The notes under the pieces are model-generated. The model made no database searches, was not told where the DNA came from, and was given only the letters and a program-made list of their open reading frames with translations. Position numbers and translations under genes: made by a program. Positions 1 through 64,000 of a stretch of DNA of 64,000 nt are shown one piece after another (within the stretch, counting starts at the first letter, position 1; each line of letters starts with the position of its first letter). This stretch comes from Desulfonatronospira thiodismutans ASO3-1 (GTDB taxonomy: Bacteria; Desulfobacterota; Desulfovibrionia; Desulfovibrionales; Desulfonatronovibrionaceae), in the NCBI RefSeq assembly GCF_000174435.1, contig NZ_ACJN02000003.1, positions 264,263 to 328,262 on the forward strand, in the 5' to 3' direction.

Positions 1-10
1 CTGTTCTTGA

Positions 11-283
11 TCAAGCATGCTCTTGAAGGAGCATATTAACTAATGTTTCTGTAGATACTCCCTGGTGCTTGGCCTTATTCCGTACTTTTTCAAGAACAGA
101 TTCTGCTACAGGAATAAGATAAACATGACGGTTAATATCAACATTAAACTGAACATCTTCCATATAAGCTTCGTAATCAGCAGAATCATGGCTTTCCCAG
201 AAATCTGCCGCATCAGCTATAGAATCAAAAGATACAGGCAACTCATCTCTATGATAATTTTTCATTTTATTTTCTTTTTGCAT
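11..283 (-). CDS. BrnA/CopG-type antitoxin
   Basis: A 90-residue protein with the pattern ADFWESHDSADY, typical of CopG/BrnA antitoxins, followed by a C-terminal segment (EKVRNKAKHQGVSTETLVNM) that resembles a ribbon-helix-helix or helical DNA-binding tail. It lies directly downstream of, and overlaps by 17 bases, the BrnT-like toxin on the same strand, which is the usual toxin-first brnTA order. Inferred role: neutralise the toxin and repress the pair. A later Met (MKNYHRDEL, seventh residue) is an alternative start. Confidence 0.75.
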   Translation of the reverse strand: MQKENKMKNYHRDELPVSFDSIADAADFWESHDSADYEAYMEDVQFNVDINRHVYLIPVAESVLEKVRNKAKHQGVSTETLVNMLLQEHA

Positions 284-554
284 ATATTTTCTTCTCCTTT
301 TCAGTCATATCACGAGCTGATATCACCAGAGCTTCATGTGTTCGTTTATAAATGAAAAATACGACAAGGTATCTGCCAGAATCTGTCCTTCCAAGAGCCC
401 TGTAAACATGTTCTCCCTTGACCTTACCTCTTTCTATCCTGTGAAAAACAGGAAGATCTTTAAAAATATTCTCGACGTCATTCGTAGTGACAGCATGTTT
501 CTTCTCCAGTTTATCGATAATATCAGAAAGCCAGATAATACTATTAATAAGCAT
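267..554 (-). CDS. BrnT-like ribonuclease toxin
   Basis: A 95-residue basic protein. The C-terminal half (GRYLVVFFIYKRTHEALVIS followed by ARDMTEKEKKIYAKRK) matches the BrnT/RelE-fold pattern in which a beta strand is followed by ISAR..T..E...Y. Family members are mRNA-cleaving toxins. It is the first gene of a two-gene unit with the overlapping antitoxin downstream. The N-terminus lacks the usual F.WD..K opening, so it is a divergent member. Confidence 0.7.
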   Translation of the reverse strand: MLINSIIWLSDIIDKLEKKHAVTTNDVENIFKDLPVFHRIERGKVKGEHVYRALGRTDSGRYLVVFFIYKRTHEALVISARDMTEKEKKIYAKRK

Positions 555-559
555 GTCGA

Positions 560-1510
560 TCTCCCCTCATAAATTGGGCTGATGCAAGCATCCCGCCGAT
601 TTGGCAATCACGGCCCAGACGATGCCTCGTAATTTAAATCCATCCCGTATGCGGCTTCGCCGTGGTTCGTGGTGAGGTTAGCAGGACACGACATCACCGA
701 TTCACTGACTTCTTACTGTCTTCTGAACATCTGACTTATAAATCAGGATTTACTCTTACAACTCAATATATTTCTTTGCAACAATCTCAGGCGTTATTCT
801 TGGTTCTGCGGCTTCGCCGCTGTTCCTGGTTAGTCGTTCTTGGTTCGGCCTTCGGCGTTCCTCGTTCCTGGTTCCTGGTTCGTGGTTCGTAGTTAATGAT
901 GAACGCGGCTTCGCCGTGGATCTTGGTTTTATGGGCAAATTATGCTGTCGGTAGTAGTCAAAGCACAGGGTTTCGGCGCAGCGTTTGCCCTAATCATAGC
1001 AAGCCCGCCGACCGATGGGATTAACATTACCCCAATAGCTTTCCGGCTGGGGAATGTAAACTCAAAACATGCAGACTATGCTATCTTTACACTTCGCGAT
1101 TAATTTCGGGGAAATACTCCGCGTCCACAGAGAAGAGATATTACCCACCCCAGTACCATCACAAGGATGAGCTACCCCTATAAAATCGGCAGAGCCGGCA
1201 CTTCGTGCATTTCATGGGGCAGCCGCAACACCCCAGTGTATTAAAGGAGAATACACGGGGCAGGCCCGGAAAGACACGGAAAAGTTAATCCCCCAATCCC
1301 TCAATTCCTAAATTCCTAAATTCCCCAATTCCTTCCTAAATCCCTGCCTCTTCCCCATGCCCCATGCCCTATGCCTTCTTCCCCAATCCCCCAATCCCTC
1401 AATTCCTAAATTCCTAAATTCCCCAATTCCTTCCTAAATCCCTGCCTCTTCCCCATGCCCCATGCCCTATGCCTTCTTCCCCAATCCCCCAATCCCTCAA
1501 TTCCCTGCAT
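560..1510. repeat. gene-free repeat region with palindromes and pyrimidine-rich repeats
   Basis: No convincing gene is seen. The stretch holds mini-hairpins (GCGGCTTCGCCGC type near 655, 805 and 903), a run of GTTCCTGGTTCGTGG-like repeats at 820-900, a copy of the nested palindromic element (about 1148-1264, see 2105-2230), and a directly repeated pyrimidine-rich text (CCCCAATCCCTCAATTCC and CCCCATGCCCTATGCC units) at about 1291-1505, where a roughly 93-bp block occurs twice in tandem. Confidence 0.7.
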
Positions 1511-1515
1511 TCCAG

Positions 1516-1791
1516 TCACCCATCTTTTTCCATGGATAAACGTTCAGCTACCCACATATTTACCAGCGTTTGAGGCAATAATCCCCGGGAACGGGCCTGA
1601 GATTCAACCTGGCTGAATATATCCGGGTCCAAAGTGATACGCCGCCTTTGTTCTGCCCTGACCTCCAAATGCACTTCACTGGTTTCATTCCAGTATTCGG
1701 CCAGGCTATGAGTATCCCAGAATTCAGAGACAGCCTCCAATGAATCTGCCTGAGAAATGCTGGTTTTTTGTGGATATTCATTTTTTTTCAT
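1516..1791 (-). CDS. orphan CopG/BrnA-type antitoxin
   Basis: A 91-residue protein with SEFWDTHSLAEYWNET, the signature of the CopG-antitoxin family, and a C-terminal segment (SQVESQARSRGLLPQTLVNM) parallel to that of the antitoxin at 11-283. An AAGGAG ribosome-binding site precedes the ATG. No toxin gene is found on either side, so it is a solitary antitoxin left from a broken TA pair or acting alone. Confidence 0.7.
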   Translation of the reverse strand: MKKNEYPQKTSISQADSLEAVSEFWDTHSLAEYWNETSEVHLEVRAEQRRRITLDPDIFSQVESQARSRGLLPQTLVNMWVAERLSMEKDG

Positions 1792-2028
1792 AGAGTCTCC
1801 TTTCTTTCTTGTCCATATCTCTTGCGCTTTGTCATCCCTGTCCTCGTTTTCAAAAAAAGTTATCCCACCAAAACAGTATGTTGAAAATACAAGACCAAAA
1901 CCACCATAATCGTTGATTACTTATGATAATAAGGCAATATGGGATTGAAAACAAGAACCCTCTAAGAGCCAGAAACCCGGCCACCCTGGAACACAATCCG
2001 AGGCAGGCCGGCGATCTACCTTCTTATT

Positions 2029-2230
2029 GTTCCCACGCTCTGTCCCGCCAGGGAGGGAGAACATCCCCCGGACGCTCCGCGGCCCAGAGAAGAGAATTTG
2101 CCCACCCCAGTACCATCACAAGGCTGAGCTACCCCTATGAAATCGGCAGAGCCGGCACTTTGTGCATTTCATGGGGCAGGCGGGGCAGGCGGAACACCCC
2201 AGTGTATTAAAAGAGAATACACGGGGCAGG
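2029..2230. repeat. nested palindromic element, filled form (outer + second hairpin)
   Basis: After a dispersed 65-bp repeat (GTTCCCACGCTCTGTCCCGC..., also near 3499, 4555 and 46160) comes an outer element 2105-2190 that begins CCCCAGTACCATC and ends GGGGCAGGC. It contains an inner element 2150-2180 (CCCCTATGAAAT ... ATTTCATGGGGCAGG) with two internal hairpins. A second small hairpin, 2197-2230, runs CCCCAGTGTATT ... AATACACGGGGCAGG. The site at 46201 lacks both elements and the site at 4723 lacks only the second, so both are insertions. Confidence 0.8.
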
Positions 2231-2515
2231 CCCGGAAAGACACGGAAAAGTCTGAAGCGTTGCAAAGCAACGCAAATTCCGTGTGTTCCGTGTATTCCGT
2301 GGGCAGATTCTTCAGCCCCGAAGGGGCCTCTTTATTGTATCCAGGCTCTTTCTATCCAAGGCGGGTGAACATTATAAAAGAAGCAAAAAACTGACTTTTG
2401 CAGGTTCAGCTTGCCAGGCTTGCCCGCCAGGATTACAATATATTGAACAAACAAGGTCAAAATCAGAACTCAGGCTCAGTCTCCAGCTGGCAGCTAACCG
2501 GACATGACAACGAAA
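2231..2515 (+). repeat. about 280-bp module shared upstream of two TA loci
   Basis: This stretch (CCCGGAAAGACACGG through the mini-hairpin CGTTGCAAAGCAACG to GGCAGCTAACCGGACATG) is closely matched at about 46205-46503. In both places it ends immediately before the first gene of an unrelated TA pair (DUF4258/YgiT here, MNT/HEPN there). It may supply a promoter or mark a recombination boundary. No clear sigma-70 promoter is visible. Confidence 0.7.
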
Positions 2516-2821
2516 ATGGACGATAACCTGATTGCAAGGCTGGTAGATTCAGGAAATTACCAGTTCAGAAAACATGCTGCAGAAAGAGCTGCTGAACGGG
2601 GAATCGACCCTCTTGATGTGAAAGAGGCCATTCTCAACGGAAAAATTATTGAACATTACCCTGATGATCCCAGAGGATACTCTTTTCTGGTCAGCGGTAA
2701 ATCCCGAGAGATCAAATATACACACATCGTGTGCGGATATCAGGATGGTATCTTATGGATCATCACGGTCTATGAACCTGATCCTGAGGACTGGCATGAC
2801 CCATACCAAAGGAGATGCTGA
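2504..2821 (+). CDS. DUF4258 (MqsR/RelE-like) toxin candidate
   Basis: A 105-residue protein with the DUF4258 pattern: a histidine-rich helix FRKHAAERAAERGIDPLDV, then strands SFLVSGKSREIKYTHIVCGY and a C-terminal VYEPDPEDW. Such proteins are paired with YgiT-type zinc-finger proteins in MqsRA-like TA systems, as here: the next gene starts three bases after this one stops. Toxin activity is inferred from family and context. A start four codons downstream (ATG at 2516) is also possible. Confidence 0.8.
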   Translation: MTTKMDDNLIARLVDSGNYQFRKHAAERAAERGIDPLDVKEAILNGKIIEHYPDDPRGYSFLVSGKSREIKYTHIVCGYQDGILWIITVYEPDPEDWHDPYQRRC

Positions 2822-2823
2822 TT

Positions 2824-3072
2824 ATGAAATGTTTTGAGTGCGGTGGAGAAGTCCTGAAGACCCTGGGTGCTGTTAAAATGGCCTGCCCCGATGGCGGCTT
2901 TATAATCTTTAAAGACATTCCCATGAATCAATGCCGTCAATGTGGAGAACAGTACATTCCCGGCAAGTGGGCAGAAAAAATCGGTTTCATGATGCGCAAC
3001 AGGGAAAGCCTGACTCCCTCAGAAATTATCCAGGTGCCTGTTGTCACCCCGGCAAGTGATGCCTGTGCCTGA
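2824..3072 (+). CDS. YgiT-type zinc-finger antitoxin
   Basis: An 82-residue protein with two CxxC pairs (MKCFECGG near the N-terminus and QCRQCGEQYIPGKWAEKI about 35 residues later), the zinc-binding arrangement of the MqsA N-terminal domain (YgiT type). It lacks a long helix-turn-helix domain. The ATG at 2824 is preferred because MKCFECGG is the conserved opening. Likely co-transcribed with, and antitoxin to, the DUF4258 gene just upstream. Confidence 0.8.
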   Translation: MKCFECGGEVLKTLGAVKMACPDGGFIIFKDIPMNQCRQCGEQYIPGKWAEKIGFMMRNRESLTPSEIIQVPVVTPASDACA

Positions 3073-3197
3073 AATAAAACCATGTAAACTAACGCGGGCC
3101 ATGCCCGCAACCCAAGAAACAAAGAAACCTTAACCGCCAGTTCGCCCTGGTTGAATGGCTACGCCTACACTTCGGGATCACCGTAACGGAGGAGAAA

Positions 3198-3407
3198 ATG
3201 AGCCCAATAGAAACCGATCATGAAACTATTAAAAGGATATTCAAGGAGTCTCTGGCTGAGACCTTGCATGAAAACAGGCAATTGTTTGAGGAAATAATCA
3301 CGGACGTGTTTGAGGATCTCGCCCTCTCCGAGGCGATTAAAGAAGGAAAGGAAACTGAAAAAGTAAGTCGTGAAGAAATATTCAGGACTTTGGAGCAAAG
3401 CCAATGA
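3198..3407 (+). CDS. small antitoxin-like protein of a broken RelE-type pair
   Basis: A 69-residue helical, acidic protein (ESLAETLHENRQLFEEIITD ... ALSEAIKEGKETEKVSREE) of the kind that precedes RelE/ParE toxins. Its stop codon overlaps the start of the next frame (ATGA), a typical TA arrangement. A GGAGGAGAAA ribosome-binding site precedes the ATG. The partner is truncated, so this is probably a surviving antitoxin. Confidence 0.65.
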   Translation: MSPIETDHETIKRIFKESLAETLHENRQLFEEIITDVFEDLALSEAIKEGKETEKVSREEIFRTLEQSQ

Positions 3408-3490
3408 AGGTTGCCTTCAGAGCCAGCTTCAACCGCGACCTTAAGAAGGTAAAGGATAAAGCTACACTCCAGATGGTGGACAACATTTAG
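3404..3490 (+). pseudogene. truncated RelE/ParE toxin
   Basis: Twenty-eight codons (MKVAFRASFNRDLKKVKDKA...) match the opening of RelE/ParE toxins. The frame then ends in TAG, and the following sequence is the dispersed GTTCCCACGCTCTGTCCC repeat. The toxin is therefore cut short by a rearrangement, with the antitoxin intact upstream. Confidence 0.65.
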
Positions 3491-3592
3491 AAGGATATTG
3501 TTCCCACGCTCTGTCCCACCAGGGCGGAAGAACTCCCTCCGGACGCTCCGCGTCCGCAGGCCTGTCCCTTGATTCTCCGAGTCTTCTAATGC

Positions 3593-3823
3593 CTAAAACA
3601 TCAACTCGGGCAATACCCTTTCGGCTTTTTGTAGACAGGCAGTAAGCTGATCCCGGGGCATTTTATCCGGATCCGAGATTTGACCAACAATGATTTCCAA
3701 CTGATTATGCAGTTCTGTAGGCATCTGTCCTCTCTCCCAGCACTCTTCAACAAGCTTGATCAAGCTTATGGAGGCGAATGCCAGTAAAGGATCATCTTGG
3801 GTAAACAGCTTTGTATTTTTCTT
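3593..3823 (-). CDS. conserved-looking small protein downstream of pyrE, no ATG start
   Basis: An open frame of about 76 codons (KLFTQDDPLLAFASISLIKL ... MPTELHNQLEIIVGQISDP ... ERVLPELMF) reads on after the pyrE stop on the same strand. Its regular helical, amphipathic character suggests a real protein, but no ATG lies at the 5' end; a TTG/CTG start or a fusion lost by frameshift is possible. The family is not recognised. It may have been translationally coupled to pyrE. Confidence 0.4.
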   Translation of the reverse strand, partial: KKNTKLFTQDDPLLAFASISLIKLVEECWERGQMPTELHNQLEIIVGQISDPDKMPRDQLTACLQKAERVLPELMF

Positions 3824-3831
3824 TTAAGAGA

Positions 3832-4450
3832 TCAAGTTGCTTGGGCGAAATCGGGCTTTTCATGACTGCTCTCTTGGGTCTGGGTATATTGCGCTTCGTC
3901 CAGAAACTCTTCCTTGCAAAACAATGAAACCACAGGGCAATCTACTTGTCCCTTGATATTCTCAATGCCCTGGAATTCCTGCCGGTCTATAAGCACAACC
4001 ACTCCGGATATTTGCAATTCGTTCTTACGGGCCTGCTCAATGGCCTTAATCGTAGAACCTCCGGTGGTCACTACATCATCAACCACTATCACTCTATCCC
4101 CGGGAAATACATTACCTTCTATCCATTTCACTTCCCCATGGTCTTTCAGTCCTTTGCGAACCACAAACTGATTGATGCGCTGCCCTTCCTGCCAGGCTAC
4201 GTGCATAACAGCCGCTGCAATGGGATCCGCGCCCAGGGTCAAACCCCCTATCCCTGATACCTTCCACGGCTTAATCGTTTGCCATATCAACTCTCCAATC
4301 AATGCCGCACCTTCAGGGTCCATAGTGGTTTTTTTGCAGTCAAAATAAAAAACTGCTCAACGTGCCGGAAGCCAGTGAAAAAACCGGTTTCTGGCTATAC
4401 TTGAAGCTTTGCCTTTTTATAATCTCTTTGAGTCTATCTCTTGGATCCAT
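3832..4450 (-). pseudogene. pyrE: orotate phosphoribosyltransferase, single-base frameshift
   Basis: The gene would make UMP-pathway orotate phosphoribosyltransferase of about 205 residues. The PRPP-binding motif VIVVDDVVTTGGST and the region GLTLGADPIAAAVM are intact. The N-terminal part (MDPRDRLKEIIKRQSFKYSQ ... LASGTLSS) starts at 4450 with ATG but runs into TGA after a six-T run near 4343-4348 (positions in the genomic orientation). With five Ts the frame reads SSFYFDCKKTTMDPEGAALI and continues to the end. A sequencing error in the homopolymer or a real mutation would both explain it. Confidence 0.8.
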
Positions 4451-4554
4451 GACCACTCCATCTTAACGTTTGCTTAAAGAATATTTTCATACAGAAATCT
4501 GGCTGATGTCAAGCTATATTGGCGGAGTTTTTAAAAATCATGGAAATTCTTATC

Positions 4555-4724
4555 GATCCCACGCTCTGTCCCGCTAGGCCAGGAAAAATCCCCCCAGGCG
4601 CTCATCGTCCACAGAGAAGAGATTTTGCCCACCCCAGTACCATCACAAGGCTGAGCTACCCCTATGAAATCGGCAGAGCCGGCACTTTGTGCATTTCATG
4701 GGGCAGGCGGGGCAGGCGGAACAC
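4555..4724. repeat. nested palindromic element, outer-only form
   Basis: This is the same repeat as at 2029-2230 and includes the outer element from about 4633 (CCCCAGTACCATC) to 4717 (GGGGCAGGC). Here GGAACA is joined directly to CCCGGAAAG at 4723/4724, so this copy is the empty site for the second hairpin seen at 2197-2230. Confidence 0.8.
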
Positions 4725-4742
4725 CCGGAAAGACACGGAAAA

Positions 4743-5020
4743 GTCACTCCCCCAATTCCCCAATTCCTGAATCCCCCAATTCCCCAATTCCTGAATCCCC
4801 CAATTCCCCAATTCCTGAATCCCCCAATTCCCCAATTCCTAAATCCCTGCCTTCTTCCCCATGCCCCATGTTTACCCCGTGAAACAGCCCGAAGGGCTCC
4901 CTGTCGCGGACAGGGGTTTCACCGGGGCCCCATCCCTTAATCCCTCAATCCCTAAATCTTCCATCCCTCAATCCCTAAATCTTCCATCCCTCAATCCCCC
5001 AATTCCGAATTCCTAAATTC
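4743..5020. repeat. pyrimidine-rich tandem text with a cloverleaf palindrome
   Basis: Tandem units of the form CCCCCAATTCCCCAATTCCTGAAT run from 4745 to 4850 with similar text at 4935-5015. Between them, 4875-4931 is a cloverleaf palindrome: outer stem CCCCGTGAAAC / GTTTCACCGGGG with internal hairpins AGCCCgaaGGGCT and CCCTGTcgcggACAGGG. The counterpart at 18719-18788 sits in the same flanking text. From 5020 to 5433 no further gene is supported. Confidence 0.75.
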
Positions 5021-5433
5021 ACACCCTGGCATACGATTTGCTTAAATATAAATGCATCACAGTCACGACAGTTCTTTGACAGCAGCGAAAAATGATCCAG
5101 GCCAAGACAATACTCGGGCAGGACAGTTCCAGGTAAAGGAAACATGTTAACGACCCAATGTTCCTGCAAAAATCCCTTAGTCAACATTTTGGACACGAGG
5201 ACGCAACCACAAACCACTGTTTTCACTGAACTCTGTTCTCAAAAAACCGTCCTCTATCTGATGCAGAAGGACTTTTTTCATCCGGCATGACCCAGCCCGG
5301 CAACAAATCAGGGTATTGACAGAAACAGTCCAACTGTCTTAATAATCAATTAGAGACCATCTTTCCAGGGCCGCGGCCCAGGACAAGGACGATTTTAACA
5401 CAGCGCCTGCGGGCGCAAAAATGGAGGATTTTT

Positions 5434-5895
5434 ATGGAAAGTGTAGCGCAAAGAAAAGGACAGGGCGGTTTTACTTTAATTGAATTAATTGCGGTATTGG
5501 TGATTCTTGGCATTCTGGCGGCAGTAGCAGTACCCAGGTTTGTAGATTTCCAAGATGAGGCAGAGATAGCTTCAGCAAATGCCCAGGGAGCAAACATAAC
5601 TTCTGCTAGCGCCCTTAACGCTGCCAAGGCTCAAGTATATCAAGTAAGTGCTTTCGGTACTATTGAACCTAATCCAGTAAATGTTGAAGATTGTAGTTTA
5701 GGGGAAATACAAAAGTTGGAAGATGACTTTATGGCTGAATTTGACACTGAACAATTCGATATCGACACTTCAACAGGGTTCGACGAAGAATCTGTAGGAA
5801 AATTTTTATTGCATACTGTAACAGACCACGAAGATCCTGACGATTTTGAGACTGACACAGTAGATTGCTGGGTAATTATTGCTGATGAAGACTAA
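5434..5895 (+). CDS. type IV pilin-like protein (class III signal)
   Basis: A 153-residue prepilin. The leader ends at G12, followed by FTLIELIAVLVILGILAAVA, the processing site and hydrophobic spine of type IV pilins and pseudopilins, with Glu5 of the mature protein present. The C-terminal domain is very acidic and carries two cysteines (EDCSLGE and DCWVIIADED) likely to form the pilin disulfide loop. A GGAGG ribosome-binding site precedes the ATG. It is followed by a strong terminator, so it seems to be transcribed apart from the four-gene pilin group downstream. Confidence 0.85.
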   Translation: MESVAQRKGQGGFTLIELIAVLVILGILAAVAVPRFVDFQDEAEIASANAQGANITSASALNAAKAQVYQVSAFGTIEPNPVNVEDCSLGEIQKLEDDFMAEFDTEQFDIDTSTGFDEESVGKFLLHTVTDHEDPDDFETDTVDCWVIIADED

Positions 5896-5985
5896 TTGGG
5901 TCGGACCGGGCCAACCCTTTGAATTGTCAGGACAAATGCTAATTGGGTCGGACCGGGCCAACCCTTTGAATTGTCAGTACAAACA
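5892..5985. repeat. 47-bp tandem duplication at the pilin stop codon
   Basis: CTAATTGGGTCGGACCGGGC and the following bases are repeated in tandem with a 47-bp period (5892-5938 and 5939-5985), differing at very few positions. The first copy includes the stop codon of the pilin gene. Each copy contains the short palindrome GGTCGGACCGGGCC. Confidence 0.8.
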
Positions 5986-6008
5986 ACCTGAAAAACCTTG
6001 ATTTCTGA

Positions 6009-6056
6009 CCTTAGAGCAACGTTTTTGACCACAAAATCGTTGCTCTAAGGTTTTTT
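6009..6056 (+). terminator. rho-independent terminator after pilin gene
   Basis: A perfect 13-bp stem (CCTTAGAGCAACG / CGTTGCTCTAAGG) with a 16-base loop is followed by six Ts. Confidence 0.85.
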
Positions 6057-6089
6057 GTAACCATTCAGGGGGTTCCTCGGTGGTGATTA

Positions 6090-6480
6090 CTTGCACAAGG
6101 CCCTGGGGACTGTCCCCCGCTAAGTACTAACTGTGCAGTCTCACTACACTTCGCGCATGTACTTTTTGTATTGCCGTGCTGAAAAAGGTGTCGCGGGGAC
6201 TGTCCCCGGGCCGTTTGAGGCATCCCCTGAATGGTTACGGTTTTTTCATCCCTGCTGCCATGTCCCGGCTTTTCATTATTCCCAATCTCCCCTGCTCCAT
6301 ACTCTTCTTTCTCCTGCTCTCTTCCATTCATCGCTCATCATTCATCATTCCTTCTTCCCCATGCTCCATGCCCTTCCCACTCCCATATACCCACACCTCC
6401 ACACACCCCTGCCCTCCAATAATCCCTCAATCCCTCAATTCCCGAATCCCTGAATTTTATGCCCCATGCCATTCAATATA
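6090..6480. repeat. REP-like GGGACTGTCCC palindromes and pyrimidine-rich text
   Basis: No gene is seen. Two GGGGACTGTCCCC palindromes (near 6103 and 6195) resemble REP sequences that accompany RAYT transposases; related GGGACAGTC motifs precede the RAYT-2 copies at 29081 and 34705. From about 6270 to 6480 the sequence is the CCCCAATCCCTCAATTCCC-type pyrimidine-rich text. Confidence 0.55.
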
Positions 6481-6521
6481 ACCTATTGACTTTTACACCC
6501 TGTTTCCCCATATTCAAATTT

Positions 6522-7037
6522 ATGACAATCAAGAACAAAACCTGTTCCCCGAACATCCCCAGCCCCTCCAGGGGATTTACCATGCTGGAGATCGTCGCAG
6601 TCCTGGTCATCCTGGGAGTGCTGGCAGCAGTGGCGGTGAACAGGTTTACTGATATCGGGGCTAAAGACGTGGCAGCGGCCAACACCCTCAAGGTCCACCT
6701 GCGCTACGCCCAGCTCCGGGCCATGGGGGATGTGAATGACTGGGGGATTGAGATCGAGGCGGATACGTATACACTTGTAAGGGATAATGGAAACGTTCCA
6801 ACAGGTAATAGTCTTCCAGATCTTCCAGGTGCTCCATACCTCCCAGGTGAAGACAGTTATAAAAATGAAAATCTTGATGCAACTCTTTCTCCTCAGGATA
6901 CCATCATGTTTAGTGCCGCTCGTGGCAGACCTTATCTGGAAGGCAGTGATCCTGAAAATTTTCCCAACCCATATGAGATAACCGTTGGTAACAGTCAGAC
7001 CATAAATATAACAACTGAAACCGGATTTATAGAATAA
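6522..7037 (+). CDS. type IV pilin-like / GspH-like pseudopilin
   Basis: A 171-residue prepilin: basic leader ending SPSRG (G18), then FTMLEIVAVLVILGVLAAVA with Glu5. The globular part is reminiscent of GspH/FimT minor pseudopilins (LKVHLRYAQLRAMGDVNDWG, then a two-strand ending TVGNSQTINI). The ATG at 6522 gives a leader of normal length; the frame is open to an ATG at 6459 but that leader would be unusually long. It begins the set of four pilin-like genes up to 10054. Confidence 0.8.
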   Translation: MTIKNKTCSPNIPSPSRGFTMLEIVAVLVILGVLAAVAVNRFTDIGAKDVAAANTLKVHLRYAQLRAMGDVNDWGIEIEADTYTLVRDNGNVPTGNSLPDLPGAPYLPGEDSYKNENLDATLSPQDTIMFSAARGRPYLEGSDPENFPNPYEITVGNSQTINITTETGFIE

Positions 7038-7171
7038 TGTTTTGCCCGGCTTGATGGCAAAGACCGCCCAACAGCCGGCCATTCTTATAAATGACTTTAA
7101 TTTCATATAATTTTTATCAAGGCATTGCTGTTATGCAAGTTTCTAATTTCCTGCATACAGCACGGACTGCT

Positions 7172-7193
7172 CCCCTCCTTGGCCAAGGAGGGG
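7172..7193. repeat. perfect 22-bp palindrome between pilin genes
   Basis: CCCCTCCTTGGCC continues as its exact mirror (AAGGAGGGG), giving an 11-bp arm hairpin in the 309-bp gap between two pilin genes. It has no T-run and is more likely a repeat than a terminator. Nothing else is seen in this gap. Confidence 0.6.
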
Positions 7194-7346
7194 CCGGGGG
7201 CGGTTGTCTAAAGATCCCTTCCCTAAACCCTGACCATCTTGGAGATATCGCATATATGATCGAACTCCCAGAGAAACAGGTCAGTGATCAGCTGAATGCA
7301 ACTGCCCCGCATGAAGTAAGGCAATAAGGATTACGGTACTATCAAA

Positions 7347-7790
7347 ATGAACAAAAAAAGCAGAGGGTTTACCCTCCTGGAAGTGATAGCCGTCCTGGTG
7401 GTGGGCGGGATTGTAGCAGCGCTTCTAGTCCCTTTTATGAGCTCGGCGGTGGTTGACAGCCATAAGCCACTGGACAATTTGAGAAGCTCCAGCGGAGTCA
7501 GCTCGGAGATGGTCAAGGTTATTGCCAATTTCAAACCGAACTGGAATCCGGTGCCGCCTCCATGTGATGGCCTTGAAGGAAAGATCGAGGATTTTGTTGA
7601 AGACAAGGAAGAAAATGAAGAAGAGTGGAATGCGGAATTTGCAGATGATTCACCGCGCATATGTGGTTTTGACGATAATTTTCTTGAATGTGACTCTGAC
7701 CCACTACCTACTGATAGAGTGCTAGAAGTAACCTTACAAGATAAAGACAACCCCGGCTTTAGATTCACATATTATTTCCCTTGTAATTAA
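7347..7790 (+). CDS. type IV pilin-like protein
   Basis: A 147-residue prepilin with a short leader (MNKKSRG, cleavage after G7) followed by FTLLEVIAVLVVGGIVAALL. The mature domain is strongly acidic (EDFVEDKEENEEEWNAEF) and has cysteines in PPPCDG, RICGF, LECDS and a C-terminal FPCN, allowing two disulfides. It lies upstream of two further pilin-type genes with gaps of under 20 bases. Confidence 0.85.
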   Translation: MNKKSRGFTLLEVIAVLVVGGIVAALLVPFMSSAVVDSHKPLDNLRSSSGVSSEMVKVIANFKPNWNPVPPPCDGLEGKIEDFVEDKEENEEEWNAEFADDSPRICGFDDNFLECDSDPLPTDRVLEVTLQDKDNPGFRFTYYFPCN

Positions 7791-7808
7791 CTTTTTTTGC
7801 AGTGAGTT

Positions 7809-8267
7809 ATGAATAAACAATCCGGATTCACACTTGTTGAGCTTATTGCTACCATCACCCTGTTAGGCATTGTATCCGTAATTGGTGGAATGTTTCTGGT
7901 GCAGATTGTCCAGAGCTATCAATGGGCCGGCGACAACTACCATCTGGCACAGAAGACACAGGTTGTGATGACCAGAGTCTCCAATGAACTGCAAACAGCA
8001 GGAAGCTTTGGGTATAACTGTCGGCGCGATGATGAGCTGGAATATACAACGCACAATGGAGATGACGTAACAATAAGCAGAGACAACTCTAATCTTGATT
8101 ACCAAACGAATAATTCCTCATATACTCTGGTTGATGGGGTCTCGGACTTCCAAGTCGAGTACTTGAGTAACGGAGTATGCAGAATAACCCTGGAAATAAG
8201 CGGAGCTAACGATGCTCTCCAAGAATTCTCTTTTGCAGTCGCACCGACCTATTTAAGTGAACCATAA
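7809..8267 (+). CDS. minor pilin, PilW/GspJ-like
   Basis: A 152-residue prepilin: MNKQSG, cleavage after G6, then FTLVELIATITLLGIVSVIG. The stretch after the spine (QIVQSYQWAGDNYHLAQKTQ) followed by MTRVSNELQTAGSFGYNC resembles PilW/GspJ-type minor pilins, in which a helix is followed by R..L..A. The gene is 18 bases after its upstream neighbour and 14 before the PilX-like gene, so the group is probably one operon. Confidence 0.8.
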   Translation: MNKQSGFTLVELIATITLLGIVSVIGGMFLVQIVQSYQWAGDNYHLAQKTQVVMTRVSNELQTAGSFGYNCRRDDELEYTTHNGDDVTISRDNSNLDYQTNNSSYTLVDGVSDFQVEYLSNGVCRITLEISGANDALQEFSFAVAPTYLSEP

Positions 8268-8281
8268 AAAATGTAAAATTC

Positions 8282-10054
8282 ATGACCAATACACATTTGA
8301 GACAGAAAAAAAACGTAGCAATATGCGGTGCTCAAAGCGGTTCAGTGCTTATGTACCTGGTAGCCGTGATCGTGGTAGCTGGTGCGTTGAGTGCAGGCCT
8401 GGTTTCTCTGACCACCACATCTACTTTTACTCAGTTAAGCCAGGGCAACTCTGAACAAGCCAGGTACATGGCCATGGCCGGGTATGAATATGCAAAGAAA
8501 CGTTTGCATGAGAATGCTCCGGATATTGACATAGACGAAATTGCTGATGAGGATGAAGGATATTCTTTAGGTGATCATGGATCTTTTAAGCTAAAGTTAG
8601 GGGAAATTGATAACGATCTTTTTGCAGGTCGTTACGAGATTGTCTCTGAAGGCATAGCCTACAAAGGCACATCAAGACAAGCAAGCTATAAAATAAAAGG
8701 AAAATTCTCACCGGGATTTATAGACGTACCCTATGCTGAAATGAGCGAGAAGGAAATTGAAAACTTTATCCACCACTCAGCAGTAAAAGTTCCGGACGAT
8801 CAGAATAGAGATGACTGGGAACCTGATTCGGATCCCGACAACCGTGTACCAGACGACGTAAAGGTCTTAAGATCTTCTGTTGGTGGTTCCATGCTCTTTG
8901 TTCCTGTTCCAGCCACCAACGATTACAATCAGTATATCGTGCGTGCTGTGGTCAGAAACAGCGAGGCTGATTCTGAAGGATACGCAGTCTTTTTTGATAC
9001 CGAGCTAAACGATGAAAACAAGCCAGATCCTGGATACAGCTTCAATATGGATCCTGATGCTGACGAACTGAGCATCAGAGAATGGGATGATGGCGAGAGG
9101 GCTGATGAGCCAGAGACTGAAGTTGATCCAGAAAAGATAGAAGACTTTGATTATGAGGACTTTTATTATATTGAAATCAGGGTTACTGGCAATAGCAGAG
9201 CTGCAAGAGCTACTATTTACGATCTGGAAGACGGGGCGAATTATGACTACACTCCAAAAAATATCAGAAATTTTAAAAATGATGGTCCCTGGAACCTGGA
9301 CAGTGACCTGTCCCTTTCCCATAGTTTTAGTTTTGACTTTGATTTCACCTCAGAAGAGCAAATCTATGCTGGCTTTAAAATCTTAGGAGACGAGCCAGTA
9401 TATTTTCATCATCTTGAGATTGAGCTTATTCATGATGATGGACAAATTATTATTATTGATGACGAGGGCAACCGAATTGAAGAGGAGTTTTCTCCGATAT
9501 TAGAGCTACCTACTGATGAACATGAAAATTGGGTTGAGTTGGAAATAAAATCAGGAGTAGGCACTCAGGAATATGATGAATTCGATTTTTATGCTCCAGA
9601 AGGCATTACTGTTGAGTCTGGCGTGGAATTTCTTTCCGAATCTGCACAAGGAAAAGTCAAGCTTGAGGCTGACAGCGGAGATATAAATATTGAAGATGGT
9701 GTTGTTTTTTCAACTACCGATAGTGCTGGCAATGATCCTGAAGAAATATATATTAAAACATGCGGCAATGTAGACATCCAGGGCGCTCAATTCGACGCCA
9801 GGAGATACATTTATATTGAAGCTGGAGGGTCTATAAACGCTAGAGATGCAGATCTGACTGTCTCTACAAATTCAGCTCAGCTGGGTATTGATTTTGTGCT
9901 CAATAAGGAGTGCGCGGATATAGAAACCGGGAATATAGAGGTTGAAAATCTATATATGGAATTTTTGAACAGAGACCAGCAGGCTGAGGCTGATCCCTGT
10001 GAAGCCATAGAAGGTGATTTAAGAGATCTCAGCGATAATTTTGATTGTCCTTAG
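8282..10054 (+). CDS. large PilX-like minor pilin with acidic extracellular region
   Basis: A 590-residue protein. Residues about 17-50 (QSGSVLMYLVAVIVVAGALS ...) followed by ARYMAMAGYEYAKKRL match the PilX/GspK N-terminal pattern: a hydrophobic helix without the strict pilin Glu5, then a helical region. The remaining roughly 500 residues are extracellular by inference, extremely acidic, and rich in DPD and EDE runs. The end has repeated short strands (GKVKLEADSGDINIEDGVVF) like a beta-solenoid, plus four cysteines. It may be a tip adhesin placed by the minor pilins encoded just upstream. Its length is far above the usual PilX size (about 170-200). Confidence 0.75.
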   Translation: MTNTHLRQKKNVAICGAQSGSVLMYLVAVIVVAGALSAGLVSLTTTSTFTQLSQGNSEQARYMAMAGYEYAKKRLHENAPDIDIDEIADEDEGYSLGDHGSFKLKLGEIDNDLFAGRYEIVSEGIAYKGTSRQASYKIKGKFSPGFIDVPYAEMSEKEIENFIHHSAVKVPDDQNRDDWEPDSDPDNRVPDDVKVLRSSVGGSMLFVPVPATNDYNQYIVRAVVRNSEADSEGYAVFFDTELNDENKPDPGYSFNMDPDADELSIREWDDGERADEPETEVDPEKIEDFDYEDFYYIEIRVTGNSRAARATIYDLEDGANYDYTPKNIRNFKNDGPWNLDSDLSLSHSFSFDFDFTSEEQIYAGFKILGDEPVYFHHLEIELIHDDGQIIIIDDEGNRIEEEFSPILELPTDEHENWVELEIKSGVGTQEYDEFDFYAPEGITVESGVEFLSESAQGKVKLEADSGDINIEDGVVFSTTDSAGNDPEEIYIKTCGNVDIQGAQFDARRYIYIEAGGSINARDADLTVSTNSAQLGIDFVLNKECADIETGNIEVENLYMEFLNRDQQAEADPCEAIEGDLRDLSDNFDCP

Positions 10055-10337
10055 AAGCATTTTACCCCCACACTCTGACCCGCCTACGACAGGAGAACAT
10101 CTTACGAACACTCAGCGTCCACCTAAAGAGACCCAAGGAGCAGCCAGTGGTACTAATCGCCCGTTTTTCAGGGTATAGAAACCAACAGGGTCAGACAAAA
10201 TAAGATTTACAATCCTTTTTGTATCGGCTAAACATTCTTCCGCCAACACCAGACCTCATCCCAGGGAATTCGCCATGCCCAGACCGGCAAGACTATACGA
10301 ACTGATAAGTGCATCAACACTTAAACTGCAAACGTCT

Positions 10338-10617
10338 AACTCGGGCTTTGCCCGCAACCCAATAAAGAAAAGGGCTTTTTTGACAGGATTAACCACGCCA
10401 AAGACACGTGGCAGGCATAGATTAAGAGATGGATAAAGAAAAAAAACATTTTGTCCTGGCTCCCAGTTTAATGCCCTTCGGGCTTGCTCTACGAGCAATT
10501 AAATCACGCCACAGGCGTGACAGACGGAAGCCAGGCCAAAAGGTAATCACTCAATCCTGTTAATCCTGTCCAAGTTTCTTGTTTTTTGTGACAGGGTTTC
10601 AGGAGTTAGCCACTGAT
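10338..10617. mobile_element. about 280-bp dispersed element inserted in a TA upstream region
   Basis: The second copy of this locus (24260-24290) reads CGTCTAA directly joined to TCAAATCC. Here about 280 bp lies between those words, starting CTCGGGCTTTGCCCGCAACC and ending TTTCAGGAGTTAGCCACTGA. A related copy is at 19951-20390 and a fragment at 3094-3120. It contains a cloverleaf palindrome (about 10473-10530) and no ORF of its own. Confidence 0.75.
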
Positions 10618-10703
10618 CAAATCCTTATTGCCAAACCCAGCCATCTGCCTTAATCTTAATTGAACTGACGTCTTTAAACTATGAGCAGTTAAAGGTGAGC
10701 AAA

Positions 10704-10928
10704 ATGGAAACACGAAGATATGAGCAGGTTTTATCTGACATCCAGGCCCTGCCTCTTTCTGAACAACTCCTCTTATTAGAACAAACAGCATCATTAGTAA
10801 GAAACAAGGCTGCTTCTTCATCTAAAGCCAGGAGCATCATGGAACTTAAGGGAATGGGGAAAGATTTATGGAAAAAAATAGATGTAGATAACTATATAGC
10901 TGAAGAAAGAGCATCATGGAGAGAATAA
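10704..10928 (+). CDS. antitoxin of VapC pair (copy 1)
   Basis: A 74-residue protein (METRRYEQVLSDIQALPLSE ... MGKDLWKKIDVDNYIAEERA), identical to the protein at 24376-24600 and of the DUF2281/VapB-like type that precedes PIN toxins. A purine-rich AAAGGTG sits 6 bases before the ATG, which is preferred over the upstream in-frame GTG at 10695. Its partner toxin overlaps but is frameshifted in this copy. Confidence 0.75.
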   Translation: METRRYEQVLSDIQALPLSEQLLLLEQTASLVRNKAASSSKARSIMELKGMGKDLWKKIDVDNYIAEERASWRE

Positions 10929-11006
10929 AAAACTCTCTGGCGCTACCGTCGGAATTGATACCGCACCTCTGATTTACTTTATTGAAGAAAAGCTCCCTAT
11001 CTTTGT
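10916..11006 (+). pseudogene. VapC-type PIN toxin, frameshifted and truncated
   Basis: Comparison with the intact toxin at 24588-25025 shows one A missing from a homopolymer near 10926. The frame therefore ends after 18 codons. Similarity continues (GGAATTGATACCGCACCTCT) to about 11006 and then stops abruptly. The antitoxin upstream survives intact. Confidence 0.85.
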
Positions 11007-11172
11007 GTATGATGTTTCTGCAAAAAGCCTCTTTTACAGACGCAGTTGATGGTTGACGGTTGACAGTTGACAGAAAAATCAAATAGTTAGAAAAATACGT
11101 TCAGGGCACAAAATCAACTTTTCGACTTTTGCAGTCATATTATAGAAGCATGCCCGGTTGGACAGTGTTCAA

Positions 11173-11500
11173 TCAGGTAAGTTTCAGGATGGCAACGATC
11201 AACCCGCCAACGGTCACGGTGGTCCCGAATGACCAGATCAGCAGGCGGTCCATGCGTTTGGTCAATGCCATAAAGCGCTGGTCAAACTGTTCAAAACGCT
11301 TATCCACCTGCTCAAAGCGCTTGTCCACCTGTTCAAAGCGTTTATCCATCTGTTCGATGATATACTGGATCAGCTCTCTCTGATTTCGCAGCTCCTCCTC
11401 CACCCTGACCATACGCTCCCGCAGCTCGATTTCATAGACCATGGGCGGTTTGCCCAGGCTCTGCTCCGCAAGCCACTGGGACATATACTCCTTTAGAAAG
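11173..11500 (-). pseudogene. coiled-coil membrane protein, 5' end lost to RAYT unit
   Basis: Copy 1 of a family with intact members at 18142, 25417 and 50187. The heptad region (DKRFEQVDKRFEQ...) and the C-terminal membrane segment (RLLIWSFGTTVTVGGLIVAI) are retained. The N-terminal 17 or so residues (MSTEPFTQEQ...) are replaced at the junction 11500/11501, where the RAYT unit begins. A hybrid start in the RAYT sequence leaves 111 codons open. Confidence 0.8.
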
Positions 11501-12638
11501 GAAACCAACAGGGACAGACAAAATATACTGGACTTTCATCCTCATTTCGGCTACCTCTTTTTCCATAGACATCAACCCTCACCCCATGGAGGTTCACCAT
11601 GCCAAGAAACGCCAGATTTACCCTGCCTCACAGGCCCACGGTCTATCACGTGATATCTAGAACAGCCCTGTCTGGCTTGCCTTTGGGCGATATCGAAAAG
11701 AACCGCCTTCTGGAGATTATCAAGTATTTCAGCAGCATTTATTTTGTAGATGTCCTTGGATTTTGTATTATGGGCAACCACTGGCATCTGGCTGTAAAGA
11801 TTTATCCAAGGGACTACGCTACCAGGCAGGAGGTCCAGGAAAGGTTTGTCAAACGCTATGGCGAGGATGTTCATTTCGGAGACCAGGAGATAGAAAAATT
11901 CAGCAAGAAATGGACTGATCTTTCTGAGTTCGTCCGGGAGATTAAGCAGACCTTTTCCCGGTATTACAATAAGAGGCATAACAGGCGGGGCTTTTTCTGG
12001 GGTGAGCGATTCAAGTCCATGATTGTTCAGGAAGGAAGCACCCTTGTGAACATGCTGGCCTACATAGACCTGAATCCCATTCGGGCTGGTATAGTCAAAA
12101 AGCCGGAGGATTACCGCTGGAGTTCTCTAGGGTACCATGTTCAAACTGGGAACAAAGACGGTTTCTTATCCATTGATTTTGGTTTCAAGGAATGGAACGA
12201 GTTTGACCCCCAAGAGATTGTCCGCAAATACAGACAGTTTGTTTACGAAACCGGGGCTGTGGATGCTGGAAAGGGCAAGACCATTGATCAAAAAATAGTA
12301 GAAAAAGCCCGCAAAAAGGGCTACAAAGTATCCCGAGTAGAGCGCTTCAGGTACAGATGCAGGTATTTTACCGATTCCGGAGTTATCGGCGGCAAGGACT
12401 TTGTCCAGGAGGTATTTGACCAGGTCAAGCACCTGCTGGGCTCCAAGGACAAGCGCAAATTCACGCCCGTAGGCGGTGTGGAGGGGGTTTATTCCATGAA
12501 AAGGTTGGGTGAATCCTGAGGTCAACTTTTTTACAGCGAAGCCAGGGACAGAACCCGTGCTAATCCGGCATTACTGGATTTGATCCATCTGCAGCTACAA
12601 CAGACTATAATCCTGATCAAGTTGTCAAAAAACACGTA
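11501..12638 (+). mobile_element. RAYT unit, copy 1
   Basis: A 1.14-kb unit shared with 16199-17335 and 22612-23750. All three begin with GAAACCAACAGGGACAG (one extra A in the last) and end near TTGTCAAA...ACACGTA. It holds one transposase gene with about 100 bp of leader and 120 bp of trailer. Copies 1 and 3 (22612) remain near-identical for another 330 bp beyond the unit into the MNT gene, so that pair also reflects a segmental duplication. Confidence 0.8.
11599..12519 (+). CDS. REP-associated tyrosine transposase (RAYT), Y1/HUH family
   Basis: A 306-residue member of the IS200-like Y1 transposases of the REP-associated class, which nick and join single-stranded DNA at hairpins. The opening MPRNARFTLPHRPTVYHVIS is typical; the HUH metal motif is GNHWHL and the catalytic Tyr is in FSRYYNKRHN. 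Then come FFWGERFKSMIVQEGSTL and a C-terminal basic domain. GGAGG precedes the ATG. Nearly identical proteins lie at 16297 and 22711, with a sister subtype at 29081. Confidence 0.88.
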   Translation: MPRNARFTLPHRPTVYHVISRTALSGLPLGDIEKNRLLEIIKYFSSIYFVDVLGFCIMGNHWHLAVKIYPRDYATRQEVQERFVKRYGEDVHFGDQEIEKFSKKWTDLSEFVREIKQTFSRYYNKRHNRRGFFWGERFKSMIVQEGSTLVNMLAYIDLNPIRAGIVKKPEDYRWSSLGYHVQTGNKDGFLSIDFGFKEWNEFDPQEIVRKYRQFVYETGAVDAGKGKTIDQKIVEKARKKGYKVSRVERFRYRCRYFTDSGVIGGKDFVQEVFDQVKHLLGSKDKRKFTPVGGVEGVYSMKRLGES

Positions 12639-12748
12639 TGGGACATTATGCTGTGAATATGGTTTTCTCACTCCAGGCTTGACTCAAGGTTGGGTAAAAT
12701 TTATTGTGAACCATCAATCCACATTATGGTACACAAGGAGATACAAAA

Positions 12749-12793
12749 ATGAAGTCCATCACCATTCATAATCTTGATGACCCTCTGGATTGA
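12749..12793 (+). pseudogene. antitoxin start remnant (14 codons)
   Basis: AAGGAG followed by ATG opens MKSITIHNLDDPLD, a classic opening of FitA/VapB-type antitoxins (MKSITIHNLD), but the frame stops after 14 codons. The same remnant is duplicated at 23861-23905. Confidence 0.55.
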
Positions 12794-12824
12794 ATGCCTC
12801 AACCCTCTTTAAGTTGTGTTATCT

Positions 12825-13115
12825 ATGAATCGCAATAATATTTTCAACACTATCAAAAAATACCGTGAAAAATCCGGTGATGAGTTCGGCATTCTCAGGA
12901 TAGGTGTATTTGGCTCCCTCGCTAAAGGGCAGGAAAATTCTGCAAGTGATGTTGATGTAGTTGTAGACTTGAACAAACAGGACCTTTTCAGGATTATCGG
13001 AATCAAGCAGGACCTTGAAGATATCCTGGTACTCAAAGTTGATGTAATAAGTTACAGACCCGGCATGAATAAGTTTCTAAAGGAAAGAATCGACCAGGAA
13101 GCTGTCTATGTATGA
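12825..13115 (+). CDS. MNT-type nucleotidyltransferase (MntA-like antitoxin)
   Basis: A 96-residue minimal nucleotidyltransferase with GVFGSLAKGQENSASDVDVV, the GS(x)nDxD active-site pattern. In MNT/HEPN pairs this protein modifies and neutralises the HEPN RNase. Its end overlaps the start of a HepT reading frame, which is truncated here. A truncated duplicate of this gene is at 23937-24125. Confidence 0.8.
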   Translation: MNRNNIFNTIKKYREKSGDEFGILRIGVFGSLAKGQENSASDVDVVVDLNKQDLFRIIGIKQDLEDILVLKVDVISYRPGMNKFLKERIDQEAVYV

Positions 13116-13191
13116 TCAGAGCCTTGCAGCACACCTCCTCAGCCAGGTGCATGAGGCTTCCATGACAAAGCACACCACAATTTTATCATGA
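13108..13191 (+). pseudogene. HepT (DUF86) toxin fragment
   Basis: The 27 codons MYDQSLAAHLLSQVHEASMT... match the opening of HepT/DUF86 proteins (M.D.SL...IL.QI..A) and overlap the MNT stop codon as in intact pairs. The frame then leaves the family and ends; the RX4HXY motif is absent. Confidence 0.6.
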
Positions 13192-13300
13192 AGAAGACCG
13201 CAGAGCGGTCAGGGGATGCTCCGCATGCAGAGCGTGGGAGCAATGAAATAAATTGCTAATAATTTCACCGTATGGGGCATTAACTATGGGGGCAAATCCG

Positions 13301-13540
13301 ATGAAAATTCACAATGACGAACCTGTGTTAGTAAAAATAGAAGTGCCTGCCCATCGTCTGCACAATGCAGAGCAAATTCTTGATCAACTGGGCTTGGACC
13401 CCAGCCAGGCCATCAACATTTTTCTGGCAAAAGTAGAGCTATGTCAGGGACTTCCTTTTGATGTATCCCTTGGAGACAGTGCGTTGCTTAGCCCATCTCA
13501 ACAGGCGGATGAATGGAGTGAGGCCTTTGGCGAGTACTAA
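13301..13540 (+). CDS. RelB/DinJ-like antitoxin
   Basis: A 79-residue protein with the RelB/DinJ ribbon-helix-helix pattern (VPAHRLHNAEQILDQLGLDP followed by SQAINIFLAKVELCQGLPFD). The ATG at 13301 is chosen because the core begins soon after; an ATG at 13286 is possible. It overlaps a MazF/PemK-like frame (rather than a RelE), which is broken. Confidence 0.75.
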   Translation: MKIHNDEPVLVKIEVPAHRLHNAEQILDQLGLDPSQAINIFLAKVELCQGLPFDVSLGDSALLSPSQQADEWSEAFGEY

Positions 13541-13580
13541 TCCAAAAACAGGTGAAGTATGGTATGCCGATCTGGGCATG
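13518..13580 (+). pseudogene. MazF/PemK toxin, cut by RAYT unit
   Basis: From a GTG the frame reads VRPLASTNPKTGEVWYADLG, the PKxGEVWyvdl opening of MazF/PemK toxins. It stops matching exactly at 13580/13581, where GAAACCAACAGGGACAG (left end of a RAYT unit) begins after an ATG. The pair is therefore inactivated. Confidence 0.75.
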
Positions 13581-14066
13581 GAAACCAACAGGGACAGACA
13601 AAATATACTGGACTTTCATCCTCATTTCGGCTACCTCTTTTTCCATAGACATCAACCCTCATCCCATGGAGGTTCACCATGCCAAGAAACGCCAGATTTA
13701 CCCTGCCTCACAGGCCCACGGTCTATCACGTGATATCTAGAACAGCCCTGTCTGGCTTGCCTTTGGGCGATATCGAAAAGAACCGCCTTCTGGAGATTAT
13801 CAAGTATTTCAGCAGCATTTATTTTGTAGATGTCCTTGGATTTTGTATTATGGGCAACCACTGGCACCTGGCTGTAAAGATTTATCCAAGGGACTACGCT
13901 ACCAGAGAAACCAACAGGGACAGACAAAATATACTGGACTTTCATCCTCATTTCGGCTACCTCTTTTTCCATAGACATCAACCCTCACCCCATGGAGGTT
14001 CACCATGCCAAGAAACGCCAGATTTACCCTGCCTCACAGGCCCACGGTCTATCACGTGATATCTAG
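13581..14066 (+). pseudogene. two successive 5' fragments of RAYT units
   Basis: Fragment A (13581-13906) contains the unit's leader and codons 1-76 of the transposase. It is interrupted by the start of a second unit, fragment B (13907-14066), again beginning GAAACCAACAGGG. B is itself interrupted by the IS1634-type element and resumes at 16059. The 3' parts of A and B are found nowhere downstream. Confidence 0.85.
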
Positions 14067-16058
14067 CGTGAGTTTATTACGGTTAGTCCCAAAATTAATC
14101 GTAACACCTTGTAATATATGTAAATATTAAGGTTAAGATTTGTATACACTGAACGGTATTTTTGATTTCATCGGCAACTCGGCAATTCCCATTGCATCTG
14201 CAAGCTCCTTGACATCTGGGTCCATCTCCTCAAGCTGATATGTGGCTCTGTAGCGCCCTTTTGATTTTTGGGTCGGGGCATCGATCAGAGTGGCCAGACG
14301 AATCTCGGATAGTTTTTCCAGCAAAGTATGCGGAGACCGAGAAAAGCCGGCATTCTCCCGGGCATGCTTGAAAGCCACCATAACCAGGAGAAAGGCCACC
14401 AAACATATGAAACCGTGCACCTCTATCTTTTGATCAGTCCAGTGATATTGAGGTCGCCATGCCATGTGAAACGGGTTCTTCATATTTTTAAACACGTACT
14501 CTATATTGGCCTGACCCCAATAAGCTTTGATGATTTCCTCAGTACTCCAGTGATGCCTGTTGGTGATAAGGATGCGGCGTCCAAACCGCCACTTTTTAAG
14601 TTCTTCCAAGTGGTCGTAGTCGATCCAATACTGTAGTTCGAATGCATCTTCCTGCAAAAAAGTGAGCTCCCACTCCACGATCCCTTTGGGCACACAGGAG
14701 GAAATAAGTGAATCAATCTTTTTCTGGATTCCGGCTTCAGTTCGCTTTTTTCCTTTTTGGGTCGGCATCTTGATGGCTTCTTTTAATTGATCAAGTTCGC
14801 TGCAAAGCTTGGAGAGGCCTTGCTCCAGGCCTCTAATTTGACCATCTCGCAGCTTTTCAGAGATGTAGACCACTGCTGTCAGGTCGCTTCCCCAGATTGT
14901 TGTGCGCTCCTTGTAGCAGGGAACACTTTTATTCCCTATAAGTATTTCTTGCAGGTTCAGATTGGCTCTTTCAACCAAATGCCTGTGTTGGTGAACAGAA
15001 AGCGCTCCGACAAAATAAATGGTCTGGTCTACCTCTTTAAGCATTTTTTTTGAATTGTTCCCTTGATCCAGAACAACGGTAATGTCTTCAAGGGAGCCAC
15101 TGAGCCTTTTGAGTCTGTCAGAAAACCTTGCGAAATGCTCTTTGAAAACAGTTTTGTCGTTTAAGTTCCCCTGGTATGTCCTGTGGTATATCGGGAGCTG
15201 ATCCTGGCGTGAGACCAGGAGCAAAAGGCCAAACTGCCTAAGGTCAATTCGTCGCTGCTTGTTTTTTCCTCGCTTAGCCAGTGTGCACCGTTCATTGGTC
15301 GAAGCGATGTAAGTGAAGAAATTACTTGTATCATAGAGCAGGGTATCCATGGAAAGCAGGCCATGTTCATAGAGGGTGTCAACGATCTCTTCTTCAATTG
15401 CAGGAATGGTTTCTGATGGAAGGGCATCCATCTGATCCCAGAAGTGCTGGCTGTCGATCTTGGCCAAAGACATTCGTAAAAGATACGAGAGGCTGGTACG
15501 CTTGGCCCATCCCTTATACCAGTTTCTTTTACTGGTTGGCTGACAGATTCTACCCATGGACGCAAGGACAATAGAACCTCCAACAGTAAACCCATCTCTG
15601 ATTTGTTTATTTGGCACATGGCGGTTGATAATTTGAACCAGGTCAAGGGATTCTATCAAATTGAGTAAGTAGGCTACCAGTCCATGCGAGTAACTTTTGA
15701 CCTTGTGCGGCCCTGCCCCTTCTTGAAGCCGCTTCAGGAGGTTTTCAGCAGTGCCGAGATGCTCCAGGACAACAGGGCGTGGTTTTCCGTTGATCCGTCT
15801 GGATTCGACTATGGCCCAGTAGTCCCTGCCTCTTGAAGGTTTCTTTTGAATAGTTGCCATTTCAGTGTATACATACACATTGAAAGGCCCATATGTCAAC
15901 CCCAAATTAAGCATAATTTGTTGAAAATTAAGAATTTTTTATCGAATAGAAAGAAGTCTGTTCGATACATATTTCAGTGTATACATTTTTAATTAAAGCA
16001 ACATATTGAAAACATTGAAGATGTCCTCGAAAATTGCGCTAAGCGTAATAAACTCACG
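14067..16058 (-). mobile_element. IS1634-family insertion sequence, complete
   Basis: A 1992-bp element with perfect 15-bp terminal inverted repeats (CGTGAGTTTATTACG / CGTAATAAACTCACG) and a 4-bp target duplication CTAG (14063-14066 and 16059-16062). Rejoining the flanks restores the RAYT reading frame around ATATCTAGAACAGCC, which confirms the insertion. Confidence 0.9.
14133..15860 (-). CDS. IS1634-family DDE transposase
   Basis: A 575-residue transposase that opens MATIQKKPSRGRDYWAIVES, the hallmark start of this family. DDE-type residues are plausible in SMDTLLYDTSNFFTY, TVVLDQGNNSKKML and the C-terminal YWGQANIEYVFKNMKNP. The ATG at 15860 is preferred over an upstream in-frame start because the family begins at this Met. 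It is the only gene of the complete element around it and appears intact. Confidence 0.85.
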   Translation of the reverse strand: MATIQKKPSRGRDYWAIVESRRINGKPRPVVLEHLGTAENLLKRLQEGAGPHKVKSYSHGLVAYLLNLIESLDLVQIINRHVPNKQIRDGFTVGGSIVLASMGRICQPTSKRNWYKGWAKRTSLSYLLRMSLAKIDSQHFWDQMDALPSETIPAIEEEIVDTLYEHGLLSMDTLLYDTSNFFTYIASTNERCTLAKRGKNKQRRIDLRQFGLLLLVSRQDQLPIYHRTYQGNLNDKTVFKEHFARFSDRLKRLSGSLEDITVVLDQGNNSKKMLKEVDQTIYFVGALSVHQHRHLVERANLNLQEILIGNKSVPCYKERTTIWGSDLTAVVYISEKLRDGQIRGLEQGLSKLCSELDQLKEAIKMPTQKGKKRTEAGIQKKIDSLISSCVPKGIVEWELTFLQEDAFELQYWIDYDHLEELKKWRFGRRILITNRHHWSTEEIIKAYWGQANIEYVFKNMKNPFHMAWRPQYHWTDQKIEVHGFICLVAFLLVMVAFKHARENAGFSRSPHTLLEKLSEIRLATLIDAPTQKSKGRYRATYQLEEMDPDVKELADAMGIAELPMKSKIPFSVYKS

Positions 16059-16198
16059 CTAGAACAGCCCTGTCTGGCTTGCCTTTGGGCGATATCGAAA
16101 AGAACCGCCTTCTGGAGATTATCAAGTATTTCAGCAGCATTTATTTTGTAGATGTCCTTGGATTTTGTATTATGGAAACCAACAGGGACTGTATTATG
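16059..16198 (+). pseudogene. RAYT fragment B, continued, with a stuttered junction
   Basis: The transposase frame resumes (AGAACAGCCCTGTCTGG...) and ends at TTTTGTATTATG. Then GAAACCAACAGGGAC (16175-16189) appears, TGTATTATG is repeated, and the complete unit starts at 16199. This partial duplication of the junction suggests a template switch or an aborted attempt at the same target. Confidence 0.8.
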
Positions 16199-17335
16199 GA
16201 AACCAACAGGGACAGACAAAATATACTGGACTTTCATCCTCATTTCGGCTACCTCTTTTTCCATAGACATCAACCCTCACCCCATGGAGGTTCACCATGC
16301 CAAGAAACGCCAGATTTACCCTGCCTCACAGGCCCACGGTCTATCACGTGATATCTAGAACAGCCCTGTCTGGCTTGCCTTTGGGCGATATCGAAAAGAA
16401 CCGCCTTCTGGAGATTATCAAGTATTTCAGCAGCATTTATTTTGTAGATGTCCTTGGATTTTGTATTATGGGCAACCACTGGCATCTGGCTGTAAAGATT
16501 TATCCAAGGGACTACGCTACCAGGCAGGAGGTCCAGGAAAGGTTTGTCAAACGCTATGGCGAGGATGTTCATTTCGGAGACCAGGAGATAGAAAAATTCA
16601 GCAAGAAATGGACTGATCTTTCTGAGTTCGTCCGGGAGATTAAGCAGACCTTTTCCCGGTATTACAATAAGAGGCATAACAGGCGGGGCTTTTTCTGGGG
16701 TGAGCGATTCAAGTCCATGATTGTTCAGGAAGGAAGCACCCTTGTGAACATGCTGGCCTACATAGACCTGAATCCCATTCGGGCTGGTATAGTCAAAAAG
16801 CCGGAGGATTACCGCTGGAGTTCTCTAGGGTACCATGTTCAAACTGGGAACAAAGACGGTTTTTTATCCATTGATTTTGGCCTCAAGGAATGGAACGAGT
16901 TTGACCCCCAAGAGATTGTCCGCAAATACAGACAGTTTGTTTACGAAACCGGGGCTGTGGATGCCGGAAAGGGCAAGACCATTGATCAAAAAATAGTAGA
17001 AAAAGCCCGCAAAAAGGGCTACAAGATATCCCGAGTAGAGCGCTTCAGATACAGATGTCGGTATTTTACAGATTCCGGGGTTATCGGCGGCAAGGACTTT
17101 GTTCAGGAGGTATTTGACCAGGTCAAGCACCTGCTGGGCTCCAAGGACAAGCGCAAATTCACGCCCGTAGGCGGTGTGGAGGGGGTTTATTCCATGAAAA
17201 GGTTGGGTGAATCCTGAGGTCAACTTTTTTACAGCGAAGCCAGGGACAGAACCCGTGCTAATCCGGCATCACTGGATTTGATCCATCTGTGGCTACAACA
17301 GACTATGATTCTGATCGAGTTGTCAAATACACGTA
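16199..17335 (+). mobile_element. RAYT unit, copy 2
   Basis: A complete 1.14-kb unit placed immediately after an ATG of an older RAYT copy. It differs from copies at 11501 and 22612 by a small number of substitutions in the 3' third. Confidence 0.8.
16297..17217 (+). CDS. RAYT transposase (second intact copy)
   Basis: Another full-length 306-residue transposase with all motifs (YHVISRT, GNHWHL, RYYNKRHN). It differs from the 11599 copy at two residues (FGLKEWN and YKISRVERF here). The leader with GGAGG is identical, so it is probably expressible. Confidence 0.88.
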   Translation: MPRNARFTLPHRPTVYHVISRTALSGLPLGDIEKNRLLEIIKYFSSIYFVDVLGFCIMGNHWHLAVKIYPRDYATRQEVQERFVKRYGEDVHFGDQEIEKFSKKWTDLSEFVREIKQTFSRYYNKRHNRRGFFWGERFKSMIVQEGSTLVNMLAYIDLNPIRAGIVKKPEDYRWSSLGYHVQTGNKDGFLSIDFGLKEWNEFDPQEIVRKYRQFVYETGAVDAGKGKTIDQKIVEKARKKGYKISRVERFRYRCRYFTDSGVIGGKDFVQEVFDQVKHLLGSKDKRKFTPVGGVEGVYSMKRLGES

Positions 17336-17383
17336 ATCCTCCCTACAAACAGGCAATGCTCCCTCGGACTACAAGGATAAGAA

Positions 17384-17581
17384 ATGAAAAAATTCGAAGA
17401 AAATTACCAGCGTATGATCGATGACAGACGTTCATTCGATATTCGATTCTGGCAATCTCAAGGTGATGTTGCCATTTTTAAAGCCGTAACAGAAATGCAC
17501 AATGACTATCTTTTGATACGAGGGAAAAATGCTGATGAGTCCCGACTTCAAAGAACTGTTGAAACTTTTCGAAAAGCATAA
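17384..17581 (+). CDS. small protein paired with AbiEii-like nucleotidyltransferase
   Basis: A 65-residue protein (MKKFEENYQRMIDDRRSFDI then RFWQSQGDVAIFKAV) of unknown function. Similar small proteins are often encoded just before nucleotidyltransferase-fold proteins; here the next gene overlaps it by 53 bases in another frame. It may be an antitoxin or accessory subunit. An AAGGAT-like site precedes the ATG. Confidence 0.6.
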   Translation: MKKFEENYQRMIDDRRSFDIRFWQSQGDVAIFKAVTEMHNDYLLIRGKNADESRLQRTVETFRKA

Positions 17582-18002
17582 CATTCGATATCTTATTGTA
17601 GGCGGCTATGCAGTAATGAAATATAGCGAGCCTAGATTTACAAAAGATATTGATATGCTTATCGCGACTGATCAAGAGAATGCGAAAAGTGTTTATCTGG
17701 CATTAAAAGAGTTCGGTGCTCCACTGGAAAATATTGATCAAGACGATTTTGCTCATGAGGGATACTTCTATCAAATGGGGAGACCACCCTTGCGAGTCGA
17801 TATTATGATGTCAATCCCAGGAATTGAGTTTGATGAGGCATGGAATAACCGTGAAGTGGTTGAATTAGATGATCTTAAATTATTTTTCATATCGCGATCC
17901 GATCTCATACGCGCAAAAGAAAAGAGTGGAAGGCAACAAGATAAGATAGATCTCAAGATACTAAAGGAAGCCGAACGATTGGATGCACTCGACAAAAAAT
18001 AG
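17529..18002 (+). CDS. nucleotidyltransferase-fold protein (AbiEii/DUF6036-like)
   Basis: A 157-residue protein with KHNIRYLIVGGYAVMKYSEP and RFTKDIDMLIATDQENAKSV, i.e. the GG(Y)A and DxD elements of AbiEii-type or DUF6036 nucleotidyltransferases, followed by a third acidic strand (PPLRVDIMMSIPG). Such proteins act as toxins or as phage-defence enzymes by transferring nucleotides. The context (TA-rich region, small overlapping partner) supports a TA role by inference. Confidence 0.75.
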   Translation: MLMSPDFKELLKLFEKHNIRYLIVGGYAVMKYSEPRFTKDIDMLIATDQENAKSVYLALKEFGAPLENIDQDDFAHEGYFYQMGRPPLRVDIMMSIPGIEFDEAWNNREVVELDDLKLFFISRSDLIRAKEKSGRQQDKIDLKILKEAERLDALDKK

Positions 18003-18141
18003 CCTGCCAGCGCAACAATACTGTTCGCGGGGATGCTCAGTGCAGCTGAGGCGTATCAGGGAATGCCGGTGACTATGATGACGGTTTTGTCCTTGGCCGG
18101 TACAGACGCCGTAGAGGCATGCCCGGTTAGACGGTGTTCAA

Positions 18142-18633
18142 TCAGGTAAGTTTTAGGATGGCAACGATCAGTGCGCCCACGGTTACCGTGGTCCCGAAGG
18201 ACCAGATCAGCAGGCGGTCCATGCGTTTGGTCAAGGCCAGAAAGCGCTGGTCAGCTTGTTCAAAGCGCTTATCCACTTGTTCAAAGCGCGAATTCATGTC
18301 CTGGCGCATCTCTTCAAAGCGCCTGTCCACTTGTTCAAAACGCGCATTCATGTCCTGGCGCATCTCTTCAAAACGCTTATCCACCTGCTCAAAGCGCTTA
18401 TCCACTTGTTGAAAACGCTTGTCAACCTGTTCAAAGCGTTTATCCATCTGCTCGATGATATACTGGATCAGCTCCCTCTGATTTCTGAGTTCCTCTTCCA
18501 CCCTGACCATACGCTCCCGCAGCTCGATTTCATAGACCATGGGCGGTTTGCCCAGGCTCTGTTCCGCCAGCCACTGGGACATGTGCTCCTTCAGAAAGCT
18601 GATCTGTTCTTGAGTAAAAGGCTCTGTGGACAT
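18142..18633 (-). CDS. coiled-coil membrane protein, copy 2 (163 aa)
   Basis: Begins MSTEPFTQEQISFLKEHMSQ, then KPPMVYEIELRERMVRVEEE, then heptads of the DKRFEQV and EEMRQDMNARFEQ type (residues about 65-135), and ends in a membrane helix (IWSFGTTVTVGALIVAI). The layout resembles DUF1640/Bdr-type coiled-coil proteins with a C-terminal anchor. GGGAGATG before the ATG gives a ribosome-binding site. Paralogues with other repeat numbers are at 11173, 25417 and 50187. Function unknown. Confidence 0.75.
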   Translation of the reverse strand: MSTEPFTQEQISFLKEHMSQWLAEQSLGKPPMVYEIELRERMVRVEEELRNQRELIQYIIEQMDKRFEQVDKRFQQVDKRFEQVDKRFEEMRQDMNARFEQVDRRFEEMRQDMNSRFEQVDKRFEQADQRFLALTKRMDRLLIWSFGTTVTVGALIVAILKLT

Positions 18634-18718
18634 GGAACATCTCCCTTTTCCTTTTATTATAAGCCAGACTCAAGCAGCATGCAAGCCCTTTTTCCCCATC
18701 CCCCATGCCCTATGTTTG

Positions 18719-18788
18719 TCACGCCTGTGGCGTGATGAAAAAGCCCGGAGGGCTTCCTGTGCGCAGACAGGAGTTTCACTGGGGCCCC
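18719..18788. repeat. cloverleaf palindrome
   Basis: Internal hairpins AGCCCggaGGGCT and TCCTGTgcgcagACAGGA lie inside an outer stem TGAAA / TTTCA with GGGGCCCC at the right. A smaller hairpin TCACGCctgtgGCGTGA replaces the left clamp. It corresponds to 4875-4931 and shares the flanking CCCCATGCCC text. The remaining gap to 19024 has no supported gene. Confidence 0.7.
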
Positions 18789-19024
18789 ATGCCTCTATAT
18801 CAACTTCCCCACTTTCCTCTTCATTGGTGCAGTGAGTAAAGGAAGATATAAGGGACATTATGTTGCCAGTTGTATTAAGTTGCGAGGAATATCCAAGAGG
18901 GACAGGAGAAATATGTTAATCAATCCCTGGGTCGATGTAGATGTTCTGTAGAGGTTTGCCTGAAAAATTCTTTTCTTCTCTCGCAGAGGCCACCAGGTTA
19001 CGCAGAGGTGAGAAAGACCATTTA

Positions 19025-19438
19025 TTAGGGCAACCGCTTGAAGCCCGCTAAATCAAAATGACGATCAAACGTAAACACTTGCTGGACATGCCTGGATGTC
19101 ATGAGCGTAAAGGAGACGCAGTCTGTGAAGGACACGACTTGATCAGAAAATTTTGCGAACAGCTTCAGAGCACGCAGCTCATCCTCTCTGTCGGGCCGCC
19201 ATATCTGGAAAGCATGTGATGCATAGATGTTATTCAGCCGCTCGGCGGCAAAAATATTGCCGGCTCTTCTTCCCAGCAGAGTAGCGGTTTCGTTCAGCAC
19301 AAGGCTGCTTGTGGCAAGTCTTTCATGGCTTTTTTCCAGTTCGGCCCATATATTCAACGCATGCTGATGAAACTGGTCTTTGAGGAGATAACGCGCCAGT
19401 AATGGACCAGTATCAACGAATATCATGAGACTCGCCAT
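19025..19438 (-). CDS. VapC-type PIN-domain toxin (copy A)
   Basis: A PIN domain of about 137 residues: FVDTGPLLARYLL (first Asp), ATSSLVLNETATLLGR (Glu), SFTDCVSFTLM (Asp-rich site) and TFDRHFDLAGF at the end. VapC proteins are Mg-dependent RNases. The start (MASL or MIFVD, 12 bases later) overlaps the antitoxin end. A near-identical copy in the opposite orientation is at 47911-48324. Confidence 0.85.
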   Translation of the reverse strand: MASLMIFVDTGPLLARYLLKDQFHQHALNIWAELEKSHERLATSSLVLNETATLLGRRAGNIFAAERLNNIYASHAFQIWRPDREDELRALKLFAKFSDQVVSFTDCVSFTLMTSRHVQQVFTFDRHFDLAGFKRLP

Positions 19439-19664
19439 AAAGATATTCATCGTGTTCAGCGCTAAAATCGGGAGGGGAATCGCCCTGATAAACAGCCTTG
19501 TCCGCGTAAAAGCAGTCCTGCAAGCCATTGCCGGCTTCAGTGCTGTCAATTTCCTTTTGCAGGGCTTCCCGGATGAGCTGTCCCAGGGAGACTCCCATTT
19601 TCCTGGACTTGCTGTACGCCCGAATCTTCAATTCCCGGGGAAGCATAATTGTTGTGCGTTGCAT
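19413..19664 (-). CDS. ribbon-helix-helix antitoxin of the VapC pair (copy A)
   Basis: An 83-residue protein opening MQRTTIMLPRELKIRAYSKS, a CopG/Arc ribbon-helix-helix motif, with an acidic C-terminal tail for toxin binding. The ATG at 19664 is chosen because AAAGGTGA lies five bases before it. It is translationally coupled to vapC downstream on the same strand. Confidence 0.82.
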   Translation of the reverse strand: MQRTTIMLPRELKIRAYSKSRKMGVSLGQLIREALQKEIDSTEAGNGLQDCFYADKAVYQGDSPPDFSAEHDEYLYGESHDIR

Positions 19665-19993
19665 ATGATCACCTTTCATTATGTAGCCATAATATTTCAT
19701 GCATAACCCTTCGTCAAGCAGAACGTTTTCAAGTTCCTTGAACCTGCTGTCATAGATCTGCCGGATCAAGTCCTCCTCTGCGACGTTTAATGGATGAAGT
19801 GCAGGATGATAGTTTGCTGATTTTGGTCATTGATATTGGTCACCGCAGGGAAAGATGCCAGCGGTTTTCTGAAAGAATCCCCGGAGTGATGGGTGTGTGG
19901 ACCACAGCTCACCGACTATTGACAACGAATTCCAGAATGCCTGTATCTAAGGCGGGCTATGCCCGCAACCCAATAAATAAAAGAGTTTTTTGA

Positions 19994-20027
19994 CCCCAGT
20001 GTATTGGAAGAATATACACGGGGCAGG
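19994..20027. repeat. 34-bp CCCCAGT hairpin insertion (filled site)
   Basis: CCCCAGTGTATT, a short loop, then AATATACACGGGGCAGG. The empty counterpart at 10391-10394 reads TTTTTTGA joined to CAGGATTAACC. The stem has an unpaired A after the CCCC clamp. Confidence 0.85.
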
Positions 20028-20104
20028 CAGGATTAACCACGCCAAAGAAGCGTGGCAGGCATAGATTAAGAGATTGATTAAGAGAAAAACTTTTTTGTCC
20101 TGGC

Positions 20105-20153
20105 TCCCAGTTTAATGCCCTTCGGGCTTGCTCTGCGAGCAATTAAACGGGAC
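20105..20153. repeat. cloverleaf element CCCAGTTTAAT
   Basis: Outer stem CCCAGTTTAA / TTAAACGGG with an unpaired A next to the clamp. Internal hairpins are GCCCttcGGGC and TTGCTCtgcGAGCAA, and the right end is CGGGACAGGC. In the copy at about 10468-10517 the right arm is instead continued by ATCACGCCACAGGCGTGACA, itself a hairpin. Confidence 0.8.
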
Positions 20154-20183
20154 AGGCGGAAGCCAGGCCAAAAGGTAATCACT

Positions 20184-20280
20184 CCAGCACTCACTTTTTT
20201 CCGGCACTCATGAAGAAGAAAGTGAGTGCTGGATGGTAAATTCAGTCAGCGGCATCAGGCCGGTGGCTGATTATCCCAAC
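20184..20280. repeat. 97-bp palindromic insertion (CCAGCACTCACTTT arm)
   Basis: Present here but absent from 10549-10552. It contains a 14-bp arm CCAGCACTCACTTT and its mirror AAAGTGAGTGCTGG, followed by a GGCATCAGGCCGGTG hairpin. The same arm pair recurs inside the insertion at 35759-35863, so arms are exchanged between elements. Confidence 0.75.
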
Positions 20281-20473
20281 CATCCTGTTAATTCTGTCTA
20301 AGGCCTGCCACGCGTCCTGCCACGCTTCTTAGCGTGGTTCGCGTGGTTCTTGTTTTTTATGACAGGGTTTCAGGAGTAAGTCACTGACATGATTGATCCT
20401 TGACATGGAGCTGAAGGATTAATTATTCTCACACTTATAACACATAAGGATCGTCAGTGTCAGGGAGGTGGCA

Positions 20474-20716
20474 ATGAATATTACTTTATCCGCGGACAAA
20501 GAGCTTATCCAGAAGGCAAGGGAGTACGCTGCCCAGCGGGGAACAAGCCTCAATCAGTTGATCCGGGAATATCTGGAACATACAGCTGCAATGGGAGACA
20601 AGGAGTCCAATGCCCGGGAGTTTGAGCGGCTGGCCAGAGAGTGCGGCGGAACAAGTCCGAAAGGATATGTTTTCGACCGCGAAGATGCTCATGGCCGGGG
20701 GGAAGACGGGCCATGA
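20474..20716 (+). CDS. antitoxin of PIN toxin pair (copy A)
   Basis: An 80-residue protein: MNITLSADKELIQKAREYAA, then QRGTSLNQLIREYLEHTAAM, a DUF6364/ribbon-helix-helix-like antitoxin, with a C-terminal toxin-binding tail. GGGAGGTG precedes the ATG. Copies: 40007-40249 (with intact toxin) and 48616-48846 (toxin lost). The toxin start overlaps the end by ATGA. Confidence 0.8.
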   Translation: MNITLSADKELIQKAREYAAQRGTSLNQLIREYLEHTAAMGDKESNAREFERLARECGGTSPKGYVFDREDAHGRGEDGP

Positions 20717-20904
20717 AAAGGTGTTTCATAGATTCCAACATTGTGGTCTATGCCAATGACACCCGGGCCAAGTCCAGGCAATCGCGGGCTATAGAGACCA
20801 TCAGTGCTTGCATGAGGGCCGGAAAAGTTACAGAGAATATGGGGACATTATGTTGCGAGTTTACCCGGTTGAACATTTATCCGGTTAAATCTTCTTCCAT
20901 TTAA
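20713..20904 (+). pseudogene. PIN toxin truncated after about 36 codons
   Basis: MKRCFIDSNIVVYANDTRAK and the following residues to MRAG equal the start of the intact toxin at 39567-40010. After that the reading frame enters the repeated GGGGACATTATGTTGCGAG sequence and the palindrome at 20864. Only the first Asp of the PIN active site is left. Confidence 0.85.
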
Positions 20905-20949
20905 CTGGACGGCTGTGCCGTAGCCCTTCGGTCTGTTCAACTGGGTGAA
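20864..20949. repeat. 86-bp nested palindromic insertion (filled site)
   Basis: Outer stem CCCGGTTGAAC / GTTCAACTGGG with a G:T mismatch after the clamp. Inside are a nested hairpin ATCCGGTTAAAT / ATTTAACTGGA and a hairpin ACGGCtgtGCCGT-like arm. The empty site at 30851 reads GCGAGTTTA joined to GTTATGTTGCC. Confidence 0.85.
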
Positions 20950-21245
20950 GTTATGTTGCCAGTATCCCGCTATACCCCGCCTGCCTTTAGTATTTTTTTA
21001 ACGCACCCTGCATGCCCCGCCCTGATTAAATGCTCTAAAGGAAGTTTCGGCTCAACAGAATGGATCCACCCCGCCTCACCCGGTATAGACATATATCCCG
21101 CATACCCCGCCCTTGAGGTAGTTCCCGGAATGTTCAGTGATCAGGCTCCAGTACTCAGCACTGATCCCTGATTTTTTCTTGACCCCGCATGAATTCTTTC
21201 CATTCATTTTTCTTCTTTCCAAAACTACAACTTCTTGAGTATTGG
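20950..21245. repeat. about 295-bp dispersed repeat
   Basis: GTTATGTTGCCAGTATCCCG through CAAAACTACAACTTCTTG closely matches 30852-31142. It contains ATACCCCGCC-type words repeated several times and no convincing gene. From 21245 to 21496 there is a palindrome CCAGGTCTCTGAGACCAG (near 21317) and little else. Confidence 0.7.
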
Positions 21246-21496
21246 GAAAAATACCTTCCCCATTTCATGCTTGGTATGTTTTGGGCAATTAAGCATCGCA
21301 ACATAAGGTTAGGGCCAGGTCTCTGAGACCAGCAAGTGATCAATGAGTCATCGGTCTCCGGCGGTTCGGCGGCTGCGCTGCGGTTCCTGGTTCTTTGTTA
21401 ACGAAGAACCTTTATCCAGTCCCCTGCCATTGACATCCTGCAATAGTCAGCATAGAAAAGTAGTATATATCCTACTTTAATACCCTGGAGGTTGGT

Positions 21497-21727
21497 ATGA
21501 AAGTCAAGACATCCATCACTTTATCCAAAGATATTGTTGAAAAAATTGACTCCTTATCAGAGTCCTATGGCAACAGGTCTACTCTGATCGAAAAAGCAGT
21601 CCGGGATTTAATTGCGGCCCGGGAAAAACTGGACCGGGATCAAAGTGACCTGGAGATTATTAACAAGCAGGCAGATACCCTGAATTCTGAAGCCATAGAT
21701 GTTCTGTCTTATCAGGTTGATTTATGA
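21497..21727 (+). CDS. ribbon-helix-helix antitoxin (MazE-like)
   Basis: A 76-residue protein, [20 protein letters not shown] then [16 protein letters not shown], a classic ribbon-helix-helix domain followed by an acidic tail. GGAGG precedes the ATG. It overlaps the MazF gene by ATGA. A possible sigma-70-like -10 (TATATCCT) lies about 30 bases upstream. Confidence 0.85.
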
Positions 21728-22050
21728 AACGCGGCCAGCTTTACCGGGTTTATAAAGCCCCTGGCAATGACCCTAAAGCCTTCCGGGTGTTTGTTGTTGT
21801 CAGCCGTCAGGTGCTCCTGGACTCGCGTTTTTCCACTGCCATTTGCGCTCCTGTTTATTCCGCTTGCCATGGGCTTTCCACACAAGTTCCCGTAGGAATA
21901 GAAAATGGCCTGAAGCATGAGAGCAGCATCCATTGTGATGAACTGGTCAGTATTCCTAAACGCATGCTCAGCGATTTTATCGGATCGCTGAGCCCTACGC
22001 AGATGAATAAACTTGATCAGGCACTGGCCATTGCTCTTGAACTGGGCTAA
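21724..22050 (+). CDS. MazF/PemK-type endoribonuclease toxin
   Basis: A 108-residue MazF-fold protein: [20 protein letters not shown], then [20 protein letters not shown] and the conserved Ser/Asp region [17 protein letters not shown], with a C-terminal helix. MazF proteins cleave mRNA at short motifs. It appears intact and is coupled to the upstream antitoxin. Confidence 0.85.
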
Positions 22051-22063
22051 ACGAAAAGGTGTT

Positions 22064-22133
22064 CCTGGTTCGTCGTTCTTGGTTCTTGGTTTTAACGAAG
22101 AACGAGGAACGAAGAACGAGGAACGAAGAAAAC
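22064..22133. repeat. GTTCCTGGTTC/GAACGAGGAAC palindromic repeat
   Basis: Runs of GTTCCTGGTTCGTCGTTC are followed by the complementary AACGAAGAACGAGGAACGAA, forming a long imperfect hairpin. Related, shorter forms are at 820-900, 21375-21410 and 44707-44750. Confidence 0.6.
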
Positions 22134-22137
22134 ACCC

Positions 22138-22611
22138 TCACTCCCGGGTCTCATTACGGTCATACATGAGCTGGGCGATCTGTTCTGAAACCAGGCCCAC
22201 CATGAACACCACCACGGCCATGGTCATGAGCATTGCGGATGTAGGTCCATAGCGGGCGTCCATGACGATTATCTTGAACAGGCCCCAGCCAAGGCCGGTG
22301 AAAAACATGAGGGCGCTGACGGGCAGAAATATGCGCATAGGGGAGAACAGGGTGGCTATTTTGATTATTATCAGAAAAAACCTGGAACCGTCCCGAAAAA
22401 GCTTTATCTTGCTTTTGCCCTCCCGGCGGGCGGTCTTGATAGGCACGTAGGTCAGGCTGTACCCTCCACGGATTACGGCCATGGTAAGGGTGGTGGGGTA
22501 GGAAAAGGTGTTGGGCAGCATGGAAACGAACCTGCGGGCGATGTCGGCCTTTACCGCACGAAACCCGGAGGTCAGGTCCTCAATGGGCCGCTTGCAGATG
22601 TAAGTGGCAAA
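22138..22611 (-). pseudogene. GT2 glycosyltransferase, C-terminal fragment
   Basis: The sequence CKRPIEDLTSGFRAVKADIA, SYPTTLTMAVIRGGYSLTYV, VPIKTARREGKSKIKLFRDG matches the C-terminal part of dolichol-phosphate mannosyltransferase-like GT2 enzymes. It is followed by two membrane helices. The catalytic N-terminal half is missing: the frame runs into the RAYT unit at 22612. Confidence 0.8.
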
Positions 22612-23750
22612 GAAAACCAACAGGGACAGACGAAAAATACTGGACTTTCATCCTCATTTCGGCTACCTCTTTTTCCATAGACATCAACCCTCACCCCATG
22701 GAGGTTCACCATGCCAAGAAACGCCAGATTTACCCTGCCTCACAGGCCCACGGTCTATCACGTGATATCTAGAACAGCCCTGTCTGGCTTGCCTTTGGGC
22801 GATATCGAAAAGAACCGCCTTCTGGAGATTATCAAGTATTTCAGCAGCATTTATTTTGTAGATGTCCTTGGATTTTGTATTATGGGCAACCACTGGCATC
22901 TGGCTGTAAAGATTTATCCAAGGGACTACGCTACCAGGCAGGAGGTCCAGGAAAGGTTTGTCAAACGCTATGGCGAGGATGTTCATTTCGGAGACCAGGA
23001 GATAGAAAAATTCAGCAAGAAATGGACTGATCTTTCTGAGTTCGTCCGGGAGATTAAGCAGACCTTTTCCCGGTATTACAATAAGAGGCATAACAGGCGG
23101 GGCTTTTTCTGGGGTGAGCGATTCAAGTCCATGATTGTTCAGGAAGGAAGCACCCTTGTGAACATGCTGGCCTACATAGACCTGAATCCCATTCGGGCTG
23201 GTATAGTCAAAAAGCCGGAGGATTACCGCTGGAGTTCTCTAGGGTACCATGTTCAAACTGGGAACAAAGACGGTTTCTTATCCATTGATTTTGGTTTCAA
23301 GGAATGGAACGAGTTTGACCCCCAAGAGATTGTCCGCAAATACAGACAGTTTGTTTACGAAACCGGGGCTGTGGATGCTGGAAAGGGCAAGACCATTGAT
23401 CAAAAAATAGTAGAAAAAGCCCGCAAAAAGGGCTACAAAGTATCCCGAGTAGAGCGCTTCAGGTACAGATGCAGGTATTTTACCGATTCCGGAGTTATCG
23501 GCGGGAAAGACTTTGTTCAGGAGGTATTTGACCAGGTCAAGCACCTGCTGGGCTCCAAGGACAAGCGCAAATTCACGCCCGTAGGCGGTGTGGAGGGGGT
23601 TTATTCCATGAAAAGGTTGGGTGAATCCTGAGGTCAACTTTTTTACAGCGAAGCCAGGGACAGAACCCGTGCTAATCCGGCATTACTGGATTTGATCCAT
23701 CTGCAGCTACAACAGACTATAATTCTGATCAAGTTGTCAAAAAACACGTA
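22612..23750 (+). mobile_element. RAYT unit, copy 3
   Basis: Begins GAAAACCAACAGGGACAG, interrupting a glycosyltransferase gene. It is nearly identical to copy 1 over the unit and through a further 330 bp (to about 24080), including the antitoxin remnant and the first half of the MNT gene. The far side of the glycosyltransferase gene is not found, so sequence was lost or moved. Confidence 0.8.
22711..23631 (+). CDS. RAYT transposase (third intact copy)
   Basis: Another 306-residue transposase, identical in protein sequence to the 11599 copy as far as can be read, with the HUH motif GNHWHL and Tyr motif RYYNKRHN. Silent differences (for example GGCGGGAAAGAC near 23501) show it is not an assembly echo. 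Confidence 0.88.
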   Translation: MPRNARFTLPHRPTVYHVISRTALSGLPLGDIEKNRLLEIIKYFSSIYFVDVLGFCIMGNHWHLAVKIYPRDYATRQEVQERFVKRYGEDVHFGDQEIEKFSKKWTDLSEFVREIKQTFSRYYNKRHNRRGFFWGERFKSMIVQEGSTLVNMLAYIDLNPIRAGIVKKPEDYRWSSLGYHVQTGNKDGFLSIDFGFKEWNEFDPQEIVRKYRQFVYETGAVDAGKGKTIDQKIVEKARKKGYKVSRVERFRYRCRYFTDSGVIGGKDFVQEVFDQVKHLLGSKDKRKFTPVGGVEGVYSMKRLGES

Positions 23751-23860
23751 TGGGACATTATGCTGTGAATATGGTTTTCTCACTCCAGGCTTGACTCAAG
23801 GTTGGGTAAAATTTATTGTGAACCATCAATCCACATTATGGTACACAAGGAGATACAAAA

Positions 23861-23905
23861 ATGAAGTCCATCACCATTCATAATCTTGATGACCCTCTGG
23901 ATTGA
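23861..23905 (+). pseudogene. antitoxin start remnant, duplicate
   Basis: Fourteen codons MKSITIHNLDDPLD with the AAGGAG site, duplicate of 12749-12793. Confidence 0.5.
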
Positions 23906-23936
23906 ATGCCTCAACCCTCTTTAAGTTGTGTTATCT

Positions 23937-24125
23937 ATGAATCGCAATAATATTTTCAACACTATCAAAAAATACCGTGAAAAATCCGGTGATGAGTTCG
24001 GCATTCTCAGGATAGGTGTATTTGGCTCCCTGGCTAAAGGGCAGGAAAATTCTGCAAGTGATGTTGATGTAGTTGTAGACTTTGAGGCCAGCAAATATCT
24101 GATTTTATTGAAATTGACTCTCTAA
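23937..24125 (+). pseudogene. MNT nucleotidyltransferase, 3' half lost
   Basis: Identical to the 12825 gene up to SASDVDVVVD. At about 24080 it switches to unrelated sequence (FEASKYLILLKLTL) and stops. The junction marks the right end of the duplicated segment that carries the RAYT unit. Confidence 0.8.
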
Positions 24126-24375
24126 TGAATAGCCAATGGGCAGACAAAATAAGATTTACAATCCTTTTTGTATCGGCTAAACATTTTTCCACCAACACCA
24201 GACCTCATCCCAGAAAATTCGCCATGCCCAGACCGGCAAGACTATACGAACTGATAAGTGCATCAACACTTAATCGGCAAACGTCTAATCAAATCCTTAT
24301 TGCCAAAATCGGCCATCTGCCTTAATCTTAATTGAACTGACGTCTTTAAACTATGAGCAGTTAAAGGTGAGCAAA

Positions 24376-24600
24376 ATGGAAACACGAAGATATGAGCAGG
24401 TTTTATCTGACATCCAGGCCCTGCCTCTTTCTGAACAACTCCTCTTATTAGAACAAACAGCATCATTAGTAAGAAACAAGGCTGCTTCTTCATCTAAAGC
24501 CAGGAGCATCATGGAACTTAAGGGAATGGGGAAAGATTTATGGAAAAAAATAGATGTAGATAACTATATAGCTGAAGAAAGAGCATCATGGAGAGAATAA
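24376..24600 (+). CDS. antitoxin of VapC pair (copy 2)
   Basis: Same 74-residue antitoxin as at 10704 (METRRYEQVLSDIQALPLSE...). The ATG is preferred to the GTG at 24367, with AAAGGTG placed 6 bases ahead. Here the overlapping toxin is intact. Confidence 0.8.
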   Translation: METRRYEQVLSDIQALPLSEQLLLLEQTASLVRNKAASSSKARSIMELKGMGKDLWKKIDVDNYIAEERASWRE

Positions 24601-25025
24601 AAAAACTCTCTGGCACTACCGTCGGAATTGATACCGCACCTCTAATTTACTTTATTGAAGAAAAGCCTCCCTATCTTTCTGTATTGGAACCATTTTTTGC
24701 AGAAATGGAAAAGGGATCTTTTTTAGTTTCAACTTCGACCATTACCTTGCTTGAAGTTCTGGTTTATCCCATGCGTGCAGGTAATTATTCTCTGGCATCT
24801 GAATATAAGGATATCCTGCTGCATTCAAAAATGATAACCGTTGAAATTTCTCATTCTATCTCAGAGCGTGCTGCAGGCCTAAGAGCAAAACATAATATTA
24901 GAACTCCAGATGCATTACAAATTTGTGCAGCCATTGAAACGGGAGCAGACTACTTTCTCTCGAACGATCTCAGGCTGCCAGATATCCCTTCAATTAAGAT
25001 AATCACCCTTGATAGTCTGATTTAA
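24588..25025 (+). CDS. VapC-type PIN toxin, intact
   Basis: A 145-residue PIN domain: TTVGIDTAPLIYFIEEKPPY (first Asp), STSTITLLEVLVYPM (Glu), RTPDALQICAAIETGADYFL (Asp) and SNDLRLPDI (Asp). All four acidic positions are present. It overlaps the antitoxin by 13 bases. The damaged duplicate at 10916 lacks one A. Confidence 0.88.
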   Translation: MERIKKLSGTTVGIDTAPLIYFIEEKPPYLSVLEPFFAEMEKGSFLVSTSTITLLEVLVYPMRAGNYSLASEYKDILLHSKMITVEISHSISERAAGLRAKHNIRTPDALQICAAIETGADYFLSNDLRLPDIPSIKIITLDSLI

Positions 25026-25103
25026 TCAGCAGCTTGCCGGCCCCGCAAACGGCAGGGTAACGCAAATACCGCGCGTTCTGGACAGTATGACTATTGACAT
25101 TAT

Positions 25104-25176
25104 GCGCTTTGCCGGAAGTGTAAAACCAATACCCTTCATTTTACACTTCGCGTCAAGCGCAAAGTGTAAAACAAGC
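25104..25176. repeat. GCGCTTTGCC / ACACTTCGCGTCAAGCGC palindrome
   Basis: GCGCTTTGCCGGAAGTGTAA and its mirror TTTTACACTTCGCGTCAAGC flank a short loop; the right arm also pairs with AAAGTGTAAAACAAGC beyond it. It can therefore fold in two alternative hairpins. Family members: 38619, 41314, 42127, 42316. The gap 25177-25416 holds no other feature except the common 3' flank of the coiled-coil gene. Confidence 0.7.
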
Positions 25177-25416
25177 TTAAAGGCCATACTTTCTTTTGAA
25201 AACGGAAACCGCCCATCTCATGCCCTGAAGGGCCAGAGGTATGAGCTTTCTTCTTATCGTACAGGCTATTACTACTTACTTCCTTGGCGGGAGCATGACA
25301 TAAGGTGACACTGGGGTCAGCCCCTTATCCTCTCTTGCATCATTTTTGGGAAAAGTGACACCTGTCCTTGGCCGGTACAGACGCCATAGAGGCATACCCG
25401 GTTGGACAGTGTTCAA

Positions 25417-25962
25417 TCAGGTAAGTTTCAGGATGGCAACGATCAGTCCGCCCACGGTTACGGTAGTCCCGAAGGACCAGATCAGCAGGCGGTCCATGCG
25501 CTTGGTAAGGGCCAGAAAGCGCTGGTCAGCCTGTTCAAAACGCTTATCCACTTGTTCAAAACGAGAATTCATGTCCTGGCGCATATCTTCAAAGCGCCTG
25601 TCCATCTGTTCAAAACGCAAATGCATGTCCTGGCGCATTTCTTCAAAGCGCTTATCAACCTGCTCAAAGCGCGCATTCATGTCCTGGCGCATCTCTTCAA
25701 AGCGCTTATCCACTTGCTCAAAGCGCTTATCCACTTGTTGAAAGCGCTTATCCACCTGTTCAAAGCGCTTGTCCATCTGTTCGATGATATACTGAATCAG
25801 CTCCCTCTGATTTCTCAGTTCCTCCTCCACCCGGACCATGCGCTCCCGCAGCTCGATTTCATAGACCATGGGCGGCTTGCCCAGGCTCTGCTCCGCCAGC
25901 CACTGGGACATATGCTCCTTCAGAAAGCTGATCTGTTCTTGAGTAAAAGGCTCTGTGGACAT
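25417..25962 (-). CDS. coiled-coil membrane protein, copy 3 (181 aa)
   Basis: Longest member of the family. MSTEPFTQEQ..., then an expanded heptad region with three EEMRQDM modules (NARFEQ, HLRFEQ, NSRFEQ), then the membrane helix (IWSFGTTVTVGGLIVAI). The ATG at 25962 is chosen by comparison with the other copies; GGAG lies seven bases before it. IS66 is inserted right in front of the gene, so expression may now depend on the IS. Confidence 0.75.
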   Translation of the reverse strand: MSTEPFTQEQISFLKEHMSQWLAEQSLGKPPMVYEIELRERMVRVEEELRNQRELIQYIIEQMDKRFEQVDKRFQQVDKRFEQVDKRFEEMRQDMNARFEQVDKRFEEMRQDMHLRFEQMDRRFEDMRQDMNSRFEQVDKRFEQADQRFLALTKRMDRLLIWSFGTTVTVGGLIVAILKLT

Positions 25963-26072
25963 GGACATCTCCGTAAGCGTCCAAACGGGTACACCTATCC
26001 ATGGGCGGGTATCGTTGGTAGTATTCCCTGGCCCACTGGATATGCAGCAGGCCAGGGGTATGATGGTTGGGA

Positions 26073-27629
26073 TCAGCAGGCAGTGGGGGAAGGCAGGACT
26101 TCCGGATCTATGTACTGAGGCATAAGGGCCTTCAGATCCTGCTCGGTCTTGGCCAGGGGCAAGTTTTCAAACAGGTGGCGTAAGTATGCGTAAGGCTCCA
26201 GGCCGTTCTTTTTGGCTGTCTCCACCAGGGAGAAGTACATAGCGCCTGCCTTGGCTCCATTGGGATGTCCGGCAAAAAGCCAGTTCTTGCGTCCCAGGGC
26301 GAAGGGTCTGATGGCGTTTTCCACCAGATTATTGTCAGGCCGCAGCCGGCCATCCAGTGTATAGCGCACCACTCTGTCCCACTGGTTCAGGGCATAATTT
26401 ATGGCCGTGCCCAGTTTGCTTTTGTCCGGGGTGGTTTTACTTCTTTCGTCCAGCAGAGTTTTTATCTGGTTTAGTATGGGTATACTTTTTTCCTGACGTT
26501 CTTCCTGTATCCGGTCGGGCTTTAGCTTTCTGGTTTCAAAGGACTGTTCCAGGATATATAGCTTGGCGATAAGGTTCAGGATTTCCTGGGCGGTTCCGCC
26601 CTTGTGCTTTTGTTTCTTGGAGAGTTTGACCACATCCATAAACTTGCGCCGGACATGGGCCAGGCATCCTACATGGAATATGCCCGGCTTGTCGCCCAGG
26701 TCGTTGTAGACTGCATAGCCGTCACTTTGAATATAACCTTGATAGTCCTGGAGGAAATCCAGGGCCAGACCGCTTCGCGTGGGATGATAATCATAAAGGA
26801 CAGTGGGATTTTCAGGATGGCCGCCAAGGAAAACCCACATATATGACTTGGAAGTGTTGGACCGGCCCGGTTCATCAAGTACCTGTACCGGGGTCTCGTC
26901 TATGCCCACCTGGAATCCGAGCATGATCTCCTTTTTGAACAGATCCAGGAAAGGCTCGCAGACCCTGGCCGCATGCATGGCCCAGGAGACCATGGTGGAA
27001 CGGGAGATATCAATGCCCAGCCTTAAAAGCTGCTTGCACTGGCGATAAAAGGGTAGGCCGTCCACAAACTTGGCTGTGATGATATGAGCCATAAGACCTG
27101 GAGTCACTATGCCCTGGGGGATCAGCTGTTCCGGCATGGGAGCTATTTTGACTGCACCCTGATCATCTTCGGCTCCCTCGCAGTTTTTGCAGGCGTATTT
27201 GAGACGGATGTAGCGATTAACAATCAGCCTGGCAGGGATATAATCCAGTTTTTCGCTTACTTCCTGACCTATCGGGCTTAGCTCGACTCCGCAGGGGCAT
27301 ATCTTTTCCTCCCCAGAGAGGTCATGGATTATATCCTTTCTGGGAAGATCCTTGGGGATGGGCTTGCGGCCACGTTTCTTACGGGAATGTTCAGGTATGG
27401 TGATGGTTTTTTCCTGGGGCGTTTCCACCTCGGTTTCCATCTCAACAAGGCCAGGCATCATGGGCCAGGTCTCTTTGGAGCCGCATTTGGGTTTTTTATC
27501 GGATTTGGACCCATAGATGGCTTTTTGCAGGAAGTTCAGTTTCTCCTGCAGGTAGATAAGTTGCTGGTGGTAGTCAGCAACGATATCTTTGAGCGCATCC
27601 TTATCATCTGGCAAGTTGTTGATGTCCAT
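26073..27629 (-). CDS. tnpC: IS66 transposase TnpC
   Basis: A 518-residue DDE transposase. Order: N-terminal leucine-rich helix (IYLQEKLNFLQKAIYGSKSD), zinc-binding CPCGVEL...CKNCEG, catalytic GIDETPVQVLDEPG, SDGYAVYNDLG, and RPDNNLVENAIRPFALGRKN with the last Glu. The ATG at 27629 gives the family's usual start; an upstream in-frame Met adds 44 unlikely residues. Confidence 0.9.
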   Translation of the reverse strand: MDINNLPDDKDALKDIVADYHQQLIYLQEKLNFLQKAIYGSKSDKKPKCGSKETWPMMPGLVEMETEVETPQEKTITIPEHSRKKRGRKPIPKDLPRKDIIHDLSGEEKICPCGVELSPIGQEVSEKLDYIPARLIVNRYIRLKYACKNCEGAEDDQGAVKIAPMPEQLIPQGIVTPGLMAHIITAKFVDGLPFYRQCKQLLRLGIDISRSTMVSWAMHAARVCEPFLDLFKKEIMLGFQVGIDETPVQVLDEPGRSNTSKSYMWVFLGGHPENPTVLYDYHPTRSGLALDFLQDYQGYIQSDGYAVYNDLGDKPGIFHVGCLAHVRRKFMDVVKLSKKQKHKGGTAQEILNLIAKLYILEQSFETRKLKPDRIQEERQEKSIPILNQIKTLLDERSKTTPDKSKLGTAINYALNQWDRVVRYTLDGRLRPDNNLVENAIRPFALGRKNWLFAGHPNGAKAGAMYFSLVETAKKNGLEPYAYLRHLFENLPLAKTEQDLKALMPQYIDPEVLPSPTAC

Positions 27630-27688
27630 AACTGAGTATTCATATACACACAACCATTTGGAATTGCAAGCTTTTTTTGCAAAAAAAT

Positions 27689-28039
27689 CTAAAATAATGT
27701 GGAAAATTTTAACTCTTTGTGCCCCCTGACCTGCACAGGGTCCAGACCGTCTAAAAGCCAAACAAGCTGCCTCGCATCAAGCTCCATAACTTCCTGCTTT
27801 GATGCAGGCCACTTGAAGCTTTGCTTCTCCAGGCGCTTTTGCCACAGGCAAAAACCGTTTGTGTCCCAGTACAGGATCTTGATGATGGTTCGCTGCCTGT
27901 TGCAGAAGACAAACAGATGACCGGAAAAGGGGTCATGCTCCAGCTGAGCCTGGACCATGATGGACAACCCGTCTATGGCCTTGCGCATGTCGGTATGTCC
28001 GGTGACCAGATACACCTTGGCCTGACTTACCGCGATCAC
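27689..28039 (-). CDS. tnpB: IS66 accessory protein TnpB
   Basis: A 116-residue protein with VYLVTGHTDMRKAIDGLSIM and HLFVFCNRQRTIIKILYWDT, the conserved core of IS66 Orf2 (TnpB). Required for transposition in IS66-type elements. It overlaps tnpA by four bases. Confidence 0.9.
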   Translation of the reverse strand: MIAVSQAKVYLVTGHTDMRKAIDGLSIMVQAQLEHDPFSGHLFVFCNRQRTIIKILYWDTNGFCLWQKRLEKQSFKWPASKQEVMELDARQLVWLLDGLDPVQVRGHKELKFSTLF

Positions 28040-28377
28040 GTGATCTCCTCCAGAGTACGGACAAGCTTGGCCAGTACTTCCTGCTGGAAATCACCCGGGA
28101 TATCCACTTGGTAACTATTGACCATCAGGCGCAGAGGCGTATGGGTTTTCTCCTGGACAACCTTCAGGGGCACCGGCACGATGGCATTTTCCTCCTGGGT
28201 TTTCCTGGAATAGGTGTGCCCAAGCTTTTTGCACCAGTAATAGAAGGCATGCTTGGACAGTTCTGCCCTGCGGCAGTATTCGGCCTTGGTCAGGCTGCCC
28301 TGCCTCCACTTGTTGATATGCGCGGACCAGAATCCGGCCCGCTCCTCAGGCGTGTACTTCTGTGACTTGGTTTGCAT
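28036..28377 (-). CDS. tnpA: IS66 accessory protein TnpA
   Basis: A 113-residue protein with an N-terminal helix-turn-helix region (WRQGSLTKAEYCRRAELSKH then AFYYWCKKLG), as in IS66 Orf1 proteins. First gene of the element. Confidence 0.88.
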   Translation of the reverse strand: MQTKSQKYTPEERAGFWSAHINKWRQGSLTKAEYCRRAELSKHAFYYWCKKLGHTYSRKTQEENAIVPVPLKVVQEKTHTPLRLMVNSYQVDIPGDFQQEVLAKLVRTLEEIT

Positions 28378-28639
28378 AACGGCCCCTCCTTGGTATTTGG
28401 GAGACCATTAGCACATCAGGCGGAGAAAAAAAGATGGGGTTAAATGGACGCTTACACATCTCCTGTTCTCATATTTTATAAACCAGACTCAGGAAGCATG
28501 CAAGCCCTTTCTTTCCCTACGTCCAATGCAGTGAAACAGGGAGGCGGAAACAGTTCCCTATCCTTTATTCCAGTGCTCCTCGGCCTTTGGTGATAGTGCA
28601 GTCGGCTGCAGGACAACACCCTCCTCCTGCAGCCGCCCC

Positions 28640-28980
28640 TCACATGCCCTGCAGGGCCAGAAAGATGAGCAGCAGCCCGCCCAGGGCAGCCAGAAGACCA
28701 AAGACCCTGGGGTGCCTTGCCGTCAGGTTCAGGTAGCCCTGGCGCAGGCGCTTAAGCAGGTTTATTATATCCTCTTTACTGATAAAACGGTTGGATTTTT
28801 TTTCCAGGGGCTTTAGCGCGCTGGGCCTTATGGTCACCACGACCCCGATGACTGCTATGGCCGCTCCAAAAATAAAGAAAACCACGGTCAGGGCCTGATA
28901 GAAAACAAGTAAGGAATTCTCTGCGGGAGCGGATCCGGACAGAAGCCAGGCTGCAAAACACAAGAGAACTCCCCCCAGGG
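28640..28980 (-). pseudogene. membrane protein, N-terminal third missing (copy 2)
   Basis: Identical to residues about 65-176 of the intact protein at 38691-39221 (GSAPAENSLLVFYQALTVVF ... LIFLALQGM), with two to three membrane helices left. The match ends at 28980, where GGAAGAAGGG and the RAYT-2 leader follow. The 28464-28639 spacer matches 50660-50830, linking this gene and the coiled-coil gene as an ancestral pair. Confidence 0.8.
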
Positions 28981-29080
28981 GAAGAAGGGAAGAAGGGGAC
29001 AGTCTCTTCTTGCGTTTTATTTCAGCTTATGCTATCCATTCTTCCAACAGCTCAACCACCAGCCTTAAAGGAGGTATCTC

Positions 29081-30001
29081 ATGCCCCGCATAGCCCGTTT
29101 TATCCGTAATGACCGCCAAACCGTCTACCATGTCATATCACGTACTGCCCTGCCCGGCCTGCCCATCAAGGATACTGACAAGGATTATCTGCTGGGGCTT
29201 ATCAAAAGACTGAGCAGGCTTTACTTTGTTGACGTGCTGGGTTTCGCAGTTATGGGGAATCATTTCCACCTGGTAGCCCGGATGCACCCTGAGGATGAAA
29301 TTTCCAACTCAGACATCATCAAGAGATGGCAGGACTATTATGGTGACAAGGTCGAGATGCCTACTGACCGGATGGCTGAGGTCAAGAAGAGGCTTTGCAG
29401 CCTTGGGGCCTATGTGAAGGACATCAAGCAGAATTTTACCCGGTATTATAATAAGAAGCACAGGCGACAGGGATTTTTCTGGGGAGGCCGGTTTAAGAGT
29501 ATGATTGTCCAGGAAGGCAGTACTCTTGTTAATTTGCTGGCCTATGTGGATTTAAACCCTATCCGTGCAGGTATTGTGAAGAAACCGGAGAATTACCGCT
29601 GGAGCTCACTTGGCTACCATACCCAGACCGGCAATAAAGACGGCCTGCTGGACATTGATTTTGGCCTCAAGGAGTGGAACGAGCTGGACCCCAAAGAGAT
29701 TGTCCGCAAGTACAGGCAGTTTGTTTACGAGACCGGAGCAGTAGACGCCGGCAAAGGCAAGACCATTGATCAAAAGGTTGTGGAAAAAGCCAGGAAAAAA
29801 GGCTACAAGATATCCAGGACTGACCGGTTCAGATACAGATGCCGGTATTTTACCGATTCCGGGGTTATCGGCGGGAAGGACTTTGTGCAGGAAGTCTTTG
29901 ACCAGGTTAAGCACTTGCTTGGTTCCAAGGATGAGCGGAAATTTACGCCGGTTGGCGGTGTCGAGGGTTTGTACTCTATGAAGAGGTTGGGCGCTTCATA
30001 G
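29081..30001 (+). CDS. RAYT transposase, subtype 2
   Basis: A 306-residue RAYT that opens MPRIARFIRNDRQTVYHVIS. It has HUH motif GNHFHL and catalytic Tyr in FTRYYNKKHRR, and diverges from subtype 1 in the first two-thirds while the last third is almost the same. GGAGG lies before the ATG. Its leader starts GGGGACAGTCTC...TTTTATTTCAG, different from subtype 1. A broken sister copy is at 34705-36099. Confidence 0.88.
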   Translation: MPRIARFIRNDRQTVYHVISRTALPGLPIKDTDKDYLLGLIKRLSRLYFVDVLGFAVMGNHFHLVARMHPEDEISNSDIIKRWQDYYGDKVEMPTDRMAEVKKRLCSLGAYVKDIKQNFTRYYNKKHRRQGFFWGGRFKSMIVQEGSTLVNLLAYVDLNPIRAGIVKKPENYRWSSLGYHTQTGNKDGLLDIDFGLKEWNELDPKEIVRKYRQFVYETGAVDAGKGKTIDQKVVEKARKKGYKISRTDRFRYRCRYFTDSGVIGGKDFVQEVFDQVKHLLGSKDERKFTPVGGVEGLYSMKRLGAS

Positions 30002-30196
30002 CCAGTGCCTTTTAATTTCCTCTTGCCTGCCCCTTCAACACTACTATATAACCGAGCAGATTCCGTGGATCTATGGATGATAGAAGTGAACTCTTTATTG
30101 CTACTTGCCAAATAATCCGGGATGTTCTATATAGTTATATGTTATGGAGAGAAATTGAGTTAACACACTCAAAGTGTTTAATAAAAGGAGTATGGT

Positions 30197-30436
30197 ATGG
30201 AGGCAAAGGCAATTAAGGTGGGAAATAGATTGGCATTCATTGTACCTGAACCAATCGCCGAAAAGTGCGGAATTTTTGAAAACACCTCTGTTGATATTTC
30301 GCTAAGAGATGACGAAATTGTAGTCAGACCCCAGCGTAAAAAGTATATACTGTCCGAACTTTTGGCAGAAATCACCCCGGATAATATCCATAAAGAAGTA
30401 GGCAGTGGCGAACCTGTTGGACAGGAAATGCTTTAA
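30197..30436 (+). CDS. mazE: MazE-type antitoxin
   Basis: A 79-residue AbrB/MazE swapped-hairpin protein: MEAKAIKVGNRLAFIVPEPI, then SVDISLRDDEIVVRPQRKKY, and an acidic tail. AAGGAG precedes the ATG. Its last base is the first base of mazF. Confidence 0.88.
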   Translation: MEAKAIKVGNRLAFIVPEPIAEKCGIFENTSVDISLRDDEIVVRPQRKKYILSELLAEITPDNIHKEVGSGEPVGQEML

Positions 30437-30771
30437 TGTATGTGCCTGATCGCGGTCATATCGTATGGTTGAACTTTAATCCCCAAACCGGGCATGAACA
30501 GGCAGGTCATCGCCCTGCACTGGTGCTTTCCCCTGCTTCATACAACGGCAAAACAGGACTCGCATTATTTTGCCCTATCTCGAACAAAATTAAAGGGTAC
30601 CCTTTTGAGGTCATGATCAAAGGCCACACTTCAATCTCAGGTGTTGCCTTGGCTGACCAAGTCAAAAACCTGGATTGGCGCGCCCGTGGGCTGAAGTTTG
30701 CTGCTTCGGTGGATGAGAGCATACTCGAAGATGTTATAGCCAAGTTTGAAGCATTATTACGCTCTGCTTAA
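30436..30771 (+). CDS. mazF: MazF endoribonuclease toxin
   Basis: A 111-residue MazF: YVPDRGHIVWLNFNPQTGHE, QAGHRPALVLSPASYNGKTG, ALFCPISNKIKGYPFEVMI and ADQVKNLDWRARGLKF, i.e. all core strands with the conserved RPALVLSP. Complete and coupled to mazE by an overlap of one base (TAATG). Confidence 0.92.
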   Translation: MYVPDRGHIVWLNFNPQTGHEQAGHRPALVLSPASYNGKTGLALFCPISNKIKGYPFEVMIKGHTSISGVALADQVKNLDWRARGLKFAASVDESILEDVIAKFEALLRSA

Positions 30772-30851
30772 TAAAAGAGAGTGAGCAATGGGACATTGTG
30801 TTTACCCGGTTGAACACAAAAAAAGCCAACAGGGACATTATGTTGCGAGTT

Positions 30852-31142
30852 TAGTTATGTTGCCAGTATCCCGCTATACCCCGCCTGTCTTTAGTATTTT
30901 TTTTAACATACCCTGCATACCCCGCCCTGATTGAATGCCCTAAGGTAAGTTTCGGCTCAACAGAATTAATCCACCCCGCCTCACCAGGTATAGACATATA
31001 CCCCGCATACCCCGCCCTTGAGGTAGTTCCCGGAATGTTCAGTGGTCAGGCTCCAGTACTCAGCGCTGATCCCTGATTTTTTCTTGACCCCGCATGAATT
31101 CTTTCCATTCATTTTTCTTCTTTCCAAAACTACAACCTCTTG
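30852..31142. repeat. dispersed repeat, second copy, empty palindrome site
   Basis: Matches 20950-21245. At its left border GCGAGTTTA is joined to GTTATGTTGCC without the 86-bp palindrome found at 20864, which provides the empty-site comparison. It is preceded by a fragment CCAACAGGGACATTATGTTG that mixes RAYT leader and repeat words. Confidence 0.75.
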
Positions 31143-31165
31143 GAGTAACTGCTCCTGAAGGTTGT

Positions 31166-31610
31166 ATGTCCAAAAAACGCTGCAGTGAGCCGGTGTCTTT
31201 TTCCCCTTACCAAACGTAACCCCGACCAGAAGTATTGCTCCAAGCCTGATTGCCAGAGAGCGCGCAAGCGCCGGTGGCAAAGAAAGAAAATGCAGGTGGA
31301 CCAGGCCTACAGGCTCAATAAAAGGGCTTCAGACCAACGCTGGAGTGCCAGGAACCCTGACTACTGGAATAACTACAGGGAAAACAACCCTGACTATACT
31401 CGAAGCAACCGGGAAAAACAGCGATATAGAAACCGGCGCAGGAGGGCCATCGAATCCATTTCCAGCGAAATTGCAAAGCTGGACGCGTTATCAGCTGAAA
31501 ACAGTGACATATCAGGAACTTACGCCATGATTTCTGTCCAGGATCTGCTGATTGCAAAGATGGACGCGAAAATCGTGAAAATCACAGAAGTATCAATGGG
31601 TTGCGCATGA
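31166..31610 (+). pseudogene. zinc-finger-like basic protein linked to integrase cluster, probable frameshift
   Basis: From an ATG at 31166 the frame reads MSKKRCS. In the next frame RCLFPLTKRNPDQKYCSKPD continues as CQRARKRRWQRKK, then an arginine-rich region to 31610. The C..C pair (CSKPDC) and RRWQRKK are of a type found beside phage-like integrases and CHC2 proteins. A single-base shift near 31185 splits the reading frame. A GTG at 31185 could serve the rest (141 residues). Confidence 0.5.
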
Positions 31611-31712
31611 TTTGGTCCTGATTGCAAAGGTAGGACTCGATAGCCTCCACTGCCGGGGTGGTGATAGGGAAGTCAAATCTTAATCACTGACACTTATCTC
31701 GAGGAGGAAATC

Positions 31713-32010
31713 ATGGCCCAAAGATATTCCAGAGAGGAACTGCAGCGGTTGCGAAACAAGGTTTTGGTCAATGACGTTATTGTCCATATCCTGGATATGC
31801 CCTCCAAAGTCAGGGACGGATACTTGCGCTTTCTGTGCCCGGCTTTGCTCCGAGTTTTTGACCGCCTGTAATCCCAGAACCAACCTGGCCAGGTGTTTTC
31901 GTTGCGAAAGAAATTTCAACCCCATTGACCTGGTCATGGTGGTCAAGGGCTTAAATTTCCGGGAGGCAGTGGAGTTTTTGCAGGACATGGAACAAAGGCT
32001 GGGCAGGTAG
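31713..32010 (+). pseudogene. CHC2 zinc-finger (primase-like) protein, frameshifted
   Basis: The frame starts at ATG 31713 after GAGGAGG (MAQRYSREELQRLRNKVLVN...YLRFLCP). It continues, one base out of phase, as LCSEFLTACNPRTNLARCFR then CERNFNPIDLVMVVKGLNF, which is the CHC2 zinc finger of DnaG-type primases (CPxC ... CFxC). One extra G near 31841 causes the shift. It lies between the basic protein and the integrase, as in integrative elements. Confidence 0.75.
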
Positions 32011-32015
32011 AGGTT

Positions 32016-32588
32016 ATGCTGGACAGGCAGATCCAGGACTACCTGGAATGGATGAACAATGCCGGGTATGCTCCATGGACAATGGCCCAACACAGCCAAA
32101 TTCTAAACCGGCTGCTGGACTTTGTGGTGCTAAATAGCATCCCCTGGGAGCGTACCTTTGCCCGGGATACCTTGCAGGCATTTAAGGACCATGTCCAGGT
32201 TAAGTATGCCGGGTTTGTCCTGCGCGGATTCATGCGCTACCTGCACCAGAATGGCATAATCTGCTTGCCGCCGGGTGCTTTGCCTGAAGGCAGAGGCAGG
32301 AGCAAGCTCCAAAGAGCCCAGCTGCCCAGGCTTTATGAAGAGTATCTCCAATTCTACACCCAAACCCGCCAAGTAGGAAAACAGCAGATTTACCGGGTCC
32401 AGGGGACTCTATCCGCACTTAATGACTACCTGCAAAACCAGGGCATGGAGCTTAAAGATCTGGATGTCTTACATATGGATGCTTTTCTGGCTGAGAGAAA
32501 CAGGAACTTTGCTCCTGAAACCAGGATCAACCAGCGCTCGGTCCTCAGAGGTTTCCTGCGCTACCTGTTGATGAGGCCAGGTCTCTGA
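32016..32588 (+). pseudogene. tyrosine recombinase, catalytic domain missing
   Basis: A 190-residue N-terminal region with two SAM-like core-binding modules (MLDRQIQDYLEWMNNAGYAP ... and YRVQGTLSALNDYLQNQGME). The R..H-R-Y catalytic domain is absent because the frame enters the palindrome CCAGGTCTCTGAGACCAGC at 32577. It follows the CHC2 gene by five bases. Confidence 0.7.
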
Positions 32589-32711
32589 GACCAGCAACTG
32601 CTTGTTTTTATTAAGTTTAACCCTCTAAAATAGCCCATTTTCACCCCCCTGGTGTAATTCGCTACGCTCGTGACTGCGTCAATTACACTGGGTAAACTTA
32701 CAGACAACTTT
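32575..32711. repeat. 137-bp composite palindrome (copy 1)
   Basis: CCAGGTCTCTGAGACCAGCA, then GTTTAACCC ... GGGTAAAC enclosing AAAATagcccATTTT and GGTGTAATT ... AATTACACT, i.e. an outer stem with two inner hairpins. The duplicate is at 37590-37726. From 32712 to 33108 no gene is seen. Confidence 0.75.
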
Positions 32712-33108
32712 TGCCTCCGGCGCCACCCGGATCTATACGTAACCATCCAAGATTATTATCAATTAATATTAAAAATCTCTCGGATCAGTTAACCCCTCCC
32801 GCAGGCAACGCAAAAATATCCGTATTCCATAAAGCGGATAGTGCCCTACGAGTCTCATTTCCCCCTCACCCGATACGCCAACAACATAACCCTTTCTTAC
32901 TGCCCCCTACGACTTCCTCACCGCAACCCAACGCTGCAGACCCTCAAGAATAGCCCTCACAGTCCCATATAGAGCTTCCAACCTTTTTCCCGACCAACTT
33001 ACCTCATCTTTTTTCCTTCAAGGCCGCTATATGGCTTTGTGTGGATTCAAAAATTAAGCCTTCTTCGGTTGTAAGCTTGTAAGAGCACTATAACAAGGAG
33101 GTTTAATT

Positions 33109-33402
33109 ATGCCGAGACAAAACTTGACCCCGAAATTCGTAACCAACCCACCTAAACCCACCGATAAACCCAAGACAGATTATTTCGACACACAGGTATC
33201 CGGCTTTATCCTGGAGGTAAGATCCAGCGGAAAGGCCACGTATTATCTGCGATACAGAGATGTTGCAGGGCAACTGAAGCAGGTAAAGCTTGGAACGCCT
33301 GAGACGCTTAGCCTTGATGGAGCCAGATCCAGGGTTTCCCTGGCACCTAAAAATTCTCCTTGCCTACCTGAAGACTATGCCTTATTCTCCCTTTATGAGT
33401 GA
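33109..33402 (+). pseudogene. phage-type integrase, N-terminal arm-binding fragment
   Basis: MPRQNLTPKFVTNPPKPTDK then YFDTQVSGFILEVRSSGKAT and YYLRYRDVAGQLKQVKLGTP is the DUF4102-type arm-binding domain of P4-like integrases. After SLDGARSR the sequence switches at about 33331 to the upstream region of the Rpn gene, so everything beyond the arm domain is lost. AAGGAGG precedes the ATG. Confidence 0.75.
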
Positions 33403-34396
33403 TACAAGCAAATACCATGATCATACTTTCAGGGCGATACTGGGACGAGAGCCCGTGGCAAGGGATTTCGTAAGGTATCATCTGCCGGAAGAGATAACCA
33501 GGGACATGAACCTGGATACTGTCAAGGTGTCCTCCAGGTCATATGTCAGCGACAATCTCAAGGAGAGCATGACCGATCTTGTGATCACCCTGCAACTCAA
33601 TACTGGGGAGCCTGCGGAGATCTATATTCTGGTGGAGCACAAGAGTGATCTGGATGCCTGGACCAAGATCCAGCTATTCAAATACATGAACGAGGTCTGG
33701 CAGAGCTTTATCCAGAAGAAAACCGGAACCCTGCCGATCATAGTTCCTCTGGTCTTTTATCACGGAACAGCCAGGTGGAATTATAGCCTGGAGTTTTCTG
33801 ACCTCTTTAATCTGCCGTCTAAGCATTACAGGAAGTATATTCCAAAGTTTGAACATCTCCTGCATGAAGTCCCGGAAATCAATAAGAAGAAGGCCAAGAC
33901 CTCCATTACCCTTGAGGTTTTTCACCTGGTCCTTGAATACATATTTTATCCGGAAAAGAGAGATCAGATATATGAAGCTTTAGAGCTGTTGTTTAAAGGT
34001 TTGGATGCCAAAGAGGCTCATGAAATCTTTGCAATCTTGATCAAGTACTTGCTTATAGCCACAGATGAAACGCCCGAAGAGGCAGAAGAGAAGGTCAAAC
34101 ATCTTCCCAAAGGAGGAGAAACCGTGAAGACCACAGCAGAAGTATTAAGACAGGAAGGGTACCACGAGGCAATAAAGGAAAAGCCTATGTGGCAGAAGGA
34201 AGCCAAAGTGGAGAACTCTCAAGAAAACCTTATAGATGTCGCCACAGAAGTATACGGCCCTTTACCTGGCTCACTCTACGAAAAAATCAAATCCATTCAA
34301 TCCCTGGAGAACTTAAGGGCTCTGAACAGAAAGGTGATCAGAACCCAATCCCTTGAAGAATTCTCTGAGCTCGTAAATCGTGCAGCACAGAATTAA
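33395..34396 (+). CDS. Rpn-family PD-(D/E)XK nuclease
   Basis: A 333-residue recombination-promoting nuclease/YhgA-like protein. MSDTSKYHDHTFRAILGREP is the usual opening. The catalytic triad is D61 (MTDLVITL) and E81-x-K83 (ILVEHKS). A helical middle region precedes a C-terminal module of about 60 residues (QENLIDVATEVYGPLPG... to ELVNRAAQ) almost the same as in the Rpn gene at 36507. Start at 33395 fits the family; an in-frame ATG lies 18 bases upstream. Confidence 0.85.
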   Translation: MSDTSKYHDHTFRAILGREPVARDFVRYHLPEEITRDMNLDTVKVSSRSYVSDNLKESMTDLVITLQLNTGEPAEIYILVEHKSDLDAWTKIQLFKYMNEVWQSFIQKKTGTLPIIVPLVFYHGTARWNYSLEFSDLFNLPSKHYRKYIPKFEHLLHEVPEINKKKAKTSITLEVFHLVLEYIFYPEKRDQIYEALELLFKGLDAKEAHEIFAILIKYLLIATDETPEEAEEKVKHLPKGGETVKTTAEVLRQEGYHEAIKEKPMWQKEAKVENSQENLIDVATEVYGPLPGSLYEKIKSIQSLENLRALNRKVIRTQSLEEFSELVNRAAQN

Positions 34397-34404
34397 CCTG
34401 TGCC

Positions 34405-34473
34405 CAGGGCGCAACCGCCATGCTGGCCCAGGCTAACACCCTGCCCCAGATGGCCATGCAGCTCATGGGCTAA
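34405..34473 (+). pseudogene. flagellin C-terminal remnant
   Basis: Twenty-two codons QGATAMLAQANTLPQMAMQL ending MG and TAA have the sequence of the flagellin D0 C-terminus (A.AMLAQAN..PQ.AL.LL). No other part of a flagellin gene is near. A good terminator follows, so the flagellin 3' end and terminator appear to have been moved together behind the Rpn gene. Confidence 0.6.
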
Positions 34474-34503
34474 ACCCAAACCAGATAAACCTTTATCCCA
34501 AAA

Positions 34504-34529
34504 GGGCCGGGCCTCCCCGGCCTTTTTTT
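34504..34529 (+). terminator. rho-independent terminator
   Basis: GGCCGGG and CCCGGCC form a stem with a short loop, followed by seven Ts, after the flagellin remnant and the Rpn gene. Confidence 0.85.
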
Positions 34530-34792
34530 GTGCTTTCAAAACCGGGCTGCAATAGGCTTCGACCCGGCGGCTGAGCACGAAAGAGAACTCGCAACATAAG
34601 GGACAGTCACTATTTGCGTTTTATTTCAGTTTATGCTGTCCATTCTTCCAACAGCTCAACCACCAGCCTTAAAGCTCAACCACCAGCCTTAAAGGAGGTG
34701 CTCCATGCCCCGCATAGCCCGCTTTATCCGTAATGACCGCCAAACCGTCTATCACGTCATATCCCGTACTGCCCATTGAGAAGGAATCAGGA

Positions 34793-35266
34793 GTCAGGGG
34801 ACAGGAGACAGAAAGATGGGAGTGCAGTCAGTCAAGGAATTAATCGTTTATCAAAAGGCATACAAACTGGCGATGCACATATTCGAGATCAGCAAAATGT
34901 TTCCAGATGAAGAAAGGTATGCTCTGACAAGTCAGATCAGACGTTCTTCACGTTCAGTGTGCTTGAATTTGCGTGAGGCATGGGCCAAGAGACGGTACGA
35001 AGCACACTTTATTAGCAAACTTACAGATTGCGATGGTGAAAACAACGAGACAGATACATCTCTGGATTTTGCTAAAGATTGTCAATACATAAAAAATGAG
35101 CAACATGCAGAACTAACCTCACTGTGTAAAGAAATCGGCAATATGCTGGGCAGCATGATCAACAATCCCCAACCTTTTATACTTAACAAGTAGATATTCT
35201 TTTCATTCTGCTTCCTCCCGACTTCAATCGACCCTCTTCTGCTTCCCCTGTCTCCTGTTTCCTGAC
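34793..35266 (+). mobile_element. IVS-like element with inverted repeats carrying a four-helix-bundle gene
   Basis: GTCAGGGGACAGGAGACAG at the left (34793-34811) and CTGTCTCCTGTTTCCTGAC at the right (35248-35266) are complementary at 17 of 19 positions and enclose the gene at 34816. The element sits in a RAYT gene rather than in 23S rRNA, where similar proteins encoded in intervening sequences are known. The outer junctions to RAYT sequence are near 34776 and 35282. Confidence 0.75.
34816..35193 (+). CDS. four-helix-bundle protein, 23S rRNA IVS type
   Basis: A 125-residue protein: VKELIVYQKAYKLAMHIFEI, then EERYALTSQIRRSSRSVCLN, L(R)EAWAKRRYEAHFISKLTDC and LCKEIGNMLGSMI. This is the four-helix-bundle family (S23/IVP) encoded in intervening sequences of bacterial 23S rRNA genes and also found as free genes. 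The usual IAEG is LREA here. Function unknown; a nucleic-acid-binding role has been proposed for the family. Enclosed by inverted repeats. Confidence 0.85.
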   Translation: MGVQSVKELIVYQKAYKLAMHIFEISKMFPDEERYALTSQIRRSSRSVCLNLREAWAKRRYEAHFISKLTDCDGENNETDTSLDFAKDCQYIKNEQHAELTSLCKEIGNMLGSMINNPQPFILNK

Positions 35267-35342
35267 ACCTATCTTCCTCGTCCCTATCCGTGCTGGAATA
35301 GTAAAGAAACCCGAGGATTACCGCTGGAGTTCACTTGGCTAC

Positions 35343-35474
35343 TTCACCCGGTTAAATGCTGCGTAGCAGCCCTCGCACAGATCAGCTCCCCTCCTGTACA
35401 TCACATCACTACTTTTAAATTTCCCCAAATCGAAATTATGCACATTTTATGTGCGAGGATTTAACTGGGCAAGC
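35343..35474. repeat. 132-bp cloverleaf insertion (b)
   Basis: Left end TTCACCCGGTTAAAT, right end ATTTAACTGGGCAAGC, with a G:T mismatch next to the clamp. Internal hairpins are GCTGCgtaGCAGC and a 9-bp CCTCGCACA / TGTGCGAGG arm with a long loop. It lies in the RAYT codons for GYHTQ and adds an in-frame TAG. Confidence 0.88.
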
Positions 35475-35494
35475 ACCCAGGCCGGCAATAAAGA

Positions 35495-35546
35495 TCCCAG
35501 TGAAATCCCGCTTTGCGGGTCACTTCGAGAATTTCACAGGACAAGC
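35495..35546. repeat. 52-bp palindromic insertion (c)
   Basis: TCCCAGTGAAAT ... ATTTCACAGGACAAGC with an inner hairpin CCCGCtttGCGGG. It lies between AATAAAGA and GGCTTGCTGGA of the RAYT gene. Confidence 0.88.
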
Positions 35547-35758
35547 GGCTTGCTGGATATTGATTTCGGGCTCAAGGAGTGGAACGAGCTGGACCCCAAA
35601 GAGATTGTCCGCAAATACAGGCAGTTTGTTTACGAGACCGGAGCAGTAGACGCCGGCAAAGGCAAGACTATTGAAAAAAAGATTGTGGAAAAGGCCAGGA
35701 AAAAGGGCTATAAGATATCCCGAGTAGAGCGCTTCAGGTACAGATGCCGGTATTTTAC

Positions 35759-35863
35759 CCGGTTAAACACCCAGCACTCACTTTAATATTTTCGGCTCCA
35801 TCATAAACAAACAAATGGAAAAGTGAGTGCTGGGTCACGCGGAGCCGGGTTTAACCGGGTAAA
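35759..35863. repeat. 105-bp palindromic insertion (d)
   Basis: CCGGTTAAAC ... GTTTAACCGGGTAAA, with the inner arm CCAGCACTCACTTT / AAAGTGAGTGCTGG that also occurs at 20184-20280. Host sequence TATTTTAC and CCGATTCC flank it. Confidence 0.88.
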
Positions 35864-35905
35864 CCGATTCCGGAGTTATCGGCGGCAAGGATTTTGTCCA
35901 GGAGG

Positions 35906-35940
35906 CCCCAGTAAAATGGGAAGAAATTTTACGGGGTAAA
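35906..35940. repeat. 35-bp hairpin insertion (e)
   Basis: CCCCAGTAAAAT, a 5-6 base loop, then AATTTTACGGGGTAAA, with an unpaired A after the clamp. It splits CAGGAGG from TATTTGACC; the intact genes have these joined. Confidence 0.9.
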
Positions 35941-35977
35941 TATTTGACCAGGTCAAGCACCTTCTTGGCTCCAAGGA

Positions 35978-36033
35978 TTCACCCAGTTAAACAGACCTCC
36001 GGTCTACGGCTTCGCCGTGTTTAACCGGGCAGG
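35978..36033. repeat. 56-bp cloverleaf insertion (f)
   Basis: TTCACCCAGTTAAAC ... GTTTAACCGGGCAGG, with two perfect inner hairpins AGACCtccGGTCT and ACGGCttcGCCGT and an A:C mismatch after the clamp. It replaces four bases (CAAG) found in subtype-1 RAYT genes at this point. Confidence 0.9.
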
Positions 36034-36111
36034 CGCAAATTCACGCCCGTAGGCGGTGTGGAGGGTTTGTACTCTATGAAGCGATTGAAACAAACTTAAT
36101 AAAGGTCCAGT

Positions 36112-36406
36112 AAAAATTGCAGATTTGAATAAAGCTTAGCCGGACATAAATCTGGGTTCACTTCTGCAGTCTTTGACTCAACTTGCCCACGGCGGTGCAA
36201 TAGGCTTCTATGTCCGTGATGCAAACAAAAAACCAGCCATAAATTTCAATCAGACCTTAGCCGAACTGGTATCCCGAGGCGCATCTTACAGGTACCTGGG
36301 CCTGCCTGGTATCGGTACTGGCATAAACCTTGACGTGATCCAGTGGATGGCTATTGATGTCACCGGATTTCTGCCAGTCAGTAACGGAATAATCAGCTGC
36401 GGATGA
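36112..36406 (+). pseudogene. remnant of an unidentified protein
   Basis: The frame reads VKIADLNKA, a TAG, then PDINLGSLLQSLTQLAHGGA, IGFYVRDANKKPAINFNQTL and so on to 36406. The in-frame continuity across the TAG and protein-like composition suggest the tail of a real gene, but no family is recognised. Nothing else is seen before 36507. Confidence 0.3.
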
Positions 36407-36506
36407 ATATATGAACATTTGAATTTTCAAAATATCAACTTTTGCATAAGTTGAGATCTTTGTGAAAGTGCTTGCCAACCCGATTTAAAAGGAATATTCT
36501 ACCAGT

Positions 36507-37523
36507 ATGAGCACGACAAATATTCATGACAGCACCATCAAGTACTTTTTGTCGGATCGGCTGAATGCCATCAGCTTATTAAAATCCATGCTTCCTGAAG
36601 AAATCGTGAAGCAGCTTGATTTTAATAAGATTTATTACGAGAAGGACTCATATCTGCCCAAGAGCCTGCAGGGTTACTATTCCGACCTGGTTGTCAGCGT
36701 GCCGACCAAATGCGGTTCATATGTAGCCAAGGTATTTTTCCTCCTGGAGCACAAAAGCACCTTCAAGAAGAATACCCCGCTGCAGTTTCTGAGGTATATT
36801 CTTGAGTTCTGGGAGCAATACCAGAAAAATACCGGTGAAACCAGATTGCCGGTTATTATCCCGATATTGATAGCTCATCCAGAGGAGGGCTGGAAGCCCA
36901 CCAAGGTGTCAGACCTGGTAGACCTGCCCTCTGATGATTTCAAGATTTTCGTTCCTGATTTTAACTTTTTGTTGTATGATGCGGTAAATGATGACCCGGA
37001 AGACTACGATTTTGATGAAACTTTAAAAGCTCTTTTTACCCTCTGGCGGTACTCCAGGTCTCCAGAATTCATGCAAGGGGTCCAAAAAGCCTTTCAATTG
37101 ATAAAGAAGGTTGATCCCAAGGCGCGCTTGCTTGATTTTGTGCAAATGATATTGCACTACCTGGAGGTAACCAGGGACGAAAAGGAATATATTGACATAC
37201 AAAAGATTGCCGAAACCGAGATAGACGAAGGGGAGGAATATATGGGAACCATAGCTGAAATGTTTAGAAGAGAAGGGGATGAGAGGACAGAACAGAGGTT
37301 TTTACAAGAAAAACCTATATGGGAGAAGCAGAGTGAGCTTAAAGCAACCCAAGAAACCCTTATAGATATCGCCACTGAAGCATACGGCCCTCTACCCGAT
37401 ATACTTCACGAAAAGATCAAGTCCATTCAATCTCAGGAGAACTTAAGGGCGCTAAACAGAAAGGTGATCAGAACCCAGTCCATGGAAGAATTCACTGAGC
37501 TCGTAAACAGAGCAGCACAATAA
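36507..37523 (+). CDS. Rpn-family PD-(D/E)XK nuclease (second)
   Basis: A 338-residue protein with D60 (YSDLVVSV) and E81-x-K83 (LLEHKS), the Rpn catalytic residues. The N-terminal 270 residues are only distantly related to the Rpn at 33395, yet the C-terminal 60 (LIDIATEAYGPLPD ... ENLRALNRKVIRTQS) are nearly the same. A terminator follows. Confidence 0.85.
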   Translation: MSTTNIHDSTIKYFLSDRLNAISLLKSMLPEEIVKQLDFNKIYYEKDSYLPKSLQGYYSDLVVSVPTKCGSYVAKVFFLLEHKSTFKKNTPLQFLRYILEFWEQYQKNTGETRLPVIIPILIAHPEEGWKPTKVSDLVDLPSDDFKIFVPDFNFLLYDAVNDDPEDYDFDETLKALFTLWRYSRSPEFMQGVQKAFQLIKKVDPKARLLDFVQMILHYLEVTRDEKEYIDIQKIAETEIDEGEEYMGTIAEMFRREGDERTEQRFLQEKPIWEKQSELKATQETLIDIATEAYGPLPDILHEKIKSIQSQENLRALNRKVIRTQSMEEFTELVNRAAQ

Positions 37524-37552
37524 TAACAAAAGACTCTTCCCATCCGCAAAAA

Positions 37553-37582
37553 GGTCACACTGTAATGGTGTGACCTTTTTTT
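37553..37582 (+). terminator. rho-independent terminator after the second Rpn gene
   Basis: GGTCACAC / GTGTGACC with a seven-base loop, then seven Ts. Confidence 0.88.
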
Positions 37583-37589
37583 GAACTGG

Positions 37590-37726
37590 GCCAGGTCTCT
37601 GAGACCAGCAACTGCTTGTTTTTATTGAGTTTAACCCTCTAAAATAGCCCATTTTCACCCCCCTGGTGTAATTCGCTACGCTCGCGACTGCGTCAATTAC
37701 ACTGGGTAAACTTACAGACAACTTTT
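37590..37726. repeat. 137-bp composite palindrome (copy 2)
   Basis: Near-identical to 32575-32711, including CCAGGTCTCTGAGACCAGC and the GTTTAACCC ... GGGTAAAC three-way fold. Confidence 0.8.
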
Positions 37727-37821
37727 ACCCTGGATAACATCCTGCACCACACTCAACATTCTGAAATAACACATTATTTACCGCAAAACTCTCTCGAATC
37801 AAAAATCACCATTCAAGCATA

Positions 37822-38177
37822 TTATTGCTTGAAAATCCGCACTTTATTCCGAGTTGCGACAACCAAACATCCATGCCAGTGTTCAATGTGATGCGTATTC
37901 ACCAAGTCCATGAGCAAGCGTTTGATCTCGTTAGCACCAGGGTTTCTCAAGCGCAAAAGCAATATACCATAATGAGTGCCTTAAATAAATTTGCGTGTAC
38001 CGGAAAAATCCAGGTCTTGCGTGATCAAAAAACGCTGCTCATTTTGGCAAATATTCCAAAGCGTCTTGTCGTCCACACCGACCAATCCTTCATCAATTAC
38101 AGCATGGATATCGCCGGATATATTCGCCAAGGCGCGTTTGGCGGACAAAGGTATATTTCATCAAGCTTGATTTTCAT
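37822..38177 (-). pseudogene. DUF5615 PIN-like toxin, frameshift plus stop
   Basis: Starts MKIKLDE (38177), shifts frame within the first ten codons, then reads ALANISGDIHAVIDEGLVGV, FLITQDLDFS, a TAA after TRKFI, and GTHYGILLLRLRNPGANEIK. This is the DUF5615 fold (LDEN..., TxDxDF, GILLLRL). Two separate lesions mean the toxin is dead while its DUF433 partner upstream is intact. Confidence 0.8.
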
Positions 38178-38409
38178 GAAAAAACGTCGGAACCTGTTGT
38201 ACCGGGAGATCTTCTTCAGCGGATGCTGCGGCGAACCGGATGGCCGCCCACAAATGTTCCTCTGTCAAAGATGGAAAATCAGACAGGATATCTCCGACTG
38301 TAGCCCCCTCGGCCAGTGAAGCAAGTATGGTGCGCAAGGTAACACGGGTTCCGACGAAAACAGGTTCTCCACCACAAATGCCATTATCTCTGATGATTAT
38401 TCCATCCAT
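38161..38409 (-). CDS. DUF433 antitoxin-like protein
   Basis: An 82-residue DUF433 protein: CGGEPVFVGTRVTLRTILAS, AEGATVGDILSDFPSLTEEH, LWAAIRFAAASAEE. DUF433 proteins are partners of DUF5615 toxins, and the decayed toxin overlaps its 3' end by 17 bases. Confidence 0.85.
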   Translation of the reverse strand: MDGIIIRDNGICGGEPVFVGTRVTLRTILASLAEGATVGDILSDFPSLTEEHLWAAIRFAAASAEEDLPVQQVPTFFHENQA

Positions 38410-38618
38410 AATTCACCTCTCAATAAAATGAACGGCTGTTGGGTCAAGACCTCTGGGGCTTGGGGTCTGCCCCTGATCTGTTTCTGCACCTATCGATGCA
38501 TGAATGAAAAACAACATTTGTTGTTGAAGGTATGCAAAAAAATATGCAATTGACTGATATCCTTGCTTTATTGATCTCATTTTCCCAGTCAACCCCCAGT
38601 TAAGTGTTAGCACCCTTT

Positions 38619-38655
38619 ATTTGACATTTCGCGTCAAGCGCAAAGTGTCAAACAA
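38619..38655. repeat. ACTTTGCGC-type palindrome
   Basis: TTTGACATTTCGCGTCAAGC and GCAAAGTGTCAAACAAGC pair around CGCGTCAAGCG. The sequence has drifted from the 25104 copy on both arms (GACA / TGTC), so the stem is kept by paired changes. Confidence 0.7.
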
Positions 38656-38690
38656 GCTCCAGGGGCATACTTTTCCACTGCAGCCGGCCA

Positions 38691-39221
38691 TCACATGCCC
38701 TGCAGGGCCAGAAAGATGAGCAGCAGCCCGCCCAGGGCAGCCAGAAGACCAAAGACCCTGGGGTGCCTTGCCGTCAGGTTCAGGTAGCCCTGGCGCAGGC
38801 GCTTAAGCAGGTTTATTATATCCTCTTTACTGATAAAACGGTTGGATTTTTTTTCCAGGGGCTTTAGCGCGCTGGGCCTTATGGTCACCACGACCCCGAT
38901 GACTGCTATGGCCGCTCCAAAAATAAAGAAAACCACGGTCAGGGCCTGATAGAAAACAAGTAAGGAATTCTCTGCGGGAGCGGATCCGGACAGAAGCCAG
39001 GCTGCAAAACACAAGAGAACTCCCCCCAGGACGGTCACGGGGCCGGTGATCCTGTGGTGGCGGTAATAATAGCGCTCCAGGCGGATGCTTGGATTGACCG
39101 CCTGCAACGCTTGACGCACGGGGAGACTAAGCCTGTTCACCGCGCCGGGCCGCACGAGAACCACAATCCCGCAGGCCAGGGCCAGCAGGCCGGCTGTAAG
39201 AAAAAGCAGGCTAAGGATCAA
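38691..39221 (-). CDS. inner-membrane protein, intact copy
   Basis: A 176-residue protein with about four membrane segments (ILSLLFLTAGLLALACGIVV, VLGGVLLCFAAWLLSG, ALTVVFFIFGAAIAVIGVVV, FGLLAALGGLLLIFLALQ) and two loops with VRPGAVNRL and IRPSALKPL, indicating an internal duplication. The start would be TTG at 39221. Truncated copies: 28640 and about 50830. Function unknown. Confidence 0.7.
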   Translation of the reverse strand: MILSLLFLTAGLLALACGIVVLVRPGAVNRLSLPVRQALQAVNPSIRLERYYYRHHRITGPVTVLGGVLLCFAAWLLSGSAPAENSLLVFYQALTVVFFIFGAAIAVIGVVVTIRPSALKPLEKKSNRFISKEDIINLLKRLRQGYLNLTARHPRVFGLLAALGGLLLIFLALQGM

Positions 39222-39506
39222 TGTTTAAGCCTCACAGGGTTATGTCCGGAGTCACCGGGGATCACGCGCTGACAGCAGTGCAATCAAAAGCTGGAATACA
39301 GCAGGCAGCCACAAACCTGCCCGGGCTGGACATGTACAGCATTCAATGTCCCTGAGACATCCATAATATGCAGGATGACACAAGAAGTGTTCTATTTAAT
39401 CCCTGGCTCATAGTAAAGCAGGTTTTTTAGCCCATGACAATTGATGTGATTGTTGTGACAGAAACGTGAATCTGTCCTGTTTTTTGATCTGCTCCCAAGG
39501 GTATTG

Positions 39507-39545
39507 TGAGCGTCCATTTAACCCCATCTTTTTTTCTCCGTCTGA
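39507..39545. mobile_element. solitary IS66 end
   Basis: AGCGTCCATTTAACCCCATC and the following TTTTTTTCTCCG are the same as the right terminus of the IS66 element at 25973-28455, with only that terminus present. It marks an old, deleted IS66 copy. The rest of 39222-39566 holds no recognised gene. Confidence 0.75.
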
Positions 39546-39566
39546 ATAGTTACCACCAAATCAAGC

Positions 39567-40010
39567 TTAGACAGAGATGTATTCAGACAAATCGAATCCG
39601 TCTTCCAGAGGATTGAGCACGACAATCCCGGCATAATACTGAGCAATGCTCAAGTCTTCCGAAAAAATGACCTCACAGTCGGCACTTTCAGCAGCAGCTA
39701 TTATCCCCGCGTCCCAAAAAGAGATTTGATAGGATTTGGAAAGCTCTACAGCGCGGCGGACCAACCTGGGTGCCGGCGTTACCATTCTCAGGATTTCAAG
39801 GAGCCTGAGCTGTCTCATGACCACCGGAGTATCCTGATTGAGTTTTTTAAGAGCAATGTTTGCGTACTCCTGAAGAACCTGGATGGAGATAAACCCATTT
39901 CCGGCCCTCATGCAAGCGCTGATGGTCTCTATAGCCCGCGATTGCCTGGACTTGGCCCGGGTGTCATTGGCATAGACCACAATGTTGGAATCTATGAAAC
40001 ACCTTTTCAT
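39567..40010 (-). CDS. PIN-domain toxin (copy B, intact)
   Basis: A 147-residue VapC-type protein: CFIDSNIVVYANDTRAKSRQ (first Asp), SIQVLQEYANIALKKL (Glu), YQISFWDAGIIAAAESADCE (Asp) and IFSEDLSIAQ (Glu-Asp). The ATG at 40010 overlaps the antitoxin stop as ATGA. The copy at 20713 is truncated and the one near 48616 is lost. Confidence 0.87.
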   Translation of the reverse strand: MKRCFIDSNIVVYANDTRAKSRQSRAIETISACMRAGNGFISIQVLQEYANIALKKLNQDTPVVMRQLRLLEILRMVTPAPRLVRRAVELSKSYQISFWDAGIIAAAESADCEVIFSEDLSIAQYYAGIVVLNPLEDGFDLSEYISV

Positions 40011-40249
40011 GGCCCGTCTTCCCCCCGGGCATGAGCATCTTCGCGGTCGAAAACATATCCTTCCGGACTTGTTCCGCCGCACTCTCTGGCCAGCCGCTCA
40101 AACTCCCGGGCACTGGACTCCTTGTCTCCCATTGCAGCTGTATATTCCAGATATTCCCGGATCAGCTGATTGAGGCTTGTTCCCCGCTGGGCAGCGTACT
40201 CCCTTGCCTTCTGGATAAGCTCTTTGTCCGCGGATAAAGTAATATTCAT
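40007..40249 (-). CDS. antitoxin of PIN toxin pair (copy B)
   Basis: An 80-residue antitoxin, 95 percent or more identical to the 20474 protein (E-Y-T for E-H-T, and few others). GGGAGGTG before the ATG. The upstream CACACTTATAACACATAAGG region is conserved in all three copies and probably contains the promoter and operator. Confidence 0.83.
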   Translation of the reverse strand: MNITLSADKELIQKAREYAAQRGTSLNQLIREYLEYTAAMGDKESSAREFERLARECGGTSPEGYVFDREDAHARGEDGP

Positions 40250-40396
40250 TGTCACCTCCCTCACACTGACGTTCCTTATGTGTTATAAGTGTGAGAATAA
40301 TTAATCCTTCAGCTCCATGTCAAGGATCAAACATTTTAGATTCAGGCATTCTGGGATTCGTTGTCAATAGTCGGTGAGCTGTGATCCACACACCCA

Positions 40397-40954
40397 TCAC
40401 TCCGGGGATTCTTTCAGAAAACCGCTGGCATATTTATGCAGAACACTTCCGATTAAAGTCTGGTACGGTATGCCTTCCCGGGCAGCCTTTCGCTGCAATG
40501 CGTTCAGATCGTTTTCCGATATACGTATATTGATCTTGCGGGTCTTTTTCATAGTGTTTCTGGCTACTGCCTGGAAATCGGTTTGAGAATACGAGGGGCT
40601 GAGCCGGCCCTGCTCATACGCCTCCAGAATCTCACTCTCATATCCGTCCAGATTCATCTTTTTATTATCTTCACTCATCCACCCCTCCCAAATATTTTTT
40701 GGTCGCCTTTCTGCTCGGGATAATTGTTTCAAAAATATATCACCCTGTCCGTCAAACACAAAAGGAACCAGATAAGCATATCCTTGCATATCCACAATCA
40801 TGATTTTTTGACCAGGATACCTTTTTTGATCAGGGTGATCCACTTCAACGACCTTGTTTCCTGCTTCAATCCCTTGTACTATCTCTTCAAACGTAATCCC
40901 CCTCTCTTTAGCCAAGAGCTGGTTTTTTTCCGTGTTCCATTTAAAGGACTTCAT
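40397..40954 (-). CDS. fused toxin-antitoxin protein (BrnT-like + BrnA-like)
   Basis: A 185-residue chain. Residues 1-90 (FKWNTEKNQLLAKERGITFE ... IMIVDMQGYAYLVPFVFDGQ) resemble a small BrnT/RelE-like toxin. Residues 93-185 (from MSEDNKK, with INIRISENDLNALQRKAARE and GIPYQTLIGSVLHKYASG) form a typical antitoxin with a ribbon-helix-helix. They are normally separate genes. The linker codons before MSEDN read GGG TGG ATG with GGGAGGGG just ahead, so the toxin stop (probably TGA) may have mutated to TGG while the antitoxin start at 40678 and its ribosome-binding site remain usable. Confidence 0.75.
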   Translation of the reverse strand: MKSFKWNTEKNQLLAKERGITFEEIVQGIEAGNKVVEVDHPDQKRYPGQKIMIVDMQGYAYLVPFVFDGQGDIFLKQLSRAERRPKNIWEGWMSEDNKKMNLDGYESEILEAYEQGRLSPSYSQTDFQAVARNTMKKTRKINIRISENDLNALQRKAAREGIPYQTLIGSVLHKYASGFLKESPE

Positions 40955-41069
40955 TATGTTAATTTATGACAAAAGGTATACAAAGTCAATTTAATGCCCG
41001 CGTAAAGTGGGGATACTCCCATACACCTCCACATTCTTCTCCCTGCCTCAAGATCATGGCTCAATGCTC

Positions 41070-41312
41070 AAAGCCCTCTTCCTCACTCACATACCCCCAT
41101 GCCTTCTTCCCCATGTTCTATGCCCCATGCCTTCTTCCCCAATCCCTCAATCCCCCAATCCCTCAATTCCTCAATCCCCCAATCCCTCAATTCCTCAATC
41201 CCCCAATCTCCCATGCCCTATGCCCCATGAGCTCTGCCCCAATTCATCATTCCGCATTCATCACTCATCATTCATCATTCATCATTCATCATTCCCCAAT
41301 TCCCGATCCCTT
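41070..41312. repeat. pyrimidine-rich tandem text
   Basis: Repeated CCCCAATCCCTCAATTCCTC and TTCATCATTCATCATTC units, with CCCCATGCCCTATGCC words. Same text class as 1291-1505, 4743-5015 and 6270-6480. No gene is present between 40955 and 41458. Confidence 0.7.
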
Positions 41313-41313
41313 A

Positions 41314-41382
41314 GCGCTTTGCCGGAAGTGTAAAACCAAGCCCCTTCATTTGACACTTCGCGTCAAGCGCATGGTGTAAATT
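41314..41382. repeat. GCGCTTTGCC palindrome (copy 3)
   Basis: GCGCTTTGCCGGAAGTGTAA / TTTGACACTTCGCGTCAAGC, same fold as 25104-25176, followed by CGCATGGTGTAAA. Confidence 0.7.
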
Positions 41383-41458
41383 AGGGTCCAGGTGTCAGAT
41401 ATTTCAAATTAAATCCAGATCACAGTAGATGATTGGCGGTGAAAAGGACAGGAGTGCA

Positions 41459-41761
41459 TCAGATACCGGTGAAGAGCATATCCAGGGCAGCAACGATCTG
41501 GTTGCGCTGTTCAGAGACAGAACCTATGTTTTTGCCCAGTGTGTTGCTTTTAACAGCGGCCAGCAAATGGGTAAGAAGAATATATTCCCTGCCGTTTAAG
41601 ATTAACACAGGATTTACAATATTCATCCGCGGGGTTAACATGTTGGGAGGAACCAAAGGAGCGACCACACGAGTCGAAAGATTTTTCAGCATGTCATCCT
41701 GCAGATCGAGCAGTAACTCAACCTTCTTGCTCCGGCTCTTGTAAACATCGAACTGAGGCAT
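41459..41761 (-). CDS. ccdB: CcdB gyrase-inhibitor toxin
   Basis: A 100-residue CcdB: MPQFDVYKSRSKKVELLLDL, VVAPLVPPNMLTPRMNIVNP, LLTHLLAAVKSNTLG and a C-terminal IVAALDMLFTGI with the conserved W/M-x3-TGI end of GyrA-binding toxins. Overlaps ccdA by ATGA. Confidence 0.92.
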   Translation of the reverse strand: MPQFDVYKSRSKKVELLLDLQDDMLKNLSTRVVAPLVPPNMLTPRMNIVNPVLILNGREYILLTHLLAAVKSNTLGKNIGSVSEQRNQIVAALDMLFTGI

Positions 41762-41994
41762 CAGAACATCCTGGAGCCATCACTCCACAAGCCATGCTCA
41801 TCCACATAACGGTTAGCCGCTTCCATGGCCTCCCGGTTTTCTTTCATCCAGGTCAGACGATCCTGCTCTTTGAGGATCTTTTGCAGGCTTTGTTCCAAGG
41901 TCTGGGACAGGTTGATGTTACTGGAGCGCGCCTTGTGCAAAAGATCGCCCCTGAGGCGTAAATTAACCGGCTGTTTCCGGGTGGTGTTTTCCAT
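41761..41994 (-). CDS. ccdA: CcdA antitoxin
   Basis: A 77-residue CcdA: KQPVNLRLRGDLLHKARSSN then INLSQTLEQSLQKILKEQDR and the C-terminal toxin-binding WMKENREAMEAANRYVDEHG. The ATG at 41994 is preferred (GGCAGGC upstream) over an in-frame ATG at 42024. Confidence 0.9.
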   Translation of the reverse strand: MENTTRKQPVNLRLRGDLLHKARSSNINLSQTLEQSLQKILKEQDRLTWMKENREAMEAANRYVDEHGLWSDGSRMF

Positions 41995-42126
41995 GCCTGC
42001 CTCCTGTGCGCACAATTTACCCACACTTTGTCCTAAAAAAACTCACGGTCAAGATTGTATGCCTGGGGCATAGGGAGCACGCTGCCAGTATTGGGAAACA
42101 GTAAATCCTGAATTCCTGACATTATG

Positions 42127-42386
42127 CGCTTTGCCCATTGTGTACAACAGCTTGATTTCACTTTACAATTCGCTACAATTCGCGTCAAGCGCAATATGTA
42201 AAGGCAGCCATGTTCTGCCTCTACAGATCTTTTTCTATTCATTTTTTACAACAAGGGCAAGTCTCTGTGAGCCGGACACCTCTGGACTGGTTGCACCGCA
42301 CCCCTGTCTTTACACTCCGCGCTTTGCCGGAAGTGTAAAACCAATGCCCTTTATTTTACACTTCGCGTCAAGCGCGAGATGTAAAG
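42127..42386. repeat. two diverged GCGCTTTGCC palindromes
   Basis: 42127-42205 (GCGCTTTGCCCATTGTGTAC ... CGCGTCAAGCGCAATATGTA) and 42316-42386 (GCGCTTTGCCGGAAGTGTAA ... CTTCGCGTCAAGCGCGAGAT). They lie upstream of the AbrB/PIN pair; the second ends 80 bases before its start codon. No gene is found from 41995 to 42466. Confidence 0.65.
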
Positions 42387-42466
42387 GAACTACTTGTTTG
42401 TTGACAATTCTCTGGGTATTTCTTACTTTTGTGCTTAAAGTAATGATTTTATGAGGGAGGTAAGAA

Positions 42467-42742
42467 ATGGCTTTGGAAAGCAAGGTGACCAGTAAGGGAC
42501 AGGTGACTATTCCCAGGGATATCAGGGACAGTATGGGGATCGGTTCCGCCGGCAGGGTCAGTTTTACTGATCTCGGCAATGGCCTGGTTCTCATCAGATC
42601 CTGTGATAAACCTGCTTCGGAAATATTCGGCATGCTCAGTGACAAACCCAGGACGCGCAAGGATGCTCTGAGCATTGAAGAAATGAATGAGGTCATAAAA
42701 GAACAAAGGCTTGAAGCGGGCAGTCGCGGGACAGGTGTATGA
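42467..42742 (+). CDS. AbrB/SpoVT-type antitoxin
   Basis: A 91-residue protein with SKVTSKGQVTIPRDIRDSMG, the AbrB/MazE swapped-hairpin motif, and an acidic C-terminal tail. GGGAGG before the ATG. Overlaps the PIN toxin by ATGA. Confidence 0.88.
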   Translation: MALESKVTSKGQVTIPRDIRDSMGIGSAGRVSFTDLGNGLVLIRSCDKPASEIFGMLSDKPRTRKDALSIEEMNEVIKEQRLEAGSRGTGV

Positions 42743-43137
42743 TAGCTCTGGACACTAATGCTTTAGTGCGGCTGGGCGTGGAGGATGATCAAGCACAGGC
42801 CGCCAGAGCCAGACGCCTGGTCAGTGATGCAGAGAACCGGGGAGAGAAAGTATTGCTTCTGTCCGGGGTTCTGCTGGAGATGGTCTGGGTTCTTTCTAAG
42901 GGTTACGGCTTTCAACGCACTGATATCGCTCATCTTCTGGACGCACTTTTGTCATCTCCGACTTATGAGGTGGAAAATCGAACCGCTGTCCAGGTGGCAA
43001 GCCTACGTTACAGAATGGAAGGCGACTTTGCAGATCTTCTATTTGTCGAAATGGCCAGGGACAGAAAGGCAAGAGCCTTTTTCAGCCTGGACAACAGACT
43101 GATTAATCTTTTTCCGGACTACGCCCGGAAAATATGA
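42739..43137 (+). CDS. vapC: PIN-domain toxin
   Basis: A 132-residue VapC: IALDTNALVRLGVEDD (first Asp), LLSGVLLEMVWVLS (Glu), GDFADLLFVEMARDRK (Asp) and FFSLDNRLI (Asp). All acidic positions are present; complete pair with the AbrB-type antitoxin upstream. Confidence 0.88.
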   Translation: MIALDTNALVRLGVEDDQAQAARARRLVSDAENRGEKVLLLSGVLLEMVWVLSKGYGFQRTDIAHLLDALLSSPTYEVENRTAVQVASLRYRMEGDFADLLFVEMARDRKARAFFSLDNRLINLFPDYARKI

Positions 43138-43211
43138 ATGCTGCAGCAACAAACATAACGAATGGCCCCTGACCCGCATTCTGAGCCGGCCGTTCACACC
43201 ATTTTCTCCGG

Positions 43212-44513
43212 CTACTGTACAAGGGCCCACTTCCAGGCCGGGAGCACATGTATGAGCCCTGCATCGGTATCAACGTACTTTTCAGTATTAAAAGTCACTA
43301 TGCAGGCCTCAGGAACCTGACATTCCCGCATGGCTTCAGACAATGCTGTTATTTCCCGCTGGGCCGTCTTTTTATCCTCCATCCACGCTGCTGACTGGAT
43401 CAGGCTGATTTTTCCGGAGGTATCCTGGACATAAAAATCCACTTCGCGCCCGCTCTGTGTGCGGTAGTATTCGATCCACTGTGTTCTACGGCGCAGTTCC
43501 ATGAACACAAGATTTTCCAGAAGACGGCCCCAGTCGGGAGAAGTGCTCCGGGAACAGGCCCGGATCATACCGGTATCCACCGCGTAAACCTTTCTGGGGT
43601 TGACCATCCTGGAGCGCTCTGAGCCCGAATGAATGCAGACCGGGAAAAAAAGATAGGTATCAGCCAGGTAGTCAAAAAACTCGTGCAGGGTGTTCTTACC
43701 GCAGGCTATACCTTGTGATTTCAGATCATTGTAGAATTTCTGCACACTGAACAGCCCGGCAGGCGAGTTCATCAGGTGCCGGATCAAATACCGCAGGGCA
43801 ACAACATTGGAAATCCCGCGACGTTCCACCAGGTCCCGCAGGACCACAACATCCAGATATTCCTGCAGCACCCGGATGCGATACTCATCATCAAGTCCCT
43901 GAATTTCCGGGAATCCACCAGCGGATAGATAGGATATAAAACGGTTTTCCAGCAATGCCCGACGTCTGGAACCCGGCTGCCTGTCCATGCTGGTATCTAT
44001 ACCCTCATGCGCCAGGAATTCAGAAAAGCTGAAAGGAAAGATTTCCGTGGTCAGAGAGCGTCCTCTCAGACTGGTTGCAATCTCGGTGCTCAAAAGTCTG
44101 GCGGATGATCCGGTCAGGCAGATGTGGGCATTTTCTGAATCAAGCAGCCTGCGGACGAAAAGTTCCCAGCCCTGAACATTGTGAATCTCATCAAAAAAAT
44201 ACACGCACTGTCTTTCTTTTAGCTGTGGATAACGCCGGTAAAAGGTGTCCGGTATCTGTTGCAGATCTGAGGCGGTCATAGGCATGAGGCGCTCGTCTTC
44301 AAAATTGAGGTAAAGCGCAGCTTGTGCAGGAAACCCTTCTTTGATCAGATCGCCCATGACTTGATACAGAAACCATGTTTTGCCGGACCTGCGCATCCCG
44401 ATCACGGTATCGATCTTGCCCGGAAGCCAGGGCAGCCCGGCCTGCCTTGGGGTCACATCCGGCAGTTCCCGTTCATGAAAATCAGCTATCAGCTGATCTA
44501 TTATAGTCTGCAT
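43212..44513 (-). CDS. DUF4143 AAA+ ATPase (type 1)
   Basis: A 433-residue ATPase: Walker A IGMRRSGKTWFLYQVM, Walker B CVYFFDEIHNVQGW, sensor ICLTGSSARLL, then the DUF4143 domain including the PD-(D/E)XK-like segment YYRTQSGREVDFYVQDTSG. Members of this AAA_14/DUF4143 family have unknown function and spread with genomic islands. ATG at 44513 fits the family; a Met two codons upstream is possible. Confidence 0.85.
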   Translation of the reverse strand: MQTIIDQLIADFHERELPDVTPRQAGLPWLPGKIDTVIGMRRSGKTWFLYQVMGDLIKEGFPAQAALYLNFEDERLMPMTASDLQQIPDTFYRRYPQLKERQCVYFFDEIHNVQGWELFVRRLLDSENAHICLTGSSARLLSTEIATSLRGRSLTTEIFPFSFSEFLAHEGIDTSMDRQPGSRRRALLENRFISYLSAGGFPEIQGLDDEYRIRVLQEYLDVVVLRDLVERRGISNVVALRYLIRHLMNSPAGLFSVQKFYNDLKSQGIACGKNTLHEFFDYLADTYLFFPVCIHSGSERSRMVNPRKVYAVDTGMIRACSRSTSPDWGRLLENLVFMELRRRTQWIEYYRTQSGREVDFYVQDTSGKISLIQSAAWMEDKKTAQREITALSEAMRECQVPEACIVTFNTEKYVDTDAGLIHVLPAWKWALVQ

Positions 44514-44758
44514 GCGCAATATCTATCTTTTTCTCAAAGACATGTAAAGTCAAATTTGTCTTTTTATTAGAGATGAGTCTGGATCCTCGTTAAGAAGAGA
44601 TTTTGCCCACCCCAGTACCTTCACAAGGCTGAATTTCTTCCATTCAACCGGGGTGGGCAGTTTCTTGTGCCCCCGCAGGGGCCTCTTTGTCCGCGTGGCT
44701 TACTTTGGTTCCTGGTTCGTAGTTCCTGATCAGCAAAGAACGTAGAGCCAAAAATATA

Positions 44759-46039
44759 TCAGGTATTTATTGGTAAATCCTCAAGCAACAGGTCCCAGAT
44801 GGTTACAAAACGGACTTCAGTACCATGCCGCCGGATGGTGGTCTGCAGTTTCTTATTAACCACCAGGCAACAGGATGGGGAATATCTGGATATAAAACTG
44901 TCAAATGCTCTTGGCACCGAGGGCTTGTCCATATTCTGGAACTTGACTTCAATGGGTATAACTTCTCGACCTGTATCCACAATAAAGTCAATTTCGGTTT
45001 TAGCGGTCGTTCTCCAGAAATGGATACTTGCTCCGGTAAACCTGATCTTTTCCCGCAGGATCAGGTAGACAAGATTCTGAAAGACAAAGCCCAGGTCATC
45101 GGGCCTGTGGAGATTGCCGAAAATACCCAGAGCGAAATTACGCAGGCCGGGATCATGAAAGTAAACTGTCGGAGCCTTGGTGATCTCACTGCGAAGATTC
45201 CTGTAGAATGGACTGATTCTCTGCAGGATATAAGTCTCTTCAGCGTACCAGCAATAATTTTTTACAGTGGGCAGAGAAATCCCCAGGGTAGAAGACAATT
45301 CCGAGTAATTTATGATTTGTCCTGCCTGATCCGCCAGAGTCCTGATCAACCGGCTGTAGGACTCGATCTTCTCAACCTTCAGCAGGTAGGCGATATCCCG
45401 GATTATGTAGCCCTGATATATTTCGTCCATCTCCCTGTTTTTTTCCCGGGCTAAAGACTCCAGCACAACACGCGGATAACCTCCAAAATTCATATAATCC
45501 AGCAGAATATCCTCTGACCTGGCATGCTCCAGTGCAAAAAAATCCGATAATCGCTCCGAGTACTGGTAATCTGTCTTAAAATTTACAAACTCAAGAAGGT
45601 TAAGGGGGGATATTTCATAAATCCGTTTGCGGCCCAGCATCGATTCCCTGATTCCAGCCCTGAGGTCTACGCTGCCGGACCCGGAAACAATGAATTTGTA
45701 GGGCAGGCCCATGTCCTGAAGCCCCTTTAAAAAGATGCCGGCGTTATCTAAGCGTCCTATCTCGTCAATGAAAACAAATCCTGATTTTCCTGTCTCCAGT
45801 TCTATCTTTTTGAGCAGGTGCTGCTGAGAATCAAAAAAAACTCGATCCTGGTCATAATCCAGGCTTAGAAAGACAGTATTTTCCCCGGCATCCTTGAGTT
45901 CCTTCTGAATAATCTGCATGAGGGTGGTTTTGCCTGCCTGGCGGGGGCCGATTAAAAAGGCAACCTCCGGACGATGGATATCCCTGCGTAAATCCTCAAG
46001 GGCATGGCGGTGGATGACGGTTGTATTCATTGACATCAT
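44759..46039 (-). CDS. DUF4143 AAA+ ATPase (type 2)
   Basis: A 426-residue ATPase with Walker A IGPRQAGKTTLMQII, Walker B SGFVFIDEIGRLDNAG, KFIVSGSGSVDLRAGI, and C-terminal nuclease-like TTAKTEIDFIVDTGREVIPI EVKFQN (D, ExK). Only distantly similar to its neighbour at 43212. The stretch between them (44520-44758) has a palindrome GCCCACCCC / GGGGTGGGC near 44601-44651 and no gene. Confidence 0.85.
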   Translation of the reverse strand: MMSMNTTVIHRHALEDLRRDIHRPEVAFLIGPRQAGKTTLMQIIQKELKDAGENTVFLSLDYDQDRVFFDSQQHLLKKIELETGKSGFVFIDEIGRLDNAGIFLKGLQDMGLPYKFIVSGSGSVDLRAGIRESMLGRKRIYEISPLNLLEFVNFKTDYQYSERLSDFFALEHARSEDILLDYMNFGGYPRVVLESLAREKNREMDEIYQGYIIRDIAYLLKVEKIESYSRLIRTLADQAGQIINYSELSSTLGISLPTVKNYCWYAEETYILQRISPFYRNLRSEITKAPTVYFHDPGLRNFALGIFGNLHRPDDLGFVFQNLVYLILREKIRFTGASIHFWRTTAKTEIDFIVDTGREVIPIEVKFQNMDKPSVPRAFDSFISRYSPSCCLVVNKKLQTTIRRHGTEVRFVTIWDLLLEDLPINT

Positions 46040-46149
46040 GCTTAATTAAGTTAAATTAAATTGAAAGTCCACTTTGAATTTAACTAAGTTTTTTTAAAAC
46101 TGCAGTTTGAAAAAACTGAATTCCTGGCACACTTGGTTCTGCGGGTCGC

Positions 46150-46503
46150 GGAAGAACTCCCCCCGGACGCTCTGTGCCCACTGAGAAGAGATATTGCCCA
46201 CGGAACACCCGGAAGGACACGGAAAAGTCTGAAGCGTTGCAAAGCAACGCAAATTCCGGGCATTCCGTGTATTCTGTGTGTTCCGTGGGCAGTCTCTTTG
46301 CCCCGCAGGGGCCTCTTTATTGTTCCCAGGCTCTGTCAATCCAAGGCGGGTGAACATTATAAAAGAAACAAAAAAACTGACTTTTTGCAGGTTCAGCTTG
46401 CCAGGCTTGCCCGCCAGGATTACAATGTATTGAACAAACAAGGTCAAAATCAGAACTCTGGCTCAGTCTCCAACTGGCAGCAAGCCGGACATGGCAACGA
46501 GAA
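46150..46503 (+). repeat. TA-upstream repeat module (copy 2) with doubly empty palindrome site
   Basis: Counterpart of 2029-2515. TTGCCCAC is joined directly to GGAACACCCGGAAGG at 46201, so both the outer CCCCAGTACC element and the second hairpin are missing. The rest follows the 2231-2515 module to GGCAGCAAGCCGGACATGGC. Confidence 0.8.
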
Positions 46504-46522
46504 ATAATGCGGAAAACAACTC

Positions 46523-46972
46523 ATGTCTTCATCTATAGAAAATAATACAGGTTCTCGGGAAGAACATCTGGCCGTTATCTGCCGGCAATTTTCCATATCC
46601 ATTATGTACGCTTTCGGCAGCAGGGCAAAGGAGACCCTTTCCTGGCTGAGGCAGGAAATCCAGGAAATGTGTGCTTCCCAGTCAGACCTGGATATCGGGG
46701 TGCTGCCCATACCCGGCTTTTATCCATCTCCAAGAGAGAAGGTTGAGCTTTGCATCAGGCTGGAAGATTTTTTTCAGGTCAGCCGGGTTGACCTGGTTAT
46801 TCTGCCGGAAGCACCCCCTTTTCTGGCGTCAAGAGTCATCCAGGGAGAAAGACTCTATGCGGCGGATGAATATCAGGCTGATGAATACGATCTTTATGTC
46901 CTTAGAAGAGCCGGAGATCTGATGCCCTTTCACCGGGAGAGGCTGCGCCTGCTTTTTGGAGAAGACGCATGA
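46523..46972 (+). CDS. MntA-type nucleotidyltransferase antitoxin
   Basis: A 149-residue minimal nucleotidyltransferase: IMYAFGSRAKETLS, then SDLDIGVLPIPG, i.e. GSxnDxD, followed by a strand VSRVDLVILPEA with the third Asp. MntA proteins add AMP to HEPN toxins. It overlaps the HEPN gene by ATGA. Confidence 0.88.
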   Translation: MSSSIENNTGSREEHLAVICRQFSISIMYAFGSRAKETLSWLRQEIQEMCASQSDLDIGVLPIPGFYPSPREKVELCIRLEDFFQVSRVDLVILPEAPPFLASRVIQGERLYAADEYQADEYDLYVLRRAGDLMPFHRERLRLLFGEDA

Positions 46973-47427
46973 CCAGGGACGGGATTTCCAGACGTGTTGT
47001 TGCTGACAGGGTGCAATGGGTCGAAACCATGCTGGAGAAGATCAGGGAGCTTCCCATTGAGAACCGGGATGAGTTTTTTGCGGATTCCCGGAACGCCCTG
47101 GCCTGTGAGTCATGTCTGCGCCGTGCCCTGGAAGCCCTGCTTGATCTGGGCAGACATATTCTGGCCAAGAAATTCCGTCGTGCAGTTGAAGAGTACAAAG
47201 AAATCGGACCAGCCCTGGCCAAAGAACAAGTCATAACTGAGAGCCAGGCTCAACTTTTCCGGATCATGGCTGGATACAGAAATCGCATGGTGCATTTTTA
47301 CCATGACGTTTCCGATGAAGAAATCCGGACAATATGCACTGACCATCTTGGAGATATCGTGCTTGTGCTTGAATCCCTGAAAAGATGGCTCAGAGACCAG
47401 CTGCATGGCAGTGATTCAGCTGTTTGA
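46969..47427 (+). CDS. HepT/DUF86 HEPN ribonuclease toxin
   Basis: A 152-residue HEPN protein with the RX4HXY active site (RNRMVHFY) in MAGYRNRMVHFYHDVSDEEI and helical surroundings. Paired with MntA upstream; the pair is intact, unlike the MNT/HEPN remnants near 13108 and 23937. Confidence 0.88.
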   Translation: MTRDGISRRVVADRVQWVETMLEKIRELPIENRDEFFADSRNALACESCLRRALEALLDLGRHILAKKFRRAVEEYKEIGPALAKEQVITESQAQLFRIMAGYRNRMVHFYHDVSDEEIRTICTDHLGDIVLVLESLKRWLRDQLHGSDSAV

Positions 47428-47684
47428 TTATTTTATCGTCCCCACTTAGCCTGAGTTTCCTGAATTCCCCAATTCCCCAATTCATCATTCCGCATTCATC
47501 ATTTTTCAGACAGGATTGTGCCACCAAATGGAAATAAAGAACGCCTCGCGCGGAAGGCGAAAACGTCGCAGAGGAGGACTTGATCCGGCAGATCTATGAC
47601 AGCAGGTTCAAGGAACTTGAAAACGTTCTGCTTGACGAAAAGTTATGCATGAAATATTATGGCTACATAATGAAAGGTGATCAT

Positions 47685-47936
47685 ATGCAACGCACAACAA
47701 TTATGCTTCCCCGGGAATTGAAGATTCGGGCGTACAGCAAGTCCAGGAAAATGGGAGTCTCCTTAGGACAGCTCATCCGGGAAGCCCTGCAAAAGGAAAT
47801 TGACAGCACTGAAGCCGGCAATGGCTTGCAGGACTGCTTTTACGCGGACAAGGCTGTTTATCAGGGCGATTCCCCTCCCGATTTTAGCGCTGAACACGAT
47901 GAATATCTTTATGGCGAGTCTCATGATATTCGTTGA
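47685..47936 (+). CDS. ribbon-helix-helix antitoxin (copy B)
   Basis: Identical to the 83-residue antitoxin at 19413-19664, in the opposite orientation. AAAGGTGA precedes the ATG. Confidence 0.82.
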   Translation: MQRTTIMLPRELKIRAYSKSRKMGVSLGQLIREALQKEIDSTEAGNGLQDCFYADKAVYQGDSPPDFSAEHDEYLYGESHDIR

Positions 47937-48324
47937 TACTGGTCCATTACTGGCGCGTTATCTCCTCAAAGACCAGTTTCATCAGCATGCGTTGAATATA
48001 TGGGCCGAACTGGAAAAAAGCCATGAAAGACTTGCCACAAGCAGTCTTGTGCTGAACGAAACCGCTACTCTGCTGGGAAGAAGAACCGGCAATATCTTTG
48101 CCGCCGAGCGGCTGAATAACATCTATGCATCACATGCTTTCCAGATATGGCGGCCCGACAGAGAGGATGAGCTGCGTGCTCTGAAGCTGTTCGCAAAATT
48201 TTCTGATCAAGTCGTGTCCTTCACAGACTGCGTCTCCTTTGCGCTCATGACATCTAAGCATGTCCCGCAAGTGTTTACGTTTGATCGTCATTTTGATTTG
48301 GCGGGCTTCAAGCGGTTGCCCTGA
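47911..48324 (+). CDS. VapC-type PIN toxin (copy B)
   Basis: Differs from the copy at 19025-19438 at a handful of residues only (RRTGN, FALMTSKHVPQVF here). The two copies lie about 28 kb apart in inverted orientation. The four acidic active-site positions are present. Confidence 0.85.
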   Translation: MASLMIFVDTGPLLARYLLKDQFHQHALNIWAELEKSHERLATSSLVLNETATLLGRRTGNIFAAERLNNIYASHAFQIWRPDREDELRALKLFAKFSDQVVSFTDCVSFALMTSKHVPQVFTFDRHFDLAGFKRLP

Positions 48325-48419
48325 TAAGAGGGCTGGCTCTTTTGCCACCAGATAGTCCGGCCGTTTTACGGTTTGAGGTCGGCAACAGTGCCTGTCCCTG
48401 ATGGCCCTTTCACTATTGT

Positions 48420-48602
48420 CCCCAGCGCTCCGCGTCCACAGAGAAGAGATATTACCCACCCCAGAACCATCACAAGGCTGAGCTACCCCTGTGAAATCGG
48501 CAGAGCCGGCACTTCGTGCATTTCATGGGGCAAGCGGGGCAGGCGGAACACCTCAGTGTATTAAAAGAAAATACACGGGGCAAGTCCGGAAAGACACGGA
48601 AG
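48420..48602. repeat. nested palindromic element, filled form (copy 4)
   Basis: CCCCAGAACCATC outer element with the inner CCCCTGTGAAAT ... ATTTCATGGGGCAAGC fold, then the second hairpin CCTCAGTGTATT ... AATACACGGGGCAAG. The compensating CAGGC/CAAGC variation matches that at other sites. Confidence 0.78.
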
Positions 48603-48615
48603 TTCTTAAATGTGT

Positions 48616-48846
48616 TCAGACCCGGGCATGAGCATCTTCGCGGTCGAAAACATATCCTTCCGGACTTGTTCCGCCGCACTCTCTGGCCAGCCGCTCAAAC
48701 TCCCGGGCACTGGACTCCTTGTCTCCCATTGCAGCTGTATGTTCCAGATATTCCCGGATCAGCTGATTGAGGCTTGTTCCCCGCTGGGCAGCGTACTCCC
48801 TTGCCTTCTGGATAAGCTCTTTGTCCGCGGATAAAGTAATATTCAT
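48616..48846 (-). pseudogene. antitoxin copy C, toxin lost
   Basis: Third copy of the antitoxin at 20474 and 40007 (MNITLSADKELIQKAREYAA). It breaks off at AHARV where the others continue with GEDGP and the toxin start. Almost the entire antitoxin remains, so it may be functional as an orphan. Confidence 0.7.
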
Positions 48847-49001
48847 TGTCACCTCCCTCACACTGACGTTCCTTATGTGTTATAAGTGTGAGAATAATTA
48901 ATCCTTTAGCTCCATGTCAAGGATCAAACATTTTGGATTCAGGCATTCTGGGATTCGTTACCCCAGGCCCTCAAATTTTTCACGCAGGCTTGCCGAAAAG
49001 A

Positions 49002-49140
49002 CACCCATGTTCAAGCTGGGAACAAAGACGGATTCTTATCCATAGATTTTGGCCTCAAGGAATGGAACGAGTTTGACCCGCAAAAGATTGTCTGCAAGTT
49101 CAGGCAGTTCGTATATGAAACCGGAGCAGCTGAAAGCCGG
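49002..49140 (+). pseudogene. RAYT fragment
   Basis: A 139-bp piece similar to codons about 178-224 of the RAYT genes (HVQAGNKDGFLSIDFGLKEW, NEFDPQKIVCKFRQFVYET), with several substitutions, so it is older than the other copies. GAACTCGCAACATAAGGGAC, also found before the 34705 RAYT copy, follows it. Confidence 0.75.
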
Positions 49141-49352
49141 GAGTCAAGGGACAGCCTCCGGCCCATAGGGGCCTACGCCCCGGGAGAACTCGCAACATAA
49201 GGGACAGTCTCTACTTGGCGGCTGTGAGTTTGAGCTCATGGGTTACCGTAAATCCCGGGTAAAACATCGCGTATATTTTTATGATTCGTCGCAGCAGTTG
49301 AGGCATTTGCCCGCATCATGGAATGATGTGGTGGGGGAAGATCATTATATTG

Positions 49353-49628
49353 CTACAGCTCAAGGTCGTAGTTTTTATACACATTTTTTCTATGTCCTAT
49401 CCGAACCACAATCAGCTCGTGATCTCGCAGTTCACAAACAATCCGGTAGTCTCCAACTCGGTAACGCCATAGCTTGGTCAACTGTCCTTTAAGTGGCTCA
49501 CCGAGCTGACGTGGATTCTCAAGCCTGGCAATCCGTTGCTCCAAATATTCCCGGACTCGCTTACGGATTTGAGGGTCAATTTTTTGGACATCTTTCCTAG
49601 CGGATTTAAGATACTTAATCGTCCACAT
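49353..49628 (-). CDS. RelE/ParE-type toxin
   Basis: A 91-residue RelE protein: MWTIKYLKSARKDVQKIDPQ, ENPRQLGEPLKGQLTKLWRY, RVGDYRIVCELRDHELIVVR, IGHRKNVYKN. The R-YRI and RHRKNVY regions are the ribosome-dependent RNase face in RelE. Overlaps the antitoxin end by 14 bases. Confidence 0.9.
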   Translation of the reverse strand: MWTIKYLKSARKDVQKIDPQIRKRVREYLEQRIARLENPRQLGEPLKGQLTKLWRYRVGDYRIVCELRDHELIVVRIGHRKNVYKNYDLEL

Positions 49629-49842
49629 CTAATCCGCTCCAGAACTCATCGCCATTTATCAGTTCATCATTGCCTTGCCGCAGTTGCTCCAGCCTTTGTT
49701 CAGCCAAGTAAACATCTTCAAGGTCATCAAGGTGTTCCATGATAAGTTGTTTGATATAAAACGCTTTGGAGCGCCCCGTTTGTTTGGCCAGATAATCCAG
49801 TCTTTGCTCATATTCGTTTGGCAATCGGACAGAAGTAGGCAT
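49615..49842 (-). CDS. ribbon-helix-helix antitoxin (RelB-like)
   Basis: A 75-residue protein: MPTSVRLPNEYEQRLDYLAK, then SKAFYIKQLIMEHLDDLEDV. AGGAGGG before the ATG, and an inverted-repeat operator immediately upstream. Confidence 0.88.
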   Translation of the reverse strand: MPTSVRLPNEYEQRLDYLAKQTGRSKAFYIKQLIMEHLDDLEDVYLAEQRLEQLRQGNDELINGDEFWSGLDVDD

Positions 49843-49860
49843 TTTTTTACCCTCCTGTTA

Positions 49861-49885
49861 TGAATACATGTAGTCAATGTATTCA
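49861..49885 (-). promoter_or_regulatory. inverted-repeat operator for the RelE/B pair
   Basis: TGAATACAT and its exact mirror ATGTATTCA, separated by seven bases, lie 19-43 bases before the antitoxin ATG. This is the layout expected for autoregulation by a ribbon-helix-helix antitoxin. Confidence 0.7.
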
Positions 49886-50186
49886 TTTTCTGGCAAATGT
49901 CAATGGTGATGAATTTCTTCGCTCCTCCGGCTCTTTATTGCAAGAAAACGGAAGAACTGGGACATTTGTGAGCGCCAACCTGAGTATAGCCAGGTCATCG
50001 ATGACAGGCTGAAAATCAGCTTTGATGGACCGTTTTTTTTAGCAAGAGTTCTAAGATTCCGGGCCAGGTCTCTGAGACCAGCAAGTACTATCCGAAAAAA
50101 ATACAGAATACCAGTGACTATGATGACGGTTTTGTCCTTGGCCGGTACATACCCCATAGAGGCATGCCCGGTTGGACAGTGTTCAA

Positions 50187-50642
50187 TCAGGTAAGTTTCA
50201 GGATGGCAACGATCAACCCGCCCACGGTTACAGTAGTCCCGAAGGACCAGATCAGCAGGCGGTCCATGCGTTTGGTAAGGGCCATAAAGCGCTGGTCAAA
50301 CTGTTCAAAGCGCTTATCCACTTGTTCAAAACGCTTATCCACCTGTTCAAAGCGCGAATTCATGTCCTGGCGCATCTCTTCAAAACGCTTATCGACCTGC
50401 TCAAAGCGCTTATCGACCTGCTCAAAGCGCTTATCCACCTGCTCAAAGCGTTTATCCATCTGTTCGATGATATACTGGATCAGCTCCCTCTGATTTCTCA
50501 GCTCTTCCTCCACCCGGACCATACGCTCCCGCAACTCGATTTCATAAACCATGGGCGGTTTGCCCAGGCTCTGTTCCGCAAGCCACTGGGACATATGCTC
50601 CTTTAGAAAGCTGATCTGTTCTTGAGTAAATGGCTCGGTGGA
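50187..50642 (-). CDS. coiled-coil membrane protein, copy 4 (151 aa)
   Basis: MSTEPFTQEQISFLKEHMSQ, then heptads of DKRFEQV with one EEMRQDMNSRFEQ module, ending in the membrane helix. The ATG at 50642 has AAGGAG upstream. Its downstream flank (TTTGTCCTTGGCCGGTACA at about 50127) is shared with the 18142 and 25417 copies. Confidence 0.75.
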   Translation of the reverse strand, partial: STEPFTQEQISFLKEHMSQWLAEQSLGKPPMVYEIELRERMVRVEEELRNQRELIQYIIEQMDKRFEQVDKRFEQVDKRFEQVDKRFEEMRQDMNSRFEQVDKRFEQVDKRFEQFDQRFMALTKRMDRLLIWSFGTTVTVGGLIVAILKLT

Positions 50643-50659
50643 CATGGGCATCTCCTTTT

Positions 50660-50935
50660 CCCCTATTTTATAAGCCAGACTCAAGCAGCATGCAAGCCCT
50701 TTCTTTCCCTACGTCCAATGCAGTGAAACAGGGAGCCGAAAACAGTTCCCTATCCTTTATTCCAGTGCTCCTCGGCCTTTGGTGATAGTGCAGTCGGCTG
50801 CAGTACAACACCCTCCTCCTGCAGCCGCCCATCACATGCCCAGCAGGGCCAGAAAGATGAGCAGCGGCCAGCCCAGGGCAGGCAGGAGCCCAAGAGCCCT
50901 GGGACGCCTTGCTGTCAGGTGCAGAAAATCCTGAC
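50660..50935. pseudogene. flank and decayed membrane-protein remnant
   Basis: CCAGACTCAAGCAGCATGCA through CTGCAGCCGCCCATCACATG matches 28484-28640. The last 100 bp are a diverged 3' end of the membrane gene of 38691 (minus strand, LLIFLALLGM-like). Together with copy 4 it preserves the ancestral order seen around the IS66 element. From 50936 to 51122 nothing else is clear except a short RAYT-like word (GATGCAGGTATTTTATCG). Confidence 0.65.
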
Positions 50936-51122
50936 GCAGAAACAGAATCAGGCTTATCAGTATATGATTAATATCAAGGGTCGTTGCAGGGACAAGCTCA
51001 GGCTGTCAGCGTTTCAGATACTGATGCAGGTATTTTATCGATTCAGGAGATATCGGTGCAAAAAACTTTCTTCGGCCCGACCCTGGCAAAGAGGTCAGTC
51101 TATGTATTTTTCAAGAGGAGAC

Positions 51123-51151
51123 TTGACAGAATTCCGTCCCTGGTGTAATAA
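51123..51151 (+). promoter_or_regulatory. sigma-70-type promoter for RHH/PIN pair
   Basis: TTGACA, a 17-base spacer, then TAATAA, 42 bases before the antitoxin ATG. A close match to the -35/-10 consensus. Confidence 0.65.
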
Positions 51152-51192
51152 AATTTAATACAATTGAGGCAGAAGAAAGGGGGGTAGAAGGC

Positions 51193-51411
51193 ATGAGAAG
51201 CACTCTCACCATCAGCATTCCAGAAGATGTCCGCCAGGAACTCGACAGGACATCGCAGGAAGACGGCGTTTCTCGGAGCGCGATTGTCCAGCAATCTCTG
51301 CGTGATTACCTGTTCCTGAGGCGATTCAGGGATCTGCGGGGCAGAATGGTCCAGAAAGCGGCTGAACGAGGGGTCTTCACTGACGAAGACGTATTCGAGA
51401 AAGTCTCTTGA
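51193..51411 (+). CDS. ribbon-helix-helix antitoxin
   Basis: A 72-residue protein: MRSTLTISIPEDVRQELDRT, SQEDGVSRSAIVQQSLRDYL and a tail FTDEDVFEKVS. A good CopG/Arc-type domain. Ends TCTTGA, overlapping the TTG start of the toxin. Confidence 0.88.
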   Translation: MRSTLTISIPEDVRQELDRTSQEDGVSRSAIVQQSLRDYLFLRRFRDLRGRMVQKAAERGVFTDEDVFEKVS

Positions 51412-51815
51412 AGCTTGTCCTCGACACCAATGTCCTCATTGCCGCTTTCATAGCTCGCGGCACCTGCCATGAACTGCTGGAGCACTGCGCTCTCAGACAC
51501 ACCATATTCATATCAGACTTCATCCTTAACGAGTTTGAGACCAATCTGGTATCCAAGTTCGGGTTCACAGCCGAAGAGGCTGCAGCCGCTGCCGCGCTTG
51601 TCCACACCAGGGCGGTTATGCATTCACCGGAGCCGCTGTCTGAGCGAGTCTGCCGTGACCGCGATGACGACAACGTATTGGCGCTGGCCTTGGCAGCTTC
51701 GGCAGATTGTATCGTAACTGGTGACAAGGACCTGCTTCTTCTTGCGCAATACCGAGGATTGCCTGTCGTTGCTCCTGGAGAGTTCTGGCAGTTCGAAAAC
51801 AGCTACAGGCGGTAA
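51408..51815 (+). CDS. PIN-domain toxin, TTG start
   Basis: A 135-residue PIN protein (PIN_3 type): KLVLDTNVLIAAFIARGTCH (Asp), SDFILNEFETNL (Glu), DRDDDNVLALALAASADCIV (Asp) and TGDKDLLLL (Asp). Coupled to the upstream antitoxin by a TTGA overlap. Last TA locus before the core chromosome. Confidence 0.87.
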   Translation: MKLVLDTNVLIAAFIARGTCHELLEHCALRHTIFISDFILNEFETNLVSKFGFTAEEAAAAAALVHTRAVMHSPEPLSERVCRDRDDDNVLALALAASADCIVTGDKDLLLLAQYRGLPVVAPGEFWQFENSYRR

Positions 51816-51965
51816 AAGTATGAAGAAACAGGGAAAGGTTTTCTCGACATTAATGACTGACTGTATCAGCAAGCTATCAAAAAACCAGGCCAGGTTGAAA
51901 CCGTTTCCAAAACCGTTTCCAGTAAGACTGTTCTTGGGAACAGAAACGTAAGCTCTTGATTTTAT

Positions 51966-52043
51966 TGGCGTCCCCAAGGGGGTTTGAACCCCTGTTTTCG
52001 GCGTGAGAGGCCGACGTCCTAGGCCGCTAGACGATGGGGACGC
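51966..52043 (-). tRNA. tRNA-Glu (CTC)
   Basis: Acceptor GCGTCCC / GGGACGC with encoded CCA, anticodon loop CTCTCAC giving anticodon CTC, T arm GGGGTTCAAACCCC. Seven bases after tRNA-Lys on the same strand. It stands at the border of the accessory region. Confidence 0.95.
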
Positions 52044-52049
52044 TCTGGG

Positions 52050-52125
52050 TGGTGGGCCGTGCAGGGATCGAACCTGCGACTCTCTGCTTAAAAGGCAGAT
52101 ACTCTACCAGCTGAGTTAACGGCCC
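52050..52125 (-). tRNA. tRNA-Lys (TTT)
   Basis: Acceptor GGGCCGT / ACGGCCC with encoded CCA, anticodon loop CTTTTAA giving TTT, T arm GCAGGTTCGATCCTGC. Confidence 0.95.
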
Positions 52126-52184
52126 CCCTTTGGAAACAAATAAAGATACTCATCCCGGTTGAACTTGTCAACAAAAAATCCGGC

Positions 52185-53462
52185 TTATGGCTTTCTGATG
52201 ATGTCCATGCCTCCTGTGTAAGGCCTCAGGACCTCAGGGATCACAATACTTCCGTCCTTTTGCTGACAGTTTTCCATGATGGCCACCAGGGCGCGTCCGA
52301 CAGCCAGTCCGGAGCCATTGAGGGTATGCACCAGGCGGCTTTTCTTTTCCTGGGCCGGCTTGAACCTTATATCACCCCGCCTGGCCTGAAAATCCGTAAA
52401 ATTGGAGCACGAGGAAATCTCACGATATTTACCCTGCCCCGGTAGCCAGACCTCTATATCATAGGTCTTGGCTGCGCCGAATCCGAGATCTCCGGTGCAG
52501 AGATTTACCACCCGGTAGTGAAGGCCCAGGCGCTTGAGTATTTCTTCAGCATGTCCCAGCAAAAGCTCCAGCTGCTTAAAAGAATCGTCAGGATGGGCAA
52601 AGCGCACTAACTCCACCTTGTTGAACTGGTGCTGCCGGATGATACCCCTGGTATCTTTGCCGTGAGATCCGGCCTCGGAGCGAAAACACCCGGTAAAAGC
52701 CGTATAGGCCAGAGGCAGTTGATCCTCCTGCAGGACTTCCCCCCTGTGTATGTTGGTCAGGGGAACCTCGGCCGTGGGTATAAGGTAATATTCCCAGTTC
52801 TCCAGCTTGAACAGGTCGTCTGCAAACTTGGGCAGCTGTCCGGTGGCGGTCATGCTGTCGCGGTTGACGATCATGGGAGGCATGGTCTCCATATAGCCAT
52901 GCTCCCCGGTCTGAACATCCAGCATGAAATTTATAAGAGCCCGCTCCAGACGCGCTCCCCATCCCACGTACATGACAAACCTTGACCCGGTCATTTTGGC
53001 TGCATGCTCAAAATCCAGCCCCCCCAGCTCGACACCCAGGTCCCAGTGCTCCCGGGGCTGAAAATCCATGACCGGTTTTTCCCCCCAGGTTCTGACCACC
53101 TGGTTGTCATCCTCGTCGCTGCCCACCGGCACATCCCCGGCCGGAATATTGGGCACACTCAGAAGCCACTCATGAACCTGCCTGTCCAGGCCCTTGAGTT
53201 CCCCATCCAGCTCTTTGATTTTATCGGAAAGCTCGGACAAACCTTCCATGGCCTGGGCCGCATCGCGACCCTCCCTCTTGGCCAGGGCCACTTCCTGGGA
53301 TGCCTGGTTGCGCCTGGTCTTGAGATCCTGAACTCTCTGGGTCAACTCCCTTCTTTGCTGCTCCAGCTTTAAAAAATCATCCAGATCCTGGGCTGCGCCC
53401 CTGTCTTTGATGCTTTTGGCCACCAGGTCCGGGTTCTTGCGAACAAACTTTATATCCAGCAT
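52185..53462 (-). CDS. serS: seryl-tRNA synthetase
   Basis: A 425-residue class II synthetase that charges tRNA-Ser (and tRNA-Sec). N-terminal coiled-coil arm (about residues 25-105, [20 protein letters not shown] ...), class II motif 2 [20 protein letters not shown] and motif 3 [19 protein letters not shown]. Full length. The gene lies just upstream of the two tRNAs on the same strand. Confidence 0.97.
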
Positions 53463-53592
53463 CCCTTCTCCTTTTTGTCATGAAATATAGCCTGCAAACA
53501 AAACTGCCTGCCCCAAAAAGCCTGCGATGTCAAACCACAACAGCCTGGAAACACAGGCAGAGGCATGGTCATGAAAAAAAATTTATAAAATG

Positions 53593-53634
53593 TTAGCACT
53601 CGCTCTTGACGAGTGCTAACAACTTCATTATATA
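53593..53634 (+). promoter_or_regulatory. CIRCE operator and promoter of groESL
   Basis: CIRCE: TTAGCACTC, nine-base spacer, GAGTGCTAA (53593-53619), the binding site of HrcA. TTGACG (53606-53611) and TATATA (53629-53634), 17 bases apart, would be the promoter, with the -35 inside the operator, so HrcA binding should block RNA polymerase. Confidence 0.9.
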
Positions 53635-53686
53635 TCTAAGCGTTTTCAACGAAACCATACAAAAAATTTAAATGGAGGTAACAGTT

Positions 53687-53974
53687 ATGAACTTGAAGCC
53701 GTTGCATGATCGCGTACTGGTCAAACGCCTTGAAGAAGAGGAAGTGACCAAGGGAGGAATCATCATCCCGGACACAGCCAAGGAAAAGCCCATAAAGGGC
53801 GAAGTGGTGGCTGCAGGCCCCGGCAAGACCGGTGATGACGGCAAAAACATCCCCATGACCGTCAAGACCGGGGACAAAGTCCTTTTCAATAAGTATGCCG
53901 GCACAGAAGTCAAGATCGATGATGTAGAACATCTGGTCATGCGCGAAGACGACATCCTGGCAATTATCGAGTAA
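53687..53974 (+). CDS. groES: co-chaperonin GroES
   Basis: A 95-residue Hsp10: [20 protein letters not shown], then [20 protein letters not shown] (mobile loop region) and EDDILAIIE at the end. The ATG at 53687 has GGAGG 11 bases before it; an in-frame ATG at 53672 would start inside the ribosome-binding site. First gene of the CIRCE operon. Confidence 0.96.
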
Positions 53975-54007
53975 CAAAAAATCCAAATTTCTTAAGGAGG
54001 AATCCAT

Positions 54008-55663
54008 ATGTCTGCCAAGCAGGTACTGTTCGACGTTAAAGCAAGAGAAAAACTCCAGAAGGGCATGGACCAGCTGGCCAGGGCGGTCAAGGTCACCCTG
54101 GGACCCAAGGGCCGCAACGTGGTCATTGAAAAATCCTTCGGCGCCCCCACCATCACCAAGGACGGTGTAACCGTGGCCAAGGAGATAGAACTGGAAGACA
54201 AGTTCGAAAACATGGGCGCCCAGATGGTCAAGGAAGTCGCCTCCAAGACCAGCGATGTGGCTGGGGACGGCACCACCACAGCCACTGTACTGGCCCAGGC
54301 CATATTCAACGAGGGCATCAAGCTCGTAGCTGCCGGACGCAACCCCATGGCTATCAAACGCGGCGTTGAAAAGGCTGTGGAATCCGTTGTAAAAGAGCTG
54401 GAAAACATCACCAAACCCACCAGGGACCAGAAGGAAATCGCCCAGGTAGGCACTATTTCCGCCAACTCTGACCCCACCATCGGCAACATTATCGCCGAAG
54501 CCATGAACAAGGTGGGCAAGGAAGGCGTCATCACCGTAGAAGAGGCCAAGGGCCTGGAAACCACCTTAGACGTGGTGGAAGGCATGCAGTTCGACCGCGG
54601 CTACCTTTCCCCCTACTTTGTCACAGATGCTGAAAAAATGGTATCCGAGATGGACGACCCCATGATCCTCATCTGCGAGAAAAAGATCTCCGCCATGAAG
54701 GATCTCTTGCCCGTACTGGAGCAGGTGGCCAAAATGAGCAAGCCCCTGGTAATAATTGCTGAAGACATCGAAGGCGAAGCCCTGGCCACTCTGGTGGTAA
54801 ACAAGCTGCGCGGCACCCTGCAGGTAACCGCAGTCAAGGCCCCCGGCTTCGGCGAGCGCCGCAAGGCCATGCTCCAGGATATCGCCATCCTCACCGGTGG
54901 CCAGGTAATCTCCGAGGACGTGGGATTCAAACTGGAAAACGCCACAGTCAATGAACTGGGCAGTGCCAAGCGTGTTGTCATTGACAAGGAAAACACAACA
55001 ATAGTGGATGGTGCCGGAAAGGCCGAAGACATCAAGGCCAGGGTAAAACAGCTCCGGGCCGAGATTGATGAAACCACTTCCGACTATGACCGTGAAAAGC
55101 TGCAGGAGCGCCTGGCCAAGATCGTGGGCGGCGTGGCAGTCATCAATGTAGGCGCAGCCACTGAAACCGAAATGAAAGAAAAGAAAGCCAGGGTCGAAGA
55201 CGCCCTCAACGCCACCCGGGCAGCTGTTGAAGAAGGCATCGTCCCCGGCGGAGGCGTGGCCTACATCCGTGCCCTGCCCTCCCTGGACAGTGTCAAGGCC
55301 GATGACGACGACGAGACTTCCGGCGTGGACATCGTACGCAAGGCCATGGTTGAGCCCTTGCGCCAGATCTGCATCAATGCCGGTTTTGAAGGTGCGCTCA
55401 TCATTGAAAAGGTCAAGGACAGCAAGGACGGCAACGGCTTCAACGCCGCCACAGGCCAGTACGAAGACCTCATTGCAGCAGGCGTCATCGACCCCAAGAA
55501 GGTCACCCGCATCGCCCTGCAGAATGCTTCCTCTGTAGCCTCTCTACTCATGACCACAGAGGCGGCCATTGCTGATAAGCCCGAAGACAAGAAAGAAGGC
55601 GGAGGAGCCCCTGCCGGCATGGGCGGCATGGGCGGAATGGGAGGCATGGGCGGAATGTACTAA
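54008..55663 (+). CDS. groEL: chaperonin GroEL
   Basis: A 551-residue Hsp60. ATP-binding [20 protein letters not shown] and [18 protein letters not shown], apical domain [14 protein letters not shown], and the usual C-terminal GGM repeats. AAGGAGG precedes the ATG, 33 bases after groES. Confidence 0.98.
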
Positions 55664-55698
55664 AAAGCCCCTGCTCTTCGTCTTGAATATACCAAAAA

Positions 55699-55721
55699 GG
55701 ACCGGGTTATCCGCCCGGTCC
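55699..55721 (-). terminator. hairpin terminator for minus-strand transcripts
   Basis: GGACCGGG / CCCGGTCC with a seven-base loop. The run of five As on the plus-strand left makes a U-tract only on the minus strand, so it would end transcripts from the 56786/55999 genes. It may also help stop groEL messages. The 55722-55998 gap shows no gene. Confidence 0.6.
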
Positions 55722-55998
55722 GTAACCATTCACCAGGGTCCGAGGACTTCGCAAACAGGACGTAAAAACTCACTCCTACTGAAGCGTAGATCAAAACCTT
55801 TACACGAGTTTTTAATCCAGAATATCTTACATAGCCTGCTCTAAATCAACTTCGGTGTTTTACGGTTTTGATTAACGCTTCCTACGTCGTTCAGACAGTT
55901 TACGCCCAGTTTGCAAAGCCCCCGGACCCTGGATATCAGCGGTGCGCATAGATTGACCAAATTTATCAGATTGTGAATAGTTACCCAGGCCCCTTTTT

Positions 55999-56766
55999 TT
56001 ACAGCTCGACCCTGTCTCCCGGCTCAGGCATAAATCCTGTCACTTGAGCCTGATCAAAATACTTCTGCAGACTATCTTTATGCGTTGCACGCTCATCACG
56101 CTGCATATGCACCAGGGCTGTCTGCCTGACCCCTGCCAGGCCGGCCATGGATAACACCCGGGACACGCTGCTGTGACCGGGCATGTCCCCCTCCAGGGCG
56201 AAGGCCTCGCATATGGCCAGATCGCATCCGTCAAGCACAGGCCAGAAGCTTTTTTCCAGCCGGCCGTCTCCTGTATAAAACAAGCTCCTGTTCTCTGCAT
56301 GAAGCTTTATTCCCAGGCTTGGAACCGGGTGCTCCATGGGCACGGCCCGGGCCTGCATGCCCGCCAGCTGAAAAGTATCCCGTGAAGAAGCCTCTGTAAA
56401 TTCGATCTCAAAACCCAGGCGATCCCACTTGCCTGGATAGGCAAGCTCCATGGCCTGTTTTACTGCCGAGGATGCGCCGCACACCCCGCTTATCTGCAAA
56501 GGTTTTATCCTGGCGTGCTCGCTGAAACGCAGCAGGAGCTGGGGCAGACCCAGAAAGTGATCCCCGTGCAGATGCGATATCCATATAGCGTCCAGATCCA
56601 GAGGATCATCGCTGCAACCCCAGAAGGCGGATGCGGCGGTAAAGCCGCAGTCCAGAAGGGCTGACCGGCTGTTCTTATCTTCCTTTACCTGGACCAGGAT
56701 GCTGGTGTTGGGCAGGTTTTCGTCGAAAGCCTCACCCACTCCGCAAAATACTGCCTGCATGCTCAT
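55999..56766 (-). CDS. RNase Z-like metallo-beta-lactamase hydrolase
   Basis: A 255-residue metallo-beta-lactamase-fold protein: SHLHGDHFLGLPQ (HxHxDH), FYTGDGRLE (Asp ligand) and ALVHMQRDERATH near the end. Shorter than typical RNase Z (about 300), so it may be tRNA 3' processing enzyme or a related hydrolase. The ATG at 56766 follows AGGATT; a Met two codons later is possible. It lies 20 bases after the 56786 gene. Confidence 0.8.
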   Translation of the reverse strand: MSMQAVFCGVGEAFDENLPNTSILVQVKEDKNSRSALLDCGFTAASAFWGCSDDPLDLDAIWISHLHGDHFLGLPQLLLRFSEHARIKPLQISGVCGASSAVKQAMELAYPGKWDRLGFEIEFTEASSRDTFQLAGMQARAVPMEHPVPSLGIKLHAENRSLFYTGDGRLEKSFWPVLDGCDLAICEAFALEGDMPGHSSVSRVLSMAGLAGVRQTALVHMQRDERATHKDSLQKYFDQAQVTGFMPEPGDRVEL

Positions 56767-56785
56767 GTGTATAATCCTGACCTTT

Positions 56786-57271
56786 TTATCCTGGTTGTTC
56801 CTGGTAAAGCCAGGATGCAGGCGGTGTTTTGCCCTTGAAAAACTTTTCCACCTCAGGGCGGTCATCTGCGTTTACGTAGAGATTGCCAAGGGGCAGAGGC
56901 CGGATCCGGCCGGCGTATATTTTCAGGGCCCGGTCGAAGAAATCAGCCTGAACAAAACAGGCTTTTATTCCGGCAAAGCGCCCCAGGCCCTCCCAGGTGG
57001 TGCGAAGGTCCAGACTGTGCTCTCTGTGGGGCGGACAGGTAAGCATATTTCCGGTTTTGATCAATGCCTCAAGAACTCTTGAAGGTAATACCGCCGCCCA
57101 CATGCCAAGATTTTTCAGGAGCATGGATTCCAGGGCCAGAAAGTAGTGCTCGTCTATTCTGCAGGCCATGGAGACCCCTGGTACATTTAAGATTTCCCGG
57201 TCCTGCCTGAACTTCTCTCCCACCACCCTCTGCAGGTCTGCTGCCATTTCGGTGTAATCCGTCAAGGTCAT
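56786..57271 (-). CDS. uncharacterised protein upstream of RNase Z-like gene
   Basis: A 161-residue soluble protein (LTDYTEMAADLQRVVGEKFR ... SLDLRTTWEGLGRFAGIKAC ... KFFKGKTPPASWLYQEQPG). Probably conserved in Desulfovibrionales next to the hydrolase, but its family is not recognised. Likely co-transcribed with the downstream gene. Confidence 0.7.
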   Translation of the reverse strand: MTLTDYTEMAADLQRVVGEKFRQDREILNVPGVSMACRIDEHYFLALESMLLKNLGMWAAVLPSRVLEALIKTGNMLTCPPHREHSLDLRTTWEGLGRFAGIKACFVQADFFDRALKIYAGRIRPLPLGNLYVNADDRPEVEKFFKGKTPPASWLYQEQPG

Positions 57272-57426
57272 AGGTCAAGTCCCCCTGCGCAGTGTCAAGA
57301 TAAATATCAGTGCCTCAGTCAGCAATATAGGCTGAAAAAGGGTGGCAGTGCAAGTTTTTTGGCTGGAAAGCTGTGAAGCGTGGACGGGGTTTAAGTGTCC
57401 GGAAGTTAAAAAAAGGACAAGGCTGA

Positions 57427-58080
57427 CTATAAAAGGCCTTTACTTTGATTCTGGGTAATATTGAAGGCCACGGAAAACATATGGTGTATAAAATCTACAT
57501 ATTCCACTGAAATGTTTTCCGGGGTGGTTATTCTCGAGGGTGCGAAATTGACGATACCTTTGATGCCGCCTTCCATGAGATAGTTTGCGGCACGCTGGGC
57601 TCTTTCAGGCGGCGTGGTGATGACCCCTATCTCAACGTTCATATCCCTGGTGCTTTTGGGCAGCTTGCTGGTACAGTTGACCTCCAGGCCGGCTATCTCC
57701 TCGCCGATTTTAAAGGGATCACAGTCAAAAGCGGCCACGATTACAAAGCCTCTTTTGCGCAGAAGGTTATGCCGCAGAAGCGCCCTTCCCAGGTTGCCCA
57801 CGCCCACCAGGACAACGTTCCAGGTCCGGTCCAGGCCGAGACTCTGCCTGATGGCCTCGCGAAGCTCATGAACATAATATCCGACACCACGGACGCCGAA
57901 TTCACCGAAATAAGCCAGGTCCTTGCGTATCTGGGACGGGTTGACCCCGCAGAGCTGGGCCAGCTTTTCCGAAGAAATCACCTTGATGCCCTGCTGTTCC
58001 ATGACCTCCAGTTCCTGTACATAAACTGCCAGCCTGGAAATGGTGGCCCGGGGGATACGTTCGAACTTTAACTGCTGCAT
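57427..58080 (-). CDS. rex: redox-sensing transcriptional repressor Rex
   Basis: A 217-residue Rex: N-terminal winged helix (RIPRATISRLAVYVQELEVM ... LCGVNPSQIRKDLAYFGEFG), Rossmann NADH-binding VVLVGVGNLGRALLRHNLL, ITTPPERAQRAANYLMEGGI, and C-terminal domain-swap helix IHHMFSVAFNITQNQ. It senses the NADH/NAD ratio and controls energy genes. It lies downstream of atpE on the same strand after a terminator. Confidence 0.96.
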   Translation of the reverse strand: MQQLKFERIPRATISRLAVYVQELEVMEQQGIKVISSEKLAQLCGVNPSQIRKDLAYFGEFGVRGVGYYVHELREAIRQSLGLDRTWNVVLVGVGNLGRALLRHNLLRKRGFVIVAAFDCDPFKIGEEIAGLEVNCTSKLPKSTRDMNVEIGVITTPPERAQRAANYLMEGGIKGIVNFAPSRITTPENISVEYVDFIHHMFSVAFNITQNQSKGLL

Positions 58081-58110
58081 AGTGAATTTTTTAACAATGA
58101 CAGGCCGATA

Positions 58111-58137
58111 AAAGGGGGAGGGTCATCCCCCTCCCCC
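58111..58137 (-). terminator. terminator after atpE
   Basis: A G/C hairpin (GGGGGAGGG / CCCTCCCCC on the plus strand) with a T-rich tail on the minus strand (TTTTAT), between atpE and rex. Confidence 0.7.
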
Positions 58138-58155
58138 TGATGAATGCAATCGGCT

Positions 58156-58530
<375 letters not shown>

Positions 58531-58566
58531 TTAAAAAATGCTCCAGGCTCACCATCAGACTTTCTT

Positions 58567-59247
58567 TTAATGAGCCTCTTCAAAGGCCTCCTTGAGGTAC
58601 ATCATGGTCAGCATGAAGAACACAAAGGCCTGCATAGTCTTCAACAGCAAAAAGAGTATGAAGATGGGCAAAGACCCCAGGATGGGAGCCAGGATAAACA
58701 TTACGGCGATGGTGATTTCCTCTGCCCTGATGTTTCCGAATAGCCGCAGGGCCAGAGAAAGCGGCCGGGCCAGGTGGCTGACTATTTCAATGGGGAGCAT
58801 TACCGGGGCGAACCACCAGTAGGGTCCCATGAACTTTTTAATGTAAGCGGCCCCGTGAATCCTGATGCCCCAGTAGTTGTAGTAGACAAAAACAAAAAGG
58901 GCCATGCACGCGGTAGTGTTGATGTTGGCCGTGGCCGCGTCAATGCTTGGTACAAGACCGGATACGTTGAGCACCCAGATATAGATGAGCAGAGTAAAAA
59001 GTACCGGAAAAACCCTCCTGCCCTGCTCGCCCATGTTGGCCACTACGAAATCCTCAACAGCCTTGATGAGAAATTCGAAAAAGTTCTGCACTCCCTTAGG
59101 CACAAGGGTCATCCTGCGGGTGGCCATCCAGCCCACCAGGACCAGAATTACGATGAAAAACCAGGAGTAGAGGACGTGTTGCGGGATGTTCAGCCCCAGG
59201 GCATGGAAAAATTCTCTCAAAAACATCCATTGGTATAAGTCTTCCAT
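58567..59247 (-). CDS. atpB: ATP synthase F0 subunit a
   Basis: A 226-residue membrane protein with the essential Arg in SLALRLFGNIRAEEI, and SHLARPLSLA and FVFFMLTMMYLKEA at the end. Part of the F0 stator. Immediately downstream of atpI on the same strand; atpE follows after 90 bases. Confidence 0.96.
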   Translation of the reverse strand: MEDLYQWMFLREFFHALGLNIPQHVLYSWFFIVILVLVGWMATRRMTLVPKGVQNFFEFLIKAVEDFVVANMGEQGRRVFPVLFTLLIYIWVLNVSGLVPSIDAATANINTTACMALFVFVYYNYWGIRIHGAAYIKKFMGPYWWFAPVMLPIEIVSHLARPLSLALRLFGNIRAEEITIAVMFILAPILGSLPIFILFLLLKTMQAFVFFMLTMMYLKEAFEEAH

Positions 59248-59250
59248 TTA

Positions 59251-59661
59251 TTAAGCCTCCTTGAATTTTTGACCCACCAGGGTAATGCCGAAAATTAAGA
59301 CGTTTAGCAGTATAACGCTTAGACCCAAGAGCAAAGCAAAAATGTTGGCGTTCCAGTATACTATGGCCACATATAAAACAAGTCCGGTCAGAATGAGCCG
59401 GACATAGAAACTGAAAAGAAGCGGGGTGGCGGCCCCTTTGGCAATATGTACAAGCTCCTGGGCCAGCCGGGCCATAAAGTAGAAATTGAGACTTCCCAGA
59501 AGCGCCCCGATCCCGAAACCCACAATCCACGGAACAGGAAAAAAAATGATGAAAACAAAAAGGCCCAGAATGGAGAGATAAAACTGATTGCGCACCAGAA
59601 AACGCACCTTGGGCAGAACAAAGCCCCTTTTATACAGAAAGTTTTCAACCAGAGTGTTCAT
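59251..59661 (-). CDS. atpI: ATP synthase subunit I (AtpI)
   Basis: A 136-residue membrane protein with four hydrophobic segments (FYLSILGLFVFIIFFPVPWI, FGIGALLGSLNFYFMARLAQ, FYVRLILTGLVLYVAIVYW, FALLLGLSVILLNVLIFGIT), as in the AtpI assembly factor. It overlaps atpZ by 17 bases. Confidence 0.85.
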   Translation of the reverse strand: MNTLVENFLYKRGFVLPKVRFLVRNQFYLSILGLFVFIIFFPVPWIVGFGIGALLGSLNFYFMARLAQELVHIAKGAATPLLFSFYVRLILTGLVLYVAIVYWNANIFALLLGLSVILLNVLIFGITLVGQKFKEA

Positions 59662-59911
59662 CTTCGCCCTTTTCCTTTTTGTCCTCGGACTCCTGTATCT
59701 TTTTCACCTCCATATACATGTTCTTGAATCCGGCTGCAATCCCAAAAATGAGGAAGGCAAGCAGAAGCCACGGCTCTGTGCCCAGCCACTTGTCCAGGAA
59801 ATAACCTATCAGCAACCCGACAAAAGTACAGGTGACCAGGTGAATGCCCAAAAGAGAGGCCTTCCAGTATTCGCCCCCCCAGCGGGATTTGTCATTGGAC
59901 CTGAAAATCAT
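59645..59911 (-). CDS. atpZ: AtpZ/AtpI-family small membrane protein
   Basis: An 88-residue protein with two membrane helices (SLLGIHLVTCTFVGLLIGYF and TEPWLLLAFLIFGIAAGF) around LDKWLGTEPW, then a charged C-terminal tail (EDKKEKGEDE). This is the AtpZ-type protein that opens split F0 operons in many Desulfovibrionales. First gene of the operon; an inverted repeat lies 30 bases upstream. Confidence 0.85.
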   Translation of the reverse strand: MIFRSNDKSRWGGEYWKASLLGIHLVTCTFVGLLIGYFLDKWLGTEPWLLLAFLIFGIAAGFKNMYMEVKKIQESEDKKEKGEDEHSG

Positions 59912-59940
59912 ATCTCCTGCACCCGGAAGAAAAAAGATGG

Positions 59941-59960
59941 GTGAACGTGCTTTCGTTCAC
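59941..59960 (-). promoter_or_regulatory. inverted repeat before the atp operon
   Basis: GTGAACG, six bases, CGTTCAC, exactly palindromic, placed 30-49 bases before the atpZ ATG. Half-sites (TTGTGAACG on the minus strand) recall Rex boxes, but the spacing is four bases longer than the usual Rex operator. Confidence 0.45.
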
Positions 59961-60166
59961 AATGGAAGCCTTCTATCACACAGCTATATTAAACGTCAAT
60001 GCAATATTTGAAACCGGGTTTTTAATCTGGCGATTTTTTTGCTGCGGACCTGTGCGCTTGCCCCCCGGAAAAAGCCGTCTTGCAAAATCAACCTTCCATG
60101 AATATAGTTGAAATCTTTAGCATCCGGCTTTACCTGCCGGACACAATTTTCTTTTCAGAGGAATAA

Positions 60167-62584
60167 ATGACCAGAAAATTTCAGGTGCCCGCATCCAGGC
60201 TGAGCATCAAACTTTCCCCGTCCAGGATCGGATTCAGTCATACCGGAAGGGCCGCTGCCCGCCGAGATAAAAAACATGTTTTTCAGCAAAGGGCCTTTGA
60301 TGCCCTGGAGCTGACCCTGGCCATCAAGCGCTCAGGCTACAACGCCTATCTTTCCGGAGAAAAAGGCCTGGGCCGCAACCGTTTTATACTGGACTTTCTC
60401 CGTCCCAGGGCAGGGAAAATGCCTGCTCCAGGGGACCTGGTATACGTCAACAATCTCCAGGATCCCGATCAGCCCCTGGCCATCACCCTGCCTCCCGGAA
60501 GCGCCAGGGATCTTCGCCGGGAAATGCAGGCGGCAATAAAAAAGATCCGGGAATCCATTCCTGCCGGATTTGAACAGGATTTCTACATCCGAAAGCACGG
60601 CGACCTCATCAAGGAATATAATGAAACCCGGGAAAATCTGCTTTCCCGCATGGAACACAAGGCCCACAAAAGCGGCTTCAGCCTGAGTGTCGACGAAAAC
60701 GGCTCTTTGACCCTTTATCCCTTAGTGGAAGGCAGGGCCATGGACCCGGAAGAGTTTGAGAAGCTGGAATCAGAGGTGAGAAAGGACCTCATGCAGCAGA
60801 GCAACCGCATCATGGAAGCTCTGCTCGGGCTTTCCAGGCAGATAAGCAGAAAAGAACAGGACCTCAAGGATAACGAGCGCAGGCTGGACCGTGAAGTGGC
60901 TGGAGGCAGAATAGACACCTGCCTGAAAAAAATCCGCCAGAAATTCCCGGACAACCAGAAACTCATGGATTACTTAGAAAGTCTGAAGCAGGACCTGCTG
61001 GACAATATCGATCAGTTTAAACCCAGGGACCAGTCCTCGGAAAGCTCCCAGGAGGTGCAGGTGGGAGGCCCGGATGCCTGCCTGTCCCGTTACGGCGTCA
61101 ACATATTCGTGGAACACTGCCGCAACGGGGGCGCCCCGGTTCTGGTGGAGGACAATCCCAACTATTTCAACCTGCTGGGCTGTATAGAGCGTGAGACCGA
61201 GATGGGCGCCTACTATACCGACTTCACCCTGATCAAGCCCGGCAGCCTGCACAAGGCCAACGGCGGATTCCTGATAATCCGGGCCGAGGACATTCTCGCC
61301 CAGCCCCAGGCCTGGGAAGGCCTTTTGCGCTGCCTGCGCTCCGGCAGGGCTGAAATAGAGGACCCGGCTGATCAGTACGAAATGGTACGCACCCGGACCA
61401 TCCGGCCGGAACCCATTGACCTGGACATCAAGATAATTCTTCTGGGATCGGATGAACTGTATGAAATTCTGTTAGAAGCAGATGAAAGGTTCGGCAAGCT
61501 TTTCAAGGTCAAGGCCCATCTCAGGGAAAGCATTCCCCGCACTGAAGAATCCATCCGAAACCAGAGCATGGACCTGGCGGAAATAGCCGTGAGCAACTCT
61601 CTTATGCCCTTTGACCGGGAGGCGGTGGCCGCCCTGGTGGATCAGTCCTCGCGCATTGCAGGGGATCAGCAGAAGCTGTCCCTCAAGTATTCGCATCTTG
61701 CCGACCTCATGGTGGAGGCGGACGCTTATGCCCGTATGCATGGCGCTGACAGGGTGAACGCAGACTCGGTATGCCAGGCCCTCAAGTCGCGCAAGTATCG
61801 CCTGAGCCTCTACGAAGACGAATTCATGTCCGAATACGAGCGCGAAGCCATAAAAGTGCAGACCCAGGGCAGCGCAGTGGGCAGGGCCAACGGCTTGTCC
61901 ATAAGCATGTACGGAGATTATATCCTGGCCCTGCCTCATCAGATATCCTGCACCACAGGGGTAGGGCACGGCGGCATAATGGACCTGGAACGCGAGGCCG
62001 AACTGGGCGGTCCCATTCACACCAAGGGTATGATGATCATCAAGGGCTACCTGCAGAACCTTTTCGCCCAGGAAAAGCCCCTGGTACTTTCCGGGAGCCT
62101 GTGCTTCGAGCAGAACTACGCCCAGATAGACGGAGACTCGGCCTCCGGGGCGGAACTGGCCGCCCTGCTCTCAGCCCTGTCCAACATACCCATCAACCTG
62201 TCATACGCTTTTACCGGGGCCATCAGCCAGTCCGGGGCCGTCATGGCGGTGGGCGAGGTCACCCGCAAGATCGAGGGGTATTTCGAGCTTTGCAGGCGAA
62301 AGGGCCTTACCGGCGGGCAGGGGGTGATCATCCCCAGGGACAACCTGACCCATCTGATGCTCAGCAGGGAAGTCATTCAGGCGGTAAAGGACAATATGTT
62401 CCAGGTATACGCAGTCACCTGCATAGAAGAAGCCATGGAAATCCTCACCGGGACCAGGGCCGGGAAAAAACTGGCCGACGGAAAATACTCCCCCGGTTCC
62501 ATATACCGCCTGGCTGACGAACGCCTGCAGCACCTGGCCCACCTGGCCGACAAGCAGGTGCCGGGGAAGAGGAAGAAGAAATAA
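60167..62584 (+). CDS. Lon-like ATP-dependent protease (LonB/AAA_32 type)
   Basis: An 805-residue protein. N-terminal half is an AAA_32-type region with a degenerate Walker A (SGEKGLGRNRF, Arg for Lys) and a long helical insert (residues about 130-300). C-terminal Lon protease domain contains the catalytic Ser in GDSASGAELAAL and Lys in VTRKIEGYFELC. Family members degrade unfolded proteins or act with DNA-associated partners. GAGGAA precedes the ATG. Transcribed alone, away from the atp operon. Confidence 0.88.
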   Translation: MTRKFQVPASRLSIKLSPSRIGFSHTGRAAARRDKKHVFQQRAFDALELTLAIKRSGYNAYLSGEKGLGRNRFILDFLRPRAGKMPAPGDLVYVNNLQDPDQPLAITLPPGSARDLRREMQAAIKKIRESIPAGFEQDFYIRKHGDLIKEYNETRENLLSRMEHKAHKSGFSLSVDENGSLTLYPLVEGRAMDPEEFEKLESEVRKDLMQQSNRIMEALLGLSRQISRKEQDLKDNERRLDREVAGGRIDTCLKKIRQKFPDNQKLMDYLESLKQDLLDNIDQFKPRDQSSESSQEVQVGGPDACLSRYGVNIFVEHCRNGGAPVLVEDNPNYFNLLGCIERETEMGAYYTDFTLIKPGSLHKANGGFLIIRAEDILAQPQAWEGLLRCLRSGRAEIEDPADQYEMVRTRTIRPEPIDLDIKIILLGSDELYEILLEADERFGKLFKVKAHLRESIPRTEESIRNQSMDLAEIAVSNSLMPFDREAVAALVDQSSRIAGDQQKLSLKYSHLADLMVEADAYARMHGADRVNADSVCQALKSRKYRLSLYEDEFMSEYEREAIKVQTQGSAVGRANGLSISMYGDYILALPHQISCTTGVGHGGIMDLEREAELGGPIHTKGMMIIKGYLQNLFAQEKPLVLSGSLCFEQNYAQIDGDSASGAELAALLSALSNIPINLSYAFTGAISQSGAVMAVGEVTRKIEGYFELCRRKGLTGGQGVIIPRDNLTHLMLSREVIQAVKDNMFQVYAVTCIEEAMEILTGTRAGKKLADGKYSPGSIYRLADERLQHLAHLADKQVPGKRKKK

Positions 62585-62587
62585 ACC

Positions 62588-64000
62588 TTACGTATTTCCT
62601 TCCGGCGTCTTTATCCCGAAAAAAAGAGCATAAAGGACCGGGGCCACCAGGAGAGTGAGCACTGAGGCGAAGGTCAGCCCGCAGATGATGGCAATGGCCA
62701 TGGACAGCCAGAATATATCCAGAAGAAGCGGGGTCATGCCCATGACCGTGGACAGGGTGGCCATCATCACCGGCCTGAGCCTGCTCACCGAAGCGTTGAC
62801 AAGCCCCTGGTAAGGTTCTTCACCTGAGGCCAGATTGTTGTCTATACGGTCCAGAAGGACCACCACATTCTTTATGAGCATGCCCGACAGGCTCAGGGTC
62901 CCCAGAAGGGCCATGAACCCGAAGGGCTGGCTGGTGGCCAGAAGCCCCAGGGTCACTCCGATCATGGCCAGGGGCAGGACCATGGCGATTATCAGGGGCT
63001 GGCGCAGGGTATTAAAAAGAGCCACCACTGCCAGGGCCATAAAAAGAAAGCTGATGGGCACCCCGGAAAAGACCTCCTTCTGAGAATCCCTGGACTGCTC
63101 GTATTCCCCGCCCCACTGCATCCTGTAGCCCGGAGGAAGCTCTATGGCCTCGATGTCGCTTCTTATGCGCTCCATAAGAGCCTGCCCCCCTCCCTGGTCC
63201 GCTTCGCACTGGGCAGTAATGGTCTTCTGCCGGTCGCGCCTGATGATCACCCCTTCTTCCCAGCCAAGTGTGGCCGATGACACCACCTGGCCCAGGGGAG
63301 CGCCCCGGGTCTCGCCCATGGGCCGGACATCTAAGGCGAACATGTCTTCAAGGCGCTGCCTGGATTCTTCCGGGGGGCGCAGGATAATGGGCAGCATCCT
63401 GTCCCCCTCCCGGTACAGTCCAGCCTGCAGCCCGTCGAAATTGAGCTTGACCGCCCTGGCGGCGTCCTCCCGGGTCACCCCGAACCTAATCCCCCTGGAC
63501 TGGGAATAATCCAGGTCGTAGGTCTTGACCATCTGACGCCAGTCGCTTCGCACTTCCCTGGAATCGGGATCATTATACATTATGTCTTCTGCCTGCCGGG
63601 CAAGGCCTCGAAGCACCTGCGCATCAGGCCCGCTGAAGCGCACTTCCACGGAGAACTCCACAGGCGGTCCCATGGGAAATTTGCGCACTCTGGGCTGGGC
63701 ATGAGGATAATTTTCCTCCAGATACCCCCGGGCGTACTCCTTGACCTCATCAAGGTCCGAGGCCCGGTACAGATTTACGATCACCTGTCCGAAGGACGGG
63801 TTGGGCATGTGAGGTTCCATGGCCAGGTAAAACCTGGGAGCACCCTCTCCGATAAATGAAGTGACGCTTTCCACCCCTGGATGCTTGAGGATATCTTCTT
63901 CCACCTTCTGCAGGTCCTGGGAAGTGGAGTGGATGCGCGTGCCTTCGGGCAGCCAGTAGTCAAGCTTTAGCTGAGGCCTGGTTGAAGGCGGAAAAAAGGT
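62588..64000 (-). CDS. RND efflux permease, 3' part (runs off the window)
   Basis: The frame is open to position 64000, with TFFPPSTRPQLKLDYWLPEG at the upstream side and a stop at 62588, giving about 470 residues of the C-terminal half of an AcrB/AcrD/AcrF-type permease. Seen: porter domain PQLKLDYWLPEGTRIHSTSQ, VKLNFDGLQAGLYREGDRML, and membrane helices VPISFLFMALAVVALFNTLR, MVLPLAMIGVTLGLLATSQP, GMLIKNVVVLLDRIDNNLAS and AIAIICGLTFASVLTLLVAP. The N-terminal half lies outside. Confidence 0.9.
   Translation of the reverse strand, partial: TFFPPSTRPQLKLDYWLPEGTRIHSTSQDLQKVEEDILKHPGVESVTSFIGEGAPRFYLAMEPHMPNPSFGQVIVNLYRASDLDEVKEYARGYLEENYPHAQPRVRKFPMGPPVEFSVEVRFSGPDAQVLRGLARQAEDIMYNDPDSREVRSDWRQMVKTYDLDYSQSRGIRFGVTREDAARAVKLNFDGLQAGLYREGDRMLPIILRPPEESRQRLEDMFALDVRPMGETRGAPLGQVVSSATLGWEEGVIIRRDRQKTITAQCEADQGGGQALMERIRSDIEAIELPPGYRMQWGGEYEQSRDSQKEVFSGVPISFLFMALAVVALFNTLRQPLIIAMVLPLAMIGVTLGLLATSQPFGFMALLGTLSLSGMLIKNVVVLLDRIDNNLASGEEPYQGLVNASVSRLRPVMMATLSTVMGMTPLLLDIFWLSMAIAIICGLTFASVLTLLVAPVLYALFFGIKTPEGNT

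Follow-up and report, generated by a model that had tools for sequence, protein, structure and literature searches.

A degenerate RAYT gene copy in the 64,000-nucleotide stretch of Desulfonatronospira thiodismutans ASO3-1 analysed here (the window) is interrupted by members of a family of ~30–50-base self-folding DNA inserts, which occurs in several phyla, mostly between genes, and which has neither a gene of its own nor a recurrent neighbouring gene. The explanation favoured here, tentatively and at close to an even chance, is that these inserts are non-autonomous mobile hairpins that are moved in trans, most likely by a Y1/HUH enzyme. The locus can be read against an uninterrupted copy upstream, and its parts are the following:

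29081–30001, plus strand: intact RAYT/TIRYT gene (306 aa, Y1_Tnp), used as the reference without inserts
34605–36087, plus strand: degenerate RAYT copy, by alignment to the intact copy
34605–34774, 35282–35342, 35475–35494 and 35546–35757, plus strand: host blocks of the degenerate copy, first part, by alignment
35863–35905, 35941–35978 and 36034–36087, plus strand: host blocks of the degenerate copy, remainder, by alignment
34775–35281, plus strand: 23S-IVP / four-helix-bundle element with ORF 34816–35193 and imperfect terminal inverted repeats
35347–35473, plus strand: insert 1, Y-type hairpin with one long arm (35347–35469, 123 bp) and 4-nt tail CAAG; site 617
35495–35545, plus strand: insert 2, T-CCC ... 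GG-A, 51 bp, tail CAAG; site 640
35758–35863, plus strand: insert 3, Y-type with long arm (35758–35859, 102 bp) and 4-nt tail TAAA; site 852
35906–35940, plus strand: insert 4, S-type single hairpin, 35 bp, tail TAAA; site 892
35982–36033, plus strand: insert 5, Y-type with two small hairpins (three-way junction; 35982–36029, 48 bp) and 4-nt tail CAGG; site 932

The intact gene matches Pfam PF01797 (E 1.4e-7) and, under the cut-off, NCBIfam NF047646 REP_Tyr_transpos. When 29081–30001 is aligned with 34501–36200, the host blocks share 81–95% identity and the five palindromic insertions reported in the preliminary description are seen between them, with sizes that had been given (132, 52, 105, 35 and 56 bp) correctly to within 1–5 bp. 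A sixth change, absent from that description, is the exchange of RAYT bases 29151–29556 (406 bp) for the element at 34775–35281, an Avd relative by its matches to PF05635 (E 7.7e-33) and bAvd (E 4.1e-14); since this IVP element took the place of those bases, the copy is without much of its 5' half. The IVP gene sits here within a RAYT and outside any rRNA, and elements of this kind may be mobile too. In the surroundings, the same membrane-protein-like sequence (MCFAAWLLSGSAPAENSLLVFYQALT...) is found twice, at 28640–28963 and 38691–39221, one of them truncated beside the RAYT, and a small gene pair that by eye resembles a MazE/MazF-type antitoxin-toxin lies at 30197–30771, just downstream of the intact RAYT.

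Inserts 1, 2, 3 and 5 fold as DNA more stably than every dinucleotide-shuffled version of themselves, with z scores of -5.1, -3.3, -8.6 and -3.8, respectively; insert 4 folds as CCCC.GTAAAAT/ATTTTAC-GGGG, in which a free A lies next to a four-base clamp. Insert 2 is placed between AAAGA and CGGC of the RAYT and insert 3 directly after a RAYT TTTA. The common unit is CCC-N-stem7-core-stem7'-N-GGG followed by a 4-nt tail, chiefly TAAA, CAGG, CAAG or TGAA, which together make up 91% of the YRRR-form tails. The stem has 7 bp and is A/T-rich, and a single free base separates it from the clamp on each side. The core of S-type members is a single loop, often ending in GAAGA, while that of Y-type members consists of one to two small hairpins forming a three-way junction. 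Among 219 distinct matches chosen irrespective of pairing, Watson-Crick pairs occupy stem positions 3, 4 and 7 in 94, 93 and 94% against 60, 77 and 72% in shuffled sequences, and the base adjacent to the clamp has a partner in 14% (10% in shuffles); the stem therefore covaries and the mismatch is kept, so that the free base beside the CCC/GGG clamp, already pointed out in the preliminary description, is a real feature that is maintained unpaired. A search of Rfam gave two sub-threshold chance matches only, both outside the inserts.

The way in which the elements sit in DNA was read from empty copies, sought in the own genome and in relatives with queries in which the two flanks of an element were fused. 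Many filled/empty pairs were obtained in this way, in which the filled copy equals the empty one plus the hairpin plus 4 nt. A 4-bp target duplication could have explained this gain but was discarded, as the flanks on the two sides are not alike: the 4-nt tail is unlike the left flank in nearly all pairs. Entry thus occurs without target duplication and leaves host, hairpin and 4 nt. In head-to-tail arrays of Desulfonatronospira isolate CSSed11_143 (G006, C136) the period is 54 bp, that is, a 50-bp hairpin plus 4. Other members in the window include:

1176–1219, strand unassigned: Y-type member, with other copies at 2133–2176, 4660–4703 and 48487–48530
1232–1260, plus strand: S-type member, with others at 2198–2226 and 19995–20023
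4875–4926, strand unassigned: Y-type member, DNA fold z -4.8
20864–20945, minus strand: composite of an S hairpin inside a Y hairpin, at the core/stem boundary, with empty copies found

The Y form often inserts after TTTA. In particular, the Y-form targets resolved by filled/empty pairs are TTTA at no fewer than five sites and CTTG at one, and RAYT sites 438, 852 and 945 each lie exactly after TTTA in a gene that has only eight of them. The S form, for which filled/empty pairs exist at 2198 and 19995 among others, goes into variable sites (AAGA, TTGA, GAGG, GCCG, TCGG and AACA), among them, repeatedly, the junction at which the core of another member meets its 3' stem, as at 20864–20945 of the window, L062:4043–4119 and L063:1430–1512; the resulting nesting reaches three deep in a triple nest at L064:1185–1284. 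Tandem Y elements at C1:345879–346066 (L062) each have a further Y-like palindrome within one arm. The complementarity of left and right 4-mers is slightly above that of shuffles in the Y-like class alone (2.24 versus 2.10), and because the excess is so slight and confined to that class, pairing between target and tail is not claimed.

The genome-wide search was made with a pattern in which the clamp and GT..AA/TT..AC were fixed and nothing else; in the own genome (4.1 Mb, 5 contigs) this clamp-plus-stem pattern gave 113 matches against 2 in the reversed control. With a stricter pattern, relatives of the same genus carry 0–102 copies and those of the family a maximum of 53, and there were no copies in two other families of the order. 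Of the 395 genomes sampled across the phylum, 33 contain matches; in about half of these there are only one or two hits, which may be chance matches. A scan of named genomes listed at least 119 stretches; the matches listed come from Desulfobacterota, Bacteroidota, Cloacimonadota, Patescibacteria lineages, Elusimicrobia and Neomarinimicrobiota, and most of them have the same stem and tail. Twelve genomes of other lineages hold 4–147 copies each, with 0 in the control, the groups concerned being Bacteroidota, Parcubacteria, Kaiserbacteria, Cloacimonadota, Elusimicrobia and Desulfobacterota; examples are Bacteroidota CSMAG_1571 (147 copies in 3.1 Mb) and Parcubacteria GW2011_GWC1_36_108 (43 copies in 1.0 Mb). 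Many element-bearing genomes are metagenome bins in which single cases may be mis-binned, and since many lineages carry the elements this is unlikely as a general explanation. Viral contigs are almost free of them (3 stretches in 2.9 million contigs).

The history of the hairpins at the RAYT locus can be followed in the other copies of the gene. The genome has 20 full-length RAYT copies, 16 of which are without an in-frame stop, and about 10 more that are degenerate, the majority of these carrying hairpins. Sites 852, 892 and 932, which correspond to bases 29852, 29892 and 29932 of the intact copy, are filled in about 6, 5 and 3 RAYT copies in all, each with the same kind of hairpin and with site-typical variants (at 892 an S hairpin with the stem GTAAAAT, at 932 an E variant with AGACCTCC). 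Because other degenerate RAYTs carry them there, the hairpins at these three sites probably spread by duplication or gene conversion, and the RAYT copies appear mosaic. It is therefore likely that most hairpins of the locus entered once per site in an ancestor and spread among degenerate RAYTs, an account of the locus history that is compatible with hairpin mobility. The inserts at 35347 (site 617) and 35495 (site 640), private to the window copy among the copies compared, do not follow from it, nor does the tree, in which filled copies are not one clade and filled and empty ones are mixed. Repeated hits on one site also occur, since site 945 carries an unrelated Y element at the same TTTA in a RAYT of another family in the order (L040), and two different elements have entered a dispersed repeat at AGGT^CAGT (L041, L104). 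We infer that each site was hit once and that the hairpins then spread by duplication or gene conversion, a small number of changes, among them nesting and altered arms, being added later. Of the preliminary claim that the insertions were recent and repeated, insertion itself stands but five independent recent hits are not supported, as the same segments recur at the same place in other, degenerate RAYTs at three of the five sites. That the segments are ancestral and were deleted from the 29081 copy is practically out of the question: nothing in its favour was found, the 20 full-length RAYTs, mostly without in-frame stops, are without them, copy C4:52955 has hairpins at 852, 874 and 892 where its sister C5:108552 has none (tree support 0.995), and the same hairpin types lie at unrelated places. 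The intact RAYTs, open without the segments, and the many filled/empty pairs in the genome and its relatives bear out the earlier view of a mobile hairpin family as opposed to decay.

The RAYT is most likely a victim of the hairpins, since intact RAYTs are unflanked by hairpins and their left end is different; around the own 20 intact copies no flanking hairpins were found except those in neighbouring RAYT fragments. At all 20 loci (L001–L020) homology starts at GGGACAG, 85–101 bp upstream of the start codon, as if this motif marked the left end of a mobile RAYT, and the right ends differ. Four RAYT copies stand in tandem at L093 (C2:25884–30637), with two variants alternating. A dispersed repeat of ~420 bp (GACAGGATTAACAGGATTGACAGGAT ... 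TTAATCCTGTTAATCCTGTC) carries hairpins as well and is present in at least 9 places, among them L097 (C1:19900–20300 and 32460–32860), L101 and L095; its CCAGCACTCACTTT hairpin is also the long arm of Y elements, as in insert 3.

Elements are intergenic in 157 cases and within ORFs in 35, ORFs making up 84% of the DNA, and clustering of the genes around them returned housekeeping genes only, without a recurrent neighbour; as there is also no gene inside, the elements are regarded as non-autonomous. An HMM of the own RAYTs, run against element loci in other phyla, detected nothing beside the elements; in ~0.35 Mb of Parcubacteria/Kaiserbacteria DNA the elements are solo between genes, and a non-exhaustive search of that DNA and of ~0.5 Mb of the own genome for a full-length parent with the same ends showed no gene between the ends. 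In element-rich genomes 2 elements lie within the 89 kb around 30 Y1 genes. A Y1 gene is present in 11 of 12 element-bearing genomes, and G005 (12 elements, 97% completeness), G352 and G454 bear elements and have no Y1 match, an absence that is not firm because the Pfam Y1 model picks up even the present RAYT weakly; across the 395 phylum genomes Y1 is present in 73%, which says little on the mobiliser, and Y1 and element counts per genome do not track each other. Single-strand transposons prefer the lagging strand. The orientation of elements relative to GC skew showed no bias in the own genome, with 14 plus and 11 minus elements in negative-skew regions, a small sample of partly non-independent copies.

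A Y1-like enzyme is tentatively favoured because the unpaired foot base, the tetranucleotides at the junctions and the lack of target duplication are marks of Y1/HUH enzymes. TnpA of IS608 and of ISDra2 reads an unpaired or mismatched base of a short hairpin, and TnpAREP requires a bulge in the stem (PMC8266576). A single-strand mechanism of this type fits the anatomy but did not pass two weak tests; for the RAYT itself as mobiliser, the data on flanks and left boundaries gave no support. The same mobile family might instead be moved by another trans system, such as a recombinase that has yet to be named, reverse transcription of an RNA intermediate or repair of hairpin ends by the host, with Y1 and RAYT uninvolved. 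This is a serious possibility, rather short of an even chance, to which the lack of Y1 genes near elements, the element-bearing genomes without Y1 match, the absence of strand bias and the absence of a recurrent neighbour gene of any kind all point; it has to contend with a short hairpin whose foot mismatch is kept, with tetranucleotide junctions and lack of target duplication, all traits of Y1 elements, with loops and core/stem boundaries as targets, which suggest single-stranded DNA, and with a search that gave no alternative enzyme. Far less probable, and in our judgement very unlikely, is that the hairpins are structured RNA or DNA kept by function, as terminators or RNA motifs are, rather than mobile DNA: intergenic location and conserved structure would suit it, and it is opposed by the filled/empty pairs, the insertion within genes and within one another, the variation from 0 to 147 copies between genomes, the lack of an Rfam match and of a recurrent neighbour gene.

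Under the favoured Y1/HUH explanation the mobile form would be a folded single strand, in which the clamp and the mismatched foot serve for recognition, and a trans-acting, most likely TnpA-like enzyme would cut at the target and after the tail; the RAYT gene would serve as a multi-copy, dispensable target, and hairpins lodged in it would then have spread with RAYT copies via duplication and gene conversion. More broadly, and with some doubt, the family may represent a single undescribed class of minimal mobile elements across several phyla, composed of a hairpin foot, an A/T stem, interchangeable arms and a 4-nt tail, which would be mobile in the folded single-stranded state and would prefer to enter single-stranded places, for example other hairpins. 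The filled/empty pairs, the constant 4-nt junction and the nesting make mechanism and mobiliser testable, and the destinations of such repeats are now shown to comprise transposase genes, dispersed repeats and one another.

Very small palindromes are a common kind of repeat, and even for REPs the mode of movement is still a question. In the literature search, for which subscription papers were mostly out of reach so that absence is no proof, no paper gave the hairpin sequences as a repeat, the matches being mostly unrelated primers and oligonucleotides. The RAYT/TnpAREP-mobilised REP, BIME and REPIN repeats are also short imperfect intergenic hairpins, non-autonomous and in high copy, arranged in tandem or inverted arrays and with a tetranucleotide next to the foot, and the present family shares with REPs the short, intergenic, high-copy hairpin with a mismatch or bulge. 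However, REPs have a GTAG/GTGG or CGTC tag at the 5' foot, in place of which the family has TAAA, CAGG, CAAG, TGAA and complements, and in REPtrons the repeats flank the RAYT gene, which these hairpins do not. REPs are described as species-specific (PMC6006769), whereas the present hairpins, as a single family, keep their clamp and stem across phyla. A REPIN or BIME consists of two inverted REPs with inverted tags; the Y form is often bordered by YYYR...YRRR, but the sequences of its two hairpins are unlike and the left-hand word may belong to the host DNA.

The hairpin ends of IS200/IS605 and their MITE-like derivatives also have an unpaired or mismatched base and no target duplication, and they insert after a fixed tetranucleotide, to which the frequent TTTA of the Y form may correspond. 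Unlike them, the family is without separate left and right ends, an internal tnpA, an identified guide sequence or an observed strand bias, and its S form is without a fixed target. Classical bacterial MITEs (NEMIS, ERIC, RUP) are likewise small, palindromic and non-autonomous, whereas the hairpins show neither target duplication nor long terminal repeats, and no parent element was found. Functionally they work like REPs, yet they lack the REP tag and the REPtron arrangement as well as the duplication and the parent of MITEs. Integron attC sites were considered and rejected: GTTRRRY-like boxes are present in the folded hairpin, but in inverted order (GTTRAAY...RTTYAAC), and some stems, GTGAAAT for instance, disagree with them.

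The TIRYT/TIRtron system accounts for the RAYT itself, whose left boundary GGGACAG / GGGGACAG fits the GGGGWSAS motif (PMC3733652). This motif bears no relation to the hairpins found as inserts. In yeast mitochondria, GC clusters nest and insert in genes. They too are very small mobile hairpins with a GC clamp and no gene inside (PMC4478555), but belong to a eukaryote organelle, and their likeness to the family is one of description. Among mobile palindromic repeats the family stands out as unusual in its cross-phylum spread, its nesting and its uniform architecture, which recurs in one recognisable form from Desulfobacterota to Patescibacteria.
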